DNA from: Halorubrum cibi
GTDB lineage: Archaea > Halobacteriota > Halobacteria > Halobacteriales > Haloferacaceae
Direction of reading: 5' to 3'
Length of the DNA: 64,000 bases
Assembly (NCBI RefSeq): GCF_900182635.1
Contig: NZ_FXTD01000001.1
Coordinates: forward strand, 310,001-374,000
Of this stretch, positions 1 to 64,000 are shown piece after piece (position 1 is the stretch's first letter; every line of letters starts with the position of its first letter). The notes beneath the pieces are model-generated. The model made no database searches, was not told where the DNA came from, and saw nothing but the letters and a program-made list of their open reading frames with translations. The translations under genes and the position numbers were made by a program.

Positions 1-291
1 CTCCGCGTCGCTCGCCTCCGAGAGGCGCGTGTCGTCGTAGACGATGTCGCCGGCGGTCGGGTCGTGAAGCTTCACCAGCGACATCCCGGTGGTCGTCTTC
101 CCGCAGCCGGACTCGCCGGCGAGCCCGAGCGTCTCTCCCTCACGGAGCTCGAAGCTGACGCCGTCGACCGCGTGGACGTAATCGGGCTCCCCGCTGCCGA
201 ACGACTCCATCAGGCTGGCGATCCAGCCCTGGTTGACCTTGAAGTGCTTCTTCAGGTCGTCGACCTCGAGGAGGACGTCGTTTCCGCTCAT
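1..291 (-). CDS. dppF: Peptide ABC transporter ATP-binding protein, DppF/OppF type (3' part missing)
   Basis: This is the N-terminal 97 codons of an ABC ATPase cut by the left edge of the window. The Walker A motif GESGCGKTT is visible at about residues 61-69, preceded by a typical [10 protein letters not shown] first strand. The ATG overlaps the stop of the preceding ATPase gene by 4 bp (ATGA), so it is the last visible gene of the importer operon and is probably translationally coupled. Dpp/Opp importers use two different ATPases, and this is the second one. An insertion between the first strand and the A-loop, including [20 protein letters not shown], matches the OppF subfamily. It should act in the cytoplasm on the two permeases of this operon. 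The signature motif and Walker B lie outside the window. Confidence 0.9.
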
Positions 292-1328
292 TCGTCGACA
301 CCCCCGTCGGTGGCGGCGGCGGTCTGACTCCACGTTTCCGAGTCGTCCGCGTACGGCCGGAGCTCGGTGTCGATCTCGTCCGCGTAGTGACAGTACGACC
401 GGAGGCCGTTCTCGTAGTGGGCTTCGGGTTCCTCCTCGCGACACCTGTCGGTGGCCATCGGACACCGCTCGGCGAATCGACAGCCCTGTGGCGGGTCGAC
501 GAGTTCCGGCGGATACCCCGCGATGGAGAGCAGGTCCTGGCTGCTCTTCCTGATGTTTGGGAACGCACGTTTCAACCCGATCGTGTACGGGTGGTAGGGC
601 TGGTTGAAGATCTCCTCGACCGGACCTTCCTCCGCGATCTTCCCCGCGTACATCACGAGGACGCGGTCGCAGGTCTCGGCCACGACGCTCACGTCGTGGG
701 TGATCACCATCATCGAGGAGTTGATCTCCTCCTGGATCGAGGCCATCCGCTTGAGGATCTGGTCCTGCATGATCACGTCGAGCGCGGTCGTTGGCTCGTC
801 TGCGAGCATCAACGACGGCTCGAGCGCGAGCGCCATCGCGATCATGGCGCGTTGACGCATCCCGCCGGAGAACTGGTGCGGGTAGTCGTCGGCGCGCTCC
901 GGGTCGAGCCCGACGAGCTCGAACATCTCGGTCACGATCTCGTCGGACTCGACGCGACCGGTTCCGGGCCGGTGCGTCTCGATGGCCTCGACGATCTGTT
1001 CGCGGATGGTGTACACCGGGTCCAGCGAGTTCATCGCCGACTGGGCGATCATGGAGATCTCCTCCCACTTGAGCCGCCGCCGCTGGGCGTTCGTCATCTC
1101 CGTCAGGTCGTCGCCCTTGAAGTTGATGCTCCCGTTGTTGATGTAGCCGGCGTCGGGGAGGATCCCGATGATCGCCTTCGCGAGCGTGGTCTTCCCACAC
1201 CCCGACTCGCCGACGATACCGAGGTTCTCGCCCTCTTCCAGTTCGAAGGAGACGCCGTCGACGGCCTGTGCCGGCCCTTCTTCCGTTTCGTAGTAGACTT
1301 CGAGGTCTTCGACTTCCAGTTGACTCAT
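288..1328 (-). CDS. dppD: Peptide ABC transporter ATP-binding protein, DppD/OppD type
   Basis: The 346-aa ATPase powers peptide import. Visible motifs are Walker [10 protein letters not shown] (about residues 39-47), signature FSGGMRQR, Walker B LMLADEPT, and a C-terminal Opp-type extension with a cysteine-bearing segment ([18 protein letters not shown]) typical of OppD/DppD. The length matches the family. The start ATG overlaps the permease gene stop by 4 bp and its own stop overlaps the next ATPase start by 4 bp, so the genes are tightly coupled. The substrate class (di- or oligopeptide, possibly another small solute) cannot be fixed from the sequence. Confidence 0.95.
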
Positions 1329-2305
1329 TGTATTTTGGGGTTAGTGATCTCTTCGTAGCCGCGGCCGATGAGGAAGCCGCTGATGACGAGCAGGCCGATA
1401 CAGAGTCCCGGCGGCACGAACCACCACCAGGCGCCGAACGAGAGCGCCGAGTACGCACGGGAGGCCTGTAGCATCGTTCCCCACGAGACCGTGTTGGGGT
1501 CGCCGAGGCCGATGAACGAGATGCCCGCCTCGGCGAGGATGGCCCACGCGATCCCGAAGGAACCGTAGAGGAACGTCATCGGGAGCACGTTGGGCGCGAG
1601 GTGTCTGCTGATGATGTGCCAGTCACCCGCTCCGGCGACCTGCGCAGCCTTCACGAACGGTCGTTCCCGCAGCGACAGCGACTGCGAGCGGATGACCCGG
1701 GCGGTCGAGCGCCACTGGAGAATGATCAACGCGAGGATGATGTTCCACAGATCGGGCCCGAGCACCGCGACGAGGACGATGACCGTCGGCAGAAGCGGCA
1801 TGCCGTACAGGAAGTCGACGATACGCATCAGCGCGTCGTCGACCTTCCCGCCGTAGTAGCCCGCGACGAGCCCGACGAGCGTCCCGATCCCCGCGGTGAA
1901 GAACGCGGCGATGAGGCCGACCAACAGCGCGGCTCGCGTACCGTAGATGAGCTGGCTGAAGATGTCGAACCCCTCCGCGGTCGTCCCGAGGAGGTACTGG
2001 GTGTCCGCACCGAGGAGCGACGGTTCGACCCACTTGTCGATGATGATCCCCGCCTCGCCCTGGTACTGTCGCTGAAGGGGCTGGTGGGTCGCGATGAACG
2101 GCGCGAAGATCGCGATCAGCATGAACCCCGCGACGGTGAGCATCGAGAGCTTGACCGACAGCTCGTCGGTCAGCATGCCCCAGTGTTCTTGAAGCGTCTC
2201 CCGCCAGAGACGGAAGGTCCGCTGCCACTTGTCTATCTCCTCTTCGGAGCTGGTGTCGTCGAGGTCGGTGTATATCGACCGGCTTGATTGTTCTTCTTGG
2301 GCCAT
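1325..2305 (-). CDS. dppC: Peptide ABC transporter permease, DppC type
   Basis: This 326-aa inner permease has about six hydrophobic segments. A long N-terminal cytosolic part carries an [20 protein letters not shown]-like OppC_N region, followed by a first membrane helix, a periplasm-equivalent loop, and the BPD_transp_1 core containing the EAA loop (around [22 protein letters not shown]). The EAA loop docks on the ATPases. The gene lies 4 bp downstream of the other permease gene and overlaps dppD by 4 bp. The C-terminal [13 protein letters not shown] is cytosolic. This is a confident family call; substrate is unknown. Confidence 0.93.
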
Positions 2306-2309
2306 TGGT

Positions 2310-3293
2310 CTAGTCGTAAGTCACCCGTGGGTCGAGGTAGCCGTACGCGAGGTCGGCGACGAAGTTCAGGAAGATGATGGTCGACGCGAGCACGATGAAC
2401 GTGCCCTGCGCGACCGGGAAGTCACGCCGAAGGACCGCACGGACCATCTCCCGACCGATGCCGGGCCACGCGAACACCGTCTCGATGAGGACGCTCCCGC
2501 CGACGGCGTAGCCGAGCGCGATCGCGGCCGCCGTGATGATCGGCAGGAGAGCGTTTCGAGCGGCGTGTTTGAACATGATCGTCCGCTCTTTGAGCCCCTT
2601 GGCCCGACAGACGTCGATGAAGTCCTCGGAGAGCACCTCGAGCATGCTGGTACGCATGATGAGCAGGGGGTATCCCATGTAGTAGAACCCCAACACCGCC
2701 GCGGGCGCGATCAGGTGTTTGAGGAAGTCGACGGAGAGGACCATATCGAGGAAGCCCGTGCTCTGTCCGCCGGTCCCCAGACTGGTCATCCCGCTCATCG
2801 GGATGACGCCGAGTTCGGCGCCGAAGATCCAGAGCACGATGAGTCCGACGTAGAAGGTCGGCACGCTCCGGGCGGTCAACGCGGTGATGACCGTACTCTT
2901 CTCGAACCGGGAACCGCGGTACCAGCCCGACAGCACGCCGAGCGTGATGCCGAGCGCGTACGCGACGATGAAGGCCGTCAGCATCAACACGAGCGTGTTC
3001 GGCATGTACGTCGCGATGATGTCGGTGACGGGTTGGTTCGAGTGGAACGACTGACCGAAGTTCAGCTGGATCAGGTTCTCGAGAAACCGGATGTACTGGA
3101 CGTGTAACGGATCGTTGAGCCCGTAGCTCTCGATGAGCTGTTGGCGGGCCTCTTGGGTCATCTGTGAGGAGACCACGTACGACGTCGGGTCGCCGGGCAT
3201 GAGCCTGAACAGCCCGAACAACACCGTTCCGACCGCCCACAACGTCACGACGAGTTGGAGCGTGCGCCTGACAACGAAGCTAGCTTTTCCCAT
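2310..3293 (-). CDS. dppB: Peptide ABC transporter permease, DppB type
   Basis: The 327-aa permease starts with a DppB-like first helix (FVVRRTLQLVVTLWAVGTVL), an extracytoplasmic domain and the conserved LMPGDP segment near residues 30-35. The EAA loop is around DFIDVCRAKGLKERTIMFKH and the C-terminal helices end in DLAYGYLDPRVTYD. It follows the binding-protein gene by 74 bp. That gap holds a TATA-like CTTTAAACG on the minus strand and an 11-bp palindrome next to the start, so the permease/ATPase genes may also be transcribed from a secondary promoter. The binding protein and the four transporter subunits together make a complete importer. Confidence 0.93.
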   Translation of the reverse strand: MGKASFVVRRTLQLVVTLWAVGTVLFGLFRLMPGDPTSYVVSSQMTQEARQQLIESYGLNDPLHVQYIRFLENLIQLNFGQSFHSNQPVTDIIATYMPNTLVLMLTAFIVAYALGITLGVLSGWYRGSRFEKSTVITALTARSVPTFYVGLIVLWIFGAELGVIPMSGMTSLGTGGQSTGFLDMVLSVDFLKHLIAPAAVLGFYYMGYPLLIMRTSMLEVLSEDFIDVCRAKGLKERTIMFKHAARNALLPIITAAAIALGYAVGGSVLIETVFAWPGIGREMVRAVLRRDFPVAQGTFIVLASTIIFLNFVADLAYGYLDPRVTYD

Positions 3294-3298
3294 GTTAC

Positions 3299-3309
3299 TT
3301 AGTCACTAA
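3299..3309. promoter_or_regulatory. 11-bp palindrome beside the dppB start
   Basis: TTAGTCACTAA is a perfect odd-length palindrome centred 11 bp upstream of the dppB start codon. A TATA-like TTTAAA sits about 20 bp further upstream on the minus strand. The arrangement suggests an operator at the start of an internal transcript, or a site near the leader. No regulator can be assigned. Confidence 0.35.
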
Positions 3310-3367
3310 TATCCTTGTGGTTCGTTTAAAGATTGCGTCGCGAGGGTGGGTTCTGCGCCGGTCCGAT

Positions 3368-5104
3368 CTATTCGGGAGCCTGGATCGCGCCGTCGTCGTT
3401 CCAGGTGTAGCCGGCCTCTTCGAGTCGGCTGCGGGCCGCGTCGACGCTCTCCTCGTAGGTGGTGATGTCCTCCGTGTGGAGCGGGCCGAACGCCGACGAC
3501 ACGATGTTGAAGCCGGGGTCCGGGAAGCCGAAGAGGATCTGGTCGACGATGGGCGTCCGCGGGATGGTCTCGACCAGCGCCTTCCGCATCTGCGGGTCGT
3601 CGAGGCCCTCCTGGCGCGTGTTGGACGTGAACATCCAGAACGTCGCGGCGGTGTTGAACTGGGTTCCGATGTTCTCGTTGTCCTGGTTCTGATCGAGGCT
3701 GCGGTCGATCCGCCCGAACGGCTCGTAGTTGAGCTCGCCGTTGATGAGGTTCTCCCACACCGTCGACGCCTCGGGGATGACCCGCCAGAAGCGGCGGTCG
3801 AAGCTAACGGGCGCGAAGTGCTCCTCGAACTTCGTCATGCCGAACTCGCTGCCCTGCTCCCAGTAGTCGAACATCATCGGACCGCTGCCGACCGGCTCGG
3901 AGATGTTGGCCTGGCTCGGGTTGTCGCGGTCCGCCCACTTGTGTTCGGGGATGATCGGGACGAGGTTCGCGATCCCGAGGTTGAACGGCCCGAACGGCTC
4001 GGACATGTTGATCCGGACCGTCTCCTCGTCGACGACCTCGGCGCTCTCGATGTACTGCGACTGGGTCGAGTACAGCGGCACCTCGTTCTCGTTGATGTAG
4101 TTGTACGAGAACGCGACGTCCTCGGCCGTGAGATCCTCGCCGTCGTGCCACGAGTGGTCCGTCCGAATGGTGTACTCCATCGTGGTCTCGTCGACGCGGT
4201 CCCAGTCCGTCGCGAGGCTGACTTCGGGGTCCGGCTCGGCGTTGTTGTTGAGCTGGATCAGGAAGTCGTACAGCATGTTGAACTGGTAGACGTGCTTGCT
4301 CTCGTCGTTGTGGCCGAGCACGTTCATCGTCGAGAGCGTCTCGGGCCAGTAGCCCTTCAGCTCCGTGTTGTCGCCCTCCATCTCCAGGTTGATCATCGTC
4401 CAGTAGGAGTTGAACCCGTTCGCGAGGTCCGCCTCCCAGTTGGAGACCTGGTTGTTGTTGTAGATGGCGGTCTGGGGCATATGCGTGATGGGCATCGTCG
4501 GCACGTCGTCCATCAGCGTCTGCTGGATCTCGTGACACTGGTCGATCCGGGTGTCGACGTCCGGCTCGGCCAGGTAGTTGCCCATCATCTCGTCGAGGTC
4601 CTCGTTGGTGTACCCCGAGTAGTTCCCTTGGCCCGGATCGGTGTTACTGGAGTTGAACAGGTTGTTCAGCTCGGTCACCGGCTCCGAGACGAAGAACGTG
4701 TGCCACGTCGCGAAGCTGTAGTCGTACTCCTCGGAGACCCGGCTGAACAGGGTCCCCCACTCGAGCACGTCGACCTCGATGTCGAGGCCGAGCTCCTCGT
4801 CGAACTGGCTCGCGATGAGGTTGATCGCGTCGTGGCGGGGCGGGTTGTAGCTCTGCGCGTTGTTGACGTAGGTGTACGTCGGGAGGTTGCTACCGCCGCC
4901 GCTGGACCCGTCGTCGTCACCGCTCGAGCCGTCGTCGCCGCTCGAGCCGTCGTCACCGCTCGAGCCGTCGTCGCCGCTCGAGCCGTCGTCGCCGCCACCG
5001 CCGCCACCGGAACAGCCGGCGAGGGCCGTAATTCCGACCGTACCGCCGGCACCGGTCGCTTTCAGGAAGTCACGCCGTTTCATGTCCGCGTCTGACCTAA
5101 CCAT
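3368..5104 (-). CDS. Peptide ABC transporter substrate-binding lipoprotein (SBP_bac_5 family)
   Basis: This 578-aa secreted solute-binding protein has a Tat signal (KRRDFLKATG at about residues 9-18) and a lipobox LAGC with the lipidated cysteine at residue 31. A low-complexity linker of repeated GDDGSS units follows, then an SBP_bac_5 domain to the C terminus. It should be exported folded by Tat, anchored in the membrane, and deliver peptides to the downstream permeases. I chose the ATG at 5104 because a strong TATA element (5131-5140) is about 30 nt upstream. The alternative ATG at 5083 begins directly with the twin-arginine region. The C terminus reads LEEAGYTWNDDGAIQAPE, as is usual for the family. 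Confidence 0.93.
   Translation of the reverse strand: MVRSDADMKRRDFLKATGAGGTVGITALAGCSGGGGGGDDGSSGDDGSSGDDGSSGDDGSSGDDDGSSGGGSNLPTYTYVNNAQSYNPPRHDAINLIASQFDEELGLDIEVDVLEWGTLFSRVSEEYDYSFATWHTFFVSEPVTELNNLFNSSNTDPGQGNYSGYTNEDLDEMMGNYLAEPDVDTRIDQCHEIQQTLMDDVPTMPITHMPQTAIYNNNQVSNWEADLANGFNSYWTMINLEMEGDNTELKGYWPETLSTMNVLGHNDESKHVYQFNMLYDFLIQLNNNAEPDPEVSLATDWDRVDETTMEYTIRTDHSWHDGEDLTAEDVAFSYNYINENEVPLYSTQSQYIESAEVVDEETVRINMSEPFGPFNLGIANLVPIIPEHKWADRDNPSQANISEPVGSGPMMFDYWEQGSEFGMTKFEEHFAPVSFDRRFWRVIPEASTVWENLINGELNYEPFGRIDRSLDQNQDNENIGTQFNTAATFWMFTSNTRQEGLDDPQMRKALVETIPRTPIVDQILFGFPDPGFNIVSSAFGPLHTEDITTYEESVDAARSRLEEAGYTWNDDGAIQAPE
4921..4992. repeat. Four tandem 18-bp repeats in the lipoprotein linker
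   Basis: Four consecutive 18-bp units (consensus CGCTCGAGCCGTCGTCGC on the plus strand, one copy with a single substitution) occupy this stretch. In the gene they encode repeated six-residue GDDGSS units just after the lipidated cysteine. The unit is a multiple of three, so copy-number change alters linker length without breaking the frame. Confidence 0.9.
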
Positions 5105-5130
5105 GGATCAACCCACCGTTTCGTAAGGAA

Positions 5131-5140
5131 GTATATAAAT
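5131..5140 (-). promoter_or_regulatory. TATA element of the peptide-transporter operon
   Basis: GTATATAAAT on the plus strand reads ATTTATATAC on the minus strand. It is centred about 32 nt upstream of the ATG at 5104, as expected for a haloarchaeal promoter with a very short leader. It is the best TATA match in the 253-bp intergenic stretch before the helicase gene. Confidence 0.7.
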
Positions 5141-5357
5141 ATGTGGTTCATCCACTCGACCAGTTGTCTATTACCGGATCATGAAGGAGAGGCGTGATGA
5201 TCTGTGCGTATATCCGTCTCGAAAACGTATTACTGCTGATTTTCTTTCCCTCATGGTCGTTACTGATCTATGATCGCAGATTCGGGGTCCGCGCTCGATC
5301 CGGCTGTGGGCAACTCACGAGGTGATATTCGACGTCGACGGCGTCAATCCCAGAGCG

Positions 5358-8264
5358 TCAGTCCCAGAACGACTGCGTCCGCGCGTACTCGCGCTCCTGG
5401 CGCAACACGTCGCGGTAGAACTCGTCTTCGTCCTCGCGCAGCCTGTTGATGATCCGGGCGGCGTTGTGCGGGCCGACGCCGCGGGCAGCCATCGCGATCA
5501 CCGCACGCTTCCCGTGCGTCTGGACCAGACTCGCGGCTCGATGGGCACGCTCGGTGCGGCGCGCCTCCTCGTCGTCCTTGTCGGTGGCCCGGACGGCCGC
5601 GACCGTCTCCTCGTCCCACGGGTTCAGCGACGCGATCCGCGTCGATCCGCACTCCGGGCACTCCGGCTGCTCCCCGACCCGCCTGACCTTCGTGGTCCGC
5701 TCCCAGTCCCGGCAGTGGAGACAGAACAGGCGAACCCGATCGTTCCGGATGCGCTCGCGGACCGTCTCGATCACGTCAGCGTCGGCGTTCTCGGGCACGA
5801 GGAACTCCGCGCCCGCCGACCGACCGGCGGTCCCGAGCGAGGTTCGCTCGCGGGCGGTCGCGAGGTCGACCCCGCCGGACCGGATCCCCTCGAGGACCTC
5901 GGCCGTCTCCGCGACCGCGAGGTCGGCGTGGAACACCTCCCGGAGCGCCTCCTCGTAGACCGGCGTCCCCTCCAGGGCCGCCAGGAGCCGGTCGCCGCCG
6001 AACTTCCCGCGGCCTTCGCGGTAGCGCTTGACCGACCCGAACTTCGCGGCGACCTGCGCGAGGGTGAACTTCAGCGCGTCCGAGTTCTTCACCGCGATCT
6101 CGAGGTACGCCTCCAGACCCTCCGGATCCGTCGTCTCGAGGACCTCCCGGAACGTCCCGGGGCCGACTCCGTTCGGCACCTCGAACTCGACGCGGTAGGG
6201 GTCGACATCGATCCCCACCGACGACCCCGCGCGCTGCCCGACGAGCGCCGCGAGCAGGCGCGCGAGCGTCTCGTTGACCTCGTGGCCGAACGTCGCGTTC
6301 ACCGCGACGGTCCGCGCGCTCCCCTCGATGACGACCCGGTCGTCGGTCGGGACGGGGTGGCCGGCGTCGACGTGGTCCGCGACAGTCCCGATCGCCTCCC
6401 GTACCGTCCGCTCGTCCGCGGGGTACCTCTCGGCCAGATCGCCCGCGACCGCCGCGGGCGTCGAACCCGCCTCGAGCGCACTCGCGACCTCCCCGCGGAT
6501 CCGCCCGACCTCCTCGGCGACCGGCCGCGGAACGGGGATCTCCCGCCCGACCCACGAGGGGACCTCGCCGGCGGGGTCCGCGATCGGCGTGACCTCGACG
6601 CGCTCCTCCTCCTCGTCGACCTCCGTGATCCGCCACATCTCGCCGCGCTGGACGAACGTCTCGCCCGGCCCGGCGAAGTTGACGACGAACCGCTCGTCCA
6701 AGGTCCCGATCCCCCGCCGGGAGGACATGTCGTACACCTCGTAGGTCGACTCGTCGGGGATCATCGAGAGGTTCGCGTAGAAGTACTGCCAGGTGCCGCC
6801 GGACTTCTCGAGGGTGTCCGACTCCTCCTCGAGCCATAGCAGGCGGTTCCCGTCGAGTTCGCGGACGATCTCCTGGAACTCCGGCTCCGAGAGGTCGCGG
6901 AAGGGGTACGCGTTCGTGATCGTCTCGTAGGCGGCCCTGGCGTGGACCTCACCCTCGTCCATCACGACGCCGACGACCTGGTTCGCGACGGTGTCGAGGC
7001 TGCCGTGGTGGATGCTCGCCGGCTCGACGAGCCCCTCTCCGGCCCGCCGGGCGATCGCCATCGCCTCCAGCGTGTCGTCGCCGCCCTGCGTCACGACGGT
7101 CCCCTCCGAGACCACGTCGCGGCGGTGGCCGGCCCGCCCGACCCGCTGGAGCAGTCGGGCGACCTCGCGGGGGCTGCCGTACTGGACCACGTGGTCGACG
7201 CGCCCCACGTCGATGCCGAGCTCCATCGAGGACGTACAGACGAGGCCGTCGACCTCGCCGGCCTTGAACCGGTCCTCGACGTCGACGCGGACCTCCTTCG
7301 AGAGCGAGCCGTGGTGGACCTCGATCGCCACCTCCTCTCCCTCCGGGTCGTCCTCGGCGAGCGTCTTGAACCGCGATCCCAGCGCCTCCGCGGTCTGTCT
7401 GGTGTTGACGAAGACCAGCGTCGACTCGTGGTCCGCGACGACCTCGCGGATCGTCCGCACGTGGCTCGCGGTCGTCTCGTCGGTCGCGAGCTCGCCGGCC
7501 AGCCGCGAGTCGCGGTCGGTGATCTCGGGGTCGAGCACGCGCACGTCGGTCCGGGTCCCGGCGGCGACCTCGACCGTCTCGAACTCGCGGTCGCCCTCCC
7601 GGTCCGGGTCGCGCCGCCCGCAGCCGACGAGGAACTTCCCGACCTCCTCCGGCGATCCCACGGTCGCGCTCAGCCCGATCCGCTGGAACGCCCCGGAGAC
7701 CCGCCGGAGGCGTTCGAGTCCCACCGTCAGCTGTGCGCCCCGCTTGGCCGACGCCAGCTCGTGGACCTCGTCGATCACGACGTGTTCGACGTCCTCGAGG
7801 GCGACCCGCATCTTCGAGCCGGTCAGGATCGCCTGAAGGCTCTCCGGCGTCGTGATCAGCACGTCCGGCGGGTCGTCGGCCTGTTTCGAGCGCTCGTACT
7901 GCGTGGTATCGCCGTGGCGCACCGCGACCTCGACGTCCAGTCGGTCTCCCCACCACTCCAGTCTGTCCATCATGTCCCGATTGAGCGCGCGCAACGGAGT
8001 GATGTACAGCGCCGAGATGCCCGCACGCGGCTCGTCGCCGGGGGAATCGCGGGCGCGGTGGATGGCGTCCAGGACGGGCAGCATCGCGGTCTCCGTCTTT
8101 CCCGTGCCCGTGGGGGCCAACACGAGGGCGTTTCGTCCGGCGGAGATCGGCGGGATAGCCTTCCGCTGTGGCTCCGTGGGCGTGGAGAAGCCCCGTTCGG
8201 AGAGCGCCTCCCGGACCTCGTTTCCGAGGTGCGTGAACGCCTCCATTCCCGACGGTTCCGACAT
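5358..8264 (-). CDS. lhr: Lhr-type superfamily 2 ATP-dependent helicase
   Basis: The 968-aa DEAD/DEAH-box helicase of the Lhr family is expected to unwind or remodel nucleic acids during repair. Walker A PTGTGKTE is at about residues 51-58, followed by the Walker B box DEVH, motif III SAT, and a second RecA domain with the VCTSSMELGIDVGRVD and QRVGRAGHRRD motifs. A winged-helix and Lhr core region follows. Near the C terminus there are two cysteine pairs (CLHC and CPEC), a likely zinc site. I preferred the ATG at 8264 over the adjoining GTG at 8267; a TATA-like CTTAATC lies about 30 nt upstream. The length fits archaeal Lhr-like proteins. Confidence 0.93.
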   Translation of the reverse strand: MSEPSGMEAFTHLGNEVREALSERGFSTPTEPQRKAIPPISAGRNALVLAPTGTGKTETAMLPVLDAIHRARDSPGDEPRAGISALYITPLRALNRDMMDRLEWWGDRLDVEVAVRHGDTTQYERSKQADDPPDVLITTPESLQAILTGSKMRVALEDVEHVVIDEVHELASAKRGAQLTVGLERLRRVSGAFQRIGLSATVGSPEEVGKFLVGCGRRDPDREGDREFETVEVAAGTRTDVRVLDPEITDRDSRLAGELATDETTASHVRTIREVVADHESTLVFVNTRQTAEALGSRFKTLAEDDPEGEEVAIEVHHGSLSKEVRVDVEDRFKAGEVDGLVCTSSMELGIDVGRVDHVVQYGSPREVARLLQRVGRAGHRRDVVSEGTVVTQGGDDTLEAMAIARRAGEGLVEPASIHHGSLDTVANQVVGVVMDEGEVHARAAYETITNAYPFRDLSEPEFQEIVRELDGNRLLWLEEESDTLEKSGGTWQYFYANLSMIPDESTYEVYDMSSRRGIGTLDERFVVNFAGPGETFVQRGEMWRITEVDEEEERVEVTPIADPAGEVPSWVGREIPVPRPVAEEVGRIRGEVASALEAGSTPAAVAGDLAERYPADERTVREAIGTVADHVDAGHPVPTDDRVVIEGSARTVAVNATFGHEVNETLARLLAALVGQRAGSSVGIDVDPYRVEFEVPNGVGPGTFREVLETTDPEGLEAYLEIAVKNSDALKFTLAQVAAKFGSVKRYREGRGKFGGDRLLAALEGTPVYEEALREVFHADLAVAETAEVLEGIRSGGVDLATARERTSLGTAGRSAGAEFLVPENADADVIETVRERIRNDRVRLFCLHCRDWERTTKVRRVGEQPECPECGSTRIASLNPWDEETVAAVRATDKDDEEARRTERAHRAASLVQTHGKRAVIAMAARGVGPHNAARIINRLREDEDEFYRDVLRQEREYARTQSFWD

Positions 8265-8354
8265 CACCCGACGTTGGGCGTTCGGCCGATTAAGGGCGTC
8301 GCTGGAGGAGTTCCCGCGCCGACACGCTCACGAGGTCGCCCGCGACCGCTCGCG

Positions 8355-8927
8355 TCACAATTCGAGCGTCGCCGCGACCTCGCGAAACTCGGGGTCGTAC
8401 AGGTCCAGCGCGTGGACCCGCCACCGGACCGGATCGAACTCGACGCCACCGCCGATCGCCCGCCTCACGGCGGTCGGCTCCCCGCCCCGCGCCAGCGTGA
8501 CGTGCGGGACGTACGCGTCACCTTCGATACCCTCGACCGCACCGAAGACGGCACACAGTCGGCGGTGGAGCCGGACGAGCCCCTCGCTCTCGACGGCGAG
8601 GTAGACGACCGGTCCGGATCCGGACGCTGGCGAGTCGAAGGCATCGATCCCGGCGATCGTAACTTCGAACGGATCGACCGGTGCGAGGAACGGGCGGAGG
8701 TCCTCCCGCAGCGTCGAGAGTGCCTCCGGTTTGGGTGGCGGTCCCGCCGGTTCGCTCGAGGGTGGTCCCGACCCCGCGGTTCCGCCGCCGGAGACGGCCT
8801 CCGTGCCGAACCGCTTACACACGAGCGTGCGCCGGTCGCGGACCCGATCGAACCCCGAGAGTTTCGACTGGAGATCGTCCGCGAGACGCTCCACTTCGGG
8901 GAGGATCGGAACGTTGAGACTGAACAC
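8355..8927 (-). CDS. 2'-5' RNA ligase / 2H phosphoesterase family protein
   Basis: The 190-aa protein belongs to the 2H phosphoesterase superfamily. The C-terminal catalytic signature HVTLAR is present (about residue 150). The N-terminal signature position reads RRTLVCKRFG, so the first catalytic His of the HxT pair appears to be Arg (codon CGC, one base from CAC). Members hydrolyse or ligate 2'-5' or cyclic phosphodiester bonds, and loss of one His would impair catalysis. A G/S/P-rich insertion lies in the middle. It sits 13 bp downstream of a small membrane-protein gene on the same strand. Confidence 0.75.
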   Translation of the reverse strand: MFSLNVPILPEVERLADDLQSKLSGFDRVRDRRTLVCKRFGTEAVSGGGTAGSGPPSSEPAGPPPKPEALSTLREDLRPFLAPVDPFEVTIAGIDAFDSPASGSGPVVYLAVESEGLVRLHRRLCAVFGAVEGIEGDAYVPHVTLARGGEPTAVRRAIGGGVEFDPVRWRVHALDLYDPEFREVAATLEL

Positions 8928-8940
8928 GACTCGGGCGAAT

Positions 8941-9129
8941 TCAGATCCGATCGGCGAGCCGCAAGGCGATCAGGACGACGATGACGACGACGATCAGCGT
9001 CGGGAGCGCGTCGAGCAGGGCGAAGGTCAGGTCCAACACCGTCCCGAGGATCTCCAGGAGAAGCCACACGACGGCGAGCCCGAGGACGATCTTGAGGAGG
9101 TCGTCGACGTCGATCTCGGCGCGGGTCAT
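8941..9129 (-). CDS. Small membrane protein, two hydrophobic segments
   Basis: This 62-aa protein begins MTRAEIDVDDLLKIVLGL and consists mainly of two hydrophobic segments, ending ALRLADRI. The start at 9129 is preferred because a TATA-like CTTTTGC on the minus strand is about 28 nt upstream. An alternative start lies nine codons earlier. I recognise it only as a conserved-looking haloarchaeal small membrane protein. It probably shares a transcript with the downstream 2H protein gene. Confidence 0.65.
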   Translation of the reverse strand: MTRAEIDVDDLLKIVLGLAVVWLLLEILGTVLDLTFALLDALPTLIVVVIVVLIALRLADRI

Positions 9130-9254
9130 GTGAGCGGGGACGCCCGGCGTGGGCAAAAGCCCACCGGAGCGGAGGACGGCGGTCGGTCGAACCGAGAACG
9201 GCGGATCGAGAACCGATCAGGCCGTTAAAGACCCCTGCCGGACCAACGGTGGGC

Positions 9255-9902
9255 ATGAGCCTGATCGCGTTCGACTTCGACGGCACGCTCTCCGACTCCG
9301 AGATGACGGTGTTGCTCGCGGAGCGCGCGGGCGTCGCCGACGAGGTCGCCGAGATCACGGAACGGGCGATGAACGACGAGATCAGTTACGCCGAGAGCCT
9401 CTACAGCCGGGCGGAGCTGCTCGCCGGCCTCGACGAGGCGGACGCGAACGAGGCGTACGACGCGGTCCGACTCCGACCCGGTGCGGCGCGGCTGATCGCC
9501 CGACTCCGCGAGGACGGCCACCACGTCGCGGTGCTCACGGGCGGCTTCGAGCGGGGCGTCGAGGCAGCGCTCGCCCGCGAGGACGTTGAGGCCGACACGA
9601 TCGTCGCCAACCGCCTGCCGATCGCGGACGGGAAGCTCACCGGCGAGGCGGAGGGGCCGCTCATCGAGGGAACGAAGGACGACGCGCTGGAGGACCTCGC
9701 CGCGGAGCTCGGGGTTCCGATGACCTCTACGGTCGCGATCGGCGACGGCGCGAACGACCTCCCGATGCTCGAGGTCGCGGGCCTCTCCGTCGGGTTCGTC
9801 CCGAAGCCGGCGGTCAGGCCGGTGTGCGACGCGGTGGTCGCCTCGATGTATCGCCTCGGGAAGGTACTCGAGGCACACGGCGTGCTGTCGGACACGGCGT
9901 GA
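9255..9902 (+). CDS. serB: Phosphoserine phosphatase SerB (HAD superfamily)
   Basis: The 215-aa HAD hydrolase has motif I DFDGTLSDSE (nucleophile Asp at about residue 7), a TGG motif II (VLTGGFERG) and motif IV IGDGANDLPM. This pattern is that of phosphoserine phosphatase, the last step of serine synthesis. The matching first-step enzyme SerA is encoded at 30423. A TATA-like GTTAAAG about 30 nt before the ATG indicates a leaderless transcript. A related HAD specificity cannot be excluded, but the motif spacing and length fit SerB. Confidence 0.85.
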   Translation: MSLIAFDFDGTLSDSEMTVLLAERAGVADEVAEITERAMNDEISYAESLYSRAELLAGLDEADANEAYDAVRLRPGAARLIARLREDGHHVAVLTGGFERGVEAALAREDVEADTIVANRLPIADGKLTGEAEGPLIEGTKDDALEDLAAELGVPMTSTVAIGDGANDLPMLEVAGLSVGFVPKPAVRPVCDAVVASMYRLGKVLEAHGVLSDTA

Positions 9903-9967
9903 GGGCGGCGTCGGCCCGCCGAATTCGACGTCGCTCGCGGATCCGTTCGGGATAATCGGAACCGATC

Positions 9968-9974
9968 GTTAATC
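9968..9974 (+). promoter_or_regulatory. TATA-like element before the crtY leader ORF
   Basis: GTTAATC is centred 27 nt upstream of an ATG at 9998 and 53 nt upstream of the crtY GTG. Haloarchaeal leaderless spacing would put the transcript start at the ATG of the mini-ORF rather than at crtY itself. Confidence 0.5.
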
Positions 9975-9997
9975 GGGGCCGGCTCGGACGTCACTCC

Positions 9998-10027
9998 ATG
10001 GCCGTCTCCGTTCGGGTGGTGCGGTGA
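9998..10027 (+). CDS. Leaderless 9-codon upstream ORF overlapping the crtY start
   Basis: ATG at 9998 opens a 9-residue frame (MAVSVRVVR) ending in TGA at 10025-10027. That TGA overlaps the crtY start codon GTG (10024-10026), forming GTGA. The ATG lies 27 nt after a TATA-like element, so it would be the first codon of a leaderless mRNA. This looks like a leader peptide coupling translation into crtY by termination-reinitiation. It is too short to judge by codon use, so the call rests on position and overlap alone. Confidence 0.45.
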   Translation: MAVSVRVVR

Positions 10028-10929
10028 TCTCCGCCCCGACGTACCTCCAGTTCCACCTCGTCTTCACCCTCCCCGCGCTCGCGGCGCTGTGGGCGATCAC
10101 GCCGCGGTACGAAGGACTTCGCCGCCGTCGATCGGCCGCGGGGATCGCGGTCCTCGTCGGCATCGCGTACGCGTACACGACGCCGTGGATCGCCCACATG
10201 ATCCGCCGTGGGGCGTGGTGGTACGCCGACGGCGCGGTGCTCGTCCGGGCGCTGTCGATCCCGCTCGGAGAGTACCTCTTCTTCGCGGTCCAGACCCTTC
10301 TCGTCGCGTTCGCGCTCCACCGGATCGGCTTCGATCCGAGCTTTCGGAACGGGGACTTCGACCGCCGCCCGCGGATCGCGGGCGTCCTCGTCGGGCTCGC
10401 CGCGCTTTTCGGCGGCCTGTGGCTCGTCTCGCTCGACGAGTCGTTTCTCTACCTCGGCGGACTCCTCGCGTGGGTCGGCCCCGTACTCGCGCTCCAGTGG
10501 GCCGTCGGCGGCGGCTACCTCGCCCGCGCGCCGCGGCCGTGGCTCGCGGCGACGTTCCTCCCCGCGGCGTACCTCTGGACCGTCGACCGGATCGCGATCG
10601 GGTTGGGTACCTGGCGGATATCCGCGGAGCTCACCACCGGCATGGCCGTTCTCGGACTCCCGATCGAGGAGATGGTCTTCTTCGCCGCCGCCGGGATGAT
10701 GGCGGCGAACGGGCTCGTCCTGTTCCAGTGGGTACTCGACTGGTACGACCGACGGGCGACGCTCCCGGAGGACCGCCACGACGACCCGATCGACCGGGCC
10801 CCCGTGCCGATCGGGTCGGTCGAACCGGTGGAGTCGGTCGAACCGGCCGAACCGATGGGGTCGGTCGAATCGGTCGAACTGGGCGAGCCGGCCGAACCGG
10901 GCGTCGATCCAGACCTCGTCGATGACTGA
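10024..10929 (+). CDS. crtY: Lycopene beta-cyclase (CrtY, fused CrtYc/CrtYd type)
   Basis: The 301-aa integral membrane enzyme cyclises lycopene to beta-carotene. Two repeated CrtYc/d-like halves are visible, each with a family PxE motif: PLGEYLFF near residues 80-87 and PIEEMVFF near residues 213-220. The first half begins with a typical YLQFHLVFTLPAL segment. The start is GTG. The final ~40 residues are a low-complexity tail of VEPVE/AEP-like repeats with many acidic residues. The stop overlaps the ATG of blh by 8 bp. Together they make retinal from lycopene, implying a rhodopsin gene outside the window. Confidence 0.9.
   Translation: MISAPTYLQFHLVFTLPALAALWAITPRYEGLRRRRSAAGIAVLVGIAYAYTTPWIAHMIRRGAWWYADGAVLVRALSIPLGEYLFFAVQTLLVAFALHRIGFDPSFRNGDFDRRPRIAGVLVGLAALFGGLWLVSLDESFLYLGGLLAWVGPVLALQWAVGGGYLARAPRPWLAATFLPAAYLWTVDRIAIGLGTWRISAELTTGMAVLGLPIEEMVFFAAAGMMAANGLVLFQWVLDWYDRRATLPEDRHDDPIDRAPVPIGSVEPVESVEPAEPMGSVESVELGEPAEPGVDPDLVDD
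10815..10912 (+). repeat. Imperfect repeats encoding the acidic CrtY tail
   Basis: Short imperfect units around GTCGGTCGAACCGG recur through this stretch and encode a run of VEP, AEP and VES residues at the CrtY C terminus. This looks like a slippage-grown cytosolic tail rather than part of the cyclase fold. Confidence 0.65.
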
Positions 10930-12034
10930 CTCGGAGAACGCCGAGCGCGCCGCGCGGTCGGTCGTCGACCGCTGGTTCGCACGCTGCCCCGCGCTCGCGC
11001 TGGCGGCGCTGCTCCCGTTCGGGGCGGTCACCCCCCTGTTTCCGGTCGAGCTCGGCGTCGCGACGTTCGCGCTCGGCACGCTCGTCGTCGGGATGGCCCA
11101 CGGCGCGGTCGATCACCTGGTGCCGCTTCGGGCGGCCGGGGGAGACGCGGGGGAAGACGGCGTGTCGCTCCGACGATCGGTGGCGGCCGTCTCGGTCGTG
11201 TACGCGCTCCTCGGCGGCGCGGTCGCCGTCGCGTTCTCTCTCGCGCCCGCCGTCGCGTTCGTCGGGTTCGTCGGGGTCACGTGGCTCCACTGGGGGCAGG
11301 GCGACGTGGCCGCGCTCGCCGTCGCCGGCGTCGAGCACCTCCCGACGTCGACCGAGCGGACGCTCGCCCTCGTCGTCCGCGGGGGGCTCCCGATGGCGGT
11401 TCCGCTGGTGAGTCACCCCGAGGAGTACCGACTGGTCGCGGAGCGGGTCGTCGGGCTGTTCGTCGCCGACTCGAGCGCCGCCTCCGCCGCCTCCGTCGCG
11501 TCCGCCGCGATCGACCCGCTCTTCGCACCGTCGACGCGGTTCGCCGTCGGCGCGGTCATGGTCGGCGCGACGCTGCTGTCCCTGGGACTCGGATACCGCC
11601 GCGTCCGGGCCGGCGCGGACCGGCGCGGGTGGCTCAGGGACCTCGGCGAGACGGCGCTGTTGTGGGCCTGGTTCCTGCTTGCCGCGCCCGTCTTCGCGAT
11701 CGGGGTCTACTTCGCCGCCTGGCACTCGCTGCGTCACGTCGGGCGGCTGTCGCTGATCGACCCGGTCGCTGCTTCGGACCTCGCGGACGGAATCGGAGGG
11801 ATCCGCGCCGCGCTCGCGCGGTTCGCCCGCGACGCCGCGCCACTCACCCTCGGCGGCTTCCTCGTCGTGGCCGGCGTGGCGCTCGCGGTCCCCTCGGACG
11901 TCGCCGACGCGGGAGACCTCCTCGCGGTCTCGCTCGTCGCCATCGCAGCGCTGACGCTCCCGCACGTCGCCGTCGTCGCGTGGCTCGACGTGAGAGAGGG
12001 GGTGTGGCGGCCGGGTTCGGTCGGAGAGGAGTGA
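10922..12034 (+). CDS. blh: Beta-carotene 15,15'-dioxygenase, Brp/Blh family
   Basis: The 370-aa membrane oxygenase cleaves beta-carotene to two retinal molecules. Iron-binding histidines of the family are visible in GMAHGAVDH (H60, H65), TWLHWGQGD (H123) and AAWHSLRHVGR (H268, H272). Several hydrophobic segments run through the protein. The gene overlaps crtY by 8 bp and is surely co-translated with it. An alanine/serine-rich insertion (around residues 183-197) lies in a loop. The next gene on the other strand converges 28 bp away. Confidence 0.9.
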   Translation: MTDSENAERAARSVVDRWFARCPALALAALLPFGAVTPLFPVELGVATFALGTLVVGMAHGAVDHLVPLRAAGGDAGEDGVSLRRSVAAVSVVYALLGGAVAVAFSLAPAVAFVGFVGVTWLHWGQGDVAALAVAGVEHLPTSTERTLALVVRGGLPMAVPLVSHPEEYRLVAERVVGLFVADSSAASAASVASAAIDPLFAPSTRFAVGAVMVGATLLSLGLGYRRVRAGADRRGWLRDLGETALLWAWFLLAAPVFAIGVYFAAWHSLRHVGRLSLIDPVAASDLADGIGGIRAALARFARDAAPLTLGGFLVVAGVALAVPSDVADAGDLLAVSLVAIAALTLPHVAVVAWLDVREGVWRPGSVGEE

Positions 12035-12062
12035 CACCACCGGAGCGGATCGGGCCGGTCCT

Positions 12063-12992
12063 TCAGTCCCACCCCGGCGTCGGCGGCGCGCCCGCGTCGT
12101 CCTCCAGTTCACGGACCAGCCGCTCGCGGGCGTCCGCGTCGAGAGCGACCCCCGTGCCGACGACGGATCCGCCGTCCCCGGCTCCGTCCTCTCCCGCCCC
12201 GCCGTCTCCGGCTCGGTCCGACCACTCGCGGATCGCCCGTCCCGCCCACGAGTCGGCCTCGCCGGCTCGAGCACGCGCGTCAGCCATGCGGTCGCGGTCG
12301 ACCGAGAGCGATCCGGGTCGCGACCCTGCGGCGGCCCCGACGAACCGGGCGCGGTCGGCGGCGGTCGTCTCCCCGTCGCGGACCCGCGCGACCGTGCCAG
12401 CGAGGTCGTCCGGGTCGGGATACGCGAAGACGGTCGATCCCAGCGCCTGCGGACCGAACGCCGGCGCGGGGAGGTCCGCCGGCGGCTCGTCGTCGAGGAG
12501 GCGCTCGCCGCCGCCGGCGGCCTCGACGCGCTCGCACTCGGTCTCGGCGTCGAGCGCGAGGTTGTGACCGGGGTACGCCGCGCAGGTCCGCGGGTACGCG
12601 TCGTCGTCGTGGATCCGACACTGGAGCGTGGCCGGGTCGAGGAAGACGCAGGAGTCGAGCCAGCGCGGGTCGTCGGTCCCGATCGGCGCGACCGGCTTCG
12701 GCGGTTTCCGCAGCCCGACCACGAACACCGGGCGGTCGCCGACCGCGGCGAGGTCGATCCCGTCGATACGGACGCGATCGTCGGCCTCCGCGGGCTCGAA
12801 GAGTCGCGGAGTCATCACGTCGCCGAGCCCGCGGTCGAGGAACTCGACCACCTCGTCGCGGGTGAGCGGCACGAGGTCGTAGGCGTCGTCGAGCGGCGGG
12901 CGGCGTCCGGCGCGGTCGGAGCCGGCGGCCTCGGGCGCGAGCGGTCGCCAGTCGACACAGCACCCGGCACACCCCTCACAGCGGAGGTCCAT
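12063..12992 (-). CDS. YkgJ-family cysteine-cluster protein
   Basis: The 309-aa protein starts MDLRCEGCAGCC, the CxxCxxCC signature of YkgJ-type (putative zinc or iron chelating) proteins. Further cysteines follow in LDSCVFL, LQCRIH and PRTCAAYPGHN, as expected for the family. The C-terminal third is a long acidic, Gly-rich stretch typical of haloarchaeal versions. I placed the start at 12992 rather than ten codons upstream, since the cluster normally sits at the N terminus and a TATA element (TTTATAAG) is about 34 nt upstream. The biochemical role of this family is not established. Confidence 0.8.
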   Translation of the reverse strand: MDLRCEGCAGCCVDWRPLAPEAAGSDRAGRRPPLDDAYDLVPLTRDEVVEFLDRGLGDVMTPRLFEPAEADDRVRIDGIDLAAVGDRPVFVVGLRKPPKPVAPIGTDDPRWLDSCVFLDPATLQCRIHDDDAYPRTCAAYPGHNLALDAETECERVEAAGGGERLLDDEPPADLPAPAFGPQALGSTVFAYPDPDDLAGTVARVRDGETTAADRARFVGAAAGSRPGSLSVDRDRMADARARAGEADSWAGRAIREWSDRAGDGGAGEDGAGDGGSVVGTGVALDADARERLVRELEDDAGAPPTPGWD

Positions 12993-13072
12993 GGAAATCG
13001 TGCGTGTGGATGGCTCGCACACTTATAAACGGGTCGGCCGGGTTTACGCCGGCGGGAACTCCCGAGCGCGGA

Positions 13073-13459
13073 TCAGTTGACCCCTTCGGAGATCCGCACC
13101 GCGCCGTTGATGATCTCGACGACGATCGTCTCGTTCGGGTCGTCGGAGACGCGAACCGTGGCCGTCTCCGACTCCGCGTCGTCGACGGTGGCCGTGACGG
13201 CGTACTCGCCGGCCGCGAGCAGGTTCACCGAGCTCCCCGACTGGTCGGAGAGCAGGTGGTACTCCGCGCGGTGACACACCTCGTCGTCGCGACGGATCGC
13301 GATCCGGACGTCGTGTTCGGTTCGACGGTCGTGGTTGCGGACGTGGAGGTCCTCGCTCTCGAGCCGCCAGCGGGTGCTGGCGTCGGTCGTCGACGCTGCG
13401 TGGAGGTAGTCCGACGGGGACGGTTGGACCATACGCGTCGGTTCGGTCGACGGCAGCAT
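13073..13459 (-). CDS. Hypothetical protein with beta-sandwich-like C terminus
   Basis: This 128-aa protein is not recognised. Its middle and end alternate short strands (LLAAGEYAVTATVDDAES, ETIVVEIINGAVRI), suggesting an Ig-like or carboxypeptidase-regulatory-like beta sandwich. No signal peptide or membrane segment is seen. Codon and residue composition are acidic and halophilic, supporting a real gene. A later start at 13432 (MVQPSPSDYL) is equally possible. It lies alone between the YkgJ and hisB genes. Confidence 0.6.
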   Translation of the reverse strand: MLPSTEPTRMVQPSPSDYLHAASTTDASTRWRLESEDLHVRNHDRRTEHDVRIAIRRDDEVCHRAEYHLLSDQSGSSVNLLAAGEYAVTATVDDAESETATVRVSDDPNETIVVEIINGAVRISEGVN

Positions 13460-13541
13460 GAGGGTCCCGATGGGTGAAACGCGCCTTTGAGCGACCGACG
13501 CGCTGCGAACGCGACACGCGAGCGGGGAGCGGAGCGAGACG

Positions 13542-14138
13542 CTACAGTTCGCCCTTCGTGCTCGGCGTGTCGCTCCGGCGGCCGTCGATCCGGGTCGCGT
13601 CGTCGAGCGCGCGCGCCAGCGCCTTGAACAGCGCCTCGACCTCGTGGTGGGCGTTCTCGCCCGTCTCGACCGCGGCGTGAAGGGTCAGCCCGGCGTTGTG
13701 GGCTAAAGAGAGCGCGAAGTGGTCGGCCATGACGCTCGTGAACTCCCCGACCCGTTCCTGGGAGAACTCGCCGGAGAAGTCGTAGTAGGGCCGGCCCGCC
13801 ACGTCGACGACGACGCTCGCGACCGCCTCGTCGAGGGGGACTCGGCGGTCGGCGTACCGCCGGATCCCGCGCTTGTCGCCGAGCGCCTCCTCGAACGCCT
13901 CGCCGAGACAGATCGCCACGTCCTCGACGGTGTGGTGGTCGTCGATGTGGGTGTCGCCGTCACAGCGGACGGTGAGATCGAAGAGGCCGTGTTTCGCGAA
14001 CGACTCGAGCATGTGGTCGTAAAAGCCGATCCCGGTGTCGACCTCGCTCTCCCCGTCGCCGTCGACCGCGAGAGTCAGATCGATCCTCGTCTCGGCCGTC
14101 TCTCGAGAGACGGCCGCGGTCCGGTCGTGATCGCCCAT
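13542..14138 (-). CDS. hisB: Imidazoleglycerol-phosphate dehydratase HisB
   Basis: This 198-aa enzyme dehydrates imidazole-glycerol phosphate in histidine synthesis. It shows the family metal-binding motifs: [14 protein letters not shown] near residue 40, [14 protein letters not shown] near residue 68, and a later [15 protein letters not shown]. There is no N-terminal HAD phosphatase, so it is the monofunctional type. A TATA-like CTTAAGAG about 25 nt upstream supports the ATG at 14138. hisA lies 3 kb away on the same strand with its own promoter, in keeping with the scattered his genes of haloarchaea. Confidence 0.95.
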
Positions 14139-14202
14139 ACCGGACCGTCGGCGGGGACTCTTAAGGCGGTTGCGGGTGGGTTCGACGCCGGACGGGTGCG
14201 CA

Positions 14203-14266
14203 CGGGAGTTCGGTGGGAGGTCGGTGGGACGGCGCGGGAGTTCGGTGGGAGGTCGGTGGGACGGCG
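14203..14266. repeat. Two perfect tandem 32-bp repeats
   Basis: Two identical, directly adjacent 32-bp units (14203-14234 and 14235-14266) lie upstream of the amino-acid permease gene and end 38 bp before its ATG. Each unit itself contains GGTGGGAGGTC and GGTGGGACGG, a near-repeat of about 11 bp. They sit immediately upstream of the likely core promoter (CTATTTGG near 14271), where activator sites would be. Confidence 0.9.
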
Positions 14267-14304
14267 GTGACTATTTGGCCCGCGCGGGAGTGGTTTCCGG
14301 TGGC

Positions 14305-15792
14305 ATGACGGCTCCGAACGGTCCCGGCGGCTCCAGCGGGTCCGACGCTTCCGGCGTCGACGGCAACCCCGGTTCCACCGCCGGATCCGGACCTGTGGCC
14401 CCCGATCCGGCGTCCGGGGTCGCCGTTCCGGACGGACTCGCCGACGCCGTCGACGCCGACACCGGGGAGGGAGAGCTCGAACGGACGATCGGCCTCTCGG
14501 GCGGGCTCGCGATCGGGATCGGGACGATGATCGGCGCGGGGATCTTCGTGTTCCCCGGACTCGCGGCCGAGAACGCCGGTCCCGCCGCGTCGTTGTCGTT
14601 CGCGATCGGCGCGGTCGTCGCGCTGCTCGTGGCGCTGCCGACCTCCGAACTCGCGACGGCGATGCCGCGAAGCGGCGGCGGCTATTTCTTCATCTCGCGG
14701 GGGCTCGGCACCGCTCCCGGCGCAGTGGTCGGGCTCGGACTCTGGCTCGGACTCGTCTTCGCCTCGGCGTTCTACCTCGTCGGGCTCGGCAGTTACGCCG
14801 GGCAGGTGTTCCTCGAGGCCGGGATCGCGCTGCCCGTCGACCCGGCGGTTCCCCTCGGCGTCGCGTTCGGGGTCGGGCTCACGGCACTCAGTCTGTTCGG
14901 GACCGAGAACACCGCGTCACTCCAGAACGGGATCGTGGCGGTCTTACTCGTCATCCTCACGCTCTTCTTGAGCTACGGGGGTCTCGACGCGCTCGGCGTG
15001 TTCGGGTCGGAGCGCCTCCCCGAGCGCTTCTTCCCGCCCGGCGGACTGTTGCCGGTGCTCCAGACGGCGGCGCTCGTGTTCACCTCGTACCTCGGCTTCG
15101 CGCAGGTGGCGACCGTCGCGGGCGACATCAAGGACCCCTCGCGGAACCTCCCGCTGGCGATGGTCGCGTCCGTCCTCGTCGTGGGCGTGTTCTACGTCGT
15201 CACGGTCTTCGTCGCGACGAGCGCGTTCGGCAGCGCCCGCCTCGGCGAGTTCGGCGAGACCGCCATGGTCGAGGTCGCCCGCGAGTTCATGGGATTCCCC
15301 GGCGCGCTCGCCATCGTCGTCGCCGGGCTGTTGGCGACGTTCTCGAGCGCGAACGCGTCGATCCTCAGCACCTCGCGGGCGGTGTACGCCGTGAGTCGCG
15401 ATGACCTCATCCCCGCGGCCGCGAGCCGGATCAACCTCCAGTATGGGACGCCACACGTCGCCTTGGGGCTCGCCGGCGGACCGATCGTGGTCCTCGCCGC
15501 GACCGGGCAGGTGGAGCTGCTCGCGGAGGTCGCCTCGTTCCTCCATCTCGTGATGTACGGACTGATCTGCGTCGCGCTGATCCGGCTCCGGCGCGAGCAG
15601 CCCGACTGGTACGTGCCGTCGTTCCGCTGTCCGGCCGGGTTCGCGGTCGCGGGCTGCGGGGCGCTCGCGAGCTTCGCGCTCATCGCGTTCATGCAACCCG
15701 CGTCGATCGGGATCGGGATCGCCGTCATGATCGCGGCCTACGGCTGGTACCGGCACTACGCGACGGACGTCGAACTCAAAGGGAGGTTCTGA
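14305..15792 (+). CDS. APC-superfamily amino acid permease
   Basis: The 495-aa transporter has about 12 hydrophobic helices after a 50-residue Gly/Ser/Pro-rich cytosolic leader. The first helix carries the APC motif [16 protein letters not shown], which binds the amino-acid backbone. Substrate side-chain preference is not evident. The ATG at 14305 fits a TATA-like CTATTTGG about 30 nt upstream. The Usp-domain gene begins 1 bp after the stop, a common haloarchaeal pairing in which the Usp partner may control transport. Confidence 0.88.
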
Positions 15793-15793
15793 G

Positions 15794-16555
15794 ATGACGG
15801 ACACGACACCACCGGACGACACGACGCGGACCGAGACCGACCGGCCCGCGGTGCTCGTCCCGCTGGCGGTGCTGGAGGGCCAGTCGCTCCCGACGGGCAC
15901 GCCGGACCTGCTCGCGAACGCCCGCGTCGTCCTGTTGGGCTATCACGTCATCCCCGAACAGACGGCCGCCGAACAGGCGAGAGCGCAGTTCGGCGAGACC
16001 GCGATGGCGAAGCTCGAGGCGTTCGCCGGCGCGCTGGCGAACGCCGGCGCGACCGTCGAGACGCGACTCGTGTTCACGCACGACGAGCGGACGACGATCG
16101 ACCGGCTCATCTACGAGCACGAGTGTCTCGCCGTGCTCGTTCCGAACGGCATCGAGCGCGTCGAGTCCGTCCTCGTCGCGCTCCGCGGGACGGTTGGCGT
16201 CGGGCGGAACACGTGCCTCGTCGCCGGCCTGTTCGCCGAGTCGGACGTGGATGTGACCTTATACCACGCCCTCAACGAGAGCGAGACGATCGCGGACGGG
16301 GAGTCGTTCCTGAACGGCGTGAGAGCCGACCTCGTCGAGCGCGGGATGGACCCCGAGAGGATCGAGGTCGTCGTCGAGGAGGCGGAGGCCGCCGTCGACG
16401 CGATCGCGCGCCACGGCGAGAGCCACGACGCGGTGGTCATGGGCGAGACGGACCCGTCGGTCACCACGTTCGTCTTCGGGATGCCCTCCGAGCAGGTGGC
16501 GGAGCGCTTCCTCGGCCCGGTGTTGGTCGTTCAACGGGAGCGGCCGGAGGAGTAG
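15794..16555 (+). CDS. Universal stress protein (UspA) domain protein
   Basis: The 253-aa cytosolic protein has a Usp-like fold. The N-terminal half (VLVPLAVLEGQSL to CLAVLVPNGIERV) and the C-terminal half (CLVAGLFAESDV to VVMGETDPSVTTFVFG) look like two tandem Usp units, the second ending in a degenerate G-x-G-type loop (VVMGETDPSV). It follows the amino-acid permease by one base. Standalone Usp proteins co-transcribed with APC permeases are thought to modulate them; that role here is inferred. Confidence 0.8.
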   Translation: MTDTTPPDDTTRTETDRPAVLVPLAVLEGQSLPTGTPDLLANARVVLLGYHVIPEQTAAEQARAQFGETAMAKLEAFAGALANAGATVETRLVFTHDERTTIDRLIYEHECLAVLVPNGIERVESVLVALRGTVGVGRNTCLVAGLFAESDVDVTLYHALNESETIADGESFLNGVRADLVERGMDPERIEVVVEEAEAAVDAIARHGESHDAVVMGETDPSVTTFVFGMPSEQVAERFLGPVLVVQRERPEE

Positions 16556-16586
16556 TCGGCGGGGAGCCGCCGCGCGCTCGACGCGA

Positions 16587-17327
16587 TCAGGCCTCGTCGG
16601 CCGCCGCCTGCGCTTCTCGCAGCGTGAACCGGCCCTCGTAGAGGGCGGTGCCGACGACGACGGCGGCCGCGCCGGCCTCCTTCAGCGCGACCACGTCGTC
16701 GACGCTCGCGACGCCGCCGGAGGCGATCACGGGGATATCGACCGCCTCGACCACGCTCGCGACCGCCTCGCGGTCGATCCCCTCCAACCGTCCCTCGACG
16801 TCCACGTTCGTGAAGAGGACCGCGCCCGCACCGAGTTCCTCGTAGCGCGCGGCGGCCTCGGCGGGGTCGAGGCCGGTCCCCTCCGTCCACCCCGAGACGA
16901 CGACCTCGCCCTCCTTCGCGTCGAGGCTGACGACGACGCTTCCGGGGTGCGTCTCGTCGATTTCGGCGACGATATCGGGATTCTCGACGGCCGCGGTGCC
17001 CACGATGACGCGGTCGATGCCGGCGTCCAACAGGCCGCGGGCGTCCTCGGCGGTCCGGATCCCGCCGCCGAGCTGGAGGCCGACCCCCTCGTCGACGGCG
17101 TCGACGACCGCCTCGATCGCGGCGGCGTTCTCGCGCTCGCCCTCGAACGCCCCGTCGAGGTCGACGAGATGGAGGATCTCGGCCCCCTCGTCGATCCAGC
17201 GCGACGCCGCCTCGACCGGGTCGCCGTAGCGTTTGCCCGTGCCGCGCTCGCCGCCGACGAGCTGGACGACGGAGCCGTCCTGGACGTCGACCGCGGGGAT
17301 CACCTCGAACTCGGAGAAGCCGCTCAT
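16587..17327 (-). CDS. hisA: Phosphoribosylformimino-AICAR phosphate isomerase HisA
   Basis: The 246-aa (beta/alpha)8 barrel isomerase catalyses the Amadori step of histidine synthesis. Conserved pieces are VIPAVDVQDG (Asp catalytic base near residue 13), VDLDGAF, LGGGIR, a second-half GWTEGTG and the phosphate-binding IASGGV and VGTALYEG loops. The start is the ATG at 17327, and TTTAAT on the minus strand is about 27 nt upstream. The frame stays open far upstream but that extension has no coding character. Confidence 0.95.
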   Translation of the reverse strand: MSGFSEFEVIPAVDVQDGSVVQLVGGERGTGKRYGDPVEAASRWIDEGAEILHLVDLDGAFEGERENAAAIEAVVDAVDEGVGLQLGGGIRTAEDARGLLDAGIDRVIVGTAAVENPDIVAEIDETHPGSVVVSLDAKEGEVVVSGWTEGTGLDPAEAAARYEELGAGAVLFTNVDVEGRLEGIDREAVASVVEAVDIPVIASGGVASVDDVVALKEAGAAAVVVGTALYEGRFTLREAQAAADEA

Positions 17328-17474
17328 GGAGGGTGAGACACACGGGTGTCGATTAAACGGGTCGGTCTCGGGCGGCGGCGACGGGAAGGGGACGGAGTCG
17401 TCGCGGCGGGGCCGGAACGGCGGCCGCCGCCGACACGGATCCCTTATGTAACCACCCGGTACAACAACCAAGTA

Positions 17475-18722
17475 ATGACTAACGAGACGGACACGATCGA
17501 CGGGCGACACACGCGGCGGCGGTTCCTCGCGCTCGGCGGCGCGGCGGGCGTGGCGGGACTCGCCGGCTGTAGCGCGGAGCGGACGGGAGACGACGGGTCG
17601 GGCGGTTCCGGCGGATCCGGCGGCAACGGCACGAACGACGACGGCGACGCGGGTGACGGCGACGGAAGCGAGGATGGCGAGGACGGCGAGGACGAGACGC
17701 CGACGCTGACGGTCGCGACCTACGGCGCGTTCATCGACGCGCCCTCGGTGAGCCCCGGCGAGTGGCTCAAAGGGGAGTTCGAATCGCGCGTCGACGCCAC
17801 GCTGGAGTGGGCGACGCCCGACAACGAGGTGAACCACTACGTCGAGCGCGCGGCCTCGGGCGCGTCGATCGACGCCGACCTCTACATCGGACTCACCACC
17901 GAGGACTTGGTTCGGATCGACGAGGAGCTCGACGACGACCTCTTCTCCGCCGCCGGCGACTTCGACGGGGCCGACGCGGTCCGCGACGGCCTGCGCTTCG
18001 ACCCCTTCGAGCGGGCCGTCCCCTTCGATACGGGCTACGTCAGCCTCGTGTACGACGGCACCGAGACGGAGGCACCGGAGACCTTCGAGGGGCTGTTGGC
18101 GGAGGAGCACCGCGGCGACCTCATCGCGCAGGACCCCGGCGCCTCCTCGACCGGCCGCGCGTTCCTGTTACACACGATCTCGCGGTTCGGCGACGGCGGC
18201 GTCGCCGCCGAAGGGGACGGAGAGACCGTCGAGGGCGGCGACGGCGACCCCGATTACGACTACCTCGACTTCTGGGCGGAGCTCCAGGACAACGACGTGC
18301 GCGTGCTCGGCTCCTGGGACGACGCGTACACTTCGTGGTCGGAGGGGGAAGCGCCGATCGTGGTCTCGTACTCCACCGACCAGGTGTTCGCGGACATGGA
18401 GGGTGCAGACCTCCAGGAACACCGGATCCGATTCCTGAACGACCAGGCGTACGCGACGCCGGAGGGGATGGCGGTCTTCGCCGACGCCGACGAGCCCGAC
18501 CTCGCCCGCGAGTTCATGTCGTTCATGCTGGAACCCGAGGTCCAGGGAGAGATCGCCCAGCGAAACGTCGCGTTCCCCGCGACCGACACCGCGGAGCTCC
18601 CGGAGGACTACGCCGAGCTCGCCCAGGAGCCGGACGAGCCGGTCACGTTCACGTACGACCAGCTCCAAGGATCGCTCGACGGATGGATCACCGCCTGGGA
18701 ACGCCAGTACGTGGGAAACTGA
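17475..18722 (+). CDS. thiB: Thiamine ABC transporter substrate-binding lipoprotein ThiB/TbpA
   Basis: The 415-aa exported protein has a Tat signal (TRRRFLALGG at residues 13-22) and lipobox LAGC with the lipid-acceptor Cys32. A Gly/Asp linker follows, then the type 2 periplasmic-binding fold of the thiamine/iron family (TVATYGAFIDAPSVSPGEWL near the start). A TATA-like CTTATGTAA about 28 nt upstream supports this ATG. The permease starts 11 bp after the stop and the ATPase follows, giving a full ThiBPQ-type importer. An iron(III) or other small-molecule substrate is possible but thiamine is favoured by similarity of the binding protein. Confidence 0.82.
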   Translation: MTNETDTIDGRHTRRRFLALGGAAGVAGLAGCSAERTGDDGSGGSGGSGGNGTNDDGDAGDGDGSEDGEDGEDETPTLTVATYGAFIDAPSVSPGEWLKGEFESRVDATLEWATPDNEVNHYVERAASGASIDADLYIGLTTEDLVRIDEELDDDLFSAAGDFDGADAVRDGLRFDPFERAVPFDTGYVSLVYDGTETEAPETFEGLLAEEHRGDLIAQDPGASSTGRAFLLHTISRFGDGGVAAEGDGETVEGGDGDPDYDYLDFWAELQDNDVRVLGSWDDAYTSWSEGEAPIVVSYSTDQVFADMEGADLQEHRIRFLNDQAYATPEGMAVFADADEPDLAREFMSFMLEPEVQGEIAQRNVAFPATDTAELPEDYAELAQEPDEPVTFTYDQLQGSLDGWITAWERQYVGN

Positions 18723-18732
18723 TCTCGGGCCC

Positions 18733-20568
18733 GTGAGCGACGGATCGCGCGGCCGTGAGGTGGCGGACGCTCCCGAGGAGCGACGGGACCCGCCCAACCG
18801 ACTCCTCGATCTGCTCGAGCGACGCGCGCTGACGGGACTCGCGGCGGCGACGGTCGCGATCCTCGTCCTCGTCTTCTACTACCCGGTAGGAACCGTCGTC
18901 GTCGAGTCGGTCCTCGTCGACGGCGCGGTCACGCTCGGGGTCTTCGCCGACCTCCTGCGTGACCCCTTCTACTTCGGCGAACTGGCGCGGCTGTTCGCGG
19001 GCGAGAGTCCGCTCGCGGTCGCGCGGTCGCTGCTCTCGCCCGACCGGCGGCTCGGGATCGTCGGATTCACCGCCTACCAGGCCGCGCTGTCGACGATCGC
19101 CAGCGTCGCGCTCGGGCTCCCCGCGGCCTACCTGCTCGCGCGCTTCGAGTTCCCTGGCCGGCGGACGCTGCGCTCTCTCACCATCGTCCCGTTCGTGCTC
19201 CCGTCGATCATGGTCGCGGTGGGGTACGTCGCCACCTTCGGCCGGAACGGGACGCTCAACGCCGTCCTCGGCGCGGTCGGGCTCGGTCCCGTGGAACTCA
19301 TGTTCACGCTCGAGGCTATCGTGATCGCCCACGCCTTCTACAACGCGCCGCTCGTCGCGCGGGTGACGACGGCCGCCTGGGAGGCCGTCGACGCCGGCGC
19401 AGTCGAGACTGCCCGGAGCCTCGGTGCGGGGCCGGTCCGGGCGTTCCTCCACGTCGTCGCGCCGCAGGTGTACCCCGCGGTCCTGGTGGGGGCGGCGCTC
19501 ACCTTCGTGTTCACCTTCGGGACGTTCCCCATCGTGTTGGCGCTCGGCGGGTTCGAACTGGCGACCGTCGAGGTGTTCGTCTACCGGCTCGCGCGCGATC
19601 TGAACTACGCGGAGGCGGCGGCGCTCGCGGTCGTCGAACTCGTCATCTCGCTGTCGGTACTCGGCGCGTACCTCCGGTACGAGGCGAGACACACGGTGAC
19701 CTCGCGGGGCGTCAGGCCGCTCCCGCGGCGACCCCTCCTCCCGTCCGCGCCGACGGCCCGCGAGCTGCTCCCCCGACTCGGGCTCGGCGTCTACGGCGTC
19801 GTCGCGGCGATCGTCTTTCTCGCGCCCATCGCCTCCATGGTCCTCGCGAGCGTCACCGGCGGGGACGGCGGGCTCACGCTCGAGCACTACCGGTTCCTGC
19901 TGGAGCGCCAGCGCACGGGCGCGACGTTTCAGGTGCGGCCGTGGCCCGCCGTCCGCAACTCGCTCGTCTTCGCGGCGGCGTCGGCGCTCGTCGCGCTGCC
20001 GATGGGGGTCGTCGTCGCGGTGATCACGACCCGCGAGTACCGCGGCCGGAAGCTCGTCGACGCGGTCGCGATGGCCCCCTTCGCCGTCTCGGGGATCCTC
20101 GTGGGGCTCGGGCTGCTCCGCGGGCTGGTCTTCGGCGTCGAGGTCGCGGGGTGGCGGATCGCGGTGGCCGGCTCGGCGGCGATCGTCGCCGCCCACGCCG
20201 TGGCGGGCTACCCGTTCGTCGTCCGGACGGTCGCGCCCGGTCTGGAGTCGCTCGACCGGTCGCTCGTGGAGTCGGCCCGCGCGCTCGGTGCGTCGCGGGC
20301 GCGGGTGCTCCGGGACGTCGAACTCCCCTTGGTCTGGCCGGGCGTCGTCGCGGGCGCGGCGTTCGCGGTCGCCATCTCGATGGGCGAGTTCACGGCGACG
20401 GTCGTGCTCGCGACCGGCGCGGACGCCTACACGATGCCGATCGCGATCGAACGGTTCATCGGCCGGCGGCTCGGACCCGCGACCGCGATGGGCGTCGTCC
20501 TCCTCGTCGTGACCGGGGTCAGCTTCGTCGTGATCGAGCGGCTCGGGGGTGAGTACGATGGGATCTGA
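18733..20568 (+). CDS. thiP: Thiamine-type ABC transporter permease ThiP (fused two-domain)
   Basis: The 611-aa permease contains two BPD_transp_1 halves with about 12 helices in total. Each has an EAA loop: ARSLGAGPVRAFLHVVAPQV in the first half and ARALGASRARVLRDVELPLV in the second. Such fused permeases are typical of ThiP and FbpB. It begins with GTG 11 bp after thiB and overlaps thiQ by 11 bp. It forms the membrane channel of the importer. Confidence 0.88.
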   Translation: MSDGSRGREVADAPEERRDPPNRLLDLLERRALTGLAAATVAILVLVFYYPVGTVVVESVLVDGAVTLGVFADLLRDPFYFGELARLFAGESPLAVARSLLSPDRRLGIVGFTAYQAALSTIASVALGLPAAYLLARFEFPGRRTLRSLTIVPFVLPSIMVAVGYVATFGRNGTLNAVLGAVGLGPVELMFTLEAIVIAHAFYNAPLVARVTTAAWEAVDAGAVETARSLGAGPVRAFLHVVAPQVYPAVLVGAALTFVFTFGTFPIVLALGGFELATVEVFVYRLARDLNYAEAAALAVVELVISLSVLGAYLRYEARHTVTSRGVRPLPRRPLLPSAPTARELLPRLGLGVYGVVAAIVFLAPIASMVLASVTGGDGGLTLEHYRFLLERQRTGATFQVRPWPAVRNSLVFAAASALVALPMGVVVAVITTREYRGRKLVDAVAMAPFAVSGILVGLGLLRGLVFGVEVAGWRIAVAGSAAIVAAHAVAGYPFVVRTVAPGLESLDRSLVESARALGASRARVLRDVELPLVWPGVVAGAAFAVAISMGEFTATVVLATGADAYTMPIAIERFIGRRLGPATAMGVVLLVVTGVSFVVIERLGGEYDGI

Positions 20569-21721
20569 GGGTGACTCTCCGACTCGGGGCCTCGACTCCG
20601 ATCCCGACGCTGACGCCCCGGTCGCGGTCGAACTCGAGGGCGTGGGAAAGCGCTACGACGGGACGGTCGCGGTCGAGGACGTGGACCTGCGGATCCGGGA
20701 GGGCGAGTTCTTCACGCTCGTGGGACCGTCCGGGTGCGGGAAGACGACGACGCTGCGGCTGATCGCGGGCTTCGAGGAGCCCACCGAGGGACGGATCCAC
20801 TTCGGCGGCCGCGACGTCTCGGGCGTCCCGCCGGAGGCGCGGAACGTGGGTGTGGTGTTCCAGAACTACGCGCTGTTCCCGCACATGACCGTCGGCGAGA
20901 ACGTGGGCTACGGGCTGCGCTTCGCGGACCCCCCCGGCGGCGTGGGTCGCGAGGAGCGCGTCCGCGACCTGCTCGAACTCGTGGACCTTCCGGGGACCGC
21001 CAACCGCGACCCGGAGAGCCTCTCCGGCGGGCAACAGCAGCGGGTCGCGATGGCGCGGGCGCTCGCGCCCGGCCCCGACCTCCTACTCTTAGACGAGCCG
21101 ATGAGCGCGCTCGACGCGCGCCTTCGCGAGCGCCTCCGGCTTCAGGTTCGCGAGATCCAGCGCGAGCTGGGGATCACCACCGTCTACGTCACCCACGACC
21201 AGGAGGAGGCGCTCTCCGTCTCCGACCGCGTCGCGGTGATGCGCGGCGGAACGCCCGAACAGGTCGCGCCGCCGCGGTCCGTGTACCGCCGACCCGCCTC
21301 GCGGTTCGTCGCGGAGTTCGTCGGCGACAACAACGTGTTCGAGGGGGTCGTCGTGGCTGGAGACGGTGGCGGCGATACGGGAATCGGAACGGACTCGACG
21401 GCCCGAACCGTCCCCGTCGACGTCGGCGGCGAGACTCTCCGCGTCGCGGTCGACGGTCAGGAGATCGTGGACGGGACTCCGAGTCCCGGCGACCGGGTGA
21501 CGTTCTGCGTCCGCCCGCAACACCTGCGGGTGGGACGAGCCGACAACGGGCTCCGGGCCGAGGTCGAGAGCGCGGAGTTTCTCGGGGAGACGACGCGGGT
21601 CCACCTCGGGTGGGGCGGGCGGGAACTCGTCGTGCGGACCGAGGATCCCCTCGACGGAACGGTTCTCGTGGGATTCGCTCCCGAGGACGCACACGTGATC
21701 GAGACGACGTTCGACGAGTGA
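20558..21721 (+). CDS. thiQ: Thiamine-type ABC transporter ATP-binding protein ThiQ
   Basis: The 387-aa ATPase shows Walker [11 protein letters not shown], signature LSGGQQQR, Walker B LLLDEPMSALD and the switch His in VYVTHDQEEA. After the nucleotide-binding domain a TOBE-like C-terminal domain (from about residue 255) includes RPQHLRVG, as in the spermidine/iron/thiamine branch. The ATG at 20558 overlaps the thiP stop (20566-20568) and a GTG at 20549 is the alternative. It should couple ATP hydrolysis to import by ThiP. Confidence 0.88.
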   Translation: MGSEGDSPTRGLDSDPDADAPVAVELEGVGKRYDGTVAVEDVDLRIREGEFFTLVGPSGCGKTTTLRLIAGFEEPTEGRIHFGGRDVSGVPPEARNVGVVFQNYALFPHMTVGENVGYGLRFADPPGGVGREERVRDLLELVDLPGTANRDPESLSGGQQQRVAMARALAPGPDLLLLDEPMSALDARLRERLRLQVREIQRELGITTVYVTHDQEEALSVSDRVAVMRGGTPEQVAPPRSVYRRPASRFVAEFVGDNNVFEGVVVAGDGGGDTGIGTDSTARTVPVDVGGETLRVAVDGQEIVDGTPSPGDRVTFCVRPQHLRVGRADNGLRAEVESAEFLGETTRVHLGWGGRELVVRTEDPLDGTVLVGFAPEDAHVIETTFDE

Positions 21722-21779
21722 ACGGCACCGGACCGCACGCGGCCGATACGCCTTAACCGCCCGACCACCAACGCCGCGT

Positions 21780-22037
21780 ATGGCCTCGGAGTCGTGCGAC
21801 GTCTGTGAGCGGTCCGTCAGGATCGCCGGCGGGATCGGCGACCTCTGGAACTTCGCGTTCGAGTCGACCCAGGGAATGACCCTGGAACTCTCCGACGGCT
21901 CCGAGTTCTTCCTCTGTTTCGAGTGTATGGAGTCGCTCCCGGAGGATACCGAGCCGACCGCGGAGGACGTCGCCGCCCTCCGGGAACGGACCGAGCCGGT
22001 CGAGGAGGACCGCAACTCCTTCTGGCACTGGGGGTAG
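21780..22037 (+). CDS. Small CxxC zinc-ribbon-like protein
   Basis: This 85-aa acidic protein has two cysteine pairs, CDVC near residue 6 and CFEC near residue 44, which would form a zinc ribbon. It ends RNSFWHWG. It resembles conserved haloarchaeal DUF proteins of unknown function. TATA-like CTTAACC lies about 26 nt before the ATG. It is separate from thiQ (58 bp) but could be cotranscribed. Confidence 0.75.
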   Translation: MASESCDVCERSVRIAGGIGDLWNFAFESTQGMTLELSDGSEFFLCFECMESLPEDTEPTAEDVAALRERTEPVEEDRNSFWHWG

Positions 22038-22158
22038 TCGCCGGCGTGAACGGCGGACGGTCGGGCGAGAAACGCTGACTCCAGCGACTGCTAGGAAAAC
22101 GTCGGATCAGCGGACGGCGAAGCGTACTGAAACGCGTCGAAAAACGGTCGCGGACGGT

Positions 22159-22437
22159 CTAGAGGCGGTAGCGGCGGCGCGGGCCGAACCGGATGATCCG
22201 GCCGAACGGTCGCGACGCGCTCTGCGGCACGGAGACGTCCCCGAGGAACCGGACGGCCGTGAGGACGACGACCGCGCCGGCCAGCATGGCGAGCATGGCG
22301 GCCGGGTACTCCACGGCGATGAGCGCGCCGGTCACGAGCAGGAAGATCGCGAGGATCGCGCCGAGCGAGCTGGCGACCGACGGCGGGTCGCTTCGAAGGA
22401 CGGGCTGTCGAGTCGATGTTCGGTCAGTCTGTGACAT
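22159..22437 (-). CDS. Small membrane protein with Arg-rich C terminus
   Basis: The 92-aa protein has two or three hydrophobic segments (SLGAILAIFLLVTGALIAVEY and AAMLAMLAGAVVVLTAVRFL) and a basic end RIIRFGPRRRYRL. It is not recognised. An AT-rich stretch upstream contains TTTATCA about 28 nt before the ATG, a good leaderless promoter. It lies convergent to the preceding gene with a 121-bp gap in which I see nothing notable. Confidence 0.65.
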   Translation of the reverse strand: MSQTDRTSTRQPVLRSDPPSVASSLGAILAIFLLVTGALIAVEYPAAMLAMLAGAVVVLTAVRFLGDVSVPQSASRPFGRIIRFGPRRRYRL

Positions 22438-22773
22438 ATCTCACCCTTGGTTCCGCGCGATGATAAACCTTTCATATTCTAAATAGGTTTTGATAAATGG
22501 TAGCATATACCAAGTAGGTAGAGGGCCTGAAACGAGAGTATTTTCTGTGTAAAGTGTACCATGGTATCGAGTACACTCCTCTCAACATTCAGAAATATAC
22601 TGATCGATCATGTTCCGAAACGGGGATCGACGGCGGGCTTCGTGGCGGCGGATCGTCACCGGCGTTCTCGCGCGATCGGTCGCGGTCCTGCGGGCCGGTT
22701 CCGTCCGTCACGACCGCGCCCGAGCAGGCATCAAAAGTACCATACCGTCTCCCGACTCGGTGTACGGTATCGG
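22438..22773. promoter_or_regulatory. AT-rich intergenic region with palindromes
   Basis: This gap of about 340 bp between divergent genes has a markedly AT-rich first half in an otherwise very GC-rich window. It holds perfect palindromes TACCATGGTA (22557-22566) and TGATCGATCA (22601-22610). It also has an inverted pair GTGTAC (22554-22559) and GTACAC (22571-22576). A TTTATCA element serves the leftward gene. A clear TATA for the rightward aminotransferase is not obvious; ATCAAAAGTA near 22730-22739 is a candidate. A regulatory role is inferred. Confidence 0.5.
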
Positions 22774-22782
22774 GTGATCCCA

Positions 22783-23895
22783 GTGACGAAGAAACGCGAA
22801 TACCGAGACGACTACCAGGACAAGACGCTGTACATCCCGGGACCGACGGAGGTCCGCGAGGACGTCATCGAGGCGATGGCCCAGCCGATGTTCGGCCACC
22901 GCATGGACCGGATGACGGACCTGTACACCACCATCGTCGAGGACACCAAGGAGTTCCTCGGCACCGACAACGAGGTCGTGATCCTGACCGCCTCCGGCAC
23001 CGAGTTCTGGGAGGCGTCGACGCTCAACCTCGTCGACGAGAGCATCCTCGTGCCGACCTGCGGGAGCTTCAGCGAGCGCCACGCCAACGTCGCCGAGCGG
23101 CTCGGCAAGGACGTCGATCGCCTGGAGTACGAGTGGGGCGAGGCGATCAAGCCGGAGGACGTCCGCGCGCACCTCGAATCCTCGGAGAAGGAGTACGACG
23201 TGGTCGCGACGGTGATGAACGAGTCCTCGACCGGGGTCCGGAACCCGATCGAGGAGATCGGCGACGTGATCGCCGAGTACCCGGACACCTACTTCGTCGT
23301 CGACGCGGTCTCCGCGCTCGGCGGCGACCACGTCGACATCGACGAACACGGCATCGACGTCATCTTCGCGTCGACCCAGAAGGCGTTCGCGATGCCGCCG
23401 GGGCTCGCGGTCTGTGTCGTCAGCGACGACGCCTACGAGCGCGAGGTCGAGAAGGGTACCTCATCGTGGTACGGCGGCTTCCGCCGCACCATCGACTACT
23501 ACGACCGGAAGGGCCAGACTCACTCGACGCCCGCCATTCCGATCATGCTCGCCTACCGCAAGCAGATGAAACACATGCTCGAGGAGGGCCACGAGGCGCG
23601 CAGCGAGCGCCACCGCGAGATGATGGAGTACGTCCACGGGTGGGCGCGCGAGCACTTCGCGATGTTCCCCGAGGAGGGGTACGAGTCCCAGACCGTCGCC
23701 TGTATCGAGAACACGCGGGGGATCGACGTGGCCGGAACCATCGAGACGGTGAGCGAGGAGTACGACATGGCCTTCTCGAACGGGTACGGCTCGCGACTCG
23801 GCGAGGAAACGTTCCGGATCGGCCACATGGGCGAACACACCGTCGAGAGCGTCAAGGAACTCACCGACGCCATCGAGGACGTCGCGGGACTGTAG
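22783..23895 (+). CDS. Class V aminotransferase (alanine-glyoxylate / serine-pyruvate type)
   Basis: The 370-aa PLP enzyme starts VTKKREYRDDYQDK followed by the family N-terminal signature YIPGPTEVREDVIEAM. The cofactor lysine lies in FASTQKAFAMPPG, preceded by VDAVSALGG with the PLP-contacting Asp. It transfers the amino group between amino acids and glyoxylate or pyruvate. The exact pair is unknown. The start is ambiguous: GTG 22783 and GTG 22774 are in frame, and the frame extends upstream without homology. Length fits the family. Confidence 0.85.
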   Translation: MTKKREYRDDYQDKTLYIPGPTEVREDVIEAMAQPMFGHRMDRMTDLYTTIVEDTKEFLGTDNEVVILTASGTEFWEASTLNLVDESILVPTCGSFSERHANVAERLGKDVDRLEYEWGEAIKPEDVRAHLESSEKEYDVVATVMNESSTGVRNPIEEIGDVIAEYPDTYFVVDAVSALGGDHVDIDEHGIDVIFASTQKAFAMPPGLAVCVVSDDAYEREVEKGTSSWYGGFRRTIDYYDRKGQTHSTPAIPIMLAYRKQMKHMLEEGHEARSERHREMMEYVHGWAREHFAMFPEEGYESQTVACIENTRGIDVAGTIETVSEEYDMAFSNGYGSRLGEETFRIGHMGEHTVESVKELTDAIEDVAGL

Positions 23896-23957
23896 GGATC
23901 GACGACGCGCGAGTCGATCCGGGACCTCACGGAACGGGTCGACGGGGAGCCGGCCGT

Positions 23958-24659
23958 TCAGACCGCCCCGGCGAGCGCGTCGATGCCGGTCTCCCACAGC
24001 GAGAACCCGAGGAGGACGTTGGCGGTGAAATCGAGCGCGAAGAAACAGAACAGCGCCGCGCCCGCGAAGTGCGCCTTCCGAAGGTCGAACCGGTGGGAAA
24101 ACCGGTGGAAGAAGTACGCGTTCGCGAGGCTCACCGGGACGATGGCGAGCATCTCGCCGGTCCAGATCGCGGTCGGGAACGCGCCGTACTGCGTGGCGAG
24201 CGAGATGGTGACGAGCTGGGTCTTATCGCCGAACTCGCCGAACGCCATCATCGCGAAGATCGGGAGGAATCCGCCGAACCGGTTCGGCACCCGCCAGCCC
24301 AACAGGGGAACCCGCACGTCGAGTTCGCCCCCGTCGGTCATCGAGCCGGTGGTCGCCTCGGGGTCCGCGGCGTCGGGGCCGGGCGCGCTCCGAACGAGCA
24401 GGTACGCGAAGACGACGAACAGAATCGCCGTCAGGGCGTCCAGGTAGATCCCTGGCAGCGCCTCGGTGATCGCCTGACCGAACCGGATCTCGAGGGCCGT
24501 CCAGCCGGCGAACGCCGCCGCGGCCGCGCTCACGACGACGGCCGGGCGATATCGCGTCGAGAGCCCGGCGATGAGCAGTTGGACCTTCTCGCCGGGGAGG
24601 ACCGCGAGCTGCGCGCCGGCGGCGATGAACAGGACGGTCAGCCACGTGGTCTCGGTCAT
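23958..24659 (-). CDS. TMEM165/GDT1 family membrane transporter
   Basis: This 233-aa transporter has about six to seven hydrophobic helices in two halves, separated by an acidic cytosolic loop (residues ~93-110). The second half has the family cation-binding motif EFGDKTQ. The equivalent in the first half is PGEKVQ, so the pair is asymmetric. GDT1 proteins exchange Mn2+ or Ca2+ for protons. Upstream AT-rich GATTTAGAG on the plus strand lies about 37 nt before the ATG. Ion specificity is unknown. Confidence 0.82.
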   Translation of the reverse strand: MTETTWLTVLFIAAGAQLAVLPGEKVQLLIAGLSTRYRPAVVVSAAAAAFAGWTALEIRFGQAITEALPGIYLDALTAILFVVFAYLLVRSAPGPDAADPEATTGSMTDGGELDVRVPLLGWRVPNRFGGFLPIFAMMAFGEFGDKTQLVTISLATQYGAFPTAIWTGEMLAIVPVSLANAYFFHRFSHRFDLRKAHFAGAALFCFFALDFTANVLLGFSLWETGIDALAGAV

Positions 24660-24739
24660 CTGGGATCGACTCGTCGAAGCGTCGACGGGGGAGATTTAGA
24701 GACGGCTAAAAGAAGTGTTTTGCGCATACGGAAACCCGA

Positions 24740-25042
24740 TCACAGCCAGAGCAGTTGGGCGTGGCGCGTTCCGTCGAACTCCAGGACGGCCTCCTCGTCG
24801 ACGAGTCCCGCGTCGACCGCGACCGCGACCGCCTCTCGACCGACCAGGTTCCCGACCTGCGCGCGGTGGAGCGCGGCGACGACCGTCTCGGGGTCGGCCT
24901 CGACGGCGTCGTCGCCGCCGTAGAACTCCTCGCTCACCGAGAGGCTGGCGCGACCGTTGTCGTAGGTCTCGCCGAGGCACTCGGCGTCACAGACCGAGAC
25001 GAGCGTCCCCTCGGGCGTCTCCCGCTCGCGGAGCAGCATCAA
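24740..25042 (-). CDS. DUF424 family protein
   Basis: This 100-aa archaeal protein begins MLLRERETPEGTLVSVCDAE and contains LGETYDNGRASLSVSEEFYGG, the conserved block of DUF424. It ends in a short hydrophobic strand, ARHAQLLWL-like. Function is not established. The start codon overlaps the stop of the upstream TPR gene by 4 bp (ATGA), so the two are coupled. A start at 25039 (second Met) is an alternative. Confidence 0.8.
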   Translation of the reverse strand: MMLLRERETPEGTLVSVCDAECLGETYDNGRASLSVSEEFYGGDDAVEADPETVVAALHRAQVGNLVGREAVAVAVDAGLVDEEAVLEFDGTRHAQLLWL

Positions 25043-25917
25043 AAGCCCTCAGGACCCTCTCCCCGAAGCTCGCGCTCCGGTTCGCCCGCGCCGGGGTCCC
25101 CGCCGCGGTCGCCCCGACCGTTCGGGGCGCGTCCGCCGCCCTGCCCGGCCTGGCCGCCCATCCCGCTCTGCCCGGCCTGCTCCTCGACCATCCGCTCTTC
25201 GGCCTCGCGGCGGATCTCCTCGGCGCGGTCGGCGACCTCCTCGGCCTGCTCGTGTTCGCCCGCCTCCTCCAGCGCGCGGGCCTTCTCCTCCAACACGCCG
25301 GCGTCGCGGTAGCCGAGGCGGATCGCGTTGTCGAAGCAGTTGACCGCGTCCTCGGCGAGGCCGCGCTCGACGAGCAGGAACCCGCGGTTGTACCACGCCT
25401 GTGCGAATCGGGGATCGATCTCGACGGCGCGCTCGGCGTGTTCGAGCGCCTGCTCGCTGCGGCCGGACTCCCAGAGCGCGTACGCGAGGTTCGTCTCGGC
25501 GCTCGCGGCGTGTTCCGAGTCGTCGTCGATCCGTAACGCCTCCTGGTACGCGCCGATCGCCTCGTCGAACTCCTCGAGCTCCGCGTGGGCCGCTCCCTTG
25601 TTCACCCAGGCCTCCTGTGCCTCGAGCGAGTCTTCCCCGGCGAACCGGGCCGCTCGCTCGAACGTCTCGGTCGCCTCCTCGAACCGGTTTATCCCCATGT
25701 ACGACAGCCCGACGTCGATCAGCCGCTCGACGTCGACGGCGTCGCTCTCGACGTTCCGTCGGTCGAGCACGTCGGTGAGGACCCGCGAATCGACCGGGTC
25801 GACCGTGGTCGGGTCGGCGTCCAGCTCCTCCGGGTCGAGGGTGAACTCCTCGTAGTCTGCGTCGACGCCCTGGCCCGCGGAGAACTCGTGGCGGTCCGCG
25901 TCGCGCTCGTCGGTCAT
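25039..25917 (-). CDS. Tetratricopeptide-repeat protein
   Basis: This 292-aa cytosolic protein has an acidic N-terminal region, then about five TPR helices pairs (for example AWVNKGAAHAELEEFDEAIG, NLAYALWESGRSEQALEHAE, AWYNRGFLLVERGLAEDAVN). A charged helical stretch and a Gly-rich tail follow. TPRs mediate protein contacts, and the partner is unknown. I used the ATG at 25917, with GCTTACC about 33 nt upstream. A longer start seven codons earlier is possible. It is cotranscribed with and coupled to the DUF424 gene. Confidence 0.8.
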   Translation of the reverse strand: MTDERDADRHEFSAGQGVDADYEEFTLDPEELDADPTTVDPVDSRVLTDVLDRRNVESDAVDVERLIDVGLSYMGINRFEEATETFERAARFAGEDSLEAQEAWVNKGAAHAELEEFDEAIGAYQEALRIDDDSEHAASAETNLAYALWESGRSEQALEHAERAVEIDPRFAQAWYNRGFLLVERGLAEDAVNCFDNAIRLGYRDAGVLEEKARALEEAGEHEQAEEVADRAEEIRREAEERMVEEQAGQSGMGGQAGQGGGRAPNGRGDRGGDPGAGEPERELRGEGPEGF

Positions 25918-26029
25918 ATACCAAGATCTGTCGTCCACGGCGGGTAAGCGTTACGTCGACGACCGAGACTCGAAAACGTCCCACGGTACCACGAGACAGG
26001 GTTAAATTCGCGTTTCGATCACCCGGAAC

Positions 26030-26037
26030 CTTATGTA
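26030..26037 (+). promoter_or_regulatory. TATA element of the sppA operon
   Basis: CTTATGTA is centred about 30 nt upstream of the ATG at 26064, matching the same element (CTTATGTAA) used before thiB. Confidence 0.6.
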
Positions 26038-26063
26038 CCCTACTCGAGTGAAACTAATCGGTA

Positions 26064-27071
26064 ATGTCTACCAACAAGCTCTCCACGGCCATCACCCCGC
26101 GACGACAGGTCGCGGCCGTCGTGTTGGCCGCCGCGTTGCTCGGAGCGATCGTCGCTCCGAACGTCTACGCGGCGACCAACGAGACGGACGACACGGTGGC
26201 CGTCGTCGAAGTCGAAGGCCCCGTCAACTCGGCCCTCGCGGACGACGTCGAAAGCGAACTCGCAGCGATCCGCGGCAACGACTCCGTCGGTGCCGTCGTC
26301 CTGAAGATCGACACGCCCGGCGGCGCGCCGGTCGCGTCCGAACGCATGTACAAGGCGGTCCAGCGCACGAGCCAAGCGATGCCGGTCATCGCGAGCGTCC
26401 AGGGGATGAGCGCCTCCGGCGGCTACTACGCGATGGCTCCCGCCGACGACATCTACGTCCTGCCGACCTCGCAGGTCGGGAGCATCGGACTGAACGCGCC
26501 CGCCCCGCAGACCACCCCGCCCGTCTCCGGACCGAGCGGCCCCGACAAGGCCGGCGGCAACGAGATCCAGGGATGGGCGGAACAGCAGACGCTCGCCGAC
26601 ACCTTCGTCAACGCGATGATGGCGGAGCGCGGCGAGGAGTTCCAGATGCCGCGCGAGCAGGTCGCACAGGCCGACGTCTACCTCGGCACCGAGGCCGTCC
26701 AGAACGGCTTCGCCGACGAGATCGGCTCGCTCAACGAGGCGGTCCACGAGGCCGCGACCCGCGCGGACCTCGGCGACTACCGGGTCGACACGCGCGAGAC
26801 CGGGCTCGACACCGGCCTCCCGATCCTGCTCCGCACCGACTCGCAGGTCGTCGCGGTGTACGCGAACGATCCGGGCTACGCCGACGTCGAACCGATGCCC
26901 TCCACGTACATCCACCTCGAGGCGGTTCCGCACGTCGACACGGTCGAGCGGTTCGCGCGGAGCGACCTCGGCGTCGACGCCGGAGGCGACGGAACCGCCG
27001 GAACCGCCACCGGGAACGGCCCCGACGCGAACGACACCGCGGCCGCCCTCAACGGGGGTGTCTCCGCGTGA
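26064..27071 (+). CDS. sppA: Signal peptide peptidase SppA-like serine protease (S49)
   Basis: The 335-aa membrane-bound protease has an N-terminal transmembrane segment (residues ~16-36) and an S49 domain. The nucleophile Ser is in SASGGYYA (about S118); the general-base lysine may be K162 in PDKAGGN. It would degrade signal peptides in the membrane. The C-terminal 80 residues, ending in a G/A-rich stretch, are less conserved. The gene overlaps the following DUF4350 gene by GTGA, so both probably act at the membrane. Confidence 0.85.
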   Translation: MSTNKLSTAITPRRQVAAVVLAAALLGAIVAPNVYAATNETDDTVAVVEVEGPVNSALADDVESELAAIRGNDSVGAVVLKIDTPGGAPVASERMYKAVQRTSQAMPVIASVQGMSASGGYYAMAPADDIYVLPTSQVGSIGLNAPAPQTTPPVSGPSGPDKAGGNEIQGWAEQQTLADTFVNAMMAERGEEFQMPREQVAQADVYLGTEAVQNGFADEIGSLNEAVHEAATRADLGDYRVDTRETGLDTGLPILLRTDSQVVAVYANDPGYADVEPMPSTYIHLEAVPHVDTVERFARSDLGVDAGGDGTAGTATGNGPDANDTAAALNGGVSA

Positions 27072-28135
27072 GCCGAGCCGTCACCCTCGCGGTCGCGTTC
27101 CTCGTGACGTTCGCGACGATCGCCGGCGGGTCGGCGCTCGCCGGCTACGTGACCGCCGACGGCGCGGCTCCCGCCCCGGAGATCGAAAACGAGCACTTCC
27201 GGTCGACGGACGTGATCAAAGACGACGATCCGGGTGAGGCGACCGTCGAACTGTCGAGCGACGCGGAGTCGCAGACGGTCCTCATCGATCCCGGCGTCCA
27301 GGCGGCGGGCGGCGGCGTCGCGGTCAACCCGCTGTCGCTCATCGGGATGGCCGGCGGCGGCGTCGCCGACCGGGACATCCGCCCGCTGGCGAACGCCCTC
27401 ATCGAGAACGGCCACGACGTCCGGGTGTACACGCCGGATTCGAGCGCGTCTCAGTTCCCGAGCCAGCCGGGAGCGTCCGGCCCCACGCCGCTCGGCGAGG
27501 ACCTCGCCGAGGCGGACGCGTTCGTCACGTTCCGGAGCAATTACGAGGCGGACGAGCTCGAGGACATCGAGACGTTCGTCGAGGCGGACGGTCGGATGAT
27601 CCTGGCGACCGAGCCCGACGCGGCGTTCAGCCAGCCGGGTCCGACGTCGCTCGACGCCACCCTCGGGACCACCACCGAGCCCGGCTACGTGTACAACATG
27701 GCCGAGAACGACCTGAACTACCAGCGGGTGTACGCGGAGCCGACCGGCGACTCCGCGCTGACCGAGGGGGTCGACCGCGCGATGTTCTCGACGGTGACGC
27801 CCGTCGGGACGGCCGCCGAGGGCGGTGACGAGTTCCGGCCGATCGACGGCAGCGAGCTGTCGACGACGCGCTCTTCGACCGACGCGCCGCTTCTCGTCCG
27901 CGACGGCGGCGTCGTCGTGGTCGGCGATAGCGACTTCCTCTCGCCGGAGAACGCCGCGCGCGCCGACAACGACGTGCTGATCGGGAACCTGGCGGACTTC
28001 CTCGTGGAGAACGACCGGGACCCGGAGACGCAGCCGCCGCAGACGGAATCGGAGGGGCCGACGGGCCCGACCGCGCCGACGCAGCCCACGCAGCCGACCC
28101 AACCGCCGACGAACGCGACGAACACGACGGCCTGA
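27068..28135 (+). CDS. DUF4350 domain membrane-anchored protein
   Basis: The 355-aa protein starts with GTG and an N-terminal hydrophobic segment (VTLAVAFLVTFATIAGGSAL). The extracytoplasmic domain shows DUF4350-like features: NALIENGHDVRVYTPDS, a DAFVTFRSNY strand and VVVGDSDFLS near the end. The tail is a TQPTQPTQ-type Thr/Pro linker. Its partner is SppA, which it overlaps by 4 bp. DUF4350 proteins resemble GldG/ABC-associated domains, but no function can be assigned. The frame stays open upstream in another gene's sequence; that part is not coding. Confidence 0.8.
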   Translation: MSRAVTLAVAFLVTFATIAGGSALAGYVTADGAAPAPEIENEHFRSTDVIKDDDPGEATVELSSDAESQTVLIDPGVQAAGGGVAVNPLSLIGMAGGGVADRDIRPLANALIENGHDVRVYTPDSSASQFPSQPGASGPTPLGEDLAEADAFVTFRSNYEADELEDIETFVEADGRMILATEPDAAFSQPGPTSLDATLGTTTEPGYVYNMAENDLNYQRVYAEPTGDSALTEGVDRAMFSTVTPVGTAAEGGDEFRPIDGSELSTTRSSTDAPLLVRDGGVVVVGDSDFLSPENAARADNDVLIGNLADFLVENDRDPETQPPQTESEGPTGPTAPTQPTQPTQPPTNATNTTA

Positions 28136-28178
28136 GGCGGTCGTCGTCCGGAGCGTCGTCGAACCACACGGCAGGACC

Positions 28179-28184
28179 TTTTTT
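28179..28184 (+). terminator. Oligo-T terminator after DUF4350
   Basis: A run of six T lies 44 bp after the DUF4350 stop. Oligo-T tracts are the usual archaeal termination signal. It may also double as a weak upstream element for thpR. Confidence 0.45.
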
Positions 28185-28223
28185 CGGCCGAACGGCACCG
28201 GGAGCGTCGGCTCGGCGGAAGCC

Positions 28224-28859
28224 ATGAGTCCCCGGCGACCGTATCTCCCGTTCATGTCGCCGTCTCCGTCACCGTCCTCGTCATCCCCGTCGTCCGTCCG
28301 GGCGTTCTTCGCCGTCGAGCTGCCCGACGGCCTCGCGGAGCCGATCGCCGACCTCCAGTCGGCGTTCGCGGACGCGCCGGGGATCCGGTTCACGGACCCG
28401 GAGCAGGCGCACCTCACGCTGAAGTTCCTCGGCGACGTCGCCGCCGGCGACCTGGAGGACGTGCGCGCCGCCGGCGAGCGCGCGGTCGAGGACGCCGGCG
28501 TCGGCCCGTTCGACTGTACGGTCGAGGGACTCGGCGTCTTCCCCTCGCTCGAGTACGTCTCCGTCGTCTGGGCGGGGATCGGGGAGGAGACGGAGGCGCT
28601 GACCCGCCTCCACGAGGCGTTGGAGGCGGAGACGACCGCGCTCGGGTTCGAGCCGGAATCCCACGAGTTCACGCCGCACGTCACCCTCGCGCGGACGGAC
28701 GACGGCCGCGGGAAGGGACTCGCGCGGGAGGTCGTCCGCGAGCGCGACCCCGAACTCGGGGCGTTCGAGGTCGAGGAAGTCCGGCTGATCGAGTCGACGC
28801 CCACGGAGGACGGCCCGGTCTACGAGCCGATCGAGACGTTCGCGCTCGGGTCCGGGTGA
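28224..28859 (+). CDS. thpR: RNA 2',3'-cyclic phosphodiesterase ThpR
   Basis: The 211-aa 2H phosphoesterase hydrolyses 2',3'-cyclic phosphates or ligates tRNA halves. Both catalytic motifs are intact: HLTLKF near residue 63 and HVTLAR near residue 152. The N terminus carries an unusual Ser/Pro-rich extension (about 28 residues) before the domain start VRAFFAVELPDGL. An ATG at 28254 would shorten it but still leave some of the extension. It contrasts with the other 2H protein at 8355-8927, which lacks the first His. Confidence 0.88.
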   Translation: MSPRRPYLPFMSPSPSPSSSSPSSVRAFFAVELPDGLAEPIADLQSAFADAPGIRFTDPEQAHLTLKFLGDVAAGDLEDVRAAGERAVEDAGVGPFDCTVEGLGVFPSLEYVSVVWAGIGEETEALTRLHEALEAETTALGFEPESHEFTPHVTLARTDDGRGKGLAREVVRERDPELGAFEVEEVRLIESTPTEDGPVYEPIETFALGSG

Positions 28860-28868
28860 CGCCGAGGG

Positions 28869-30152
28869 TCAGGACGAGCCCGCGTCGGGTTCGCCCTCGC
28901 CGGGACCCGCGACCGGGTGTTCGACGCGGACCCGCGTCACGCGCGTCGGGGTCGCGTCGGCGACGACGAGGGTGACCTCGCCGACCGCGACGCGGTCGCC
29001 CTCCTCCGGGAGACGGCCGACCCGCTCCGTGATCAGCCCGGCGACCGTCTCGAACCCGCCGTCGATCGGCAGCGAGAGCCCGAGCGCGTCGTTGAGGTAC
29101 GCCACGGTGGTCCAGCCGCGCGCGACCGCGACGCCCGGCTCGAGGACGTCGACGTGGTCGGTCTCGCCGCGCCCGACCAGCTCGCCGACCACCTCCTCGA
29201 GCACGTCCTCGAGCGTCGCGAGCCCGACGACTGCGCCGAACTCGTCGACGACAACGACCATCCGCGCGCCGCTCTCGCGCATCTCCGCGAACAGCTCGTC
29301 GACCGGTTTCGTCTCGGGGACGAACGTCGGCTCCGTGAGGACGCTCGCGAGCCCCTCGTCCGCCTCGTCGGCGCGGATCGCGTCGCGGACGTCGACGATC
29401 CCCACCACGTCGTCGCGGTTCTCGCCGTAGACGGGCAGCCGGGTGACGTGCGCCGCCGTGGCCGCCGAGACGACCTCGCGGGGCGTCGCCGTGTCGGGGA
29501 CCGCGACCATGTCGGTTCGGGGGACCATCACGGCGGTGACGCGGGTCGCGCCCAGGTCGAGGACGCCGCGGATCATCGCGCCCTCGTCGGGGTCGAGCGC
29601 GCCGGTCTCCTCGCCCGAGAGCACGAGCGTCTGGATCTCCTCGCGGCTCAGGTACGATTCGATGGCCGTGTCGCCGCCGACGACGCGGGTGACGAGCCCG
29701 CTCGCGGCCTCGAAGACGTAGAGGATCGGCCGGAGGAGCCGCTGAACCGCGACGACCGGGCGGGCGACCCGGAGCGCGTGCCGCTCGGCGTTCGCGACCG
29801 CGTACGACTTCGGCGCGATCTCGCCGAAGACGATGACGAAAAACGAGGTGAAGACGGTGGAGCCGGTCGCGGCCTGTCCGGCCGGGAGGTACTGGACGAG
29901 CACCGCGGTCGCGACGGAGGCGGCCGCGATGTTCGCGACGTTGTTGCTCACGAGCGCGGTGACGAGGAAGCGGTGCGGGTTCTCCCGGAGCGACGCGAGC
30001 GCCGCGCTTCCGGGGATCCCGTCGGCGACGAGCGCGTCGACGCGGTGTTTCGCGACCGAGAACACGGCGAGTTCCGAACTCGAGAAGAAGGCGCTGATCC
30101 CGGTCAGTGCGAGGATCGCGGCGGCCCCGAGAAACGAGAGCGTGAGGTCCAT
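28869..30152 (-). CDS. CNNM/CorC-type membrane protein (DUF21, CBS pair, CorC domain)
   Basis: The 427-aa protein has a DUF21 membrane domain (residues ~1-190) with SSSELAVFSVAKHR and FGEIAPKSYA segments. Two CBS domains follow (~200-330), including VMVPRTDMVAV and ARMVVVVDEFGAVVG, and then a CorC_HlyC domain. The family binds Mg2+ or ATP and takes part in divalent-cation handling. I set the start at 30152 (MDLTLSFLGAA), since the upstream open frame lacks any homology. It converges with thpR, 9 bp apart. Confidence 0.88.
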   Translation of the reverse strand: MDLTLSFLGAAAILALTGISAFFSSSELAVFSVAKHRVDALVADGIPGSAALASLRENPHRFLVTALVSNNVANIAAASVATAVLVQYLPAGQAATGSTVFTSFFVIVFGEIAPKSYAVANAERHALRVARPVVAVQRLLRPILYVFEAASGLVTRVVGGDTAIESYLSREEIQTLVLSGEETGALDPDEGAMIRGVLDLGATRVTAVMVPRTDMVAVPDTATPREVVSAATAAHVTRLPVYGENRDDVVGIVDVRDAIRADEADEGLASVLTEPTFVPETKPVDELFAEMRESGARMVVVVDEFGAVVGLATLEDVLEEVVGELVGRGETDHVDVLEPGVAVARGWTTVAYLNDALGLSLPIDGGFETVAGLITERVGRLPEEGDRVAVGEVTLVVADATPTRVTRVRVEHPVAGPGEGEPDAGSS

Positions 30153-30422
30153 ACCCCCACATGCGCGCCGACCCGAAAGGGTGTATCGGCGACGCCCCGC
30201 GAGGGAGATCGTCGCGACGAGGCACCGCCGCCCCCGACGACCCGGCGCTCGGTCCGTGACGGCCAGTCCGCGGCGGTACGCACGGACGAGGTGGTTCCAT
30301 CCGAAACGAGGGGATGAATACCCACGATCGCGGATCGAAAGTGACACACGAAGGAGGGTTCGGGAGCGGAAAAACGGCGCGATGAAGAAAGCGTTAACAC
30401 CGCGCCGAGGGTCGGTACGGAC

Positions 30423-32027
30423 ATGAAGGTACTCGTCACGGACCCGATCGCCGACCCGGGCCTTGAGCGGCTCCGGGAGGCCGGCCACGAGGTGGAGACC
30501 GACTACGACGTCGAGGGCGAGGCGCTCTTGGACGCCGTGAGCGACGCCAACGCGCTGGTCGTTCGCTCGGGGACGGACGTCTCCCGCGAGGTGTTCGAGG
30601 CCGCGGAGGACCTCGTCATCGTCGGCCGCGCCGGCATCGGCGTCGACAACATCGACATCGACGCCGCGACCGACCACGGCGTCATCGTCGCCAACGCCCC
30701 GGAGGGGAACGTCCGGGCCGCCGCCGAGCACACGGTCGCGATGACGTTCGCCGTCGCGCGGTCGATCCCGCAGGCGCACGGCCGGCTGAAGGGCGGCGAG
30801 TGGGCGAAAGGCGAGTTCCTCGGCACGGAACTCAACAACAAGACGCTCGGCATCGTCGGGCTCGGCCGCGTCGGCCAGGAGGTCGCGAAGCGGCTCGACT
30901 CGCTGGGGATGGATCTGGTCGTCTACGACCCGTACATCTCCGAGGAGCGCGCGGCGCAGTTCGGCGCGGACCTCGTCGACGACCTCCACGAGACGCTCTC
31001 ACGCGCCGACGTGGCGACGGTCCACACTCCGCTCCTCCCCGAGACCGAGGGCATGATCGGCGAGGACGAACTGGCACAGCTGGAGGGCGGCTACCTGATC
31101 AACTGCGCCCGCGGCGGCATCGTCGACGAGGACGCGCTCGCCGAGGCAGTCGACGACGGCGTCGTCGCCGGCGCCGCGCTCGACTCCTTCGCCGAGGAGC
31201 CGCTGCCGGACGACTCCCCGCTCCTCGACGTCGAGGACGTGGTCGTCACGCCGCACCTCGGCGCGTCGACGGAGGCCGCCCAGGAGAACGTCGCCGTCGA
31301 CACCGCCGAGGCCGTGATCGCGGCGTTCAACGGCGAGCCGGTGCTCACGGCGCTCAACGCGCCCTCGGTCGACGAGACGGCGTTCCCGCGAATCGAGCCG
31401 TACATCGCCGTCGCGGAGACCGCCGGCAAGGTCGCGGCCCAGCTGCTCGACGGCCGGATCACGGGCGTCGAGGTGACCTACGAGGGCGACATCGCCGCCG
31501 AGGACGTCGAGCTCGTCACGGCATCGGCGCTGAAGGGCGTCTTCGAGCCGCTCGAGTGGCAGGTGAACGCGGTCAACGCCCCGCGGCTCGCCGAGGAGCG
31601 CGGCATCGAGGTGACCGAGTCGAAGACTCGCCAGACCGAGGACTTCCAGAGCGTCGTCCGGGTCACGGTTCACAACGGCGACGACCAGCTCTCCGTCGAG
31701 GGGACGCTGTTCGCGGGCGAGGACCCGCGGATCGTCCGGATCGACGGCTTCCGCGTCGACGCCGTCCCGTACGGCCACATGCTCGTCGCGCGTAACACCG
31801 ACGAGCCGGGCGTCATCGGCCTCATCGGAACCGTCCTCGGCGACCACGACGTCAACATCGCGGGGATGTTCAACGCCCGCGAGACCCAGGGCGGACAGGC
31901 GCTGACGGTGTACAACCTCGACCACCCGATCCCCGACGCGGCGCTCGAGGCGCTGCTCGCGGACGATCGGATCGTCGAAGTGACCGAGATCACCCTCGAC
32001 GGCGCGGACGAGCGGAACGCGGAGTAG
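30423..32027 (+). CDS. serA: D-3-phosphoglycerate dehydrogenase SerA
   Basis: This 534-aa NAD-dependent enzyme starts serine synthesis from 3-phosphoglycerate. The Rossmann motif LGIVGLGRVGQEVA is near residues 142-155. Catalytic residues of the D-isomer 2-hydroxyacid dehydrogenases include Arg in NCARGGIVDE, Glu in the same region, and His in TPHLGAST. An ASB domain and a C-terminal ACT domain (PGVIGLIGTVLGDHDVNIAG) follow, a site of serine feedback. The TATA-like GTTAACA about 28 nt upstream fits a leaderless gene. SerB is encoded 20 kb upstream. Confidence 0.95.
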   Translation: MKVLVTDPIADPGLERLREAGHEVETDYDVEGEALLDAVSDANALVVRSGTDVSREVFEAAEDLVIVGRAGIGVDNIDIDAATDHGVIVANAPEGNVRAAAEHTVAMTFAVARSIPQAHGRLKGGEWAKGEFLGTELNNKTLGIVGLGRVGQEVAKRLDSLGMDLVVYDPYISEERAAQFGADLVDDLHETLSRADVATVHTPLLPETEGMIGEDELAQLEGGYLINCARGGIVDEDALAEAVDDGVVAGAALDSFAEEPLPDDSPLLDVEDVVVTPHLGASTEAAQENVAVDTAEAVIAAFNGEPVLTALNAPSVDETAFPRIEPYIAVAETAGKVAAQLLDGRITGVEVTYEGDIAAEDVELVTASALKGVFEPLEWQVNAVNAPRLAEERGIEVTESKTRQTEDFQSVVRVTVHNGDDQLSVEGTLFAGEDPRIVRIDGFRVDAVPYGHMLVARNTDEPGVIGLIGTVLGDHDVNIAGMFNARETQGGQALTVYNLDHPIPDAALEALLADDRIVEVTEITLDGADERNAE

Positions 32028-32114
32028 CCGACCGGCGTCGTCGGGGGCGCGTGCGAGGAGTTCGCAAGGCGCGTCGCGAAAACTTTAGACGCGAGAGCGG
32101 CGTACCCAGTCGCA

Positions 32115-34709
32115 ATGAGTCGCGGCCCCGAACTGATAATCACGGAGAAGGACAACGCCGCCCGACGGATCGCCGAGATCCTGAGCGGCGGCTCCGCGAC
32201 CGCGGAGCGGAGAAACGACGTCAACGTGTACAAGTGGGGCGGCAAGCGGTGTATCGGCCTCTCGGGCCACGTCGTCGGCGTCGACTTCCCGCCGGAGTAC
32301 AGCGACTGGCGCGACGTCGAGCCCGTCGAGCTGATCGACGCGCCGGTCCGCAAGACGCCGACCCAGGAGGGGATCGTGAGCGCGCTCCGGACGATCGCGC
32401 GAAACGCTTCCCGCGTGACGATCGCCACCGACTACGACCGCGAGGGGGAGCTGATCGGCAAGGAGGCGTACGAACTGGTCCGGGAGGTCAACGAGGACGC
32501 GCCGATCGACCGCGTGCGGTTCTCCTCGATCACGGAAAACGAAGTGAAAGAGGCCTTCGCGGACCCCGACGACCTCGACTTCGACCTCGCAGCCGCCGGC
32601 GAGGCCCGCCAGGTGATCGACCTCACGTGGGGGGCGGCGCTCACTCGTTTCCTCTCCTTATCCGCCCGCCAACTGGGCAACGACTTCATCTCGGTCGGGC
32701 GGGTCCAGGGACCGACGCTCAAGCTGATCGTCGATCGCGAGCGCGAGATCCGCGCGTTCGACCCGGAGGCGTACTGGGAGCTGTTCGGCGACCTCTCGAA
32801 GGCGGGCGGCGACCCCTTCGAGGCGCAGTACTTCTTCGAGAACGACGCGGGCAACGAGGCCGAACGGGTGTGGAACGAGTCGGTCGCCGACACGCTCACG
32901 GAGGCGCTCGCGGCCGCCGAGGACGCCGTGGTCGACGACGTGCGCCGCCGCACGCGGACCGACGAGCCGCCGACCCCGTTCAACACGACCGCGTACATCC
33001 GCGCGGCGGGGTCGCTCGGCTACTCCGCCCAGCGCGCGATGTCGATCGCCGAGGAGCTGTACACCGCCGGCTACGTCACCTACCCGCGGACCGACAACAC
33101 GGTGTACCCCGACGACCTCGAGCCGCGCGAGCTGCTCGAGGCGCTGTCGGCCGACGCGGCCTTCGGCGACGATGCCTCTTCCCTCCTCGAACGCGAGGAG
33201 ATCGAGCCCACGGAGGGCGACGAGGAGACCACCGACCACCCGCCGATCCACCCGACCGGCGACTTACCCGGCGCGTCGGACCTCGACGACGACGAGCGGG
33301 AGGTGTACGAGCTCATCGTTCGCCGCTTCCTGGCCACCTGCGCGCCGGCCGCCGAGTGGGAGCGGCTGCGCGTCGTCGCGCTCGCGAACGGCGAGGCGAC
33401 CGCGATCGCGGCCGAGGCCGACCCGGTCGCCGCGCTCCGGAACCCCGAGGACGCCGAGGGGACTCCCGAACTGGCCGCCGACGGCGGGCTCCGCCTGAAG
33501 GCGAACGGCAAGCGCCTGCTGGAGGCCGGCTACCACGAGGTGTATCCCTACCGCTCCAGCGACGAGCGGATCGTCCCGGACGTCGAGGTCGGCGAGACGC
33601 TGGCGCTCTCGGGCCGCCGGACGGAGGCCAAGGAGACCCAGCCGCCCCGCCGGTACGGCCAGTCGCGGCTGATCGAGGAGATGGAGAAACGCGGCGTGGG
33701 GACCAAAGCCACCAGACACCGCACCCTCGAGAAGCTGTACGACCGCGGCTACGTCGAGAGCGACCCGCCACGGCCGACCCGGCTCGCCGAGTCGGTCGTC
33801 GAGGCCGCGGAGGGGTTCGCCGAACACGTCGTGAGCGAGGAGATGACCGCCCAGCTCGAACGCGACATGCAGGCGATCGCTGCCGGTGAGAAGGGTTACG
33901 ACGACGTGACCGCCGCCTCCCGCGAGCTGCTCGAGCGCGTCTTCGATGACCTCACCGAGTCGCGCGAGGCGATCGGCGACCAACTCCAGGAGTCGCTGAA
34001 GGCGGACAAGACGCTCGGACCCTGTCCGGAGTGCGGCTCGGACCTCCTCGTCAGGCAGTCGCGAGCGGGCTCGTACTTCGTCGGTTGTGACGGCTATCCC
34101 GACTGCGAGTTCACCCTCCCGCTCCCCTCCACCGGGAAGCCGCTCATACTCGAGGAGACCTGCGAGGACCACGACCTCCACCACGTGAAGATGCTCGCGG
34201 GCCGGAAGACGTTCGTCCACGGCTGTCCTCAATGTAAGGCCGACGAGGCGGACGAGGCCGACGACGAGGTGATCGGGGCGTGTCCGGAGTGCGGTGACGA
34301 CCACGGCGGGGAGTTGGCGATCAAGCGGCTCCGTTCGGGTTCGCGGCTGGTCGGCTGTACGCGCTACCCGGACTGTGACTACTCGCTGCCGCTGCCCCGC
34401 CGCGGCGAGATCGAGGTGACGGACGAGCGGTGTGAGGAGCACGACCTCCCGCACCTCCGGGTCCACTCCGGGGACGAACCGTGGGAGCTCGGCTGTCCGA
34501 TCTGTAACTACCGGGAGTTCCGGGCGCGCGAGGAGGGATCCGAGCTCCAGACCGTCGAGGGCATCGGCGAGAAGACGGCCGAGAAACTACACGGCGCGGG
34601 GATCGGAGGGGTCGACGAGCTCAAATCGGCCGACCCCGACGAGCTCGCCGGCGACGTCGACGGCGTCGGCCCGGACACCGTCCGCGACTGGCAGGCGAAA
34701 GCCGACTGA
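32115..34709 (+). CDS. topA: DNA topoisomerase I (type IA)
   Basis: The 864-aa enzyme relaxes negative supercoils. The Toprim domain has Glu11 (ITEKDNAARR) and DYDRE near D106/D108. The catalytic tyrosine is in VTYPRTDN, about Y323. The C-terminal part has repeated cysteine clusters (CPECGSDLL, CDGYPDCEF, CPECGDDHG, CTRYPDCDY), zinc-binding, and ends with a helix-hairpin-helix pair (VEGIGEKTAEKLH). TATA-like ACTTTAGAC about 30 nt upstream fits leaderless initiation. Confidence 0.95.
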   Translation: MSRGPELIITEKDNAARRIAEILSGGSATAERRNDVNVYKWGGKRCIGLSGHVVGVDFPPEYSDWRDVEPVELIDAPVRKTPTQEGIVSALRTIARNASRVTIATDYDREGELIGKEAYELVREVNEDAPIDRVRFSSITENEVKEAFADPDDLDFDLAAAGEARQVIDLTWGAALTRFLSLSARQLGNDFISVGRVQGPTLKLIVDREREIRAFDPEAYWELFGDLSKAGGDPFEAQYFFENDAGNEAERVWNESVADTLTEALAAAEDAVVDDVRRRTRTDEPPTPFNTTAYIRAAGSLGYSAQRAMSIAEELYTAGYVTYPRTDNTVYPDDLEPRELLEALSADAAFGDDASSLLEREEIEPTEGDEETTDHPPIHPTGDLPGASDLDDDEREVYELIVRRFLATCAPAAEWERLRVVALANGEATAIAAEADPVAALRNPEDAEGTPELAADGGLRLKANGKRLLEAGYHEVYPYRSSDERIVPDVEVGETLALSGRRTEAKETQPPRRYGQSRLIEEMEKRGVGTKATRHRTLEKLYDRGYVESDPPRPTRLAESVVEAAEGFAEHVVSEEMTAQLERDMQAIAAGEKGYDDVTAASRELLERVFDDLTESREAIGDQLQESLKADKTLGPCPECGSDLLVRQSRAGSYFVGCDGYPDCEFTLPLPSTGKPLILEETCEDHDLHHVKMLAGRKTFVHGCPQCKADEADEADDEVIGACPECGDDHGGELAIKRLRSGSRLVGCTRYPDCDYSLPLPRRGEIEVTDERCEEHDLPHLRVHSGDEPWELGCPICNYREFRAREEGSELQTVEGIGEKTAEKLHGAGIGGVDELKSADPDELAGDVDGVGPDTVRDWQAKAD

Positions 34710-34811
34710 TCGGGGCGGACGACCGGATGGCCCGGTCGGACCGGCTCACCGACGGGATCGCTCGGACGAACACGCATTCATATACGTCCGGGCGTGTTTC
34801 CTTCGGTAGTC

Positions 34812-36224
34812 ATGGCTCGCGGGGACGACGTCGCGCTCGCGCGCTCGCTCGTCGGAGCGATCCCGGCGGCGGCGCTCGCCTGTGATCCCGAGAGCCTCGC
34901 GATACGCGCCGTCAACGACGCGGCGTCGACGCTCCTCTCACGAGACTCGTCTACGCTGACGCTGTCGGGGCTGTCGGATCTGGCCGTCTCCGGAACGACG
35001 ATCGGCGAAGACCCGGTCGAGGGTGTGTTCTCGGATCTCTCCCCGAGCGACGGTTCGATCGCCACGGAAGTGGACGTCGAGATCGACGGCGACACGCGGC
35101 GGATCCGCCTCCGCGCGCACGCCACGACGCTCGGGGATCGGGAGTGGTTGATCGCGGTCGCGACCGACGTGACGCCCCGGGTCCGAGCCGAGCGCGGCAA
35201 TCGTGCGCGCGCTCGGACCCTCGACGCGGTCGCGTCGACGCTCCCGATGGCGCTGTTTCGGTGTGACACCCAGGGGACGATCAGCCGATGGAACGAACGG
35301 GCGAGCGAGGACACCGGCTACGGAGCGGGAAGCCTCGACGGTCGCGCGTTCGCCGAGCTGTTCGACGCCGACGGTCGATCGACCCTTTCCGAGGGACTGA
35401 CGCGAGTCTATCGGGACGGATCGGTCGCCGAGTGCAAGGCGACGCTCCTGACGCGGTCCGGCGAGGAGGTACCGTATCGGCTGACGATGGGGCCGGTGAC
35501 CGACGGGTCGGCGGTCGTCGGGGCCGTCGTGCTCGGCGAGGACCGGACCGACGAGTCGGTCCGAGCGGAGCGGCTCGCGGTGTTGACTCGAGTACTCAGA
35601 CACAACTTCCGGAACGACCTCAACGTCGTGACCGGCTTCTCCGAACAGGCGAGAAACGCGGTCGAGGACCCGGCGGTGACGGAACAGCTCGACCGCGTGG
35701 TCGACACGGCGGGCCGCCTGCTCCGCCTCGGCGAGACCGCCCGGAAGGTCGAGCGACTGCTCGCCGAACGGCCGGAACCGGAACCGCTCCCGCTCTCGCG
35801 GGTCGTGTCCTCCGCGCTCGCGTCGCTTCCACCGCGGCTCCGCGAGTCGGCCGACGTCGAGGTCGACGTCCCGCGCGGCGTCACCGTCTCCGGGGTCGAC
35901 CGGCTCGCCGACGCCATCGCCGAACTCCTCGACAACGCGATCCGTCACGGCGACGCCGACCGGCCGAGCGTCCGCGTCTCGGCCGCCGAACTCCCCAGCG
36001 AGTCGTGGGTCTCGCTCGTCGTCGCCGACGACGGCCCCGGGATCCCTCCCGCCGAACGGGCCGTACTCACGGGCGAGGAGACGCAGCTGAAACACACGAG
36101 CGGCCTCGGGCTGTGGTACGTTCACTGGATCGTCACCGCCGCCGGCGGCCGCCTCGACATCACCGAGAGCACGAACGGCGGGAGCCGGATCGAACTCAGT
36201 CTCCGGGTCCCCGAGAACGCGTGA
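34812..36224 (+). CDS. PAS-domain sensor histidine kinase
   Basis: This 470-aa soluble kinase has an N-terminal sensor part (residues 1-120) and a PAS domain (about residues 135-240, FRCDTQGTISRWNERASEDTGY). The phosphoacceptor H-box follows as LRHNFRNDLNVVTGF with His264, then the ATPase domain: N-box ELLDNAIRH, G1 DDGPGIP and G2 SGLGLWYVHW. There are no membrane segments. No response regulator gene is adjacent. I took the ATG at 34812 (MARGDDVALA) because TCATATACG is about 30 nt upstream. Stimulus unknown. Confidence 0.88.
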   Translation: MARGDDVALARSLVGAIPAAALACDPESLAIRAVNDAASTLLSRDSSTLTLSGLSDLAVSGTTIGEDPVEGVFSDLSPSDGSIATEVDVEIDGDTRRIRLRAHATTLGDREWLIAVATDVTPRVRAERGNRARARTLDAVASTLPMALFRCDTQGTISRWNERASEDTGYGAGSLDGRAFAELFDADGRSTLSEGLTRVYRDGSVAECKATLLTRSGEEVPYRLTMGPVTDGSAVVGAVVLGEDRTDESVRAERLAVLTRVLRHNFRNDLNVVTGFSEQARNAVEDPAVTEQLDRVVDTAGRLLRLGETARKVERLLAERPEPEPLPLSRVVSSALASLPPRLRESADVEVDVPRGVTVSGVDRLADAIAELLDNAIRHGDADRPSVRVSAAELPSESWVSLVVADDGPGIPPAERAVLTGEETQLKHTSGLGLWYVHWIVTAAGGRLDITESTNGGSRIELSLRVPENA

Positions 36225-36258
36225 GACCGGCGAGGACGCTCGTGTCTTCCGCCACCGG

Positions 36259-36624
36259 TCACTCGCGGAGCCGGATCCCGTCGCCGACCTCGACTCCGTC
36301 TGCCGCCCCCGCGGGCAGCTCGACGACGGTGTCGGCCGCCCCGTGAGCGAGCCCGACGAACGGCGCGAGCCGTTTCACCTTCGTGACCTCTCCGTCGACG
36401 ATCCAGACCGCGTCGATCGCGAACGGGACGAAGAGCATGTGGAGCCAGCGCGTCTCCGACTCCCCGAACGGGAACACGAGCGCGTAGTCGTCGGGGATCG
36501 ACCGGCGGAACATCAGCCCGCGCGCCTGCGCGAGCCGGGAGCGCGCGACGTCGACGTCGCGCGCGAGGGTCCGCGCATCACGGTTCACGGGCGGATCCCG
36601 GTCGGGTCGATGGACGAGTCGCAC
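36259..36624 (-). CDS. DUF192 family protein
   Basis: This protein of about 121 aa contains the DUF192 core: LARDVDVARSRLAQARGLMF, WLHMLFVPFAIDAVWI and HGAADTVVELPAGAAD. I chose GTG 36624 (MRLVHRPDR), as a TATA-like TATTTAC on the minus strand is 28 nt upstream. An upstream GTG at 36663 would place this box inside the coding region. Haloarchaeal DUF192 proteins are cytosolic or secreted and of unknown function. It converges with the kinase gene, 34 bp apart. Confidence 0.78.
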   Translation of the reverse strand: MRLVHRPDRDPPVNRDARTLARDVDVARSRLAQARGLMFRRSIPDDYALVFPFGESETRWLHMLFVPFAIDAVWIVDGEVTKVKRLAPFVGLAHGAADTVVELPAGAADGVEVGDGIRLRE

Positions 36625-36757
36625 GTCGGTCACGTCGTCGCCAGTCGGTAAATACTCCCGCACTCGAGTGGAGCGCGGCCGGGGCAGTACGGTGGTCGTG
36701 CGGCGCGGCGGCCGGGGCGAGGCGCTGGTCGGACGGTTCGGTGGTCGGGCGGCGCGA

Positions 36758-37810
36758 CTACTCAGATTCGATCAACAGCGGGTCCTCGTCCGGGACCGCC
36801 ATGTCGAGGAGCACGTCGTTCTCGTAGACCGCGACTCGCTCGCGGCGACTGAGGACGTAGCCGTCTCGGTCGGCTTCGATCTCCCGTTTCGATTCGCCGT
36901 GCGGGTCGACGATCTCGGCGACGACCTGGCCGGCCTCCACGAACTCCCCCTCCGTGGTCCGGTAGCGGACGATCCCAGCGACGTCGGTATATGGGCCGTC
37001 GAACCGACGCAGTTGGTCCTCGGAGTCGAAGTCGAACTCGGCGTGTCGGTCTGCGGGTTCCTCGACCATCTCGAGCGCGTGTAGGACGTTCCACGTGCCG
37101 TCCGCGGCCGCCGCGGCGACGTCGTGCTCGACGACGAACCGGCCGCCGAGCTCCGGGGTGAACGCGGGGATACCGTCGGCGACGGCCGCTCCGGTGAGCG
37201 AGTGCTGGAGGTCGCGGGTCTCGGTCTCGCCCGGCGGGTACTGGTTGACGACCGGCATCCCGAACGCCTCGGTGAGTTCGACGAGTCGGTCGCGGAGCAC
37301 CGCCGCGTCCGACACGCTCCGGTCCTCGCCGTAGGGAACCCGGGGCTGGATCGTGTACGGATGGGTGGCGACCCACGACGTGTGTAACGCCACGATGGCG
37401 TCTGCGGTCTCTCGCATGTCCTCGTATATCCGCTCGCAGACGACCCGTTGGACGCGGGGCGGGGTCTCCGTGTCGGCGTCGTCGCGACCGAAGTAGCGGT
37501 TCGGGTCGTCCCCGTGGTAGTAGGCGGTCCGCGAGTTGGTTCGGAACCCCGCGGGGTTCATGATCGGTAAACAGACTACCGCCCCCGCGAGGTCGGCGAC
37601 GTCGATCCGCTCCGCGACGTCGTGAGTCACCGCCATCCCGGTCGGCTCGTCGCCGTGGATCGTTCCAGTCACCCACACCGTCGGCCCGGGATCGACGCCG
37701 TTGAGCACCGTCACCGGGAGCTCCTCGGATCCGCCGGTCGGAAGCTCCGTGACCGCCCGATAGCCGGTCGCCCGCTCGCCCGGATCGGCCTCGGCCGTAC
37801 CCACCTTCAT
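36758..37810 (-). CDS. Succinylglutamate desuccinylase/aspartoacylase (AstE/AspA) family hydrolase
   Basis: The 350-aa zinc-dependent deacylase or M14-like peptidase has a zinc-site motif GTIHGDEPTG near residue 45 and a later IVALHTSWVATHP. A C-terminal lipoyl-like/barrel-sandwich domain is typical (FVEAGQVVAEIVDPHGE). The substrate is probably an N-acyl amino acid. The ATG at 37810 starts MKVGTAEADPG. It lies 135 bp downstream of the CocE gene on the same strand. With M28 and CocE it makes a three-hydrolase group. Confidence 0.82.
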   Translation of the reverse strand: MKVGTAEADPGERATGYRAVTELPTGGSEELPVTVLNGVDPGPTVWVTGTIHGDEPTGMAVTHDVAERIDVADLAGAVVCLPIMNPAGFRTNSRTAYYHGDDPNRYFGRDDADTETPPRVQRVVCERIYEDMRETADAIVALHTSWVATHPYTIQPRVPYGEDRSVSDAAVLRDRLVELTEAFGMPVVNQYPPGETETRDLQHSLTGAAVADGIPAFTPELGGRFVVEHDVAAAAADGTWNVLHALEMVEEPADRHAEFDFDSEDQLRRFDGPYTDVAGIVRYRTTEGEFVEAGQVVAEIVDPHGESKREIEADRDGYVLSRRERVAVYENDVLLDMAVPDEDPLLIESE

Positions 37811-37945
37811 CGGTTCCCTCCGTCGCGTGCCGCGTGACCGCCGCATCGATCCGTCATAACGGGTGAACCGAACGGCTCCTGAGACATCAGTGTACGTGCT
37901 CCGGCGAGCGACCGCGACCGCGACGCGTCGGGGACGATCGGTCCG

Positions 37946-39979
37946 CTATCGAGTCCACTCGCCCTCGTAGAGCGTCCTCCCCTCGTGTGAGACGGTCGTT
38001 CGGACCCGGCACCCCGACGTCGAGATCCGGTTCGTCGCCTCCACGAGGAACTCGCCGAGGTCGTTCTCGACGGTCAGCCGATGCTCGTTCCGCGCCGAGA
38101 TCGACGCCGGGTCGTCCTCGTCGACCGTCGCCTCGTGCGTCGACTCCGAGACGAACGTCCCGTGCGGCAGGTCGACGCGCTTCTCCCCCGACTTGCGGGC
38201 GCGGACCCGTCCCGAGACGTGTTCCCGAGCGGTCTCCCACTCGGTCGATCCGATCGCGCGCTCGGCGTGTGCCGGAATCCGCTCCTCGTCCGGTCCCGCC
38301 ATCCGAACCGCGTCCGCGAAGGCGGGATCGTCCCCGTCGTGACGACGGCCGGGGAACCGCAGCCGCGAGGGGGTCGCCGGGCTCGATCGGACGGTGAGGG
38401 GATCACCCGGTGACGAGCCAGTCCGTCGGGGAAGACGGGCAACCTCGGGAAAGAGCGCGGTCCCGATCGCGACCCGGATCCGGTGGCCCGCCTCGAAGAC
38501 GTGGGAGGTCGGATCCAGCGTGACCGCGAGCTCCGCCTCCCCGTTCGTCGACAGCGGGTCCCGGGAGTCCAACCCGTCGCGGAAGGCCCCGCGGGCCGCT
38601 CCTCGCGTCACCGTCCGCCCCCGGCCGCAGGGGTCGACGTCGATCAGTCGAACGGCGATCGAGGGGTCCGAGACGGGCGACTCGATCCGGAGTTCGACCT
38701 CGCCCGTCCCCGTGATCTCCACGGGTCGATCGAGCGGGCCGGTGTCGAACGCGAGCGTTCGCGCGTCGTCGTCGTTCGTGACCGGCGGGGCGATCGCCGC
38801 GCCGTACGGATCGACCGAGGCGAGCCCGACCGTCGGATCCGGCTCGTACGCGAACTCGGCCGGCTCCGTGAACCCCGTCGCGTTCGCGGTCGGAGTCAAC
38901 TCGCCGACCGCGTCCGATCCGCCGACCGCGGGGTCGACGAGCCCCTCCGGAGCCAGCGCGAACTCGATCCGGTCCGCCCCCGCGTCCTCGAGCGTCGGCC
39001 ACGCGTCGAGCCCGCGCCAGCAGCCCGCCTCGGTTCCCCCGCCGTTCCGCTCGGTCCATATCCGATAGGTCGGGTGCTCGAGGACTCCGGTGTCCTTCCC
39101 GCGGAGGAATCGGTCGAACCAGTCTGCGACCTGCCGGCGGAAGTCGATCGCCGACTCGCGGCCGCGGTGGGGCATCCGATGACGCCACGGACCGAACAGG
39201 ACGCGGGTCGGCGCGTCGATCCGGTCGACGTACCGGAGCGTGTCCTCCGTGTAGGGGTCACGCCAGCCGTCGACGGCGAGGACGGGGACGTCGATCCGCT
39301 CGACGGGGATCGTCTTGTCCGCCCAGTACTCGCCGTCCGGGCCGGCCTCGAGGAACTGGAGCAGCCACGGGTCGCGGTCGTCCAGCCGGTCGAGCCGGTC
39401 CAGCCACGCGTCGAGCGAGGCGGGATCGCCGGCGGGATCGGAGGGCGGCTTCGCGTCGAGCGCCTGCATCAACGTGAGCCAGTCCATCCCGATGGTGAGG
39501 AACTCGAAGAGCCCCCCGTAGGTGTACGCGTTTCTGAGTCCCTCGAACGGCGTGTGGATCGGGACGATCGCCTCGAGCGCGTCCGGTCGCTGCGCGGCGG
39601 CGTCGAGCGCGGTGATCCCCCCGTAGGACTTCCCGAACATCCCGACGCGGCCGGTCGTCCACGGCCGGTCCGCCAGCCAGTCGACGATCGCGGCGGGCTC
39701 TCTGCCCTCACGTCGAGTGAACGGCTCGTCGATGAACCCCGTCGATCCGCCGGTGCCGACCATGTCGGCGACGACCACCTCGTAACCGCGGGCGGCGAGG
39801 TATCGGTTGAGCGGATCGTACGCGCCGTAGGTGATGCTGTCCTGTTGGGGATACGGAACGTAGCTCAGGAGCGCCGGCGAGGGTCCCGGCTCGTCGACGG
39901 GCTCATAGCGGGTCGCGGCGACGGTCTCGTCGCCGACGGGGATCCGGATCCCCTCGTGTCGGGCGATTCGCCCGCTCAT
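37946..39979 (-). CDS. CocE/NonD family hydrolase (X-Pro dipeptidyl-peptidase S15-like)
   Basis: The 677-aa alpha/beta hydrolase has the nucleophile elbow GKSYGG (VGMFGKSYGGITALDAAA) near residue 121. An Asp-bearing VDGWRDPYTEDT and His in FGPWRHRMPH complete the triad. A C-terminal jelly-roll/beta domain of the CocE/NonD type follows. It hydrolyses esters or X-Pro amides and is probably cytosolic as no signal is seen. The start (ATG 39979) overlaps the M28 gene stop by 4 bp. The pair is surely one transcript. Confidence 0.85.
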   Translation of the reverse strand: MSGRIARHEGIRIPVGDETVAATRYEPVDEPGPSPALLSYVPYPQQDSITYGAYDPLNRYLAARGYEVVVADMVGTGGSTGFIDEPFTRREGREPAAIVDWLADRPWTTGRVGMFGKSYGGITALDAAAQRPDALEAIVPIHTPFEGLRNAYTYGGLFEFLTIGMDWLTLMQALDAKPPSDPAGDPASLDAWLDRLDRLDDRDPWLLQFLEAGPDGEYWADKTIPVERIDVPVLAVDGWRDPYTEDTLRYVDRIDAPTRVLFGPWRHRMPHRGRESAIDFRRQVADWFDRFLRGKDTGVLEHPTYRIWTERNGGGTEAGCWRGLDAWPTLEDAGADRIEFALAPEGLVDPAVGGSDAVGELTPTANATGFTEPAEFAYEPDPTVGLASVDPYGAAIAPPVTNDDDARTLAFDTGPLDRPVEITGTGEVELRIESPVSDPSIAVRLIDVDPCGRGRTVTRGAARGAFRDGLDSRDPLSTNGEAELAVTLDPTSHVFEAGHRIRVAIGTALFPEVARLPRRTGSSPGDPLTVRSSPATPSRLRFPGRRHDGDDPAFADAVRMAGPDEERIPAHAERAIGSTEWETAREHVSGRVRARKSGEKRVDLPHGTFVSESTHEATVDEDDPASISARNEHRLTVENDLGEFLVEATNRISTSGCRVRTTVSHEGRTLYEGEWTR

Positions 39980-41370
39980 GCCACCTCGTCGGCCCACGGC
40001 CACGGCCGCTCTTCACCCCACGGCCAGGAGTCCGTCGCCTTCATCCCGACGTCGTGGCCCTCCTCCACCGTCTCCTCTCTCACCGACTCCGGATCGCGTC
40101 CCTCGATCTCGCGGTCCGACTCGGCCAGCTTCGCGACTCCGGCGGCACACAGCACCGTCAGCTCGCGGAGGTCACGGATGTCGAGTTTGTCCAGGGTGTC
40201 GCCGTGGGTGTGTCCCCAGCCGCGGCCGCTGCCCTCGGCGGTCGACCGCCCCTGTCCGCCGGCGACGCCGCGCTGGACGAACGGCCAGTGGTCGCTGTGC
40301 GGGCGGAGCCCGTCCTCGACGACGATCGGCACGTCGAACTCCGCTTCCACCTCCTCGAACGCCTCGCCGAGCCCCGACGCGCCGTGCGGGTAGATCTCGA
40401 GGTTCCGCGAGTAGCCCGCGCCGTCGACGTTGAGCACGCACTTCACCCGGTCGAGGTCGTGCGTGTGCGACCAGTAGTACGAGCCGTAGAGACCGGTCTC
40501 CTCGGCTCCGAAGACGACGAGCCGCACCCGCGTCTCGAGGTCGTCCTCGATCGAGGCGAGCACGCGGCCGACGCCGACGACGAGCGCCGAGCCGAAGCCG
40601 TTGTCGTTCGCGCCGACCCCGACGTCGTGCGCGTCGACGTGGGCGGTGTACAGCACCTCCTCGTCGGTGTCGGGTCCGACGACGGCCTCGACGTTCGCGG
40701 AGGTCGCCGGCTCGTTTCGCGCCTCGACCGAGAGCGTCGCGTCGATGCCGCCCTCGCCCTCAACCTCGTCGCAGTGGCGCGCGAGCTGGCTGCCGAGCTC
40801 CTTGCTCAGCCCGACCGCCGGGATCGGCCCCGGCCCGTTCGTGTGGTTGATGGAGCCGGTCGGCGGGAGCGACCCCTCGATGTGGTTGTAAAACAGGAAT
40901 CCCTCCGCACCCGACTCGGACGCGTAGTCGTACTTCTCGCTGCGGTGAACCCAGCGGCCGTAGTCGTCGGGCGTGATACTCGACGCCATCGCGATACACC
41001 CCGAGAGGTCGACGTCCTCGAAGTCCTCGGGGAGGCCGTACCCCATGTCGACGATCTCGCCGGTCACCTCGCCCGAGGGCGTCCCCGGGAGCTCGACGAG
41101 TTCGTGGCTGCCGTCGAAGGTCATCATTCGGCCGTCGTGATCGACGGTCAGGGAGGCCTCCCCGCGCCACCAGCCGGGGATCGGGAACTCCGTAACCGAG
41201 ACCTCGGAGAGGCCCGCCTCCTCGAAGGCGTCGGCCACGAGCGACGCGCCCATGGCCTCGCCCTCGTGACCGGGCATTCGGTCACCGAGGTCGGAGAGGT
41301 TCGCGAGCAGCTCCCAGGCGGTCGAATCCGTGTACGCGTCACCGACGGTCTCGGACGGCAGAGATGTCAT
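39976..41370 (-). CDS. M28 family metallopeptidase
   Basis: The 464-aa aminopeptidase has M28 zinc ligands: His in AHVDAHDVG, Asp in GANDNGFGSAL, Glu in GAEETGLYGS, Asp in NVDGAGY and His in WGHTHGDTLD. A PA-like insertion occupies the middle of the N-terminal part. No signal peptide is seen. A TATA-like CATATACC on the minus strand about 28 nt upstream supports the start. It is the first gene of a cluster with the CocE/NonD hydrolase, likely serving peptide breakdown. Confidence 0.85.
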   Translation of the reverse strand: MTSLPSETVGDAYTDSTAWELLANLSDLGDRMPGHEGEAMGASLVADAFEEAGLSEVSVTEFPIPGWWRGEASLTVDHDGRMMTFDGSHELVELPGTPSGEVTGEIVDMGYGLPEDFEDVDLSGCIAMASSITPDDYGRWVHRSEKYDYASESGAEGFLFYNHIEGSLPPTGSINHTNGPGPIPAVGLSKELGSQLARHCDEVEGEGGIDATLSVEARNEPATSANVEAVVGPDTDEEVLYTAHVDAHDVGVGANDNGFGSALVVGVGRVLASIEDDLETRVRLVVFGAEETGLYGSYYWSHTHDLDRVKCVLNVDGAGYSRNLEIYPHGASGLGEAFEEVEAEFDVPIVVEDGLRPHSDHWPFVQRGVAGGQGRSTAEGSGRGWGHTHGDTLDKLDIRDLRELTVLCAAGVAKLAESDREIEGRDPESVREETVEEGHDVGMKATDSWPWGEERPWPWADEVA

Positions 41371-41529
41371 ACGCTCCTACACAGGTGCTTCCGGTATATG
41401 ATTACCCGGGGACGACGGGGGGATTGCCGGGAGATCGCGGGCGGCCCGCTCGCGACGACACGACGGCCGACGCGGCGAGCGACGCCGATCCGACCCGGGA
41501 AGTTATGTCCGTCGGGCCGAAGCGGCCGT

Positions 41530-41946
41530 ATGGAACCTTTCCTCGCCGCCATCCTGATCGGACTCCCGCTCGCGTGGCTCGCCGCGTTCGCGGCGTACGC
41601 GTACGTCGACGCGCCGAAGCGCGGGATGAACCCGCGGAAGTGGGCCGCGATCTTGTTTGCCGTCCCGCTTTTCGGCTTCTTCGCGTACCTCTTCGAGCGC
41701 GACGAACGCGACTACGACCCCGAGGAGGACCCGTACGCGCAGGGTGCCACCTTCGAGGTTCACGAGTCCAGACGCGGCGAGGAGCTGCTCGATCCCGGCG
41801 GGGCGGGGACCCGCGACGAGAGGGGCACCCCCGCCGGGGGTCGAGCGGTCGACGAGAATCATGGAGACGACGGAGATCGGGCGGGAGACGGGGACGAACC
41901 GGCCGACGGCGACGAGTGGAACGACCCGCCGGGCGTCGATCTCTGA
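41530..41946 (+). CDS. Small membrane protein with acidic tail
   Basis: The 138-aa protein has two hydrophobic helices (PFLAAILIGLPLAWLAAFAAY and WAAILFAVPLFGFFAYLFE) joined by a basic loop. A long acidic hydrophilic tail with G/D/E-rich residues follows. The helix pair resembles a PLD-nuclease N-terminal domain, but function is unknown. The ATG at 41530 is preceded by AGTTATGTC about 26 nt upstream. A longer open frame upstream is not coding. Confidence 0.7.
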   Translation: MEPFLAAILIGLPLAWLAAFAAYAYVDAPKRGMNPRKWAAILFAVPLFGFFAYLFERDERDYDPEEDPYAQGATFEVHESRRGEELLDPGGAGTRDERGTPAGGRAVDENHGDDGDRAGDGDEPADGDEWNDPPGVDL

Positions 41947-41973
41947 GCACGGAGCGAGCCGATCGACGACCGA

Positions 41974-42363
41974 TCAGAGTAGGTCCAAGAGCGCGGTCCG
42001 CCGACGTTCGAGGTCGAAGTGCGCGTGCTCGGCGTCCAGCCGATCGAGGAAGCCGAAGACGTCCGCTCCCTCCCGCTCGGCGCGCTCGACGAGCACCTCG
42101 ATCGACGCGCGGGACAGCGCGAACGACCCCAGGTGACCGCAGAGCAGCGCCAGCGCGATCCCGGCGTCGCCGTCGGGAAACGCCGGGTCGACGGCGGCGA
42201 GGTCGGGCGGATCGTCGGACATCGATTCGATCCCCGCGTCGGCGGCGGGGGCGGTTGCGAGACATCGCGTACAGATCGCCGTCTCGTCGGCCGGCGCGTG
42301 GTCGCGGAGGTCCGGCGGAACGAGGAAGGCGACCACGGACGCGGAACAGTGTGGACAGGTCAT
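41974..42363 (-). CDS. DUF6276-like zinc-ribbon protein
   Basis: This 129-aa protein has two N-terminal CxxC pairs (CPHC and CTRC), then an acidic helix-rich part ending FDLERRRTALLDLL. It resembles the haloarchaeal DUF6276 family, with unknown function. Two 19-bp direct repeats lie immediately upstream of the ATG. Confidence 0.7.
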   Translation of the reverse strand: MTCPHCSASVVAFLVPPDLRDHAPADETAICTRCLATAPAADAGIESMSDDPPDLAAVDPAFPDGDAGIALALLCGHLGSFALSRASIEVLVERAEREGADVFGFLDRLDAEHAHFDLERRRTALLDLL

Positions 42364-42404
42364 GTCGGTGGTCGGGCTGAACGCGTGTCGGTGGTCGGGC
42401 TGAA
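42363..42404 (-). repeat. Two 19-bp direct repeats at the DUF6276 promoter
   Basis: TGTCGGTGGTCGGGCTGAA occurs at 42363-42381 and again at 42386-42404, a 23-bp spacing. The repeats cover the first ~40 nt upstream of the start codon on the minus strand. Confidence 0.8.
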
Positions 42405-42441
42405 AGAAAGCGAGAGAGGTGAGACGGATTTAACGGACCGA

Positions 42442-43143
42442 TCAGTCGGCCGCTTCGGGCTCCTCGACCGCGCCGGCGGCGGCCGCAGCCTCGGCTTCGA
42501 CCTCCTCTTTCGCCTCCTCCTCCTCCTTTTTCGCCTTGATCTTCTTGAGCCGGAAGATCTCCTCGCGCTCCTGTTCCTCGAGCTTCTGCTCGATGTACTC
42601 CTGGTTCTCGTACAGCCGGGGTAAAAGCGTGAACTCGAGGGCGTTGACGCGGCGTTTCGTCGTCTCGATCTCCTCGAGCATCTTCTTCATCGCCGTCTCG
42701 ACCTCGGCGGCGAGGATGATCGACTCGAGCAGCTCCTCGTAGGCGTCGGCGGCCTCGTCGATGCGCGCCGAGGAGCCGAGCAGGCCGTACCCGCGCTCGT
42801 CGAGGCTCTTTTTGACCTTCGATGACTCGATCTGCGGGACGACGACGCCCATGATGTTCTTCGACTGCGTGGTGATCTCGGGGTGCTCTTTCAGCGCCGC
42901 GGCTGCGCCGCGAACCGCGACGTCGCCCTCCATCGCGCGCGCCATGTCGATCTTGCGCTGGGCCGTCTCGTAATCGTCGGCCATGCCCGACCGGACGTCC
43001 TGGGCCTGATCGAGGATGTCCATGAACTCCATGATGAGGCCGTCACGCTTCTGTTCGAGCGTGTCGTGGCCCCGCTCGGAGAGTTCGATCCGGTCTTCGA
43101 TCGCCATCAGGTTCTTCCGAGTCGGTTTGACGTCCTTTGCCAT
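42442..43143 (-). CDS. atpD: A-type ATP synthase subunit D
   Basis: The 233-aa central-stalk subunit has a coiled-coil start [21 protein letters not shown] and the conserved core [10 protein letters not shown]. It links the A3B3 head to the rotor. It ends in a low-complexity Glu/Ala tail. It is separated from atpB by 465 bp and has its own TATA-like GAATTAAC about 33 nt upstream, so it is probably transcribed independently of the other subunits as well. Confidence 0.95.
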
Positions 43144-43172
43144 CTGTTGAGGGACCGTTCCGCGCCGAGGCT

Positions 43173-43180
43173 GTTAATTC
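43173..43180 (-). promoter_or_regulatory. TATA-like element of atpD
   Basis: GTTAATTC on the plus strand reads GAATTAAC on the minus strand, centred about 33 nt upstream of the atpD ATG. It supports a separate transcript for subunit D. Confidence 0.5.
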
Positions 43181-43591
43181 TTTTCAGATGTGGTGCCGGC
43201 GGCTCCGGATCGACGAAGGAACGACCGTCGAGAAACGGAAACGGCCCGCGTCCGACGGCGGGACGCGTGTGCCTCTGCGGATCGACCGATCACGTCGCCG
43301 TCGGTGAAGGGCCGATGGCCCCCCGGTTTCGGACGATTCACACCGCGTTCGGAACGAACGGACGGCGTGTCGTCCACGAGGGGTCCACGGCGAGACGTCG
43401 AGGGCGTGCGGAACACGCCGCTCGTGGAGACGCCTCCCTGCCGGGAACCCCTCACGACGTGCGAGGGCCGGTGTGAACATATACCTCCGAGAACGTTACG
43501 GCGATTTCATCCCGATTAATCCGAATTAGCCGCGGATCGAGGGGCGATCCGACGGAGCCGAGGCTGTGCCGGCCCCTACTCGACCCGCTCG

Positions 43592-43596
43592 AAAAA
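43592..43596 (-). terminator. T-rich termination site after atpB
   Basis: Five A on the plus strand give TTTTT on the minus strand 12 bp after the atpB stop. This is a short archaeal-type oligo-T signal that could end the main ATP synthase transcript. Confidence 0.4.
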
Positions 43597-43608
43597 GTCC
43601 TCGCGGTT

Positions 43609-45033
43609 TCAGTCCGCGGCTTCGACGACTTCGCGCTCGTCGTCCTCCTCGCGGTAGTACTCCTCGATGAACTCCTCGTCGACGCGGTTGAGTTCCTCCT
43701 TCGGCAGCATCGAGAGGAGGTCCCAGCCGATCTCGAGCGTCTCCTCGAGCTCGCGGTTCGTGTCGAATCCCTGGTCGACGAACTCCGTCTCGAAGGCGTC
43801 CGCGAAGTCCAGGTACTTGTTGTCGCGCTCGGAGAGCGCCTCGCGGCCGACGATGTTCACGAGGTCGCGGAGGTCCTCGCCCTCCGCGTACGCCGCGTAC
43901 ATCTGGTCGGAGACGCCGCCGTGGTCCGCGCGGGTCAGCCCCTCGCCGATGCCGTCGTCCATCAGCCGCGAGAGGCTGGGAAGGACGTTCACCGGCGGCT
44001 GGAGCCCCTGACTGTTGAGGTCGGGGTCGACGTAGATCTGCCCCTCCGTGATGTACCCGGTCAGGTCCGGGATCGGGTGAGTGTCGTCGTCGCCGGGCAT
44101 CGTGAGGATCGGGATCTGCGTCACCGAGCCGTCACGACCTTGGATCCGACCGGCGCGCTCGTACAGCTGCGCCAGGTCGGTGTACATGTATCCGGGGTAG
44201 CCACGCCGACCCGGAACCTCCTCGCGGGCCGCGCCGATCTCACGGAGCGCCTCGCAGTAGTTGGTCATGTCCGTGAGGATGACGAGCACGTGGTAGTCCT
44301 TCTCGAAGGCGAGGTACTCGGCCGTCGTCAGGACCATCCGCGGGGTGACCGTCCGCTCGACGGCGGGGTCGTCCGCGAGGTTCATGAAGACGACGGAGCG
44401 CTCCAACGCACCGGTCCGCTCGAAGTCCTCCATGAACTCGTTGGCCTCCTCGGCCGTGATCCCCATCGCGCCGAAGATGACGGCGAACTCGGAGCCGTCC
44501 TCGTCGTCGTCTCCCTCCTCCTCCTCGGGCACGCTCGCCTGCCGGGCGATCTGCATCGCGAGCTGGCTGTGCGGTTGGCCCGAACTCGAGAAGATCGGGA
44601 GCTTCTGGCCGCGAACGAGGGTGTTCATGCCGTCGATGGCGGAGACGCCCGTCTCGATGAACTCCTCGGGATACTCCCGGGAGTACGGGTTGATCGCCGC
44701 GCCGACGATGTCCTGTCGCTCCTCCGGGACGATCTCCGGGCCGTCGTCGATCGGCCGGCCGGAGCCGTCGAGCACCCGCCCGAGGAGGTCCTCGGTGACG
44801 GGCATCTTCATCGTCTCGCCCAGGAACCGGACGGACGCGTTCTGGTCGATGCCGGAGGTGCCCTCGAACACCTGGATGGCCACGAGGCCCTCCGAGGATT
44901 CGAGCACCTGGCCGCGCAGCGTCTCCCCCTGTGCCGTCTCGATCTCGACGATCTCGTCGTAGCCGATGGCCTCGTCGACCTCGGCGTACACGAGGGGGCC
45001 GCTGATCTCGGTGATGGTTTGATACTCTTTCAT
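43609..45033 (-). CDS. atpB: A-type ATP synthase subunit B
   Basis: The 474-aa regulatory nucleotide-binding subunit resembles AtpA but lacks a canonical Walker A. The corresponding segment reads [14 protein letters not shown] near residue 145. It begins [18 protein letters not shown] and ends with an acidic tail. It forms the A3B3 head with subunit A. It starts 2 bp after the atpA stop. No intein is seen. Confidence 0.97.
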
Positions 45034-45035
45034 GA

Positions 45036-46808
<1,773 letters not shown>

Positions 46809-46809
46809 G

Positions 46810-47139
46810 TTAATCGTCCTCCTCCATCAGGTCGATGCCGATGGCTCGTTTGATCTGGTCGCGGAGCCCGCCGCTGCCGGCGCCGCCTGCGCCGAGCGTC
46901 ACGAGCACGGGCTCGATGCTCCCCTCGACCCGCTCGCGGGTCCCCCGCGAGAGGTGATCGAGGTCCGCGTCGTGCATCACGATGATGCCGGTCGTCTCGT
47001 CCTCGAGCGTCCGTTCGACGGCGTCGTCGAGCCGCTCTTCTTTCTCGTCGTCCGGCACGTTCTCGAACTTGCGGACGCCGGCGAGTTGGAACCCCGTGGT
47101 GAACTCCGGACTGCCGACGACGGCGATCTCCTGGCTCAT
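46810..47139 (-). CDS. atpF: A-type ATP synthase subunit F
   Basis: The 109-aa central-stalk subunit shows the F family start [18 protein letters not shown] and the middle segment [14 protein letters not shown]-like ([17 protein letters not shown]). It associates with subunit D to regulate rotation. The ATG overlaps the atpC stop by 4 bp. A normal length. Confidence 0.95.
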
Positions 47140-48182
47140 GTTATCACCAGCTCCGATTCGATGTCGTCGGCCGACAGGCCGGCCTCCTTCCCGCGGGCGA
47201 TGGCGCGGATGTTCTCCACCTCGCGCTCCTTCGCGAGGATGTAGGAGATCACCGGCGTCACCGACACCGGATGGACCGTGCCGAGCCGGTCGCCGTACGC
47301 CAACAGCGCGGCGTCGGTCGCGTGCTCGAACGCGATCAGGCTGTCGACCTCCTCGAGTTCGCGCAGCGCCGGACCGAGCTCGTCGGCGTACTGGCTCTCC
47401 GCGATGTACTCGACGAGCTCGTCGACGTTCCGCGCGAGCCGGGCGAGCGTGTCGCGGGTGAACAGCTCACCTCCCTCGATGAAGTACTCTGCGGGGTCGA
47501 TCTCCGCGCCCGACCGCGCGAGCCGGAGCGCGTTCGTCGCGTTCCGGAAGTCGACCTCCGCTTTGAGGAACGCCTCGTACTGCCGGATCGGCTCGCCGCC
47601 GGGCAGGTTCTCGAGGAGACGTTCGTAGAACGCGCGGTCGACCGCGTTCTCGAGGGGGACGAGGACGTCCGACTCCTCGAACTCCGCGTACGCCTCCCGG
47701 AGCGGGTCTCCGTAGATCGTGTCCTCGAGGACCTCGACGACCGCCTCGATCGAGTCGGCCTCGAGCAGCCGCCGGATCCGACGGTCGTCGAACTCGCCGG
47801 CCCGGATGAGGTCGACCTCGATGGCCTCCTGGCTCGCGCCGGTGTAGACGCCGCGGATAACGGTCTTCACGTTCCACGCGTCGAACTTCCGGAGGTAGCG
47901 GGCGATGAGACCGTACAGCGCGCCCTCGCTCCAGTCTAAGATCCCCTCGAACTGCTTCGCGAGGTTCGCGTTCAGCGCGTACTCGATGAGGTCGACGCCG
48001 CCGTGGCGGCTCCCCAAGGCGTTGATCTCGGTCTCGTAGCTCGATTCCTCCATGAACCGGGCGATCTCGGCGGGCGTCATCCGGACCAACTTGCGGTACT
48101 CCTCGTCCCCGTAGAGCTGGCCGCGGCGGGCGCGAACCCGCGCGACGACGAACTCCGGGTTCGAGCTGCCGGCGGCGCTCAT
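47136..48182 (-). CDS. atpC: A-type ATP synthase subunit C
   Basis: The 348-aa funnel-shaped subunit couples the stalk to the c-ring. It shows the vATP-synt_AC39 features VNARVRARRGQL-like start (FVVARVRARRGQLYGDEEYR), internal repeats and an end containing ISYILAKEREVENIRAI. It overlaps atpE and atpF by 4 bp each. Confidence 0.95.
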   Translation of the reverse strand: MSAAGSSNPEFVVARVRARRGQLYGDEEYRKLVRMTPAEIARFMEESSYETEINALGSRHGGVDLIEYALNANLAKQFEGILDWSEGALYGLIARYLRKFDAWNVKTVIRGVYTGASQEAIEVDLIRAGEFDDRRIRRLLEADSIEAVVEVLEDTIYGDPLREAYAEFEESDVLVPLENAVDRAFYERLLENLPGGEPIRQYEAFLKAEVDFRNATNALRLARSGAEIDPAEYFIEGGELFTRDTLARLARNVDELVEYIAESQYADELGPALRELEEVDSLIAFEHATDAALLAYGDRLGTVHPVSVTPVISYILAKEREVENIRAIARGKEAGLSADDIESELVIT

Positions 48183-48757
48183 TGGTCGAACAGTCGCTCC
48201 GAGACGTGTTTCAACTCGTCGTCCCAGACCGTCTCCAGGACCGAGTCGAACGTGTTGTTCACGCGGACGCGGGAGGTGTCGCTCTCGGCGACCACACCGC
48301 CGAGACAGTCGACCTCGCCGTCGACCTGCGCGTTCCGATCCGCGACGAGGTCCTCGAGGAGTTCGACGTCCTCCGCGCGGGTGTAGACGGCGACGTCCTC
48401 GTCGTCGTCGAACTCCGCGAGGCTGGCGTCGAGAGTCGCCTCCGTCAGTTCGCGTCGGCGGCCCTCCTCGAGGTCGGCGATCGCTTCCTCGACGCCGTCG
48501 TACACGTCCTGAAGGACGTCACGACGCGCGCCGAGCCGCTCCTGTTTGGCCTCGAGTTTGGCCGACGAGAGCGTCTGCTCGCGCTCCTGGTCGATCTGTC
48601 GATCGACCTCGGCGAGCCGCTCCTCGCGGATGCGCTCGGCGTCGGTCTCCGCCTCGGCGAGTATCTCCTCCGCCTCGGCCTCGGCTCCCTCGCGGATCTC
48701 CTCCGCACGCGCGCGGGCTTCGTCTCGAACGTCCTCAACGACGGTTTCCAAACTCAT
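48179..48757 (-). CDS. atpE: A-type ATP synthase subunit E
   Basis: The 192-aa peripheral-stalk subunit is a long Glu/Ala/Arg-rich helix (residues ~5-110) followed by a globular end. It pairs with subunit H in the stators. The gene begins 20 bp after the atpK stop, and its own stop overlaps atpC by 4 bp. Confidence 0.93.
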   Translation of the reverse strand: MSLETVVEDVRDEARARAEEIREGAEAEAEEILAEAETDAERIREERLAEVDRQIDQEREQTLSSAKLEAKQERLGARRDVLQDVYDGVEEAIADLEEGRRRELTEATLDASLAEFDDDEDVAVYTRAEDVELLEDLVADRNAQVDGEVDCLGGVVAESDTSRVRVNNTFDSVLETVWDDELKHVSERLFDQ

Positions 48758-48777
48758 TGTGTGAAAGGGTGTGCCGC

Positions 48778-49029
48778 TCAGACGATGAAGACGACGACGA
48801 GCGCGAGAATGACGATCGTCTCGGGAAGGACCGTCAGGATGAGCCCGTTGACGAAGAGGTCGTCGTCCTCGGCCATCGCGCCGACGGCAGCCGAACCGAT
48901 ACCTCGCTCCGCGTATCCCGCACCGAGGGCGGCGAGCCCGACGGCGAGCGCGGCCGCGGCGCTGGGGTCAGTGAGCGTTCCTCCGGTGGACAGTACGGCG
49001 TTCCCGAGTTCGTTGGTAGCTTCAAGCAT
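48778..49029 (-). CDS. atpK: A-type ATP synthase subunit K (c-ring proteolipid)
   Basis: The 83-aa proteolipid has two helices, the first AALAVGLAALGAGYAERGIGSAAVGA-like and the second NGLILTVLPETIVILALVV. The ion-binding Glu is E70 in the LPET motif. One hairpin per subunit is present. It lies 177 bp downstream of atpI, with a TATA-like CTTTATG in the gap, so it may have an extra promoter giving more c subunit. Confidence 0.95.
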   Translation of the reverse strand: MLEATNELGNAVLSTGGTLTDPSAAAALAVGLAALGAGYAERGIGSAAVGAMAEDDDLFVNGLILTVLPETIVILALVVVFIV

Positions 49030-49085
49030 TGGTAGTAGTTGCGGTTGCTCGTCTCCGAACAGTAGCTAGTTGCCGCCACAGTGGA

Positions 49086-49092
49086 CATAAAG
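49086..49092 (-). promoter_or_regulatory. TATA-like element upstream of atpK
   Basis: CATAAAG on the plus strand is CTTTATG on the minus strand, about 60 nt upstream of the atpK ATG. A start near 49062 would leave a leader of about 33 nt. It is the only good box in the atpI-atpK gap. Confidence 0.4.
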
Positions 49093-49206
49093 CTTCCCAA
49101 AACGACCGACGAGAACCCCCGCGAGGGGACTCACAAGGGCGATAGAGTGGGCTCTGAGGAACCAAGCGAAGGGGATCGAGCGATCCCGAAACGGCGCGCG
49201 ACCCGG

Positions 49207-51468
49207 CTACTCCTCGGAGGTGTACTGCCGGTCGTACCCGAACGGCGTGTACGCGTCGCCGCCGCCCTCGTAGAAGTTCCCGAAGAACTCCACGTACTCG
49301 AGACGCACCGCCTGGATGCCGGCGGACGTGACGCCGAGCGCGAGGACGACGACGTGGCCGACTATCGCCACGACGATCCCGCCGACGAGCGCGAGGACGC
49401 CGACGGCGCCGATCGACGCCGGATCGAACGCGGTCGTCATCCCCGAGAAGACGAGTTCGTAGTCCTCGGGGTGGCTCCGCACGTACTCGAGGTAGTCGGC
49501 GGAGAAGATGAAGTGGAAGCTCCCTGCCCCGCCGTCGCCGATGTACGCGCCGAACGCGAGCAGGTTGACCGCGAGCGCCATCCCGCCCTTCGCGAGCAGC
49601 ACCGCCATGATCCGGGCGTACGAGATGACGTTGACGATCGGCGAGAGCACCTCCGCGAGCTCCGGCGGCTCGCCGATCGCGAGCAGGACGACCCCGAGCG
49701 CGATGGCCACGATGGCGGCGTACCCGACCGCGACGGGGAAGCCGCCGAACGACACCGCGCCGAAGGTGAGTATCGAGAACGACTCGAAGAGGAAGTCCGG
49801 CTTCGGACCGGGGAGGTGCTGGCTGAAGATCCAGATCCACGCGCCGTTGAGGATCAGGAGCCACGAGCCCCCCTCGTACAGCGCGTGCTTCAGGTCGTGC
49901 TGCTGGTAGTTGCTCACGAACGAGAGGACGTGCCCCACGTTCAGGTGAGCGAGCCCGAACAGCACGCTGGCGACGAGGAACGACAGCGCCCAGTCGATGT
50001 CGGCCGGCGAGAGGCCCTTCCCGTCGACCGGCCAGTGGACGTCGCCCGGCAGCAGCTGGTAGGCGTGGTAGCCGAACACGTCGATGCCGAAGTAGATCCC
50101 GAACAGGATCGTGAAGCCGCCGGCCCACAGCGCGACCGCGCCGAGTTCGCGGAACGTCCCGTCGTACCTGCTGTACAGGAAAGCCCCGATGGCGGCGTAC
50201 AACACGCCGTACCCCACGTCGCCGATCATGAACCCGAACATGAGCGGGAACGTGAGGAAGACGAGAAGCGTCGGGTCGAACTCCGTGTACTTCGGCCGGC
50301 CGAACCCCTGAACGAGCAGCTCGAACGGGCCCGCCGCGCTTCCGTTCTCCTGGACGACCGGCGGGTCGTCGCTCCCGTGGGTCGCGTGGCCGCCGTCGGT
50401 GGCCGCCTCGCGCTCGGCGTCGTCGTCGGCGGAGCCGGCACCCGTCGCGGAGTCGGTGGTCGCGGCCGCGGAGGCGCCGCCCGTCCTCCCGCCGTCGGCG
50501 ACCGCCTCGGTGTGGTGGTCGCCGTCCGGCGTGAACGAGGCGCGCTCGAGCTCCTCGACCTCGGCGTGGTCGTCGACGGCGGCGGCGACGGCCGCCTCGA
50601 AGTCCGCGACCGTCGCGGTCGGGATCCACCCCTCCGCGATGAACGCGTTCTCCGTGGTCGCAAAGGAGAGCGGCGCCTGCTTCTTCTGCGCCTCGATGGT
50701 GAGCTGCTCTTCGGCGCGCAGGAGGAACCCCGCGGCCTCGGATTTCACCTCCTCAAGCTCGGCGTCGACCGCCTCGAGCTCCTCCTCGAGGTCCGCCTTC
50801 TCGCCCTCGAGCTCGGCGACGTAGTCGGCCGGGCTCGCGTCCGCGTCGGGCACCTCGAGGAACGCGACGTCGACCCCGACGAGCGCGTCCTGAAGGACGC
50901 CCTCCTCGGCCCCGTCGGCGGGCGCGGCGAAGGCGGCCACGACGTTCCCGCCCGAGAAGACCTCGAAGGCGTCGACGCCGTCGGCCGCGCCGAGCGCCTC
51001 CTCGATCGCTTCGGGTTTCGCCTCGCCGACGACGACCTCGAGCGAGTCGTATCCGCTAAGCAGATCGAGCTCGATGCCGAGGTCGGCGAACGGCTCCATC
51101 CGGTCGATCTCCTCCTGTCGGTCGCGTATCTCCGCTCTGAGGCCGTCGCGCCGGTCGTTGAGCTCGTTGACGCGCTCGCGGACCTCCTCGAGCTCGGCCG
51201 TGAGCGCGTCGTCGCCGAGTTTCCCCGGGCCGTCGGCGTCGTCCGCGGTGACGTCGAGGATGCTCTCGAGCGAGCGGACGGTGACGAGCCGCTCGTTGAC
51301 GTCCTCGGCTCCCTCGAGTGAAGTGCCGGGTTCGAAGCCCTCGTAGCGGTCGTCGTAGTCGGTGACGTGGAGTGAGTGGTGGTCGTAGGCCGCCTCGATG
51401 ACGTCGTCGATGACGCGCTTCGAGCCCGTCACCGACACCTTGCTCATTTGCTCCGGTCTAAGCGCCAT
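49207..51468 (-). CDS. atpI: A-type ATP synthase subunit I (a-type membrane subunit)
   Basis: The 753-aa subunit has an N-terminal cytosolic half with coiled coils (residues ~85-130 and 225-260). An acidic G/A-rich insertion (about residues 320-375) precedes the C-terminal membrane half with about seven or eight helices, which forms the proton half-channels with the c-ring. Start ATG at 51468; the atpH stop (51469-51471) is adjacent. The insertion looks like a haloarchaeal expansion. Confidence 0.95.
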   Translation of the reverse strand: MALRPEQMSKVSVTGSKRVIDDVIEAAYDHHSLHVTDYDDRYEGFEPGTSLEGAEDVNERLVTVRSLESILDVTADDADGPGKLGDDALTAELEEVRERVNELNDRRDGLRAEIRDRQEEIDRMEPFADLGIELDLLSGYDSLEVVVGEAKPEAIEEALGAADGVDAFEVFSGGNVVAAFAAPADGAEEGVLQDALVGVDVAFLEVPDADASPADYVAELEGEKADLEEELEAVDAELEEVKSEAAGFLLRAEEQLTIEAQKKQAPLSFATTENAFIAEGWIPTATVADFEAAVAAAVDDHAEVEELERASFTPDGDHHTEAVADGGRTGGASAAATTDSATGAGSADDDAEREAATDGGHATHGSDDPPVVQENGSAAGPFELLVQGFGRPKYTEFDPTLLVFLTFPLMFGFMIGDVGYGVLYAAIGAFLYSRYDGTFRELGAVALWAGGFTILFGIYFGIDVFGYHAYQLLPGDVHWPVDGKGLSPADIDWALSFLVASVLFGLAHLNVGHVLSFVSNYQQHDLKHALYEGGSWLLILNGAWIWIFSQHLPGPKPDFLFESFSILTFGAVSFGGFPVAVGYAAIVAIALGVVLLAIGEPPELAEVLSPIVNVISYARIMAVLLAKGGMALAVNLLAFGAYIGDGGAGSFHFIFSADYLEYVRSHPEDYELVFSGMTTAFDPASIGAVGVLALVGGIVVAIVGHVVVLALGVTSAGIQAVRLEYVEFFGNFYEGGGDAYTPFGYDRQYTSEE

Positions 51469-51810
51469 TCATTCCTCCGTCTGCCGGCCCTTGACCGCCT
51501 CCTCGAACCGCTCGACCGCGTAGTCGACGGCGTCGTCGACCCGATCGCGGGCGGTCGATTCGAGCGCTTCGCGGTCCTCGCGCCCCTCGGCGAGGATCTC
51601 CTCGCGGCGTTCCTCGAGCTCCTCGCGGGCGGACTCCAGCCGAGCCTCGGCCTCGGCCGCCGCCTCCTCCTCGGCCTCGGCGCGGATCTCGTCCGCGCGC
51701 GATCTGGCCTCGGCGAGGCGCTCGTCGGCGTCCGATTCCGCCTCCGCGATGATCTCGTCCGCCTCCGTTTCAGCCTCCTTGATCCGGTCGAGCACCTCTG
51801 GTCTCGCCAT
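51469..51810 (-). CDS. atpH: A-type ATP synthase subunit H
   Basis: The 113-aa peripheral-stalk subunit is almost entirely a Glu/Ala/Arg coiled coil, starting MARPEVLDRIKEAETEAD. It pairs with subunit E. It is the first gene of the ATP synthase operon. A TATA-like CCTTATACG on the minus strand about 36 nt upstream is the likely operon promoter. The open frame extends upstream but the ATG at 51810 fits the family. Confidence 0.93.
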   Translation of the reverse strand: MARPEVLDRIKEAETEADEIIAEAESDADERLAEARSRADEIRAEAEEEAAAEAEARLESAREELEERREEILAEGREDREALESTARDRVDDAVDYAVERFEEAVKGRQTEE

Positions 51811-51927
51811 TCTACTGATCGCGTGAACGTCCACGAGCGACGTATAAGGTGTTTGCGGAACCGCTCGGCGAGCCGGCGGAGAACGGCGAGCGCGGTGGAA
51901 CCGCGAACCCGCCGTCTCGCCGCCTAC

Positions 51928-51934
51928 ATTTAAG
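51928..51934 (+). promoter_or_regulatory. TATA element of the MinD-like gene
   Basis: ATTTAAG is centred about 28 nt upstream of the ATG at 51959, indicating a leaderless mRNA. The divergent atpH promoter lies about 85 bp to the left. Confidence 0.6.
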
Positions 51935-51958
51935 TAGGAGTCGCCGGACCCTGACGGT

Positions 51959-53365
51959 ATGGCAACGGTGTATGCGGTCGCGTCGGCGAAGGGTGGCGTC
52001 GGGAAGACCACCACGACCGCGGCGATAGCGACGCTCCTCGCGGAATCGGGCGCGGACGTCGTCGCGATCGACGCCGACGTGGGTATGGCGAACCTCGCCG
52101 ACGCGCTGGGGATGGTCCCCGGCGAGACGACGATCCACGACGTGCTCGCCGGGCGCGCGGACCCGGCCGAGGCCGTCCACGACGGGCCCGCCGGACTGCG
52201 GGTCGTTCCGGGAGATCCGGACCTCGACGCGTACGCGGCCGCCGATCCCGCCGAACTCGCAGGCGTCGTCGAGGCGTTCTCGGACGCCGACTACGTGTTC
52301 CTCGACGCCGGCGCGGGGCTCTCTCACGACTCGACGCTCCCGATCGGGTTGGCCGACGAGACGCTTCTCGTCTCCACGCCCGACCGGAGCGCGCTCGGCG
52401 ACACGGAGAAGACCCGACAGCTCGCGGAGCGGATCGGCGGCCACGTCGCCGGCGCGGCGATCACCCGTGTCGGCGGAGACGAGGACGAATCTGTGGGGCT
52501 CGACGACGCGAGCGGGATGGCCGACCCGGACGACCCGGCCGTCGATATCGTCGACGAGATCCTCGCGACGGAGGTGCTCGCGCGGATCCCCGAGGACCCG
52601 GCGGTCGCCCGGGCGAGCACGGCCGGAGAGCCGCTGACGACGTTCGATCCGAACGCGCTGGCGAGCCGCGCGTACCGCGAACTGGTCCGAACGCTGGCCG
52701 GCGTCGACGTGGCGGGGCCGGAGGGGAGAGCGGAGTCGGGAGCCGAAGCGGAACCCGAAATCGAAGCGGAACCCGAAACCGAAGCGGAGTCGGAAGCGGA
52801 CCGGAAAACGGAATCGGAAGCGGATTCAGGAGGGAGATCGGATGCGGAGGTCGAACGGAAGGCCGACGAAGACACTGATAGCGACGACGCGGACGACGAC
52901 ATCATCGTCGCGGAGTCGGAGACGCTCGTCGAGGACGCCGAAGTCACCGCGAGCGATGCGGACGACGCGGACGCCGTGACCGGCGAGGCCGACGAAACCC
53001 ACGATTCTGACGACACCGACGACACCGACGACACCCGAGAAGCTGCCGAAGATGAGGACTCGACCGGACTCATCGACGAGGCGGAGCCGACCGCCGACGA
53101 GGAATCGGGGGATCTCGACCGGTCGAGGAGCGACGATTCTGATGGCGACGACGGCGATACCGACGACGATGATGACGAGGACGATCTGGCCGGGAGCGTC
53201 CCGTTCCGGGACGACGACAGCGGGACGATGGCGACCGCTCTCACCGGCTCGGACGACGACGCTCGAGATTCGAACGACGGTACCGGCGAGGGGGAGACGG
53301 AGGGCGACTCGGACGACGAAGACGAGGGAAACGGCGGGTTCTTCGGCCGACTGCTCGGCCGCTGA
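51959..53365 (+). CDS. MinD/ParA-family ATPase with long acidic C-terminal extension
   Basis: This 468-aa P-loop protein has a deviant Walker A KGGVGKTTT at residues 10-18, with the signature Lys, and a Walker A' DADVGMANLADALG. The ATPase ends near residue 240. A ~220-residue D/E/S/T-rich extension follows, with repeated EAEPE and DDTDD blocks, and the protein ends in a short hydrophobic-basic peptide, GGFFGRLLGR. MinD homologues position cell structures. A tail of this kind recalls MinD4, which places archaella and chemoreceptor arrays in Haloferax; orthology is not shown here. It is divergent from the ATP synthase operon. Confidence 0.8.
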   Translation: MATVYAVASAKGGVGKTTTTAAIATLLAESGADVVAIDADVGMANLADALGMVPGETTIHDVLAGRADPAEAVHDGPAGLRVVPGDPDLDAYAAADPAELAGVVEAFSDADYVFLDAGAGLSHDSTLPIGLADETLLVSTPDRSALGDTEKTRQLAERIGGHVAGAAITRVGGDEDESVGLDDASGMADPDDPAVDIVDEILATEVLARIPEDPAVARASTAGEPLTTFDPNALASRAYRELVRTLAGVDVAGPEGRAESGAEAEPEIEAEPETEAESEADRKTESEADSGGRSDAEVERKADEDTDSDDADDDIIVAESETLVEDAEVTASDADDADAVTGEADETHDSDDTDDTDDTREAAEDEDSTGLIDEAEPTADEESGDLDRSRSDDSDGDDGDTDDDDDEDDLAGSVPFRDDDSGTMATALTGSDDDARDSNDGTGEGETEGDSDDEDEGNGGFFGRLLGR

Positions 53366-53392
53366 CTTCCGACCGAGACCCCCGCGGCTCGG

Positions 53393-54364
53393 CTACGCCT
53401 CCGAGGGCGCTTCCGCGCGGTCGCGGATCAGTTCGCGGATGGTTTCGGGGTCGTCGACCTCGGCGAGTTCCGCACAGGAGACGATCGCGGTGCCGTCGAC
53501 GGACTCCTGGCTCTCCTCCTCCTCCGTGAAGTACACGGAGCGGGTGTGTGCCACCTCGCCGATGGAGGACATGATCCGCGCGCGCTTCTTCGCGGCCGGC
53601 GTGAACGTCGAGTGCCCGGTGAGCAGCCGCGTCACGGGGTCGTCCTCGTCCTCCGAGACGGCCTTGAACGGCGCGCGGGCCGTCGGGTGGACGGTGAACC
53701 CCGCGCTGGTGAGCACGTGGACGACGTGTTCGTCGCCCGGATCGGCGTCGGGCGCGGAGGGCGTCGGGTCCGCGTCGCGGACGTCGTCGGCACCCTCCAG
53801 GACGTCCACGGGACTGGAGAACGGCTCGTCGAACAGCTCCTCCAGCTGGATCGCGACCTCGATGGAGGCGTTCATCCCGTCTTCGTACTTCGAGACGGTC
53901 CGACGGGAAACGCCGAGCTCGGTCGCGAGCCGGCCGAGCGACCAGCCGCGCTCCTCGCGCTCGTCGGCGAGCAGGTCGCCGTCGAGGCTGACGTAGAGGC
54001 CGCCGGGGGCCGCGTAGATGAGCGGCGGCATCCCCTCGATGAACAGCTCGTAGGCCGTGTCCGGGTTGATCACCGGGACGCCGTGTCTGAAGTAGACGAC
54101 GCCGGGCTTCAGCTCCTCGTCGCGGGTCCGGATCCCGATCACCATCGGGGTCGCCTCGAGGTACTCGCCGAGCCGTCGCATCTCCGCGCCGGTCGCCGCG
54201 TCGAGCGCGTCGACGTTGCCGAGGATCTTGAGGAGCAACAGGTCCTCGTCGCGCCGGACGGCCACGTCGAAGCTCTTGGGCCGGACCGCACACCGGTCGC
54301 TGACGAGGAATCCCGCGTCTTCCAGCATCGCGGTGACGTTCTCGATCAGCGCAGTCCGGGACAT
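53393..54364 (-). CDS. COG1395-type helix-turn-helix transcriptional regulator
   Basis: The 323-aa protein has an N-terminal domain (residues ~1-115) with [14 protein letters not shown] and a KILGNVD strand, then an XRE-type [23 protein letters not shown] with TVSKYEDG following, near residues 130-160. An acidic linker precedes a second domain that echoes the first ([18 protein letters not shown]). This domain order matches COG1395 putative regulators of archaea. A TATA box lies about 26 nt upstream of the ATG. The target is unknown. Confidence 0.85.
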
Positions 54365-54386
54365 ACCCGAGATAAGCGGCTCGGAA

Positions 54387-54395
54387 CATATATAC
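54387..54395 (-). promoter_or_regulatory. TATA element of the COG1395 regulator
   Basis: CATATATAC on the plus strand reads GTATATATG on the minus strand, centred about 27 nt from the start codon at 54364. Confidence 0.65.
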
Positions 54396-54464
54396 GTTGT
54401 GTCGGCTGGATCCGCTGATACCGGTGCCACCTTGCGTTTTCTCCGAGCGACTTGGACGACACGG

Positions 54465-54471
54465 TTATATA
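54465..54471 (+). promoter_or_regulatory. TATA element of tiaS
   Basis: TTATATA lies about 100 nt upstream of the tiaS ATG, implying an untranslated leader of roughly 70-75 nt, longer than the leaderless pattern of most neighbours. Confidence 0.55.
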
Positions 54472-54566
54472 GGTGTTCGCGTGTCCGAGAGCGGAGCAGG
54501 CACCCGTCGAGATCGAACCGGCGGCGGGTCGAAACCGCCTTGGTCGCCGCCCGAGAACCTCCGATC

Positions 54567-55979
54567 ATGCCGATCGTCGCCGTCGACGACACCGACTCGC
54601 GGGACCGCGGCATGTGTACGACGTATGTCGGGGTCCGGCTCGGAGAGCGGCTCGAGGCGGCCGGGGCGCGGGTGACGCGTCACCTGCTCTTGCGGCTCAA
54701 CCCCGCGGTGAAACACAAGACCCGCGGGAACGCCGCGGTCGCGCTCCACGTCGACGAAGTCGACGCCGATGGAGTCGACGCTGACGGGATCGACGCGGAC
54801 GAGGCGTTCCGGATCGCCGGGGAGACGGTTCGGGAGTTCGCGGCCGCCGAGGACCCGCGGACCTCACCGGGCGTCGTGGTGGCCGACGTCTCCCCCGACG
54901 GCGACGGTGACGCCGACTCCTTCGTCGACGGCGCGGGCGACCTCGCGGGACGGATCCCCGCCGACGTCGCGTCCTTCGCCCGCCGGGCGCTCCGGGAGCG
55001 ACTGGAACTCGCCGAGGCCCTCGAGATCGCGGACCGACACGGCTTCCGACACGCCGGGTTCGGTACCGGCGGCGCGGACGGGGACGAGACGCCGGGTCGC
55101 GGGCGGATCGGCGCGCTCGCCGCGGTCGGCGCACCCGCCGCCCACGACGAGTGGACGTTCGAGCGGATCTCCTACCGCGAACTCGACCGGTGTGGGACTC
55201 CCCGCGACGTCGACGCCGAGAGCGTCTTCGCCGCCGCCAACGAGGCGTACCCGACCGTGTGGGACACCGTCGACCGCGGGACCGGCGAGGTCGTCTGCGT
55301 ACCGAACGCGCCGGGGCCGATCCTCCACGGGATCCGCGGGGACGACCCGGACGCGTGCCGGCGGGTCGCCGACGCGATCGAGAGCGAACCGGTCGAGCGC
55401 GCCGCGACGTTCGCGACGAACCAGGGCACCGACGCCCACCTCGCGGACGGGAGCCTCGGCGACCTCCGCGACGGTTCGGGGTACCGGGTCGCGGGCGTCG
55501 TCGCGGACGACCCGGAGACGAAGCGGGGGGGACACGTCCACGTCGCGGTTGCCGCCGCCGTCGATGTCGGCCCGGAACTCCGAGCGATCGCGTTCGCGCC
55601 GACCGGCAGGTTTCGTGATCGCGTGCGCGCGCTCCGTTCGGGCGACCGCGTGACGCTGTGCGGCGAACACGAGGTCCGCGAGGATGAGTCGGGTCCGGCG
55701 GGGACGCTGAAACTCGAGAAGTTCGCCGTCCGCGACCTCGTGCGGACGGAACCGGCGACCCCGACCTGTCCGGAGTGCGGCCGGACCATGTCGTCTGCGG
55801 GTCGGGACCAAGGGTACCGCTGTCGCGACTGCGACGCCGCCGCGCCCGGAAAGGTCGAGGCGACGATCGACCGGGAGCTCGAGCCGGGGTGGTACGAGGT
55901 CCCGCCGAGCGCCCGCCGACACGTGGCGAAGCCGCTCGTCCGCGGCGGGTTCGACGCGCCGGTCCACCCGGAGCAGTAG
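54567..55979 (+). CDS. tiaS: tRNA(Ile2) 2-agmatinylcytidine synthetase TiaS
   Basis: The 470-aa enzyme attaches agmatine to C34 of tRNA-Ile2 so that it decodes AUA. It begins [18 protein letters not shown], the TiaS catalytic P-loop-like motif. Kinase-like and middle domains follow, then an OB-fold region and a C-terminal zinc ribbon (CPECGRTM then CRDCD). An acidic insertion [18 protein letters not shown] lies near residue 65. The gene is divergent from the regulator with a 202-bp gap. Confidence 0.92.
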
Positions 55980-56026
55980 GGTGTTCGATGAGAACAGTTA
56001 ACACGGATCGCCGCGTCCCCCGGACG

Positions 56027-56380
56027 ATGGCAGGGATCGTCTTCTACGCGACGGAGAACCACGACGCGGTCGTCGACTTCTACCGCGAACGACTGGGGAT
56101 GGAGCCCTGGCTCGAACAGCCCGACTGTACGATACTCCGCCACGGGAACCTCCTCGTCGGGTTCTGCGACCGGGACCGGACCGACGACTGCGGGATCGTG
56201 ACGGTCGTGTATCCGGATCGCGAGGGCGTCGACGACGCTCACGACCGCCTCGGCGACGCGGCTCGCGAGGAACCTCACGAGAACGGGACGTACGACATCT
56301 ACCAGTTCTTCGCCGCCGACCCCGACGGGCGGACCGTCGAGTGTCAGGCGTTCCTCGACGAGGACGTGGAACTGCCCTAA
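56027..56380 (+). CDS. VOC/glyoxalase-fold protein
   Basis: The 117-aa protein has the glyoxalase fold: GIVFYATENHDAVVDFYRER, ILRHGNLLVGF and AADPDGRTVECQAF, with His/Glu candidate metal ligands. The reaction is unknown. I chose ATG 56027 because CAGTTAACAC lies about 30 nt upstream; a longer start at 55988 is in frame. It follows tiaS by 47 bp. Confidence 0.72.
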   Translation: MAGIVFYATENHDAVVDFYRERLGMEPWLEQPDCTILRHGNLLVGFCDRDRTDDCGIVTVVYPDREGVDDAHDRLGDAAREEPHENGTYDIYQFFAADPDGRTVECQAFLDEDVELP

Positions 56381-56411
56381 AGGGGGCGGTCGTGTCGACG
56401 ACGGCGTCGAC

Positions 56412-56642
56412 TCACTCGTCGAGATCGCGTTCCTCGCGCCACGCGGCGGCCCGCTCCTCGGCGGCGTCGCGCTCGTCGAGAACGACCCGGTCGTACGCGC
56501 GGTCGTCGGTCGCCTGTTCCATCACGTCGAGGCGCGCGACGAACCGACCGTCGCCGCGCTCGCGGATCCGGACCGTGGCGTACCCGTCCGAGCGTTCCCA
56601 CTCCGTGATCGTCGCGTCCTCCCGCTCGAGAGACCAACCCAT
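56412..56642 (-). CDS. Small acidic protein (DUF7543-like)
   Basis: This 76-aa protein starts MGWSLEREDATITEWERSDG and ends in a helix AAEERAAAWREERDLDE. The strand-rich N-terminal half suggests a small beta fold. TTTACC about 28 nt upstream supports the ATG. It resembles an uncharacterised haloarchaeal family. Function unknown. Confidence 0.65.
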   Translation of the reverse strand: MGWSLEREDATITEWERSDGYATVRIRERGDGRFVARLDVMEQATDDRAYDRVVLDERDAAEERAAAWREERDLDE

Positions 56643-56689
56643 GCGGGAGAGTAGGATCGAGCGCGGGTAAAGCGCGGCGGTTCCGCTCG

Positions 56690-56887
56690 TCAGACGTCGA
56701 TCCCGTGCTCGCGTGTAGTCCCCTCCGTCTCGAGTCCGGTCGTGTACGAGCACTCGGGACACACCGCGTAGCCGAGGGAGTCGTACGGTACCGACGTCGA
56801 CGGCGCGGTGGCCGCACAGTCGGGACAGCGGAACGTCGAGGGGTCGGTCCCGCCGAAGTCGAACGCCGTGGAGCGATCGGTCGCCAT
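56690..56887 (-). CDS. Small zinc-ribbon protein
   Basis: This 65-aa protein contains CPDC and CPEC pairs spaced 18 residues apart, a zinc ribbon. It carries no other domain. A CTATAG element about 25-28 nt upstream supports leaderless expression. Function unknown. Confidence 0.65.
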   Translation of the reverse strand: MATDRSTAFDFGGTDPSTFRCPDCAATAPSTSVPYDSLGYAVCPECSYTTGLETEGTTREHGIDV

Positions 56888-56953
56888 GCCTCATCCGACG
56901 GAGAACGCCCCTATAGTTACGACCCGCTTGATGGGACGGTAACCACATCCTGA

Positions 56954-56961
56954 TTTATATA
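56954..56961 (+). promoter_or_regulatory. TATA element of pepQ
   Basis: TTTATATA is centred 28 nt upstream of the ATG at 56985, an ideal leaderless haloarchaeal promoter. Confidence 0.7.
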
Positions 56962-56984
56962 CCCACGCCGACCCGAGCGCTCGT

Positions 56985-58094
56985 ATGACCGACGACGCGT
57001 ACGCGACCCGTCGCGACCGAGCGGGAGAACGGCTCCGGGCGATCGGGGCCGACGCGCTGATCTGTTTTCCGAGTCGGAACCTCCGGTACCTCACCGGGTT
57101 CGTGGCGGAGCCGAGCGAGCGACACTTCCTGTTCGTCGTCCCCGCGGAAGGGGAGCCGAGCCTGCTCGTCCCGAAGCTCTACGAGAGCCAGGTTCGCGAG
57201 GAGACGGGCGTCGCCGACGTACGGACTTGGGACGACCGGGACGACCCGCTGGCCGCAGTCCGGGACCTGCTGGAGGCGCACGGCCTCCGCGATGGGCGGC
57301 TCCTCGTCGACGACGCGATGTGGGCGCGGTTCACCCAGGACCTCCGGGCGGTCGCGCCGGCCGCGGAGTGGGGCCTTGCGAGCGAGGCGCTCGCCGACCT
57401 CCGGGTCCGCAAGGACGAGACCGAACTCGCCGCGTTGCGCGCGGCGGCCGCGGCCGCGGACGCGACCGTCGAGGACCTCCGGGAGCTCGGAACCGACGCG
57501 GTCGGCATGACCGAACGGGACCTCGCCGGATGGATCGCCGACCGGCTGGCGGCCCACGGCGGCGTGGGTACCTCCTTCGAGACGATCGTGGGTGCGGGCG
57601 AGAACGGCGCGAAGCCGCACCACGGCCACGGCGATCGGGAGATCCGCGCCGGCGACCCGGTCGTCCTAGACTTCGGGACGCGGATCGACGGCTACCCGTC
57701 CGACCAGACGCGAACGCTGGTGTTCGCGGGCGAGCCGCCCGCCGAGTACGAGGCGGTCCACGAGGTCGTCAGGGAGGCGCAAACGGCCGCGGTCGACGCC
57801 GTCGAGCCGGGCGTGACCGCGGCCGCCGTCGACCGGACCGCTCGCGACGTGATCGAAGGGGCAGGGTACGGCGACGCGTTCGTCCACCGGACCGGCCACG
57901 GCGTCGGGCTCGACGTCCACGAGGAGCCGTACATCGTGGCGGGCAACGACCGCGAACTGGAGCCGGGGATGGTCTTCTCCGTCGAGCCGGGGATCTACCT
58001 CGAGGGGCGGTTCGGTTGCCGGATCGAGGACCTCGTCGTCGTCACGGACGAGGGCGCGGAACGGCTGAACGCGACGGATCGACGCTGGCGGTGA
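56985..58094 (+). CDS. pepQ: M24 family Xaa-Pro peptidase
   Basis: This 369-aa metallopeptidase has a creatinase N-terminal domain and a pita-bread catalytic domain. Metal ligands are visible: Asp in VVLDFGTRIDGY and PSDQTRT, His in HRTGHGVGLDVHE, Glu in FSVEPGIYL and IEDLVVV. It should cut X-Pro dipeptides or N-terminal X-Pro residues in the cytoplasm. A start Met in a TATA-supported position. It fits peptide use elsewhere in the window. Confidence 0.9.
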   Translation: MTDDAYATRRDRAGERLRAIGADALICFPSRNLRYLTGFVAEPSERHFLFVVPAEGEPSLLVPKLYESQVREETGVADVRTWDDRDDPLAAVRDLLEAHGLRDGRLLVDDAMWARFTQDLRAVAPAAEWGLASEALADLRVRKDETELAALRAAAAAADATVEDLRELGTDAVGMTERDLAGWIADRLAAHGGVGTSFETIVGAGENGAKPHHGHGDREIRAGDPVVLDFGTRIDGYPSDQTRTLVFAGEPPAEYEAVHEVVREAQTAAVDAVEPGVTAAAVDRTARDVIEGAGYGDAFVHRTGHGVGLDVHEEPYIVAGNDRELEPGMVFSVEPGIYLEGRFGCRIEDLVVVTDEGAERLNATDRRWR

Positions 58095-58180
58095 GCGGGG
58101 GACGGATCGGCCCGTTTCCGGGCCGTATCGAGGCGGTCCGTACCGAAACCGTTACCACCGACCGAACGGAACCGCGACGC

Positions 58181-58486
58181 ATGAGCGACACCGACGAGGA
58201 GGCCGACACGGAGGCCGAAGAGGACGCCGAGCCCGCCGTCGAACTCGGCGACGGGCCCGACGTCGCGGGCGAGCCGGTCGCCCGCGTCGCTTCCCGGCTC
58301 ACGTGGCCCGCGACCCGAAGCGACGTGCGCGCCCAGGAGGGCGACGCCACCGTCCGGACCCCCGACGGACCGACGAGCCTGGACGCCGTTCTCGAGGAGT
58401 CCGAAGTCCCCCTCTTCGAGAGCCGCGACGAGTTCCACGAGGCCGTCGAGGACGTGGTCGGGAGCGGTCCGGTCGCCACGGAGTGA
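58181..58486 (+). CDS. DUF5789-like small protein
   Basis: This 101-aa acidic protein starts MSDTDEEADTEAEED. Its later part, TWPATRSDVRAQEGDATVRT and VPLFESRDEFHEAVEDVVG, resembles the haloarchaeal DUF5789 family. CGTTACC about 28 nt upstream supports the ATG. Function unknown. Confidence 0.68.
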   Translation: MSDTDEEADTEAEEDAEPAVELGDGPDVAGEPVARVASRLTWPATRSDVRAQEGDATVRTPDGPTSLDAVLEESEVPLFESRDEFHEAVEDVVGSGPVATE

Positions 58487-58558
58487 TCGGTCCCGTACGC
58501 ACCGCCGAGACGAGCCGGCACGCACACTCTTTTGTCCGTACCGGCCTCATGAGGATCC

Positions 58559-59005
58559 ATGACGCTCCCGTTCGATCCGGACGACCTGGACGGCGACGAC
58601 TTCGGCGAGAAGCGCGCGACCCTCGAGATGGACCACGAGGCGGCCATCGAGCGCGTCCGCGAGGTCTGTGCGGACGTGGGATTCGGATTCCCCGTCGAGT
58701 TCTCCCCCTCGGAGATGCTGAACGAGAAGGTCGACGCCGGTCGCGACCCCTACTACGTCCTCGGCGCGTGTAACCCCGCCGTGGCCGACCGCGCGCTCGA
58801 CGCCACCGACGGCCGGATCGGCTCGCTGTTCCCGTGTAACATGGTGATAGAGCAGGTCGAACCCGACAGGCAGGTCGTTCATCACGTCTCGATCATGAAG
58901 ATCGCGCGGCTGCTCGGCCTCCCGAGCGACGACGAGGAGATGGACGCGATAATCGAGGACACCGGGGAGATGGTCGGCGAGGTCTTCGAGCGGCTCGAGG
59001 ACTGA
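58559..59005 (+). CDS. DUF302 domain protein
   Basis: The 148-aa protein matches DUF302: a predicted alpha/beta fold with the segments EVCADVGFGFPVEFSPSEML and GACNPAVADRALDATDGRIG. It contains FPCNMVIEQVEPDRQVVHHV. Function is unknown, though some members bind sulfur or copper. CTCTTTTGTC about 28 nt upstream supports the ATG. Confidence 0.78.
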   Translation: MTLPFDPDDLDGDDFGEKRATLEMDHEAAIERVREVCADVGFGFPVEFSPSEMLNEKVDAGRDPYYVLGACNPAVADRALDATDGRIGSLFPCNMVIEQVEPDRQVVHHVSIMKIARLLGLPSDDEEMDAIIEDTGEMVGEVFERLED

Positions 59006-59032
59006 GAGGGGATACGACGGCCGCTCGCCGAC

Positions 59033-59245
59033 TCACTTCCCGTTCTCGACGCGCTCGCGGAGCCGGTCGACCTCGGATTCCAACTGTTCGACCCGATCTT
59101 CGAGCGCCCCTCGTCGACGGAACAGGAGGAACACGACCGCCACGCCGATCGCGACGGGCGCGGCGAGCAGCAACAGCACCAACGCGAGGATCACGAGCTC
59201 GGGACCGCCCGGGACGCCGAACTGCGCGAGGAGGGCAGAGAGCAT
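59033..59245 (-). CDS. Small membrane protein with coiled coil (TatA-like appearance)
   Basis: The 70-aa protein has a hydrophobic segment (ELVILALVLLLLAAPVAIG and onward) followed by a coiled coil LEDRVEQLESEVDRLRERVE. The GGPELVILAL start resembles TatA, but the amphipathic helix after a Phe-Gly hinge is absent, so I do not call it TatA. A TATA-like CTTTTG lies about 27 nt upstream of the ATG at 59245. Confidence 0.6.
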   Translation of the reverse strand: MLSALLAQFGVPGGPELVILALVLLLLAAPVAIGVAVVFLLFRRRGALEDRVEQLESEVDRLRERVENGK

Positions 59246-59291
59246 GCCGGCACTCTCGTCTCGATGGAACAAAAGTCCTCGGGGCTGGTAC

Positions 59292-60617
59292 TCACTCGTC
59301 GCGGCCGGCGAAGTCCGCGAGGTTCGCCTGGAGACCCGCCGCCATCGTCGACTTCCGTCGGAGGCGACCGACCGAGATCGGGAGGTGGGACGCGACGCCC
59401 CGGACCGCCTCGCCGAACGTCTCGGCGGTCCCGCGTTCGCCCTCGAAGGCGTTCCGGACGGCCTCGCGCACCTGCCAGACGCCGACCGGCCCCCAGTAGT
59501 CGTCCGAGACGTGCCGGCAGACGAGGACCTTCGCCTGTCGTCCGCGGTCGTGGAGGTGTTCCAAGACGCCGAGGCGCGCGGCGTAGTACGCGCCCGCGGT
59601 CTCCTCGACGTACCCCGTCCGTCCCTCGCGGCCCTCGCTCGCGGCCGCGAGGTAGACCCCGGCGTCGGGGTCGGGGTTCCAGATCGAGCCGGGCGCTTTC
59701 AGCTCGACCAGCTCGTACTCCCAGTTGCCGGGGACGAGGACGACCCAGAAGGCGTTTCCGAGGTACTCGTTTCGGTGGACTTCGATCCGGTCCACCGACG
59801 GGTTGTCGCGGATCGACCCGCGGAGGAACGTCCCGACCGTGTCGTCGACGGCGGTGATCGACCAGCGCGTCGGCACGAGCCGCCGGTTCCTCCCGCGCCC
59901 GAGCGCGCCCGCGGAGAGGATCGTATTAATCTCGTACACGTCGAACCCGCGGCGGTAGAGATACGTCATCGCGCCCTCCGCGCGCCAGTCGTCGTCCTCC
60001 AGCGTCTTCTTCACCGGTCGCGGGACGTGCGGGTTCTCGCCGAGGGCGGCCTCGCGCGCCGCCGCCCGCGGGCCGGTGGGCGTCTTCACGTCCTCCACGC
60101 CCACCTCGAAATCGAGGTCGGGGGTGCCGTCGAGGCCGATCTCGACGTCGACGGGACGGTCCGCAATCGCGACCTCGCGCTGGACGCCGAGCCAGCCGTC
60201 CCACGCGTCGTGGACGCTCGCCCCGTCGGTGCCGGAGCCGCCAGACCCGACCCCGCTCGCTCCCGCGTCGGTCACGTCGACGCCGCGGTTGGCGTTGAGC
60301 AGGCTGGTTCGGCGCTCGAAGACGTCCGCGATCGACACGCCCTCGTCGTACCACGCGCCGGAGGTCCGGAAGCTGGCGGCGCGCTCCTCGCGGCCGACCG
60401 GCGAGAGCAGCCCGGTCGAGACGTTGGGATAGTCCGAGCGGCCGACGAAGATCGACGGGGAGACGCTACCGACGACCGCGTCGTCGGAGACCTCCGCGTC
60501 GAAGCGCCGCTCGAAGGAGTCGAGGTGGTCGAGTATCCCGTAGTCCTTCTCGCGGGCGAGCCGCCGGCGCTCGGCGCGCTCGTTCGCCTCGAACTCGAGG
60601 TAGTTGTCGAGCCGCAT
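59292..60617 (-). CDS. nreA: NreA-family DNA repair protein
   Basis: This 441-aa protein is archaeal NreA: YGILDHLDSFERRFDA, SVSPSIFVGRSDYPNVSTG and VGLL-like conserved segments are present. It ends ALQANLADFAGRDE-like, with QANLADF resembling a PIP box for binding the sliding clamp PCNA. NreA works in repair of alkylation damage, including that by mitomycin C in Haloferax. A TATA-like GTTGAAGCC is about 30 nt upstream. The repeat-rich block follows upstream. Confidence 0.88.
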   Translation of the reverse strand: MRLDNYLEFEANERAERRRLAREKDYGILDHLDSFERRFDAEVSDDAVVGSVSPSIFVGRSDYPNVSTGLLSPVGREERAASFRTSGAWYDEGVSIADVFERRTSLLNANRGVDVTDAGASGVGSGGSGTDGASVHDAWDGWLGVQREVAIADRPVDVEIGLDGTPDLDFEVGVEDVKTPTGPRAAAREAALGENPHVPRPVKKTLEDDDWRAEGAMTYLYRRGFDVYEINTILSAGALGRGRNRRLVPTRWSITAVDDTVGTFLRGSIRDNPSVDRIEVHRNEYLGNAFWVVLVPGNWEYELVELKAPGSIWNPDPDAGVYLAAASEGREGRTGYVEETAGAYYAARLGVLEHLHDRGRQAKVLVCRHVSDDYWGPVGVWQVREAVRNAFEGERGTAETFGEAVRGVASHLPISVGRLRRKSTMAAGLQANLADFAGRDE

Positions 60618-60709
60618 TCGTCCGCCGTTGGGCGCGGGCGGGCTTCAACGTTGCTTCGGTGGTAGAGTCACGAACCATGTGCGTATCTGTGGTCGGCGCG
60701 CGCCTCCGA

Positions 60710-60980
60710 GCGTCCCAACGGGACGCGAGGAGCCCGCGCGAGGGACGCGGCGAGCGGTGAAACCGCGAGCCGCAGCGAGGCGCTCCGCGCCTCTGGCAGC
60801 CGGACGTAGTCCGGCGACGAGGTTGGGGAGGCGTGAGGTGCGGTTTGCGGGGCTGTGCGGGGTGGGACTCAAAGGGGCGGCCGGGAGGCGGGCGCAGGCG
60901 ACGTAAGCACTGAGGGAACGAACGAAGTGAGTGACCGAAGCGCGCAGCGAGCGTGCGCCCGCCTCCCGGCTGGGGCTTTG
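60710..60980. ncRNA. Candidate structured element or transposable-like repeat
   Basis: Consecutive hairpins are visible: GCGTCCC-AAC-GGGACGC (60710-60726), GCGGT-GAA-ACCGC (60754-60766), GAGGCGC-TCC-GCGCCTC (60777-60793) and GCCGGA-CGTAG-TCCGGC (60799-60815). Then GGTGGGACTCAAAGGGGC leads into the large stem (60870-60980). Whether this acts as RNA, a DNA-binding element or a MITE-like repeat cannot be decided from one copy. I have an unverified recollection that a similar block recurs in Halorubrum genomes. Confidence 0.45.
60880..60970. repeat. 17-bp perfect inverted repeat with 57-nt loop
   Basis: GCCGGGAGGCGGGCGCA (60880-60896) is exactly complementary to 60954-60970. Just outside, CAAAG (60870-60874) pairs with CTTTG (60976-60980). 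Five unpaired bases on each side (GGGCG and TGGGG) form a symmetric internal loop. The loop contains repeated GAACGAACGAAGTGAGTG-type sequence. Confidence 0.9.
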
Positions 60981-61105
60981 ATCGTGTTCATCGCGTCGAT
61001 GACAGCGCAGTACCGAACGATGCGGGTTTTGACGGTGTTCACCGCGCCGACAACGATCGAAAACCGGTCGGCCGGGGAGTGGAAGGCCCTCACCGCATCG
61101 ACGAC
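60953..61105 (-). repeat. Three imperfect 51-nt tandem repeats downstream of tfb
   Basis: Three units with exact 51-nt period lie at 61055-61105, 61004-61054 and 60953-61003 on the minus strand. If read in the TFB frame they would give 17-residue units beginning VVDAV, VVGAV and VIDAM. The unit starting at 61003 also contains the right arm of the inverted repeat. Confidence 0.7.
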
Positions 61106-61108
61106 GAC

Positions 61109-62110
61109 CTATGCGTGGATGCCCATCGCCTCGATCTGCTCTTGATACCGGTTTCGGATGGTGACCTCGGTGACCTGTGCGACGTCGGCGACCTCGCGTT
61201 GGGTCTTCTTCTCGTTACACAGAAGCGAGGCGGCGTAGATCGCCGCCGCAGCGTACCCCGTCGGAGACTTCCCCGACAACAAGCCCTGCTCGGCGGTGGT
61301 CTCGATGATCTCGTTGGCCTTCGACTGGACCTCCTCGCTGAGACCGAGCTCCGAGGAGAATCGCGGGACGTACTTCTGAGGGTCGACGGGACGCATCTCC
61401 AACCCGAGCTCCTGAGAGATGTAGCGGTAGGTCCGGCCGATCTCCTTGCGGTCGACCCGCGAGACGTCAGAGATCTCCTCGAGCGAGCGGGGGATCCCCT
61501 CCTTGCGACAGGCGGCGTAGAGCGCGGCGGTGGAGACGCCCTCGATGGACCGGCCGCGGATGAGGTCCTCGTTGAGTGCGCGTCGATAGATGACCGAGGC
61601 AACCTCTCGGACCGATCGGGGGACGCCGAGGGCACTCGCCATCCGGTCGATCTCCGAGAGCGCGAACTGGAGGTTCCGCTCGCCCGCGTCCTTCGTCCGA
61701 ATTCGCTCCTGCCACTTGCGCAGCCGGTGCATCTGCGAGCGCTTCTTCGAGGAGATGGAGCGCCCGTACGCGTCCTTGTCCTTCCAGTCGATCGTGGTCG
61801 TCAGCCCCTTGTCGTGCATCGTCTTCGTCGTCGGCGCGCCGACGCGGGACTTCGACTGCCGCTCGGAGTGGTTGAACGCCCGCCACTCCGGGCCGGGGTC
61901 GATCTGCTCCTCCTCGACGATGATCCCGGTCTCCTCGTGTATCAGTTCGCCGTCGGCCGTCCGGGTGAGCTCCGCCGGGTCGAGGTCGTCGGGGTCCAGC
62001 TCGTCGGGATCGACCTCCTCGATGTCCACCTCGTCGGTTTCCGATCCCTCCGCGTCCTCGTCCCGCACGCGCTGCCGGTCGTGATCCCGTTGCCGGGTGG
62101 GCCGTGTCAT
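61109..62110 (-). CDS. tfb: Transcription initiation factor TFB lacking zinc-ribbon cysteines
   Basis: The 333-aa factor recruits RNA polymerase to TBP-bound promoters. The B-reader/linker region ([20 protein letters not shown]) and two cyclin folds are intact: first from [19 protein letters not shown] to [12 protein letters not shown], second ending in [21 protein letters not shown]. The N-terminal region, where CxxC pairs normally form the zinc ribbon, has no cysteine. It reads [19 protein letters not shown], with the second pair replaced by His and Thr. The gene ends with TAG. The N-terminal stretch is acidic, [20 protein letters not shown] box lies 34 nt upstream of the ATG. Confidence 0.93.
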
Positions 62111-62114
62111 CGCA

Positions 62115-62122
62115 TTTATATA
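62115..62122 (-). promoter_or_regulatory. AT box close to the tfb start
   Basis: TTTATATA is palindrome-like and centred only 8-9 nt upstream of the tfb ATG, too close to serve as the TATA for that start. TBP bound here would cover the transcript start. It may mark an alternative shorter transcript or an autoregulatory site. Confidence 0.35.
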
Positions 62123-62139
62123 TTACGTTGACCGACTAA

Positions 62140-62147
62140 CTTAAAAG
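62140..62147 (-). promoter_or_regulatory. Likely TATA of tfb
   Basis: CTTAAAAG on the plus strand reads CTTTTAAG on the minus strand, about 34 nt upstream of the ATG, giving a leader of a few nucleotides. Confidence 0.5.
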
Positions 62148-62262
62148 TTCGTGAGCGATCGGGGATCGCGGCCGGTCGACGGGCGGAGCGTCGGTCGATC
62201 GCGTCGCGTCCGGGACCGTTCGCGTCCCCCCCGGAGCGTTGCTCTCGTCGCGTCCGCTGCCG

Positions 62263-62853
62263 TCACCTCCGACGGGCCATCCACTCGTCGACCGCGCGCG
62301 GGAAGAGCAGCGTCCCCGCTCCGCTGGCGACGATCGACCACAGGAGTCCGAGCGTCACCGCGCCCGTTCCGCTCGCGACGGCGCTGCCGCCGTGGATCGC
62401 CACGAGGAGGGTGGCGTTGAAGTAGACGAGTCGGAGGAGGATCAGCGTCGGAAGCAGGCGGGCCCACCCCGGAGCGTCCGTGAGGAGCGGGGCGACCCGA
62501 CCGTTCCTGACGAGGGTGCCGACGACGACCATCGTCGTCAGGCCCACGAGCCACGTCTCGAAGAGGGCGACGAGCGCCCAGCCCTGCGCGACGGAGAGAT
62601 ACAGCATCACCGGAAGCGTGAGTGTCCCGACCTCGCCGACGATCCGACCGAGGTCGGAGAGCAGGGCGCCGATCGGGTCCTTCTCGGTGCCGGACCGACC
62701 GCCGATCGCCAGGAACTCGCGGCGATACCCGGAGGTGGCCGCGCTCGTCTCCCGCCCCGGCGGACCCCGCCGCGGGCTGCGTCCCCCGCCCCGGTGTGCC
62801 CGAGTCCTGTTCGGCAGGCCGTCGTCCCGGTCCGGCCGCGTCGAGTCGCTCAC
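62263..62853 (-). CDS. Integral membrane protein, haloarchaeal
   Basis: This 196-aa protein starts with GTG, has a basic low-complexity N-terminal part (residues 1-50), then about four hydrophobic helices (for example TLTLPVMLYLSVAQGWALVA, WLVGLTTMVVVGTLV, VTLGLLWSIVASGAGTLLF). Ends AVDEWMARRR. The AGTTAACC box about 27 nt upstream supports GTG at 62853. The frame extends upstream without support. It resembles uncharacterised haloarchaeal proteins next to rnhA. Function unknown. Confidence 0.72.
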   Translation of the reverse strand: MSDSTRPDRDDGLPNRTRAHRGGGRSPRRGPPGRETSAATSGYRREFLAIGGRSGTEKDPIGALLSDLGRIVGEVGTLTLPVMLYLSVAQGWALVALFETWLVGLTTMVVVGTLVRNGRVAPLLTDAPGWARLLPTLILLRLVYFNATLLVAIHGGSAVASGTGAVTLGLLWSIVASGAGTLLFPRAVDEWMARRR

Positions 62854-62988
62854 CGTTTCGGCCTCTCGGAGGACGGGGTTAACTCTTCTCTCGAGAGCGC
62901 CACCGCGGCGGGCGGCGGACCGACGCCGCGGGGCGCGATCCGACCCGGACGGACAGCCATATCCCCCGCGGACGCGGACCACCGAGAC

Positions 62989-63585
62989 ATGCCGACGATC
63001 GACTGCGATCCGGCCGAGGCGCGGGTCCGTCTGGAGGACGCCGGCGTCCGGATCGACGCCGGAAACACCGACCACGAGCGGTGGCGCGCCGAGCGCGACG
63101 GGGCGGTCGCGGTCGCCTACGACGACAAGGTGGTCGTCCAGGGGAGCGACCCGACCCGACTGAGTAACCTCCTCTCGGCGGGCGGCGGGCGCGCGCACGT
63201 CTACTTCGACGGCGCGTCCAGGGGAAATCCCGGCGCCGGCGCGGTCGGCTGGTGTCTCGTCACCGCCGACGGCGTCGTCGCCGAGGGGGGTGAGCGGATC
63301 GGCCGCGTCACCAACAACCAGGCGGAGTACGCCGCGCTGATCCGCGCGCTGGAGGCGGCCGACGAGTACGGCTTCGACGAGATCGACGTTCGAGGGGACT
63401 CCGAGCTGATCGTGAAACAGGTTCGCGGGGAGTGGAACGCGAACGACCCGGAACTGCGCGAGCGGCGCGTCCGGGCCCGCGAGCTGTTGGAGCGGTTCGA
63501 TCGGTGGTCGATCGCGCACGTTCCGCGGGAGATAAACGCGCGCGCCGACGATCTGGCGAACGAGGCACTCGATGACGCGAACTGA
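62989..63585 (+). CDS. rnhA: Ribonuclease HI (archaeal type)
   Basis: The 198-aa protein has an N-terminal ~65-residue extension, MPTIDCDPAEARVRLEDAGV, then the RNase H domain. Catalytic carboxylates are D in YFDGASRGNPG (near residue 73), E in NNQAEYAALI, D in RGDSELIVKQ and D in ADDLANEALD. It cleaves RNA in RNA-DNA hybrids. CCATATCC about 29 nt upstream supports the start. It overlaps the next gene by 14 bp. Confidence 0.92.
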   Translation: MPTIDCDPAEARVRLEDAGVRIDAGNTDHERWRAERDGAVAVAYDDKVVVQGSDPTRLSNLLSAGGGRAHVYFDGASRGNPGAGAVGWCLVTADGVVAEGGERIGRVTNNQAEYAALIRALEAADEYGFDEIDVRGDSELIVKQVRGEWNANDPELRERRVRARELLERFDRWSIAHVPREINARADDLANEALDDAN

Positions 63586-64000
63586 CGACGAGCCACCGGA
63601 GTGGGCGAGAGAACGGGCGCGGGAGCTGATGGCGGCCGAAGACGACGCCGGCGGGGCCGACCCGAGCGACGGCGACGGGGGCGACCGGGTTCCGGACGTC
63701 CCCGTCGAGGTCGTCGACGAGGCCGAACGCCTCACCCGCCTCGCACGGGAGGCGACCGATCCCGCGGCCGCGGAGGGGTATCGCGACCGCCGTGACGAAC
63801 TGGTGACGAGCCACGAGTACGCCCCGCGAGTCCGCGAGGAGGACGACACCCTCGTGTTGTATCCGGAGGAGTGGATGGAGTCGGGGACGGTCCAGTTGGA
63901 CCGGATCGAGGAGACCGACCGGGCGGTGGAGGTGTCGCTTTCGGGACCCGGCGACCCCGACCGCTACCGCGAGGTCGCCGCCTACAACGACGCGGTCGTC
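63572..64000 (+). CDS. Haloarchaeal DUF7108-like protein (3' part missing)
   Basis: The first 143 codons are seen; the gene is cut by the right edge. It starts ATG at 63572, overlapping the rnhA stop by 14 bp. The protein begins MTRTDDEPPEWARERARELM and contains an acidic linker, a helix RLTRLAREATDPAAAEGYRD and DDTLVLYPEEWMESGTVQLD. It resembles an uncharacterised family commonly linked to rnhA. Function unknown. Confidence 0.75.
   Translation, partial: MTRTDDEPPEWARERARELMAAEDDAGGADPSDGDGGDRVPDVPVEVVDEAERLTRLAREATDPAAAEGYRDRRDELVTSHEYAPRVREEDDTLVLYPEEWMESGTVQLDRIEETDRAVEVSLSGPGDPDRYREVAAYNDAVV

Follow-up and report, generated by a model that had tools for sequence, protein, structure and literature searches.

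The intergenic region considered here lies within the window, a 64,000-nucleotide stretch of Halorubrum cibi DNA, and is flanked by nreA (59292-60617, - strand), encoding the DNA repair protein NreA, and tfb (61109-62110, - strand), encoding TFB. The stretch between the two genes that contains the repeat block is noncoding, as a preliminary description of the sequence had it, and positions 60698-61000 constitute one copy of a dispersed intergenic repeat family. The parts of the locus are as follows.

60698-60772, + strand: 5' module of two hairpins, recognised from the sequence, its inverted repeats and partial copies in the own genome
60710-60726, + strand: hairpin 1 of the 5' module, GCGTCCC-AAC-GGGACGC
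~60747-60772, + strand: hairpin 2 of the 5' module, GCGGC-GA-GCGGT-GAA-ACCGC-GA-GCCGC, with tandem GA between the two stem parts
60773-60816, + strand: nested double hairpin, GAGGCGC/GCGCCTC at 60777-60793 and GCCGGAC/GTCCGGC at 60799-60815
60817-60859, + strand: conserved unpaired leader of Halorubrum copies, GAGGTTGGGGAGGCGTGAGGTGCGG..., from an alignment of 62 copies
60860-60989, + strand: class-wide core element, GGGTGGGACTCAAAGGGGC - stem - GACGYAAGCAC - GA ladder - GCGCAGCGA - stem - GGGGCTTTG
60869-60874, + strand: 5' arm of the basal stem, TCAAAG, pairing with CTTTGA at 60976-60981
60878-60897, + strand: 5' arm of the long stem, pairing with 60953-60972; 60880-60896 and 60954-60970 form a perfect 17 bp
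60914-60936, + strand: apical GA ladder, GG-GA-AC-GA-AC-GAA-GT-GA-GT-GA-CC, with covarying 2-bp steps, tandem GA between them and a 3-nt closing loop
60953-60981, + strand: 3' arms of the long and basal stems, from inverted repeats and folding
60971-61130, + strand: three decayed tandem copies of a ~51-bp unit that starts with the 3' end of the element (GGCTGGGGCTTTGGAGGTGTTCACCGC...)

In Halorubrum the core has acquired the leader, the 5' hairpins, the nested double-hairpin repeat and the ~51-bp tandem 3' unit. The 5' module differs from copy to copy and occurs only in Halorubrum-like genomes. The nested double hairpin is a separate small repeat found in both orientations, only within or next to family copies, and in 1.2 Mb of a related genome (G019) all 11 of its 11 occurrences are no more than 200 bp from a copy. 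Within the tandem array 60973-61056 matches 61024-61107, and intact units are present beside other family copies. The core itself (R1 match, 132.5 bits) has at its 5' end, at 60860-60874, the sequence GGTGGGACTGAAAG, which may resemble the 3' end of haloarchaeal CRISPR repeats (GTGGGATTGAAAC).

All of the secondary structure noted beforehand is present. The four short hairpins in a row all have 3-nt loops, the inner stem of hairpin 2 (GCGGT/ACCGC) lying at about 60754-60766, and the 17-bp inverted repeat is perfect. The symmetric 5-nt internal loop (GGGCG at 60875-60879 against TGGGG at 60971-60975) and the 5-bp extension beyond it (CAAAG/CTTTG) can be read from this one sequence, and the family alignment refines them to a GGG/GGG loop and a 6-bp outer stem (TCAAAG/CTTTGA), because the next two positions pair (one as C-G, the other as A-U in most copies and as G-U in the window copy). 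The apical GA ladder, the decayed ~51-bp tandem copies and the separate, nested nature of hairpins 3 and 4 had not been recognised.

A suspicion that similar blocks recur in Halorubrum proved correct, with related sequence in 39 of the 39 same-genus genomes searched, at about 40 places in the own genome and in about 60 copies in 1.2 Mb of G019, or one per 20 kb. The core is the more widespread module, and beyond the genus it recurs alone. A covariance model built from 47 copies and searched in 145 sampled Halobacteria genomes matches 115 of them, representing 46/58 genera, and copy numbers range from zero to more than 100 per genome, with many genomes having none. The family appears confined to the class: about 204 other genomes of the phylum gave no match, all 35 matches of that sample being in class genomes. 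A search of 2.9 million viral contigs for an exact 19-base motif came up empty, and BLAST returned no phage record and only three plasmid records, the plasmid query being of Halorubrum type and so liable to miss diverged copies. The family matches none of 4227 Rfam families at gathering or permissive thresholds (E up to 1), and a literature search extending to motif strings, within what is available outside subscription, found no paper describing it.

The proposal that the block is structured beyond chance is borne out by folding. The 311-nt + strand sequence folds with z = -6.2 (0/100 shuffles as good) and the 114-nt core with z = -9.1 (0/200), the - strand giving a lesser z = -4.3. Aligned copies define the core as a single rod, and single-sequence RNA folding gives the same architecture in distant copies. 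At the base is a 6-7-bp stem, followed by the GGG/GGG internal loop and a 12-20-bp stem of nearly free sequence; above these are a second stem behind tandem GA, a conserved internal loop (GACGYAA/GCAGCGA) and a short stem (GCACY/RGMGC), and the apex is a ladder of 2-bp steps with tandem GA between them and a 3-nt loop (e.g. GG-GA-GC-GA-AC-GAA-GT-GA-GC-GA-CC). Tandem GA steps and GNA loops are stable in RNA and DNA alike. Similar sequence elsewhere has kept this pairing with many compensatory changes: standard pairs occupy 98.3% of 1191 alignment cells, 19/26 pairs of the core alignment have changed on both sides, and the basal stem is CTCAAAG/CTTTGGAG in Halorubrum and CTGAAAG/CTTTCA in other genera, a compensatory swap. 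In the ladder six of six pairs covary and the GA between the steps is constant. The covariation score of 0.560 compares with 0.173 ± 0.010 over 500 shuffles, and sliding the partners gives no more than 0.078; the shuffles yield no formal probability because the copies are related, but the slid control retains that relatedness and falls short by a wide margin. Judged from these alignments, the core fold appears to be kept by selection.

The core stem region also accommodates extra hairpins, the nested double hairpin in Halorubrum (L007 634-814, L035 584-756, L040 417-597) and other hairpins in Haloarculaceae (L244, L292, L340). At five loci (L012, L024, L028, L017, L035) a second repeat (GCCACCTTTTTC..CGTCGGG.ACCC..TCGCTCACTGCGTTCGCTTCGGGAACC..) is located 150-330 bp upstream of the core; it includes a GA-ladder hairpin that is oppositely oriented, and such ladders may be a repeat motif general to haloarchaea.

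The two strands are not equivalent. Among 162 distinct copies, chosen by a filter neutral to both mismatches, the long stem contains 53 G-T and 16 A-C oppositions; since the opposite strand would reverse these numbers, pairing matters on the + strand, which starts GGGTGGGA. This bias fits an RNA and fits a single-stranded DNA signal too, G-T being the better mismatch in DNA as well. RNA parameters reproduce the consensus fold in all copies tried and DNA parameters in only some, although the DNA parameters may undervalue GA pairs.

Mobility of the core is well supported outside Halorubrum. In the metagenome-assembled genomes QH_7_66_36, QS_9_67_17 and SW_9_67_24, and in Halonotius roseus, the core is situated between GTGTTCAGATAAGC and its inverse, at a fixed distance from these terminal repeats (about 43 bp on the left and 48 bp on the right), to give units of 202-212 bp, or of 331-333 bp where two cores are paired head-to-head. 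Units of 202-333 bp are too short to encode a transposase. In two of these genomes the GTGTTCAGATAAGC end motif was counted 59 and 71 times and its reversed form not once, and 15 of 40 terminal-repeat-bounded units are flanked by 8-bp target duplications (at least 7/8 bases matching), compared with 1.8% when flanks are shuffled. A 689-bp IS6-family element in Halonotius roseus shares these ends; it is flanked by an 8-bp duplication (CTAGTACC) and encodes a transposase of the IS6 family (NF033587, 189 bits, cut-off 125), and the terminal repeats of the units are those of the intact element letter for letter over 13-14 bases. IS6 elements generate 8-bp duplications and the archaeal ones are 700-750 bp long (PMC7986276). 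From the ends and the duplications together, we conclude that an IS6-type miniature inverted-repeat transposable element (MITE) carries, or once carried, the core in those lineages. Derivatives of 118-133 bp, in which the hairpin between GGGGC repeats is lost, also occur.

The window copy has no IS6-type ends, and none were found near Halorubrum copies; in 1.2 Mb of G019 the end motif occurs seven times (four for the reversed control), never near a copy. The own genome does have intact IS6 elements with the same ends as the MITE units. One intact IS6-family transposase gene (G000:C15:18912-19127, L376) is bounded by GGCGGTGTTCAGATAAGG and CTTATCTGAACAGTACC, and the inner left end of this element, GGATTGAAAGG, is loosely like GGGACTGAAAGG of the core. 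Because IS6-type ends are absent near Halorubrum copies, the window copy belongs to the family by virtue of its core, and its mode of arrival is inferred.

The nreA-tfb spacer contains the repeat in five close species of the genus, in full in the own species, G037 and G045 and with a deletion in G019 and G011; in two further species it is cut by contig ends, and in some twenty less related species it is 76-170 bp long and lacks the repeat. We interpret this pattern as one gain within the genus or, less likely, one loss. In three other Halorubrum species (L109, L112, L124) the spacer is 1043-1328 bp long and contains unrelated inserted genes, and the site therefore accepts insertions in general. 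The search in Halorubrum recovered no empty site bearing an exact target duplication, and most of the own copies are at places shared with G019: at 15 own-genome copies with orthologous flanks in that genome, most places hold a copy or a remnant there too. Among same-place copies with flanks 82-96% identical, whole stems can differ, with both arms changed at once.

The earlier suggestion of either a mobile repeat or a structured RNA is supported at the level of sequence, by the units with terminal repeats and 8-bp duplications in other genera and by the compensatory pairing. The two readings are not mutually exclusive; taken together, the findings point to a mobile repeat whose cargo is a selected fold. 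From the dispersal of the family, its covariation and + strand bias, its presence or absence at one site among related species, and the units with IS6-family ends in other genera, we interpret the block, with a probability of about 0.7, as a copy of a class-wide, dispersed, non-autonomous MITE-like repeat of haloarchaea whose 130-nt core hairpin is kept folded by selection. An IS6-family transposase would move the unit in trans in lineages with IS6-type ends. In Halorubrum the repeat would have lost or changed those ends, and its copies would now be mostly inherited in place, swapping stem blocks by ectopic gene conversion. The fold would act as the + single strand, either as RNA or as DNA during replication or transposition, with the tandem GA steps and 3-nt GNA loops presumably stabilising it in high salt. 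Three observations weigh against this MITE-like explanation: the absence of IS6-type ends near Halorubrum copies keeps it from reaching the window copy's own transposition, Halorubrum yielded no exact empty site and most own copies share their places with G019, and the compensatory change seen at fixed sites exceeds the needs of a dead transposon remnant.

Compensatory change at positional orthologs also speaks for the alternative that copies at many loci are kept because a folded + transcript serves the cell, through protein binding, mRNA stability or as a decoy, and that mobile units captured it. At 28 positional-ortholog pairs outside the genus, which share species and so are not independent, 128 of the 181 changed stem pairs have changed on both sides and remain paired, with 23 one-sided and 30 broken. 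In G101 and G152, each with two copies, a 12-bp stem at a shared site differs by four double compensatory changes, against 89-91% identity in the flanking genes. Where copies are many, gene conversion between them can account for swaps of blocks, but it is a poorer explanation for this pair. A position between genes that we take to be nucS and endA, from recognising their proteins, recurs in Natrinema, Haloterrigena and Haloarcula (L215/L081, L226, L235, L286, L324, L303) and holds the sole copy in G145; it is either conserved across families or has been hit repeatedly, and low-copy genomes have no neighbour gene common to all. The excess of G-U over A-C and the closer match of the consensus to RNA folds point in the same direction. 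Against these stand the absence of a conserved TATA-like signal or AT peak upstream of the core, the lack of an orientation preference relative to genes in Halorubrum, and a copy number that varies from none to over a hundred, with many genomes doing without.

The insertion pattern agrees with a mobile repeat: none of 88 copies is inside a gene, and in this first set there is no orientation preference relative to neighbours. In a larger set, copies in Halorubrum lie more often between convergent genes; for 84 of 128 copies in other genera the downstream gene shares the strand of the copy, which is mostly 75-125 nt before the start codon, distances that are approximate because the gene caller was home-made. 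In those downstream genes an AT-rich box precedes the start codon at -26 to -29, where leaderless haloarchaeal genes would be expected to have one, and the element is accordingly upstream of their promoters and outside their messages. This rules out a 5' leader or riboswitch-like role.

On balance we regard a host-functional RNA as possible rather than probable. A fuller version seems to us slightly less probable still: that the core is a new, Halobacteria-confined class of structured RNA which IS6-type MITEs carry and spread and which selection maintains in place for its function as RNA, at single-copy loci such as nucS-endA and in genomes with many copies alike, by means of a rod of tandem sheared GA steps fitted to high-salt cells. 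For the fold, a role at the level of the transposon and one at the level of a host RNA have similar odds.

An alternative explanation for the covariation is mutational, the arms staying complementary through template switching inside the hairpin with no help from selection. In two copies (L004 1649-1787, L064 294-424) the stem arms are intact but the apical loop between them is inverted, as recombination at the arms might produce, and in four (L102, the nreA-tfb spacer of G019, and L360, L372 and L368) everything between two GGGGC strings is deleted, leaving GGGACTCAAAGGGGCTTTGG or similar, which is repeat-mediated loss of the hairpin. The DNA thus does form, or recombine at, the hairpin. However, template switching would also convert the mismatches of the tandem GA and the GGG/GGG loop to perfect pairing, and both are almost invariant; nor would it favour G-T over A-C on one strand. 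We consider this explanation improbable.

Still less probable is an element in which single-strand DNA hairpins are recognised by a Y1 transposase (RAYT or TnpA), as in bacterial REP/BIME sequences, or a remnant of IS200/IS605-derived PATEs, which are known in Haloquadratum (PMC3119063). Strand-specific hairpins, intergenic placement, head-to-head pairs resembling BIMEs and hundreds of candidates per genome would agree with it, but no Y1 transposase domain (PF01797) was found in the own genome, in a search whose control recovered PF01797 in Haloferax volcanii, none of the eight TnpB genes of the own genome adjoins a copy, and the terminal-repeat-bounded units have 8-bp target duplications, which PATEs are described as not making (PMC3119063). 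The RAYT and TnpB links are accordingly ruled out. The least probable reading is a transcription terminator or other mRNA 3' or 5' element, for although several copies in low-copy genomes are 20-80 nt past a same-strand stop codon, the element has no T tract, occurs in both orientations and is outside the leaders of downstream genes, which have their own AT-rich box.

The family stands close to several known systems and differs from each. It resembles the IS6-family elements of Halobacteria and IS6-derived MITEs, of which two of 227 and 336 bp are listed (PMC7986276), in its IS6-matching terminal repeats, 8-bp duplications, unit length of 202-333 bp and lack of coding capacity, and differs in having a hairpin conserved and covarying across the class and Halorubrum copies with no IS6-type ends beside them. 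The SMR-A/B and PATE sequences of Haloquadratum walsbyi are likewise short, non-coding, multicopy and haloarchaeal, but are described in PMC3119063 as lacking target duplications, with SMR ends matching no known transposon; its main text describes no conserved fold with compensatory change, a further difference, although the present family may coincide with one of those short repeat families. With REP/BIME sequences and their RAYTs (PMC2817692) it shares intergenic palindromes in hundreds, some in head-to-head pairs, but it has a 130-nt rod with tandem GA steps and no RAYT in the own genome. It shares a covarying single-strand fold with Rfam RNA families in general, while matching none of them.

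What is new is the fold, together with its persistence, and not the way in which the repeat moves. MITEs usually carry only their ends, whereas the MITE-like units of this family carry a fold kept by matched mutations across the class, including sites in genomes where only one to three copies exist. Mobile DNA is thereby joined to a structure apparently protected by selection, in a repeat family that occurs in most haloarchaeal genera and reaches one copy per 20 kb in Halorubrum. This raises a testable question, whether the transposons carry a functional RNA or the cargo serves the transposase as a single-strand DNA signal, and copies are available for it at known coordinates in culturable species, low-copy ones included.
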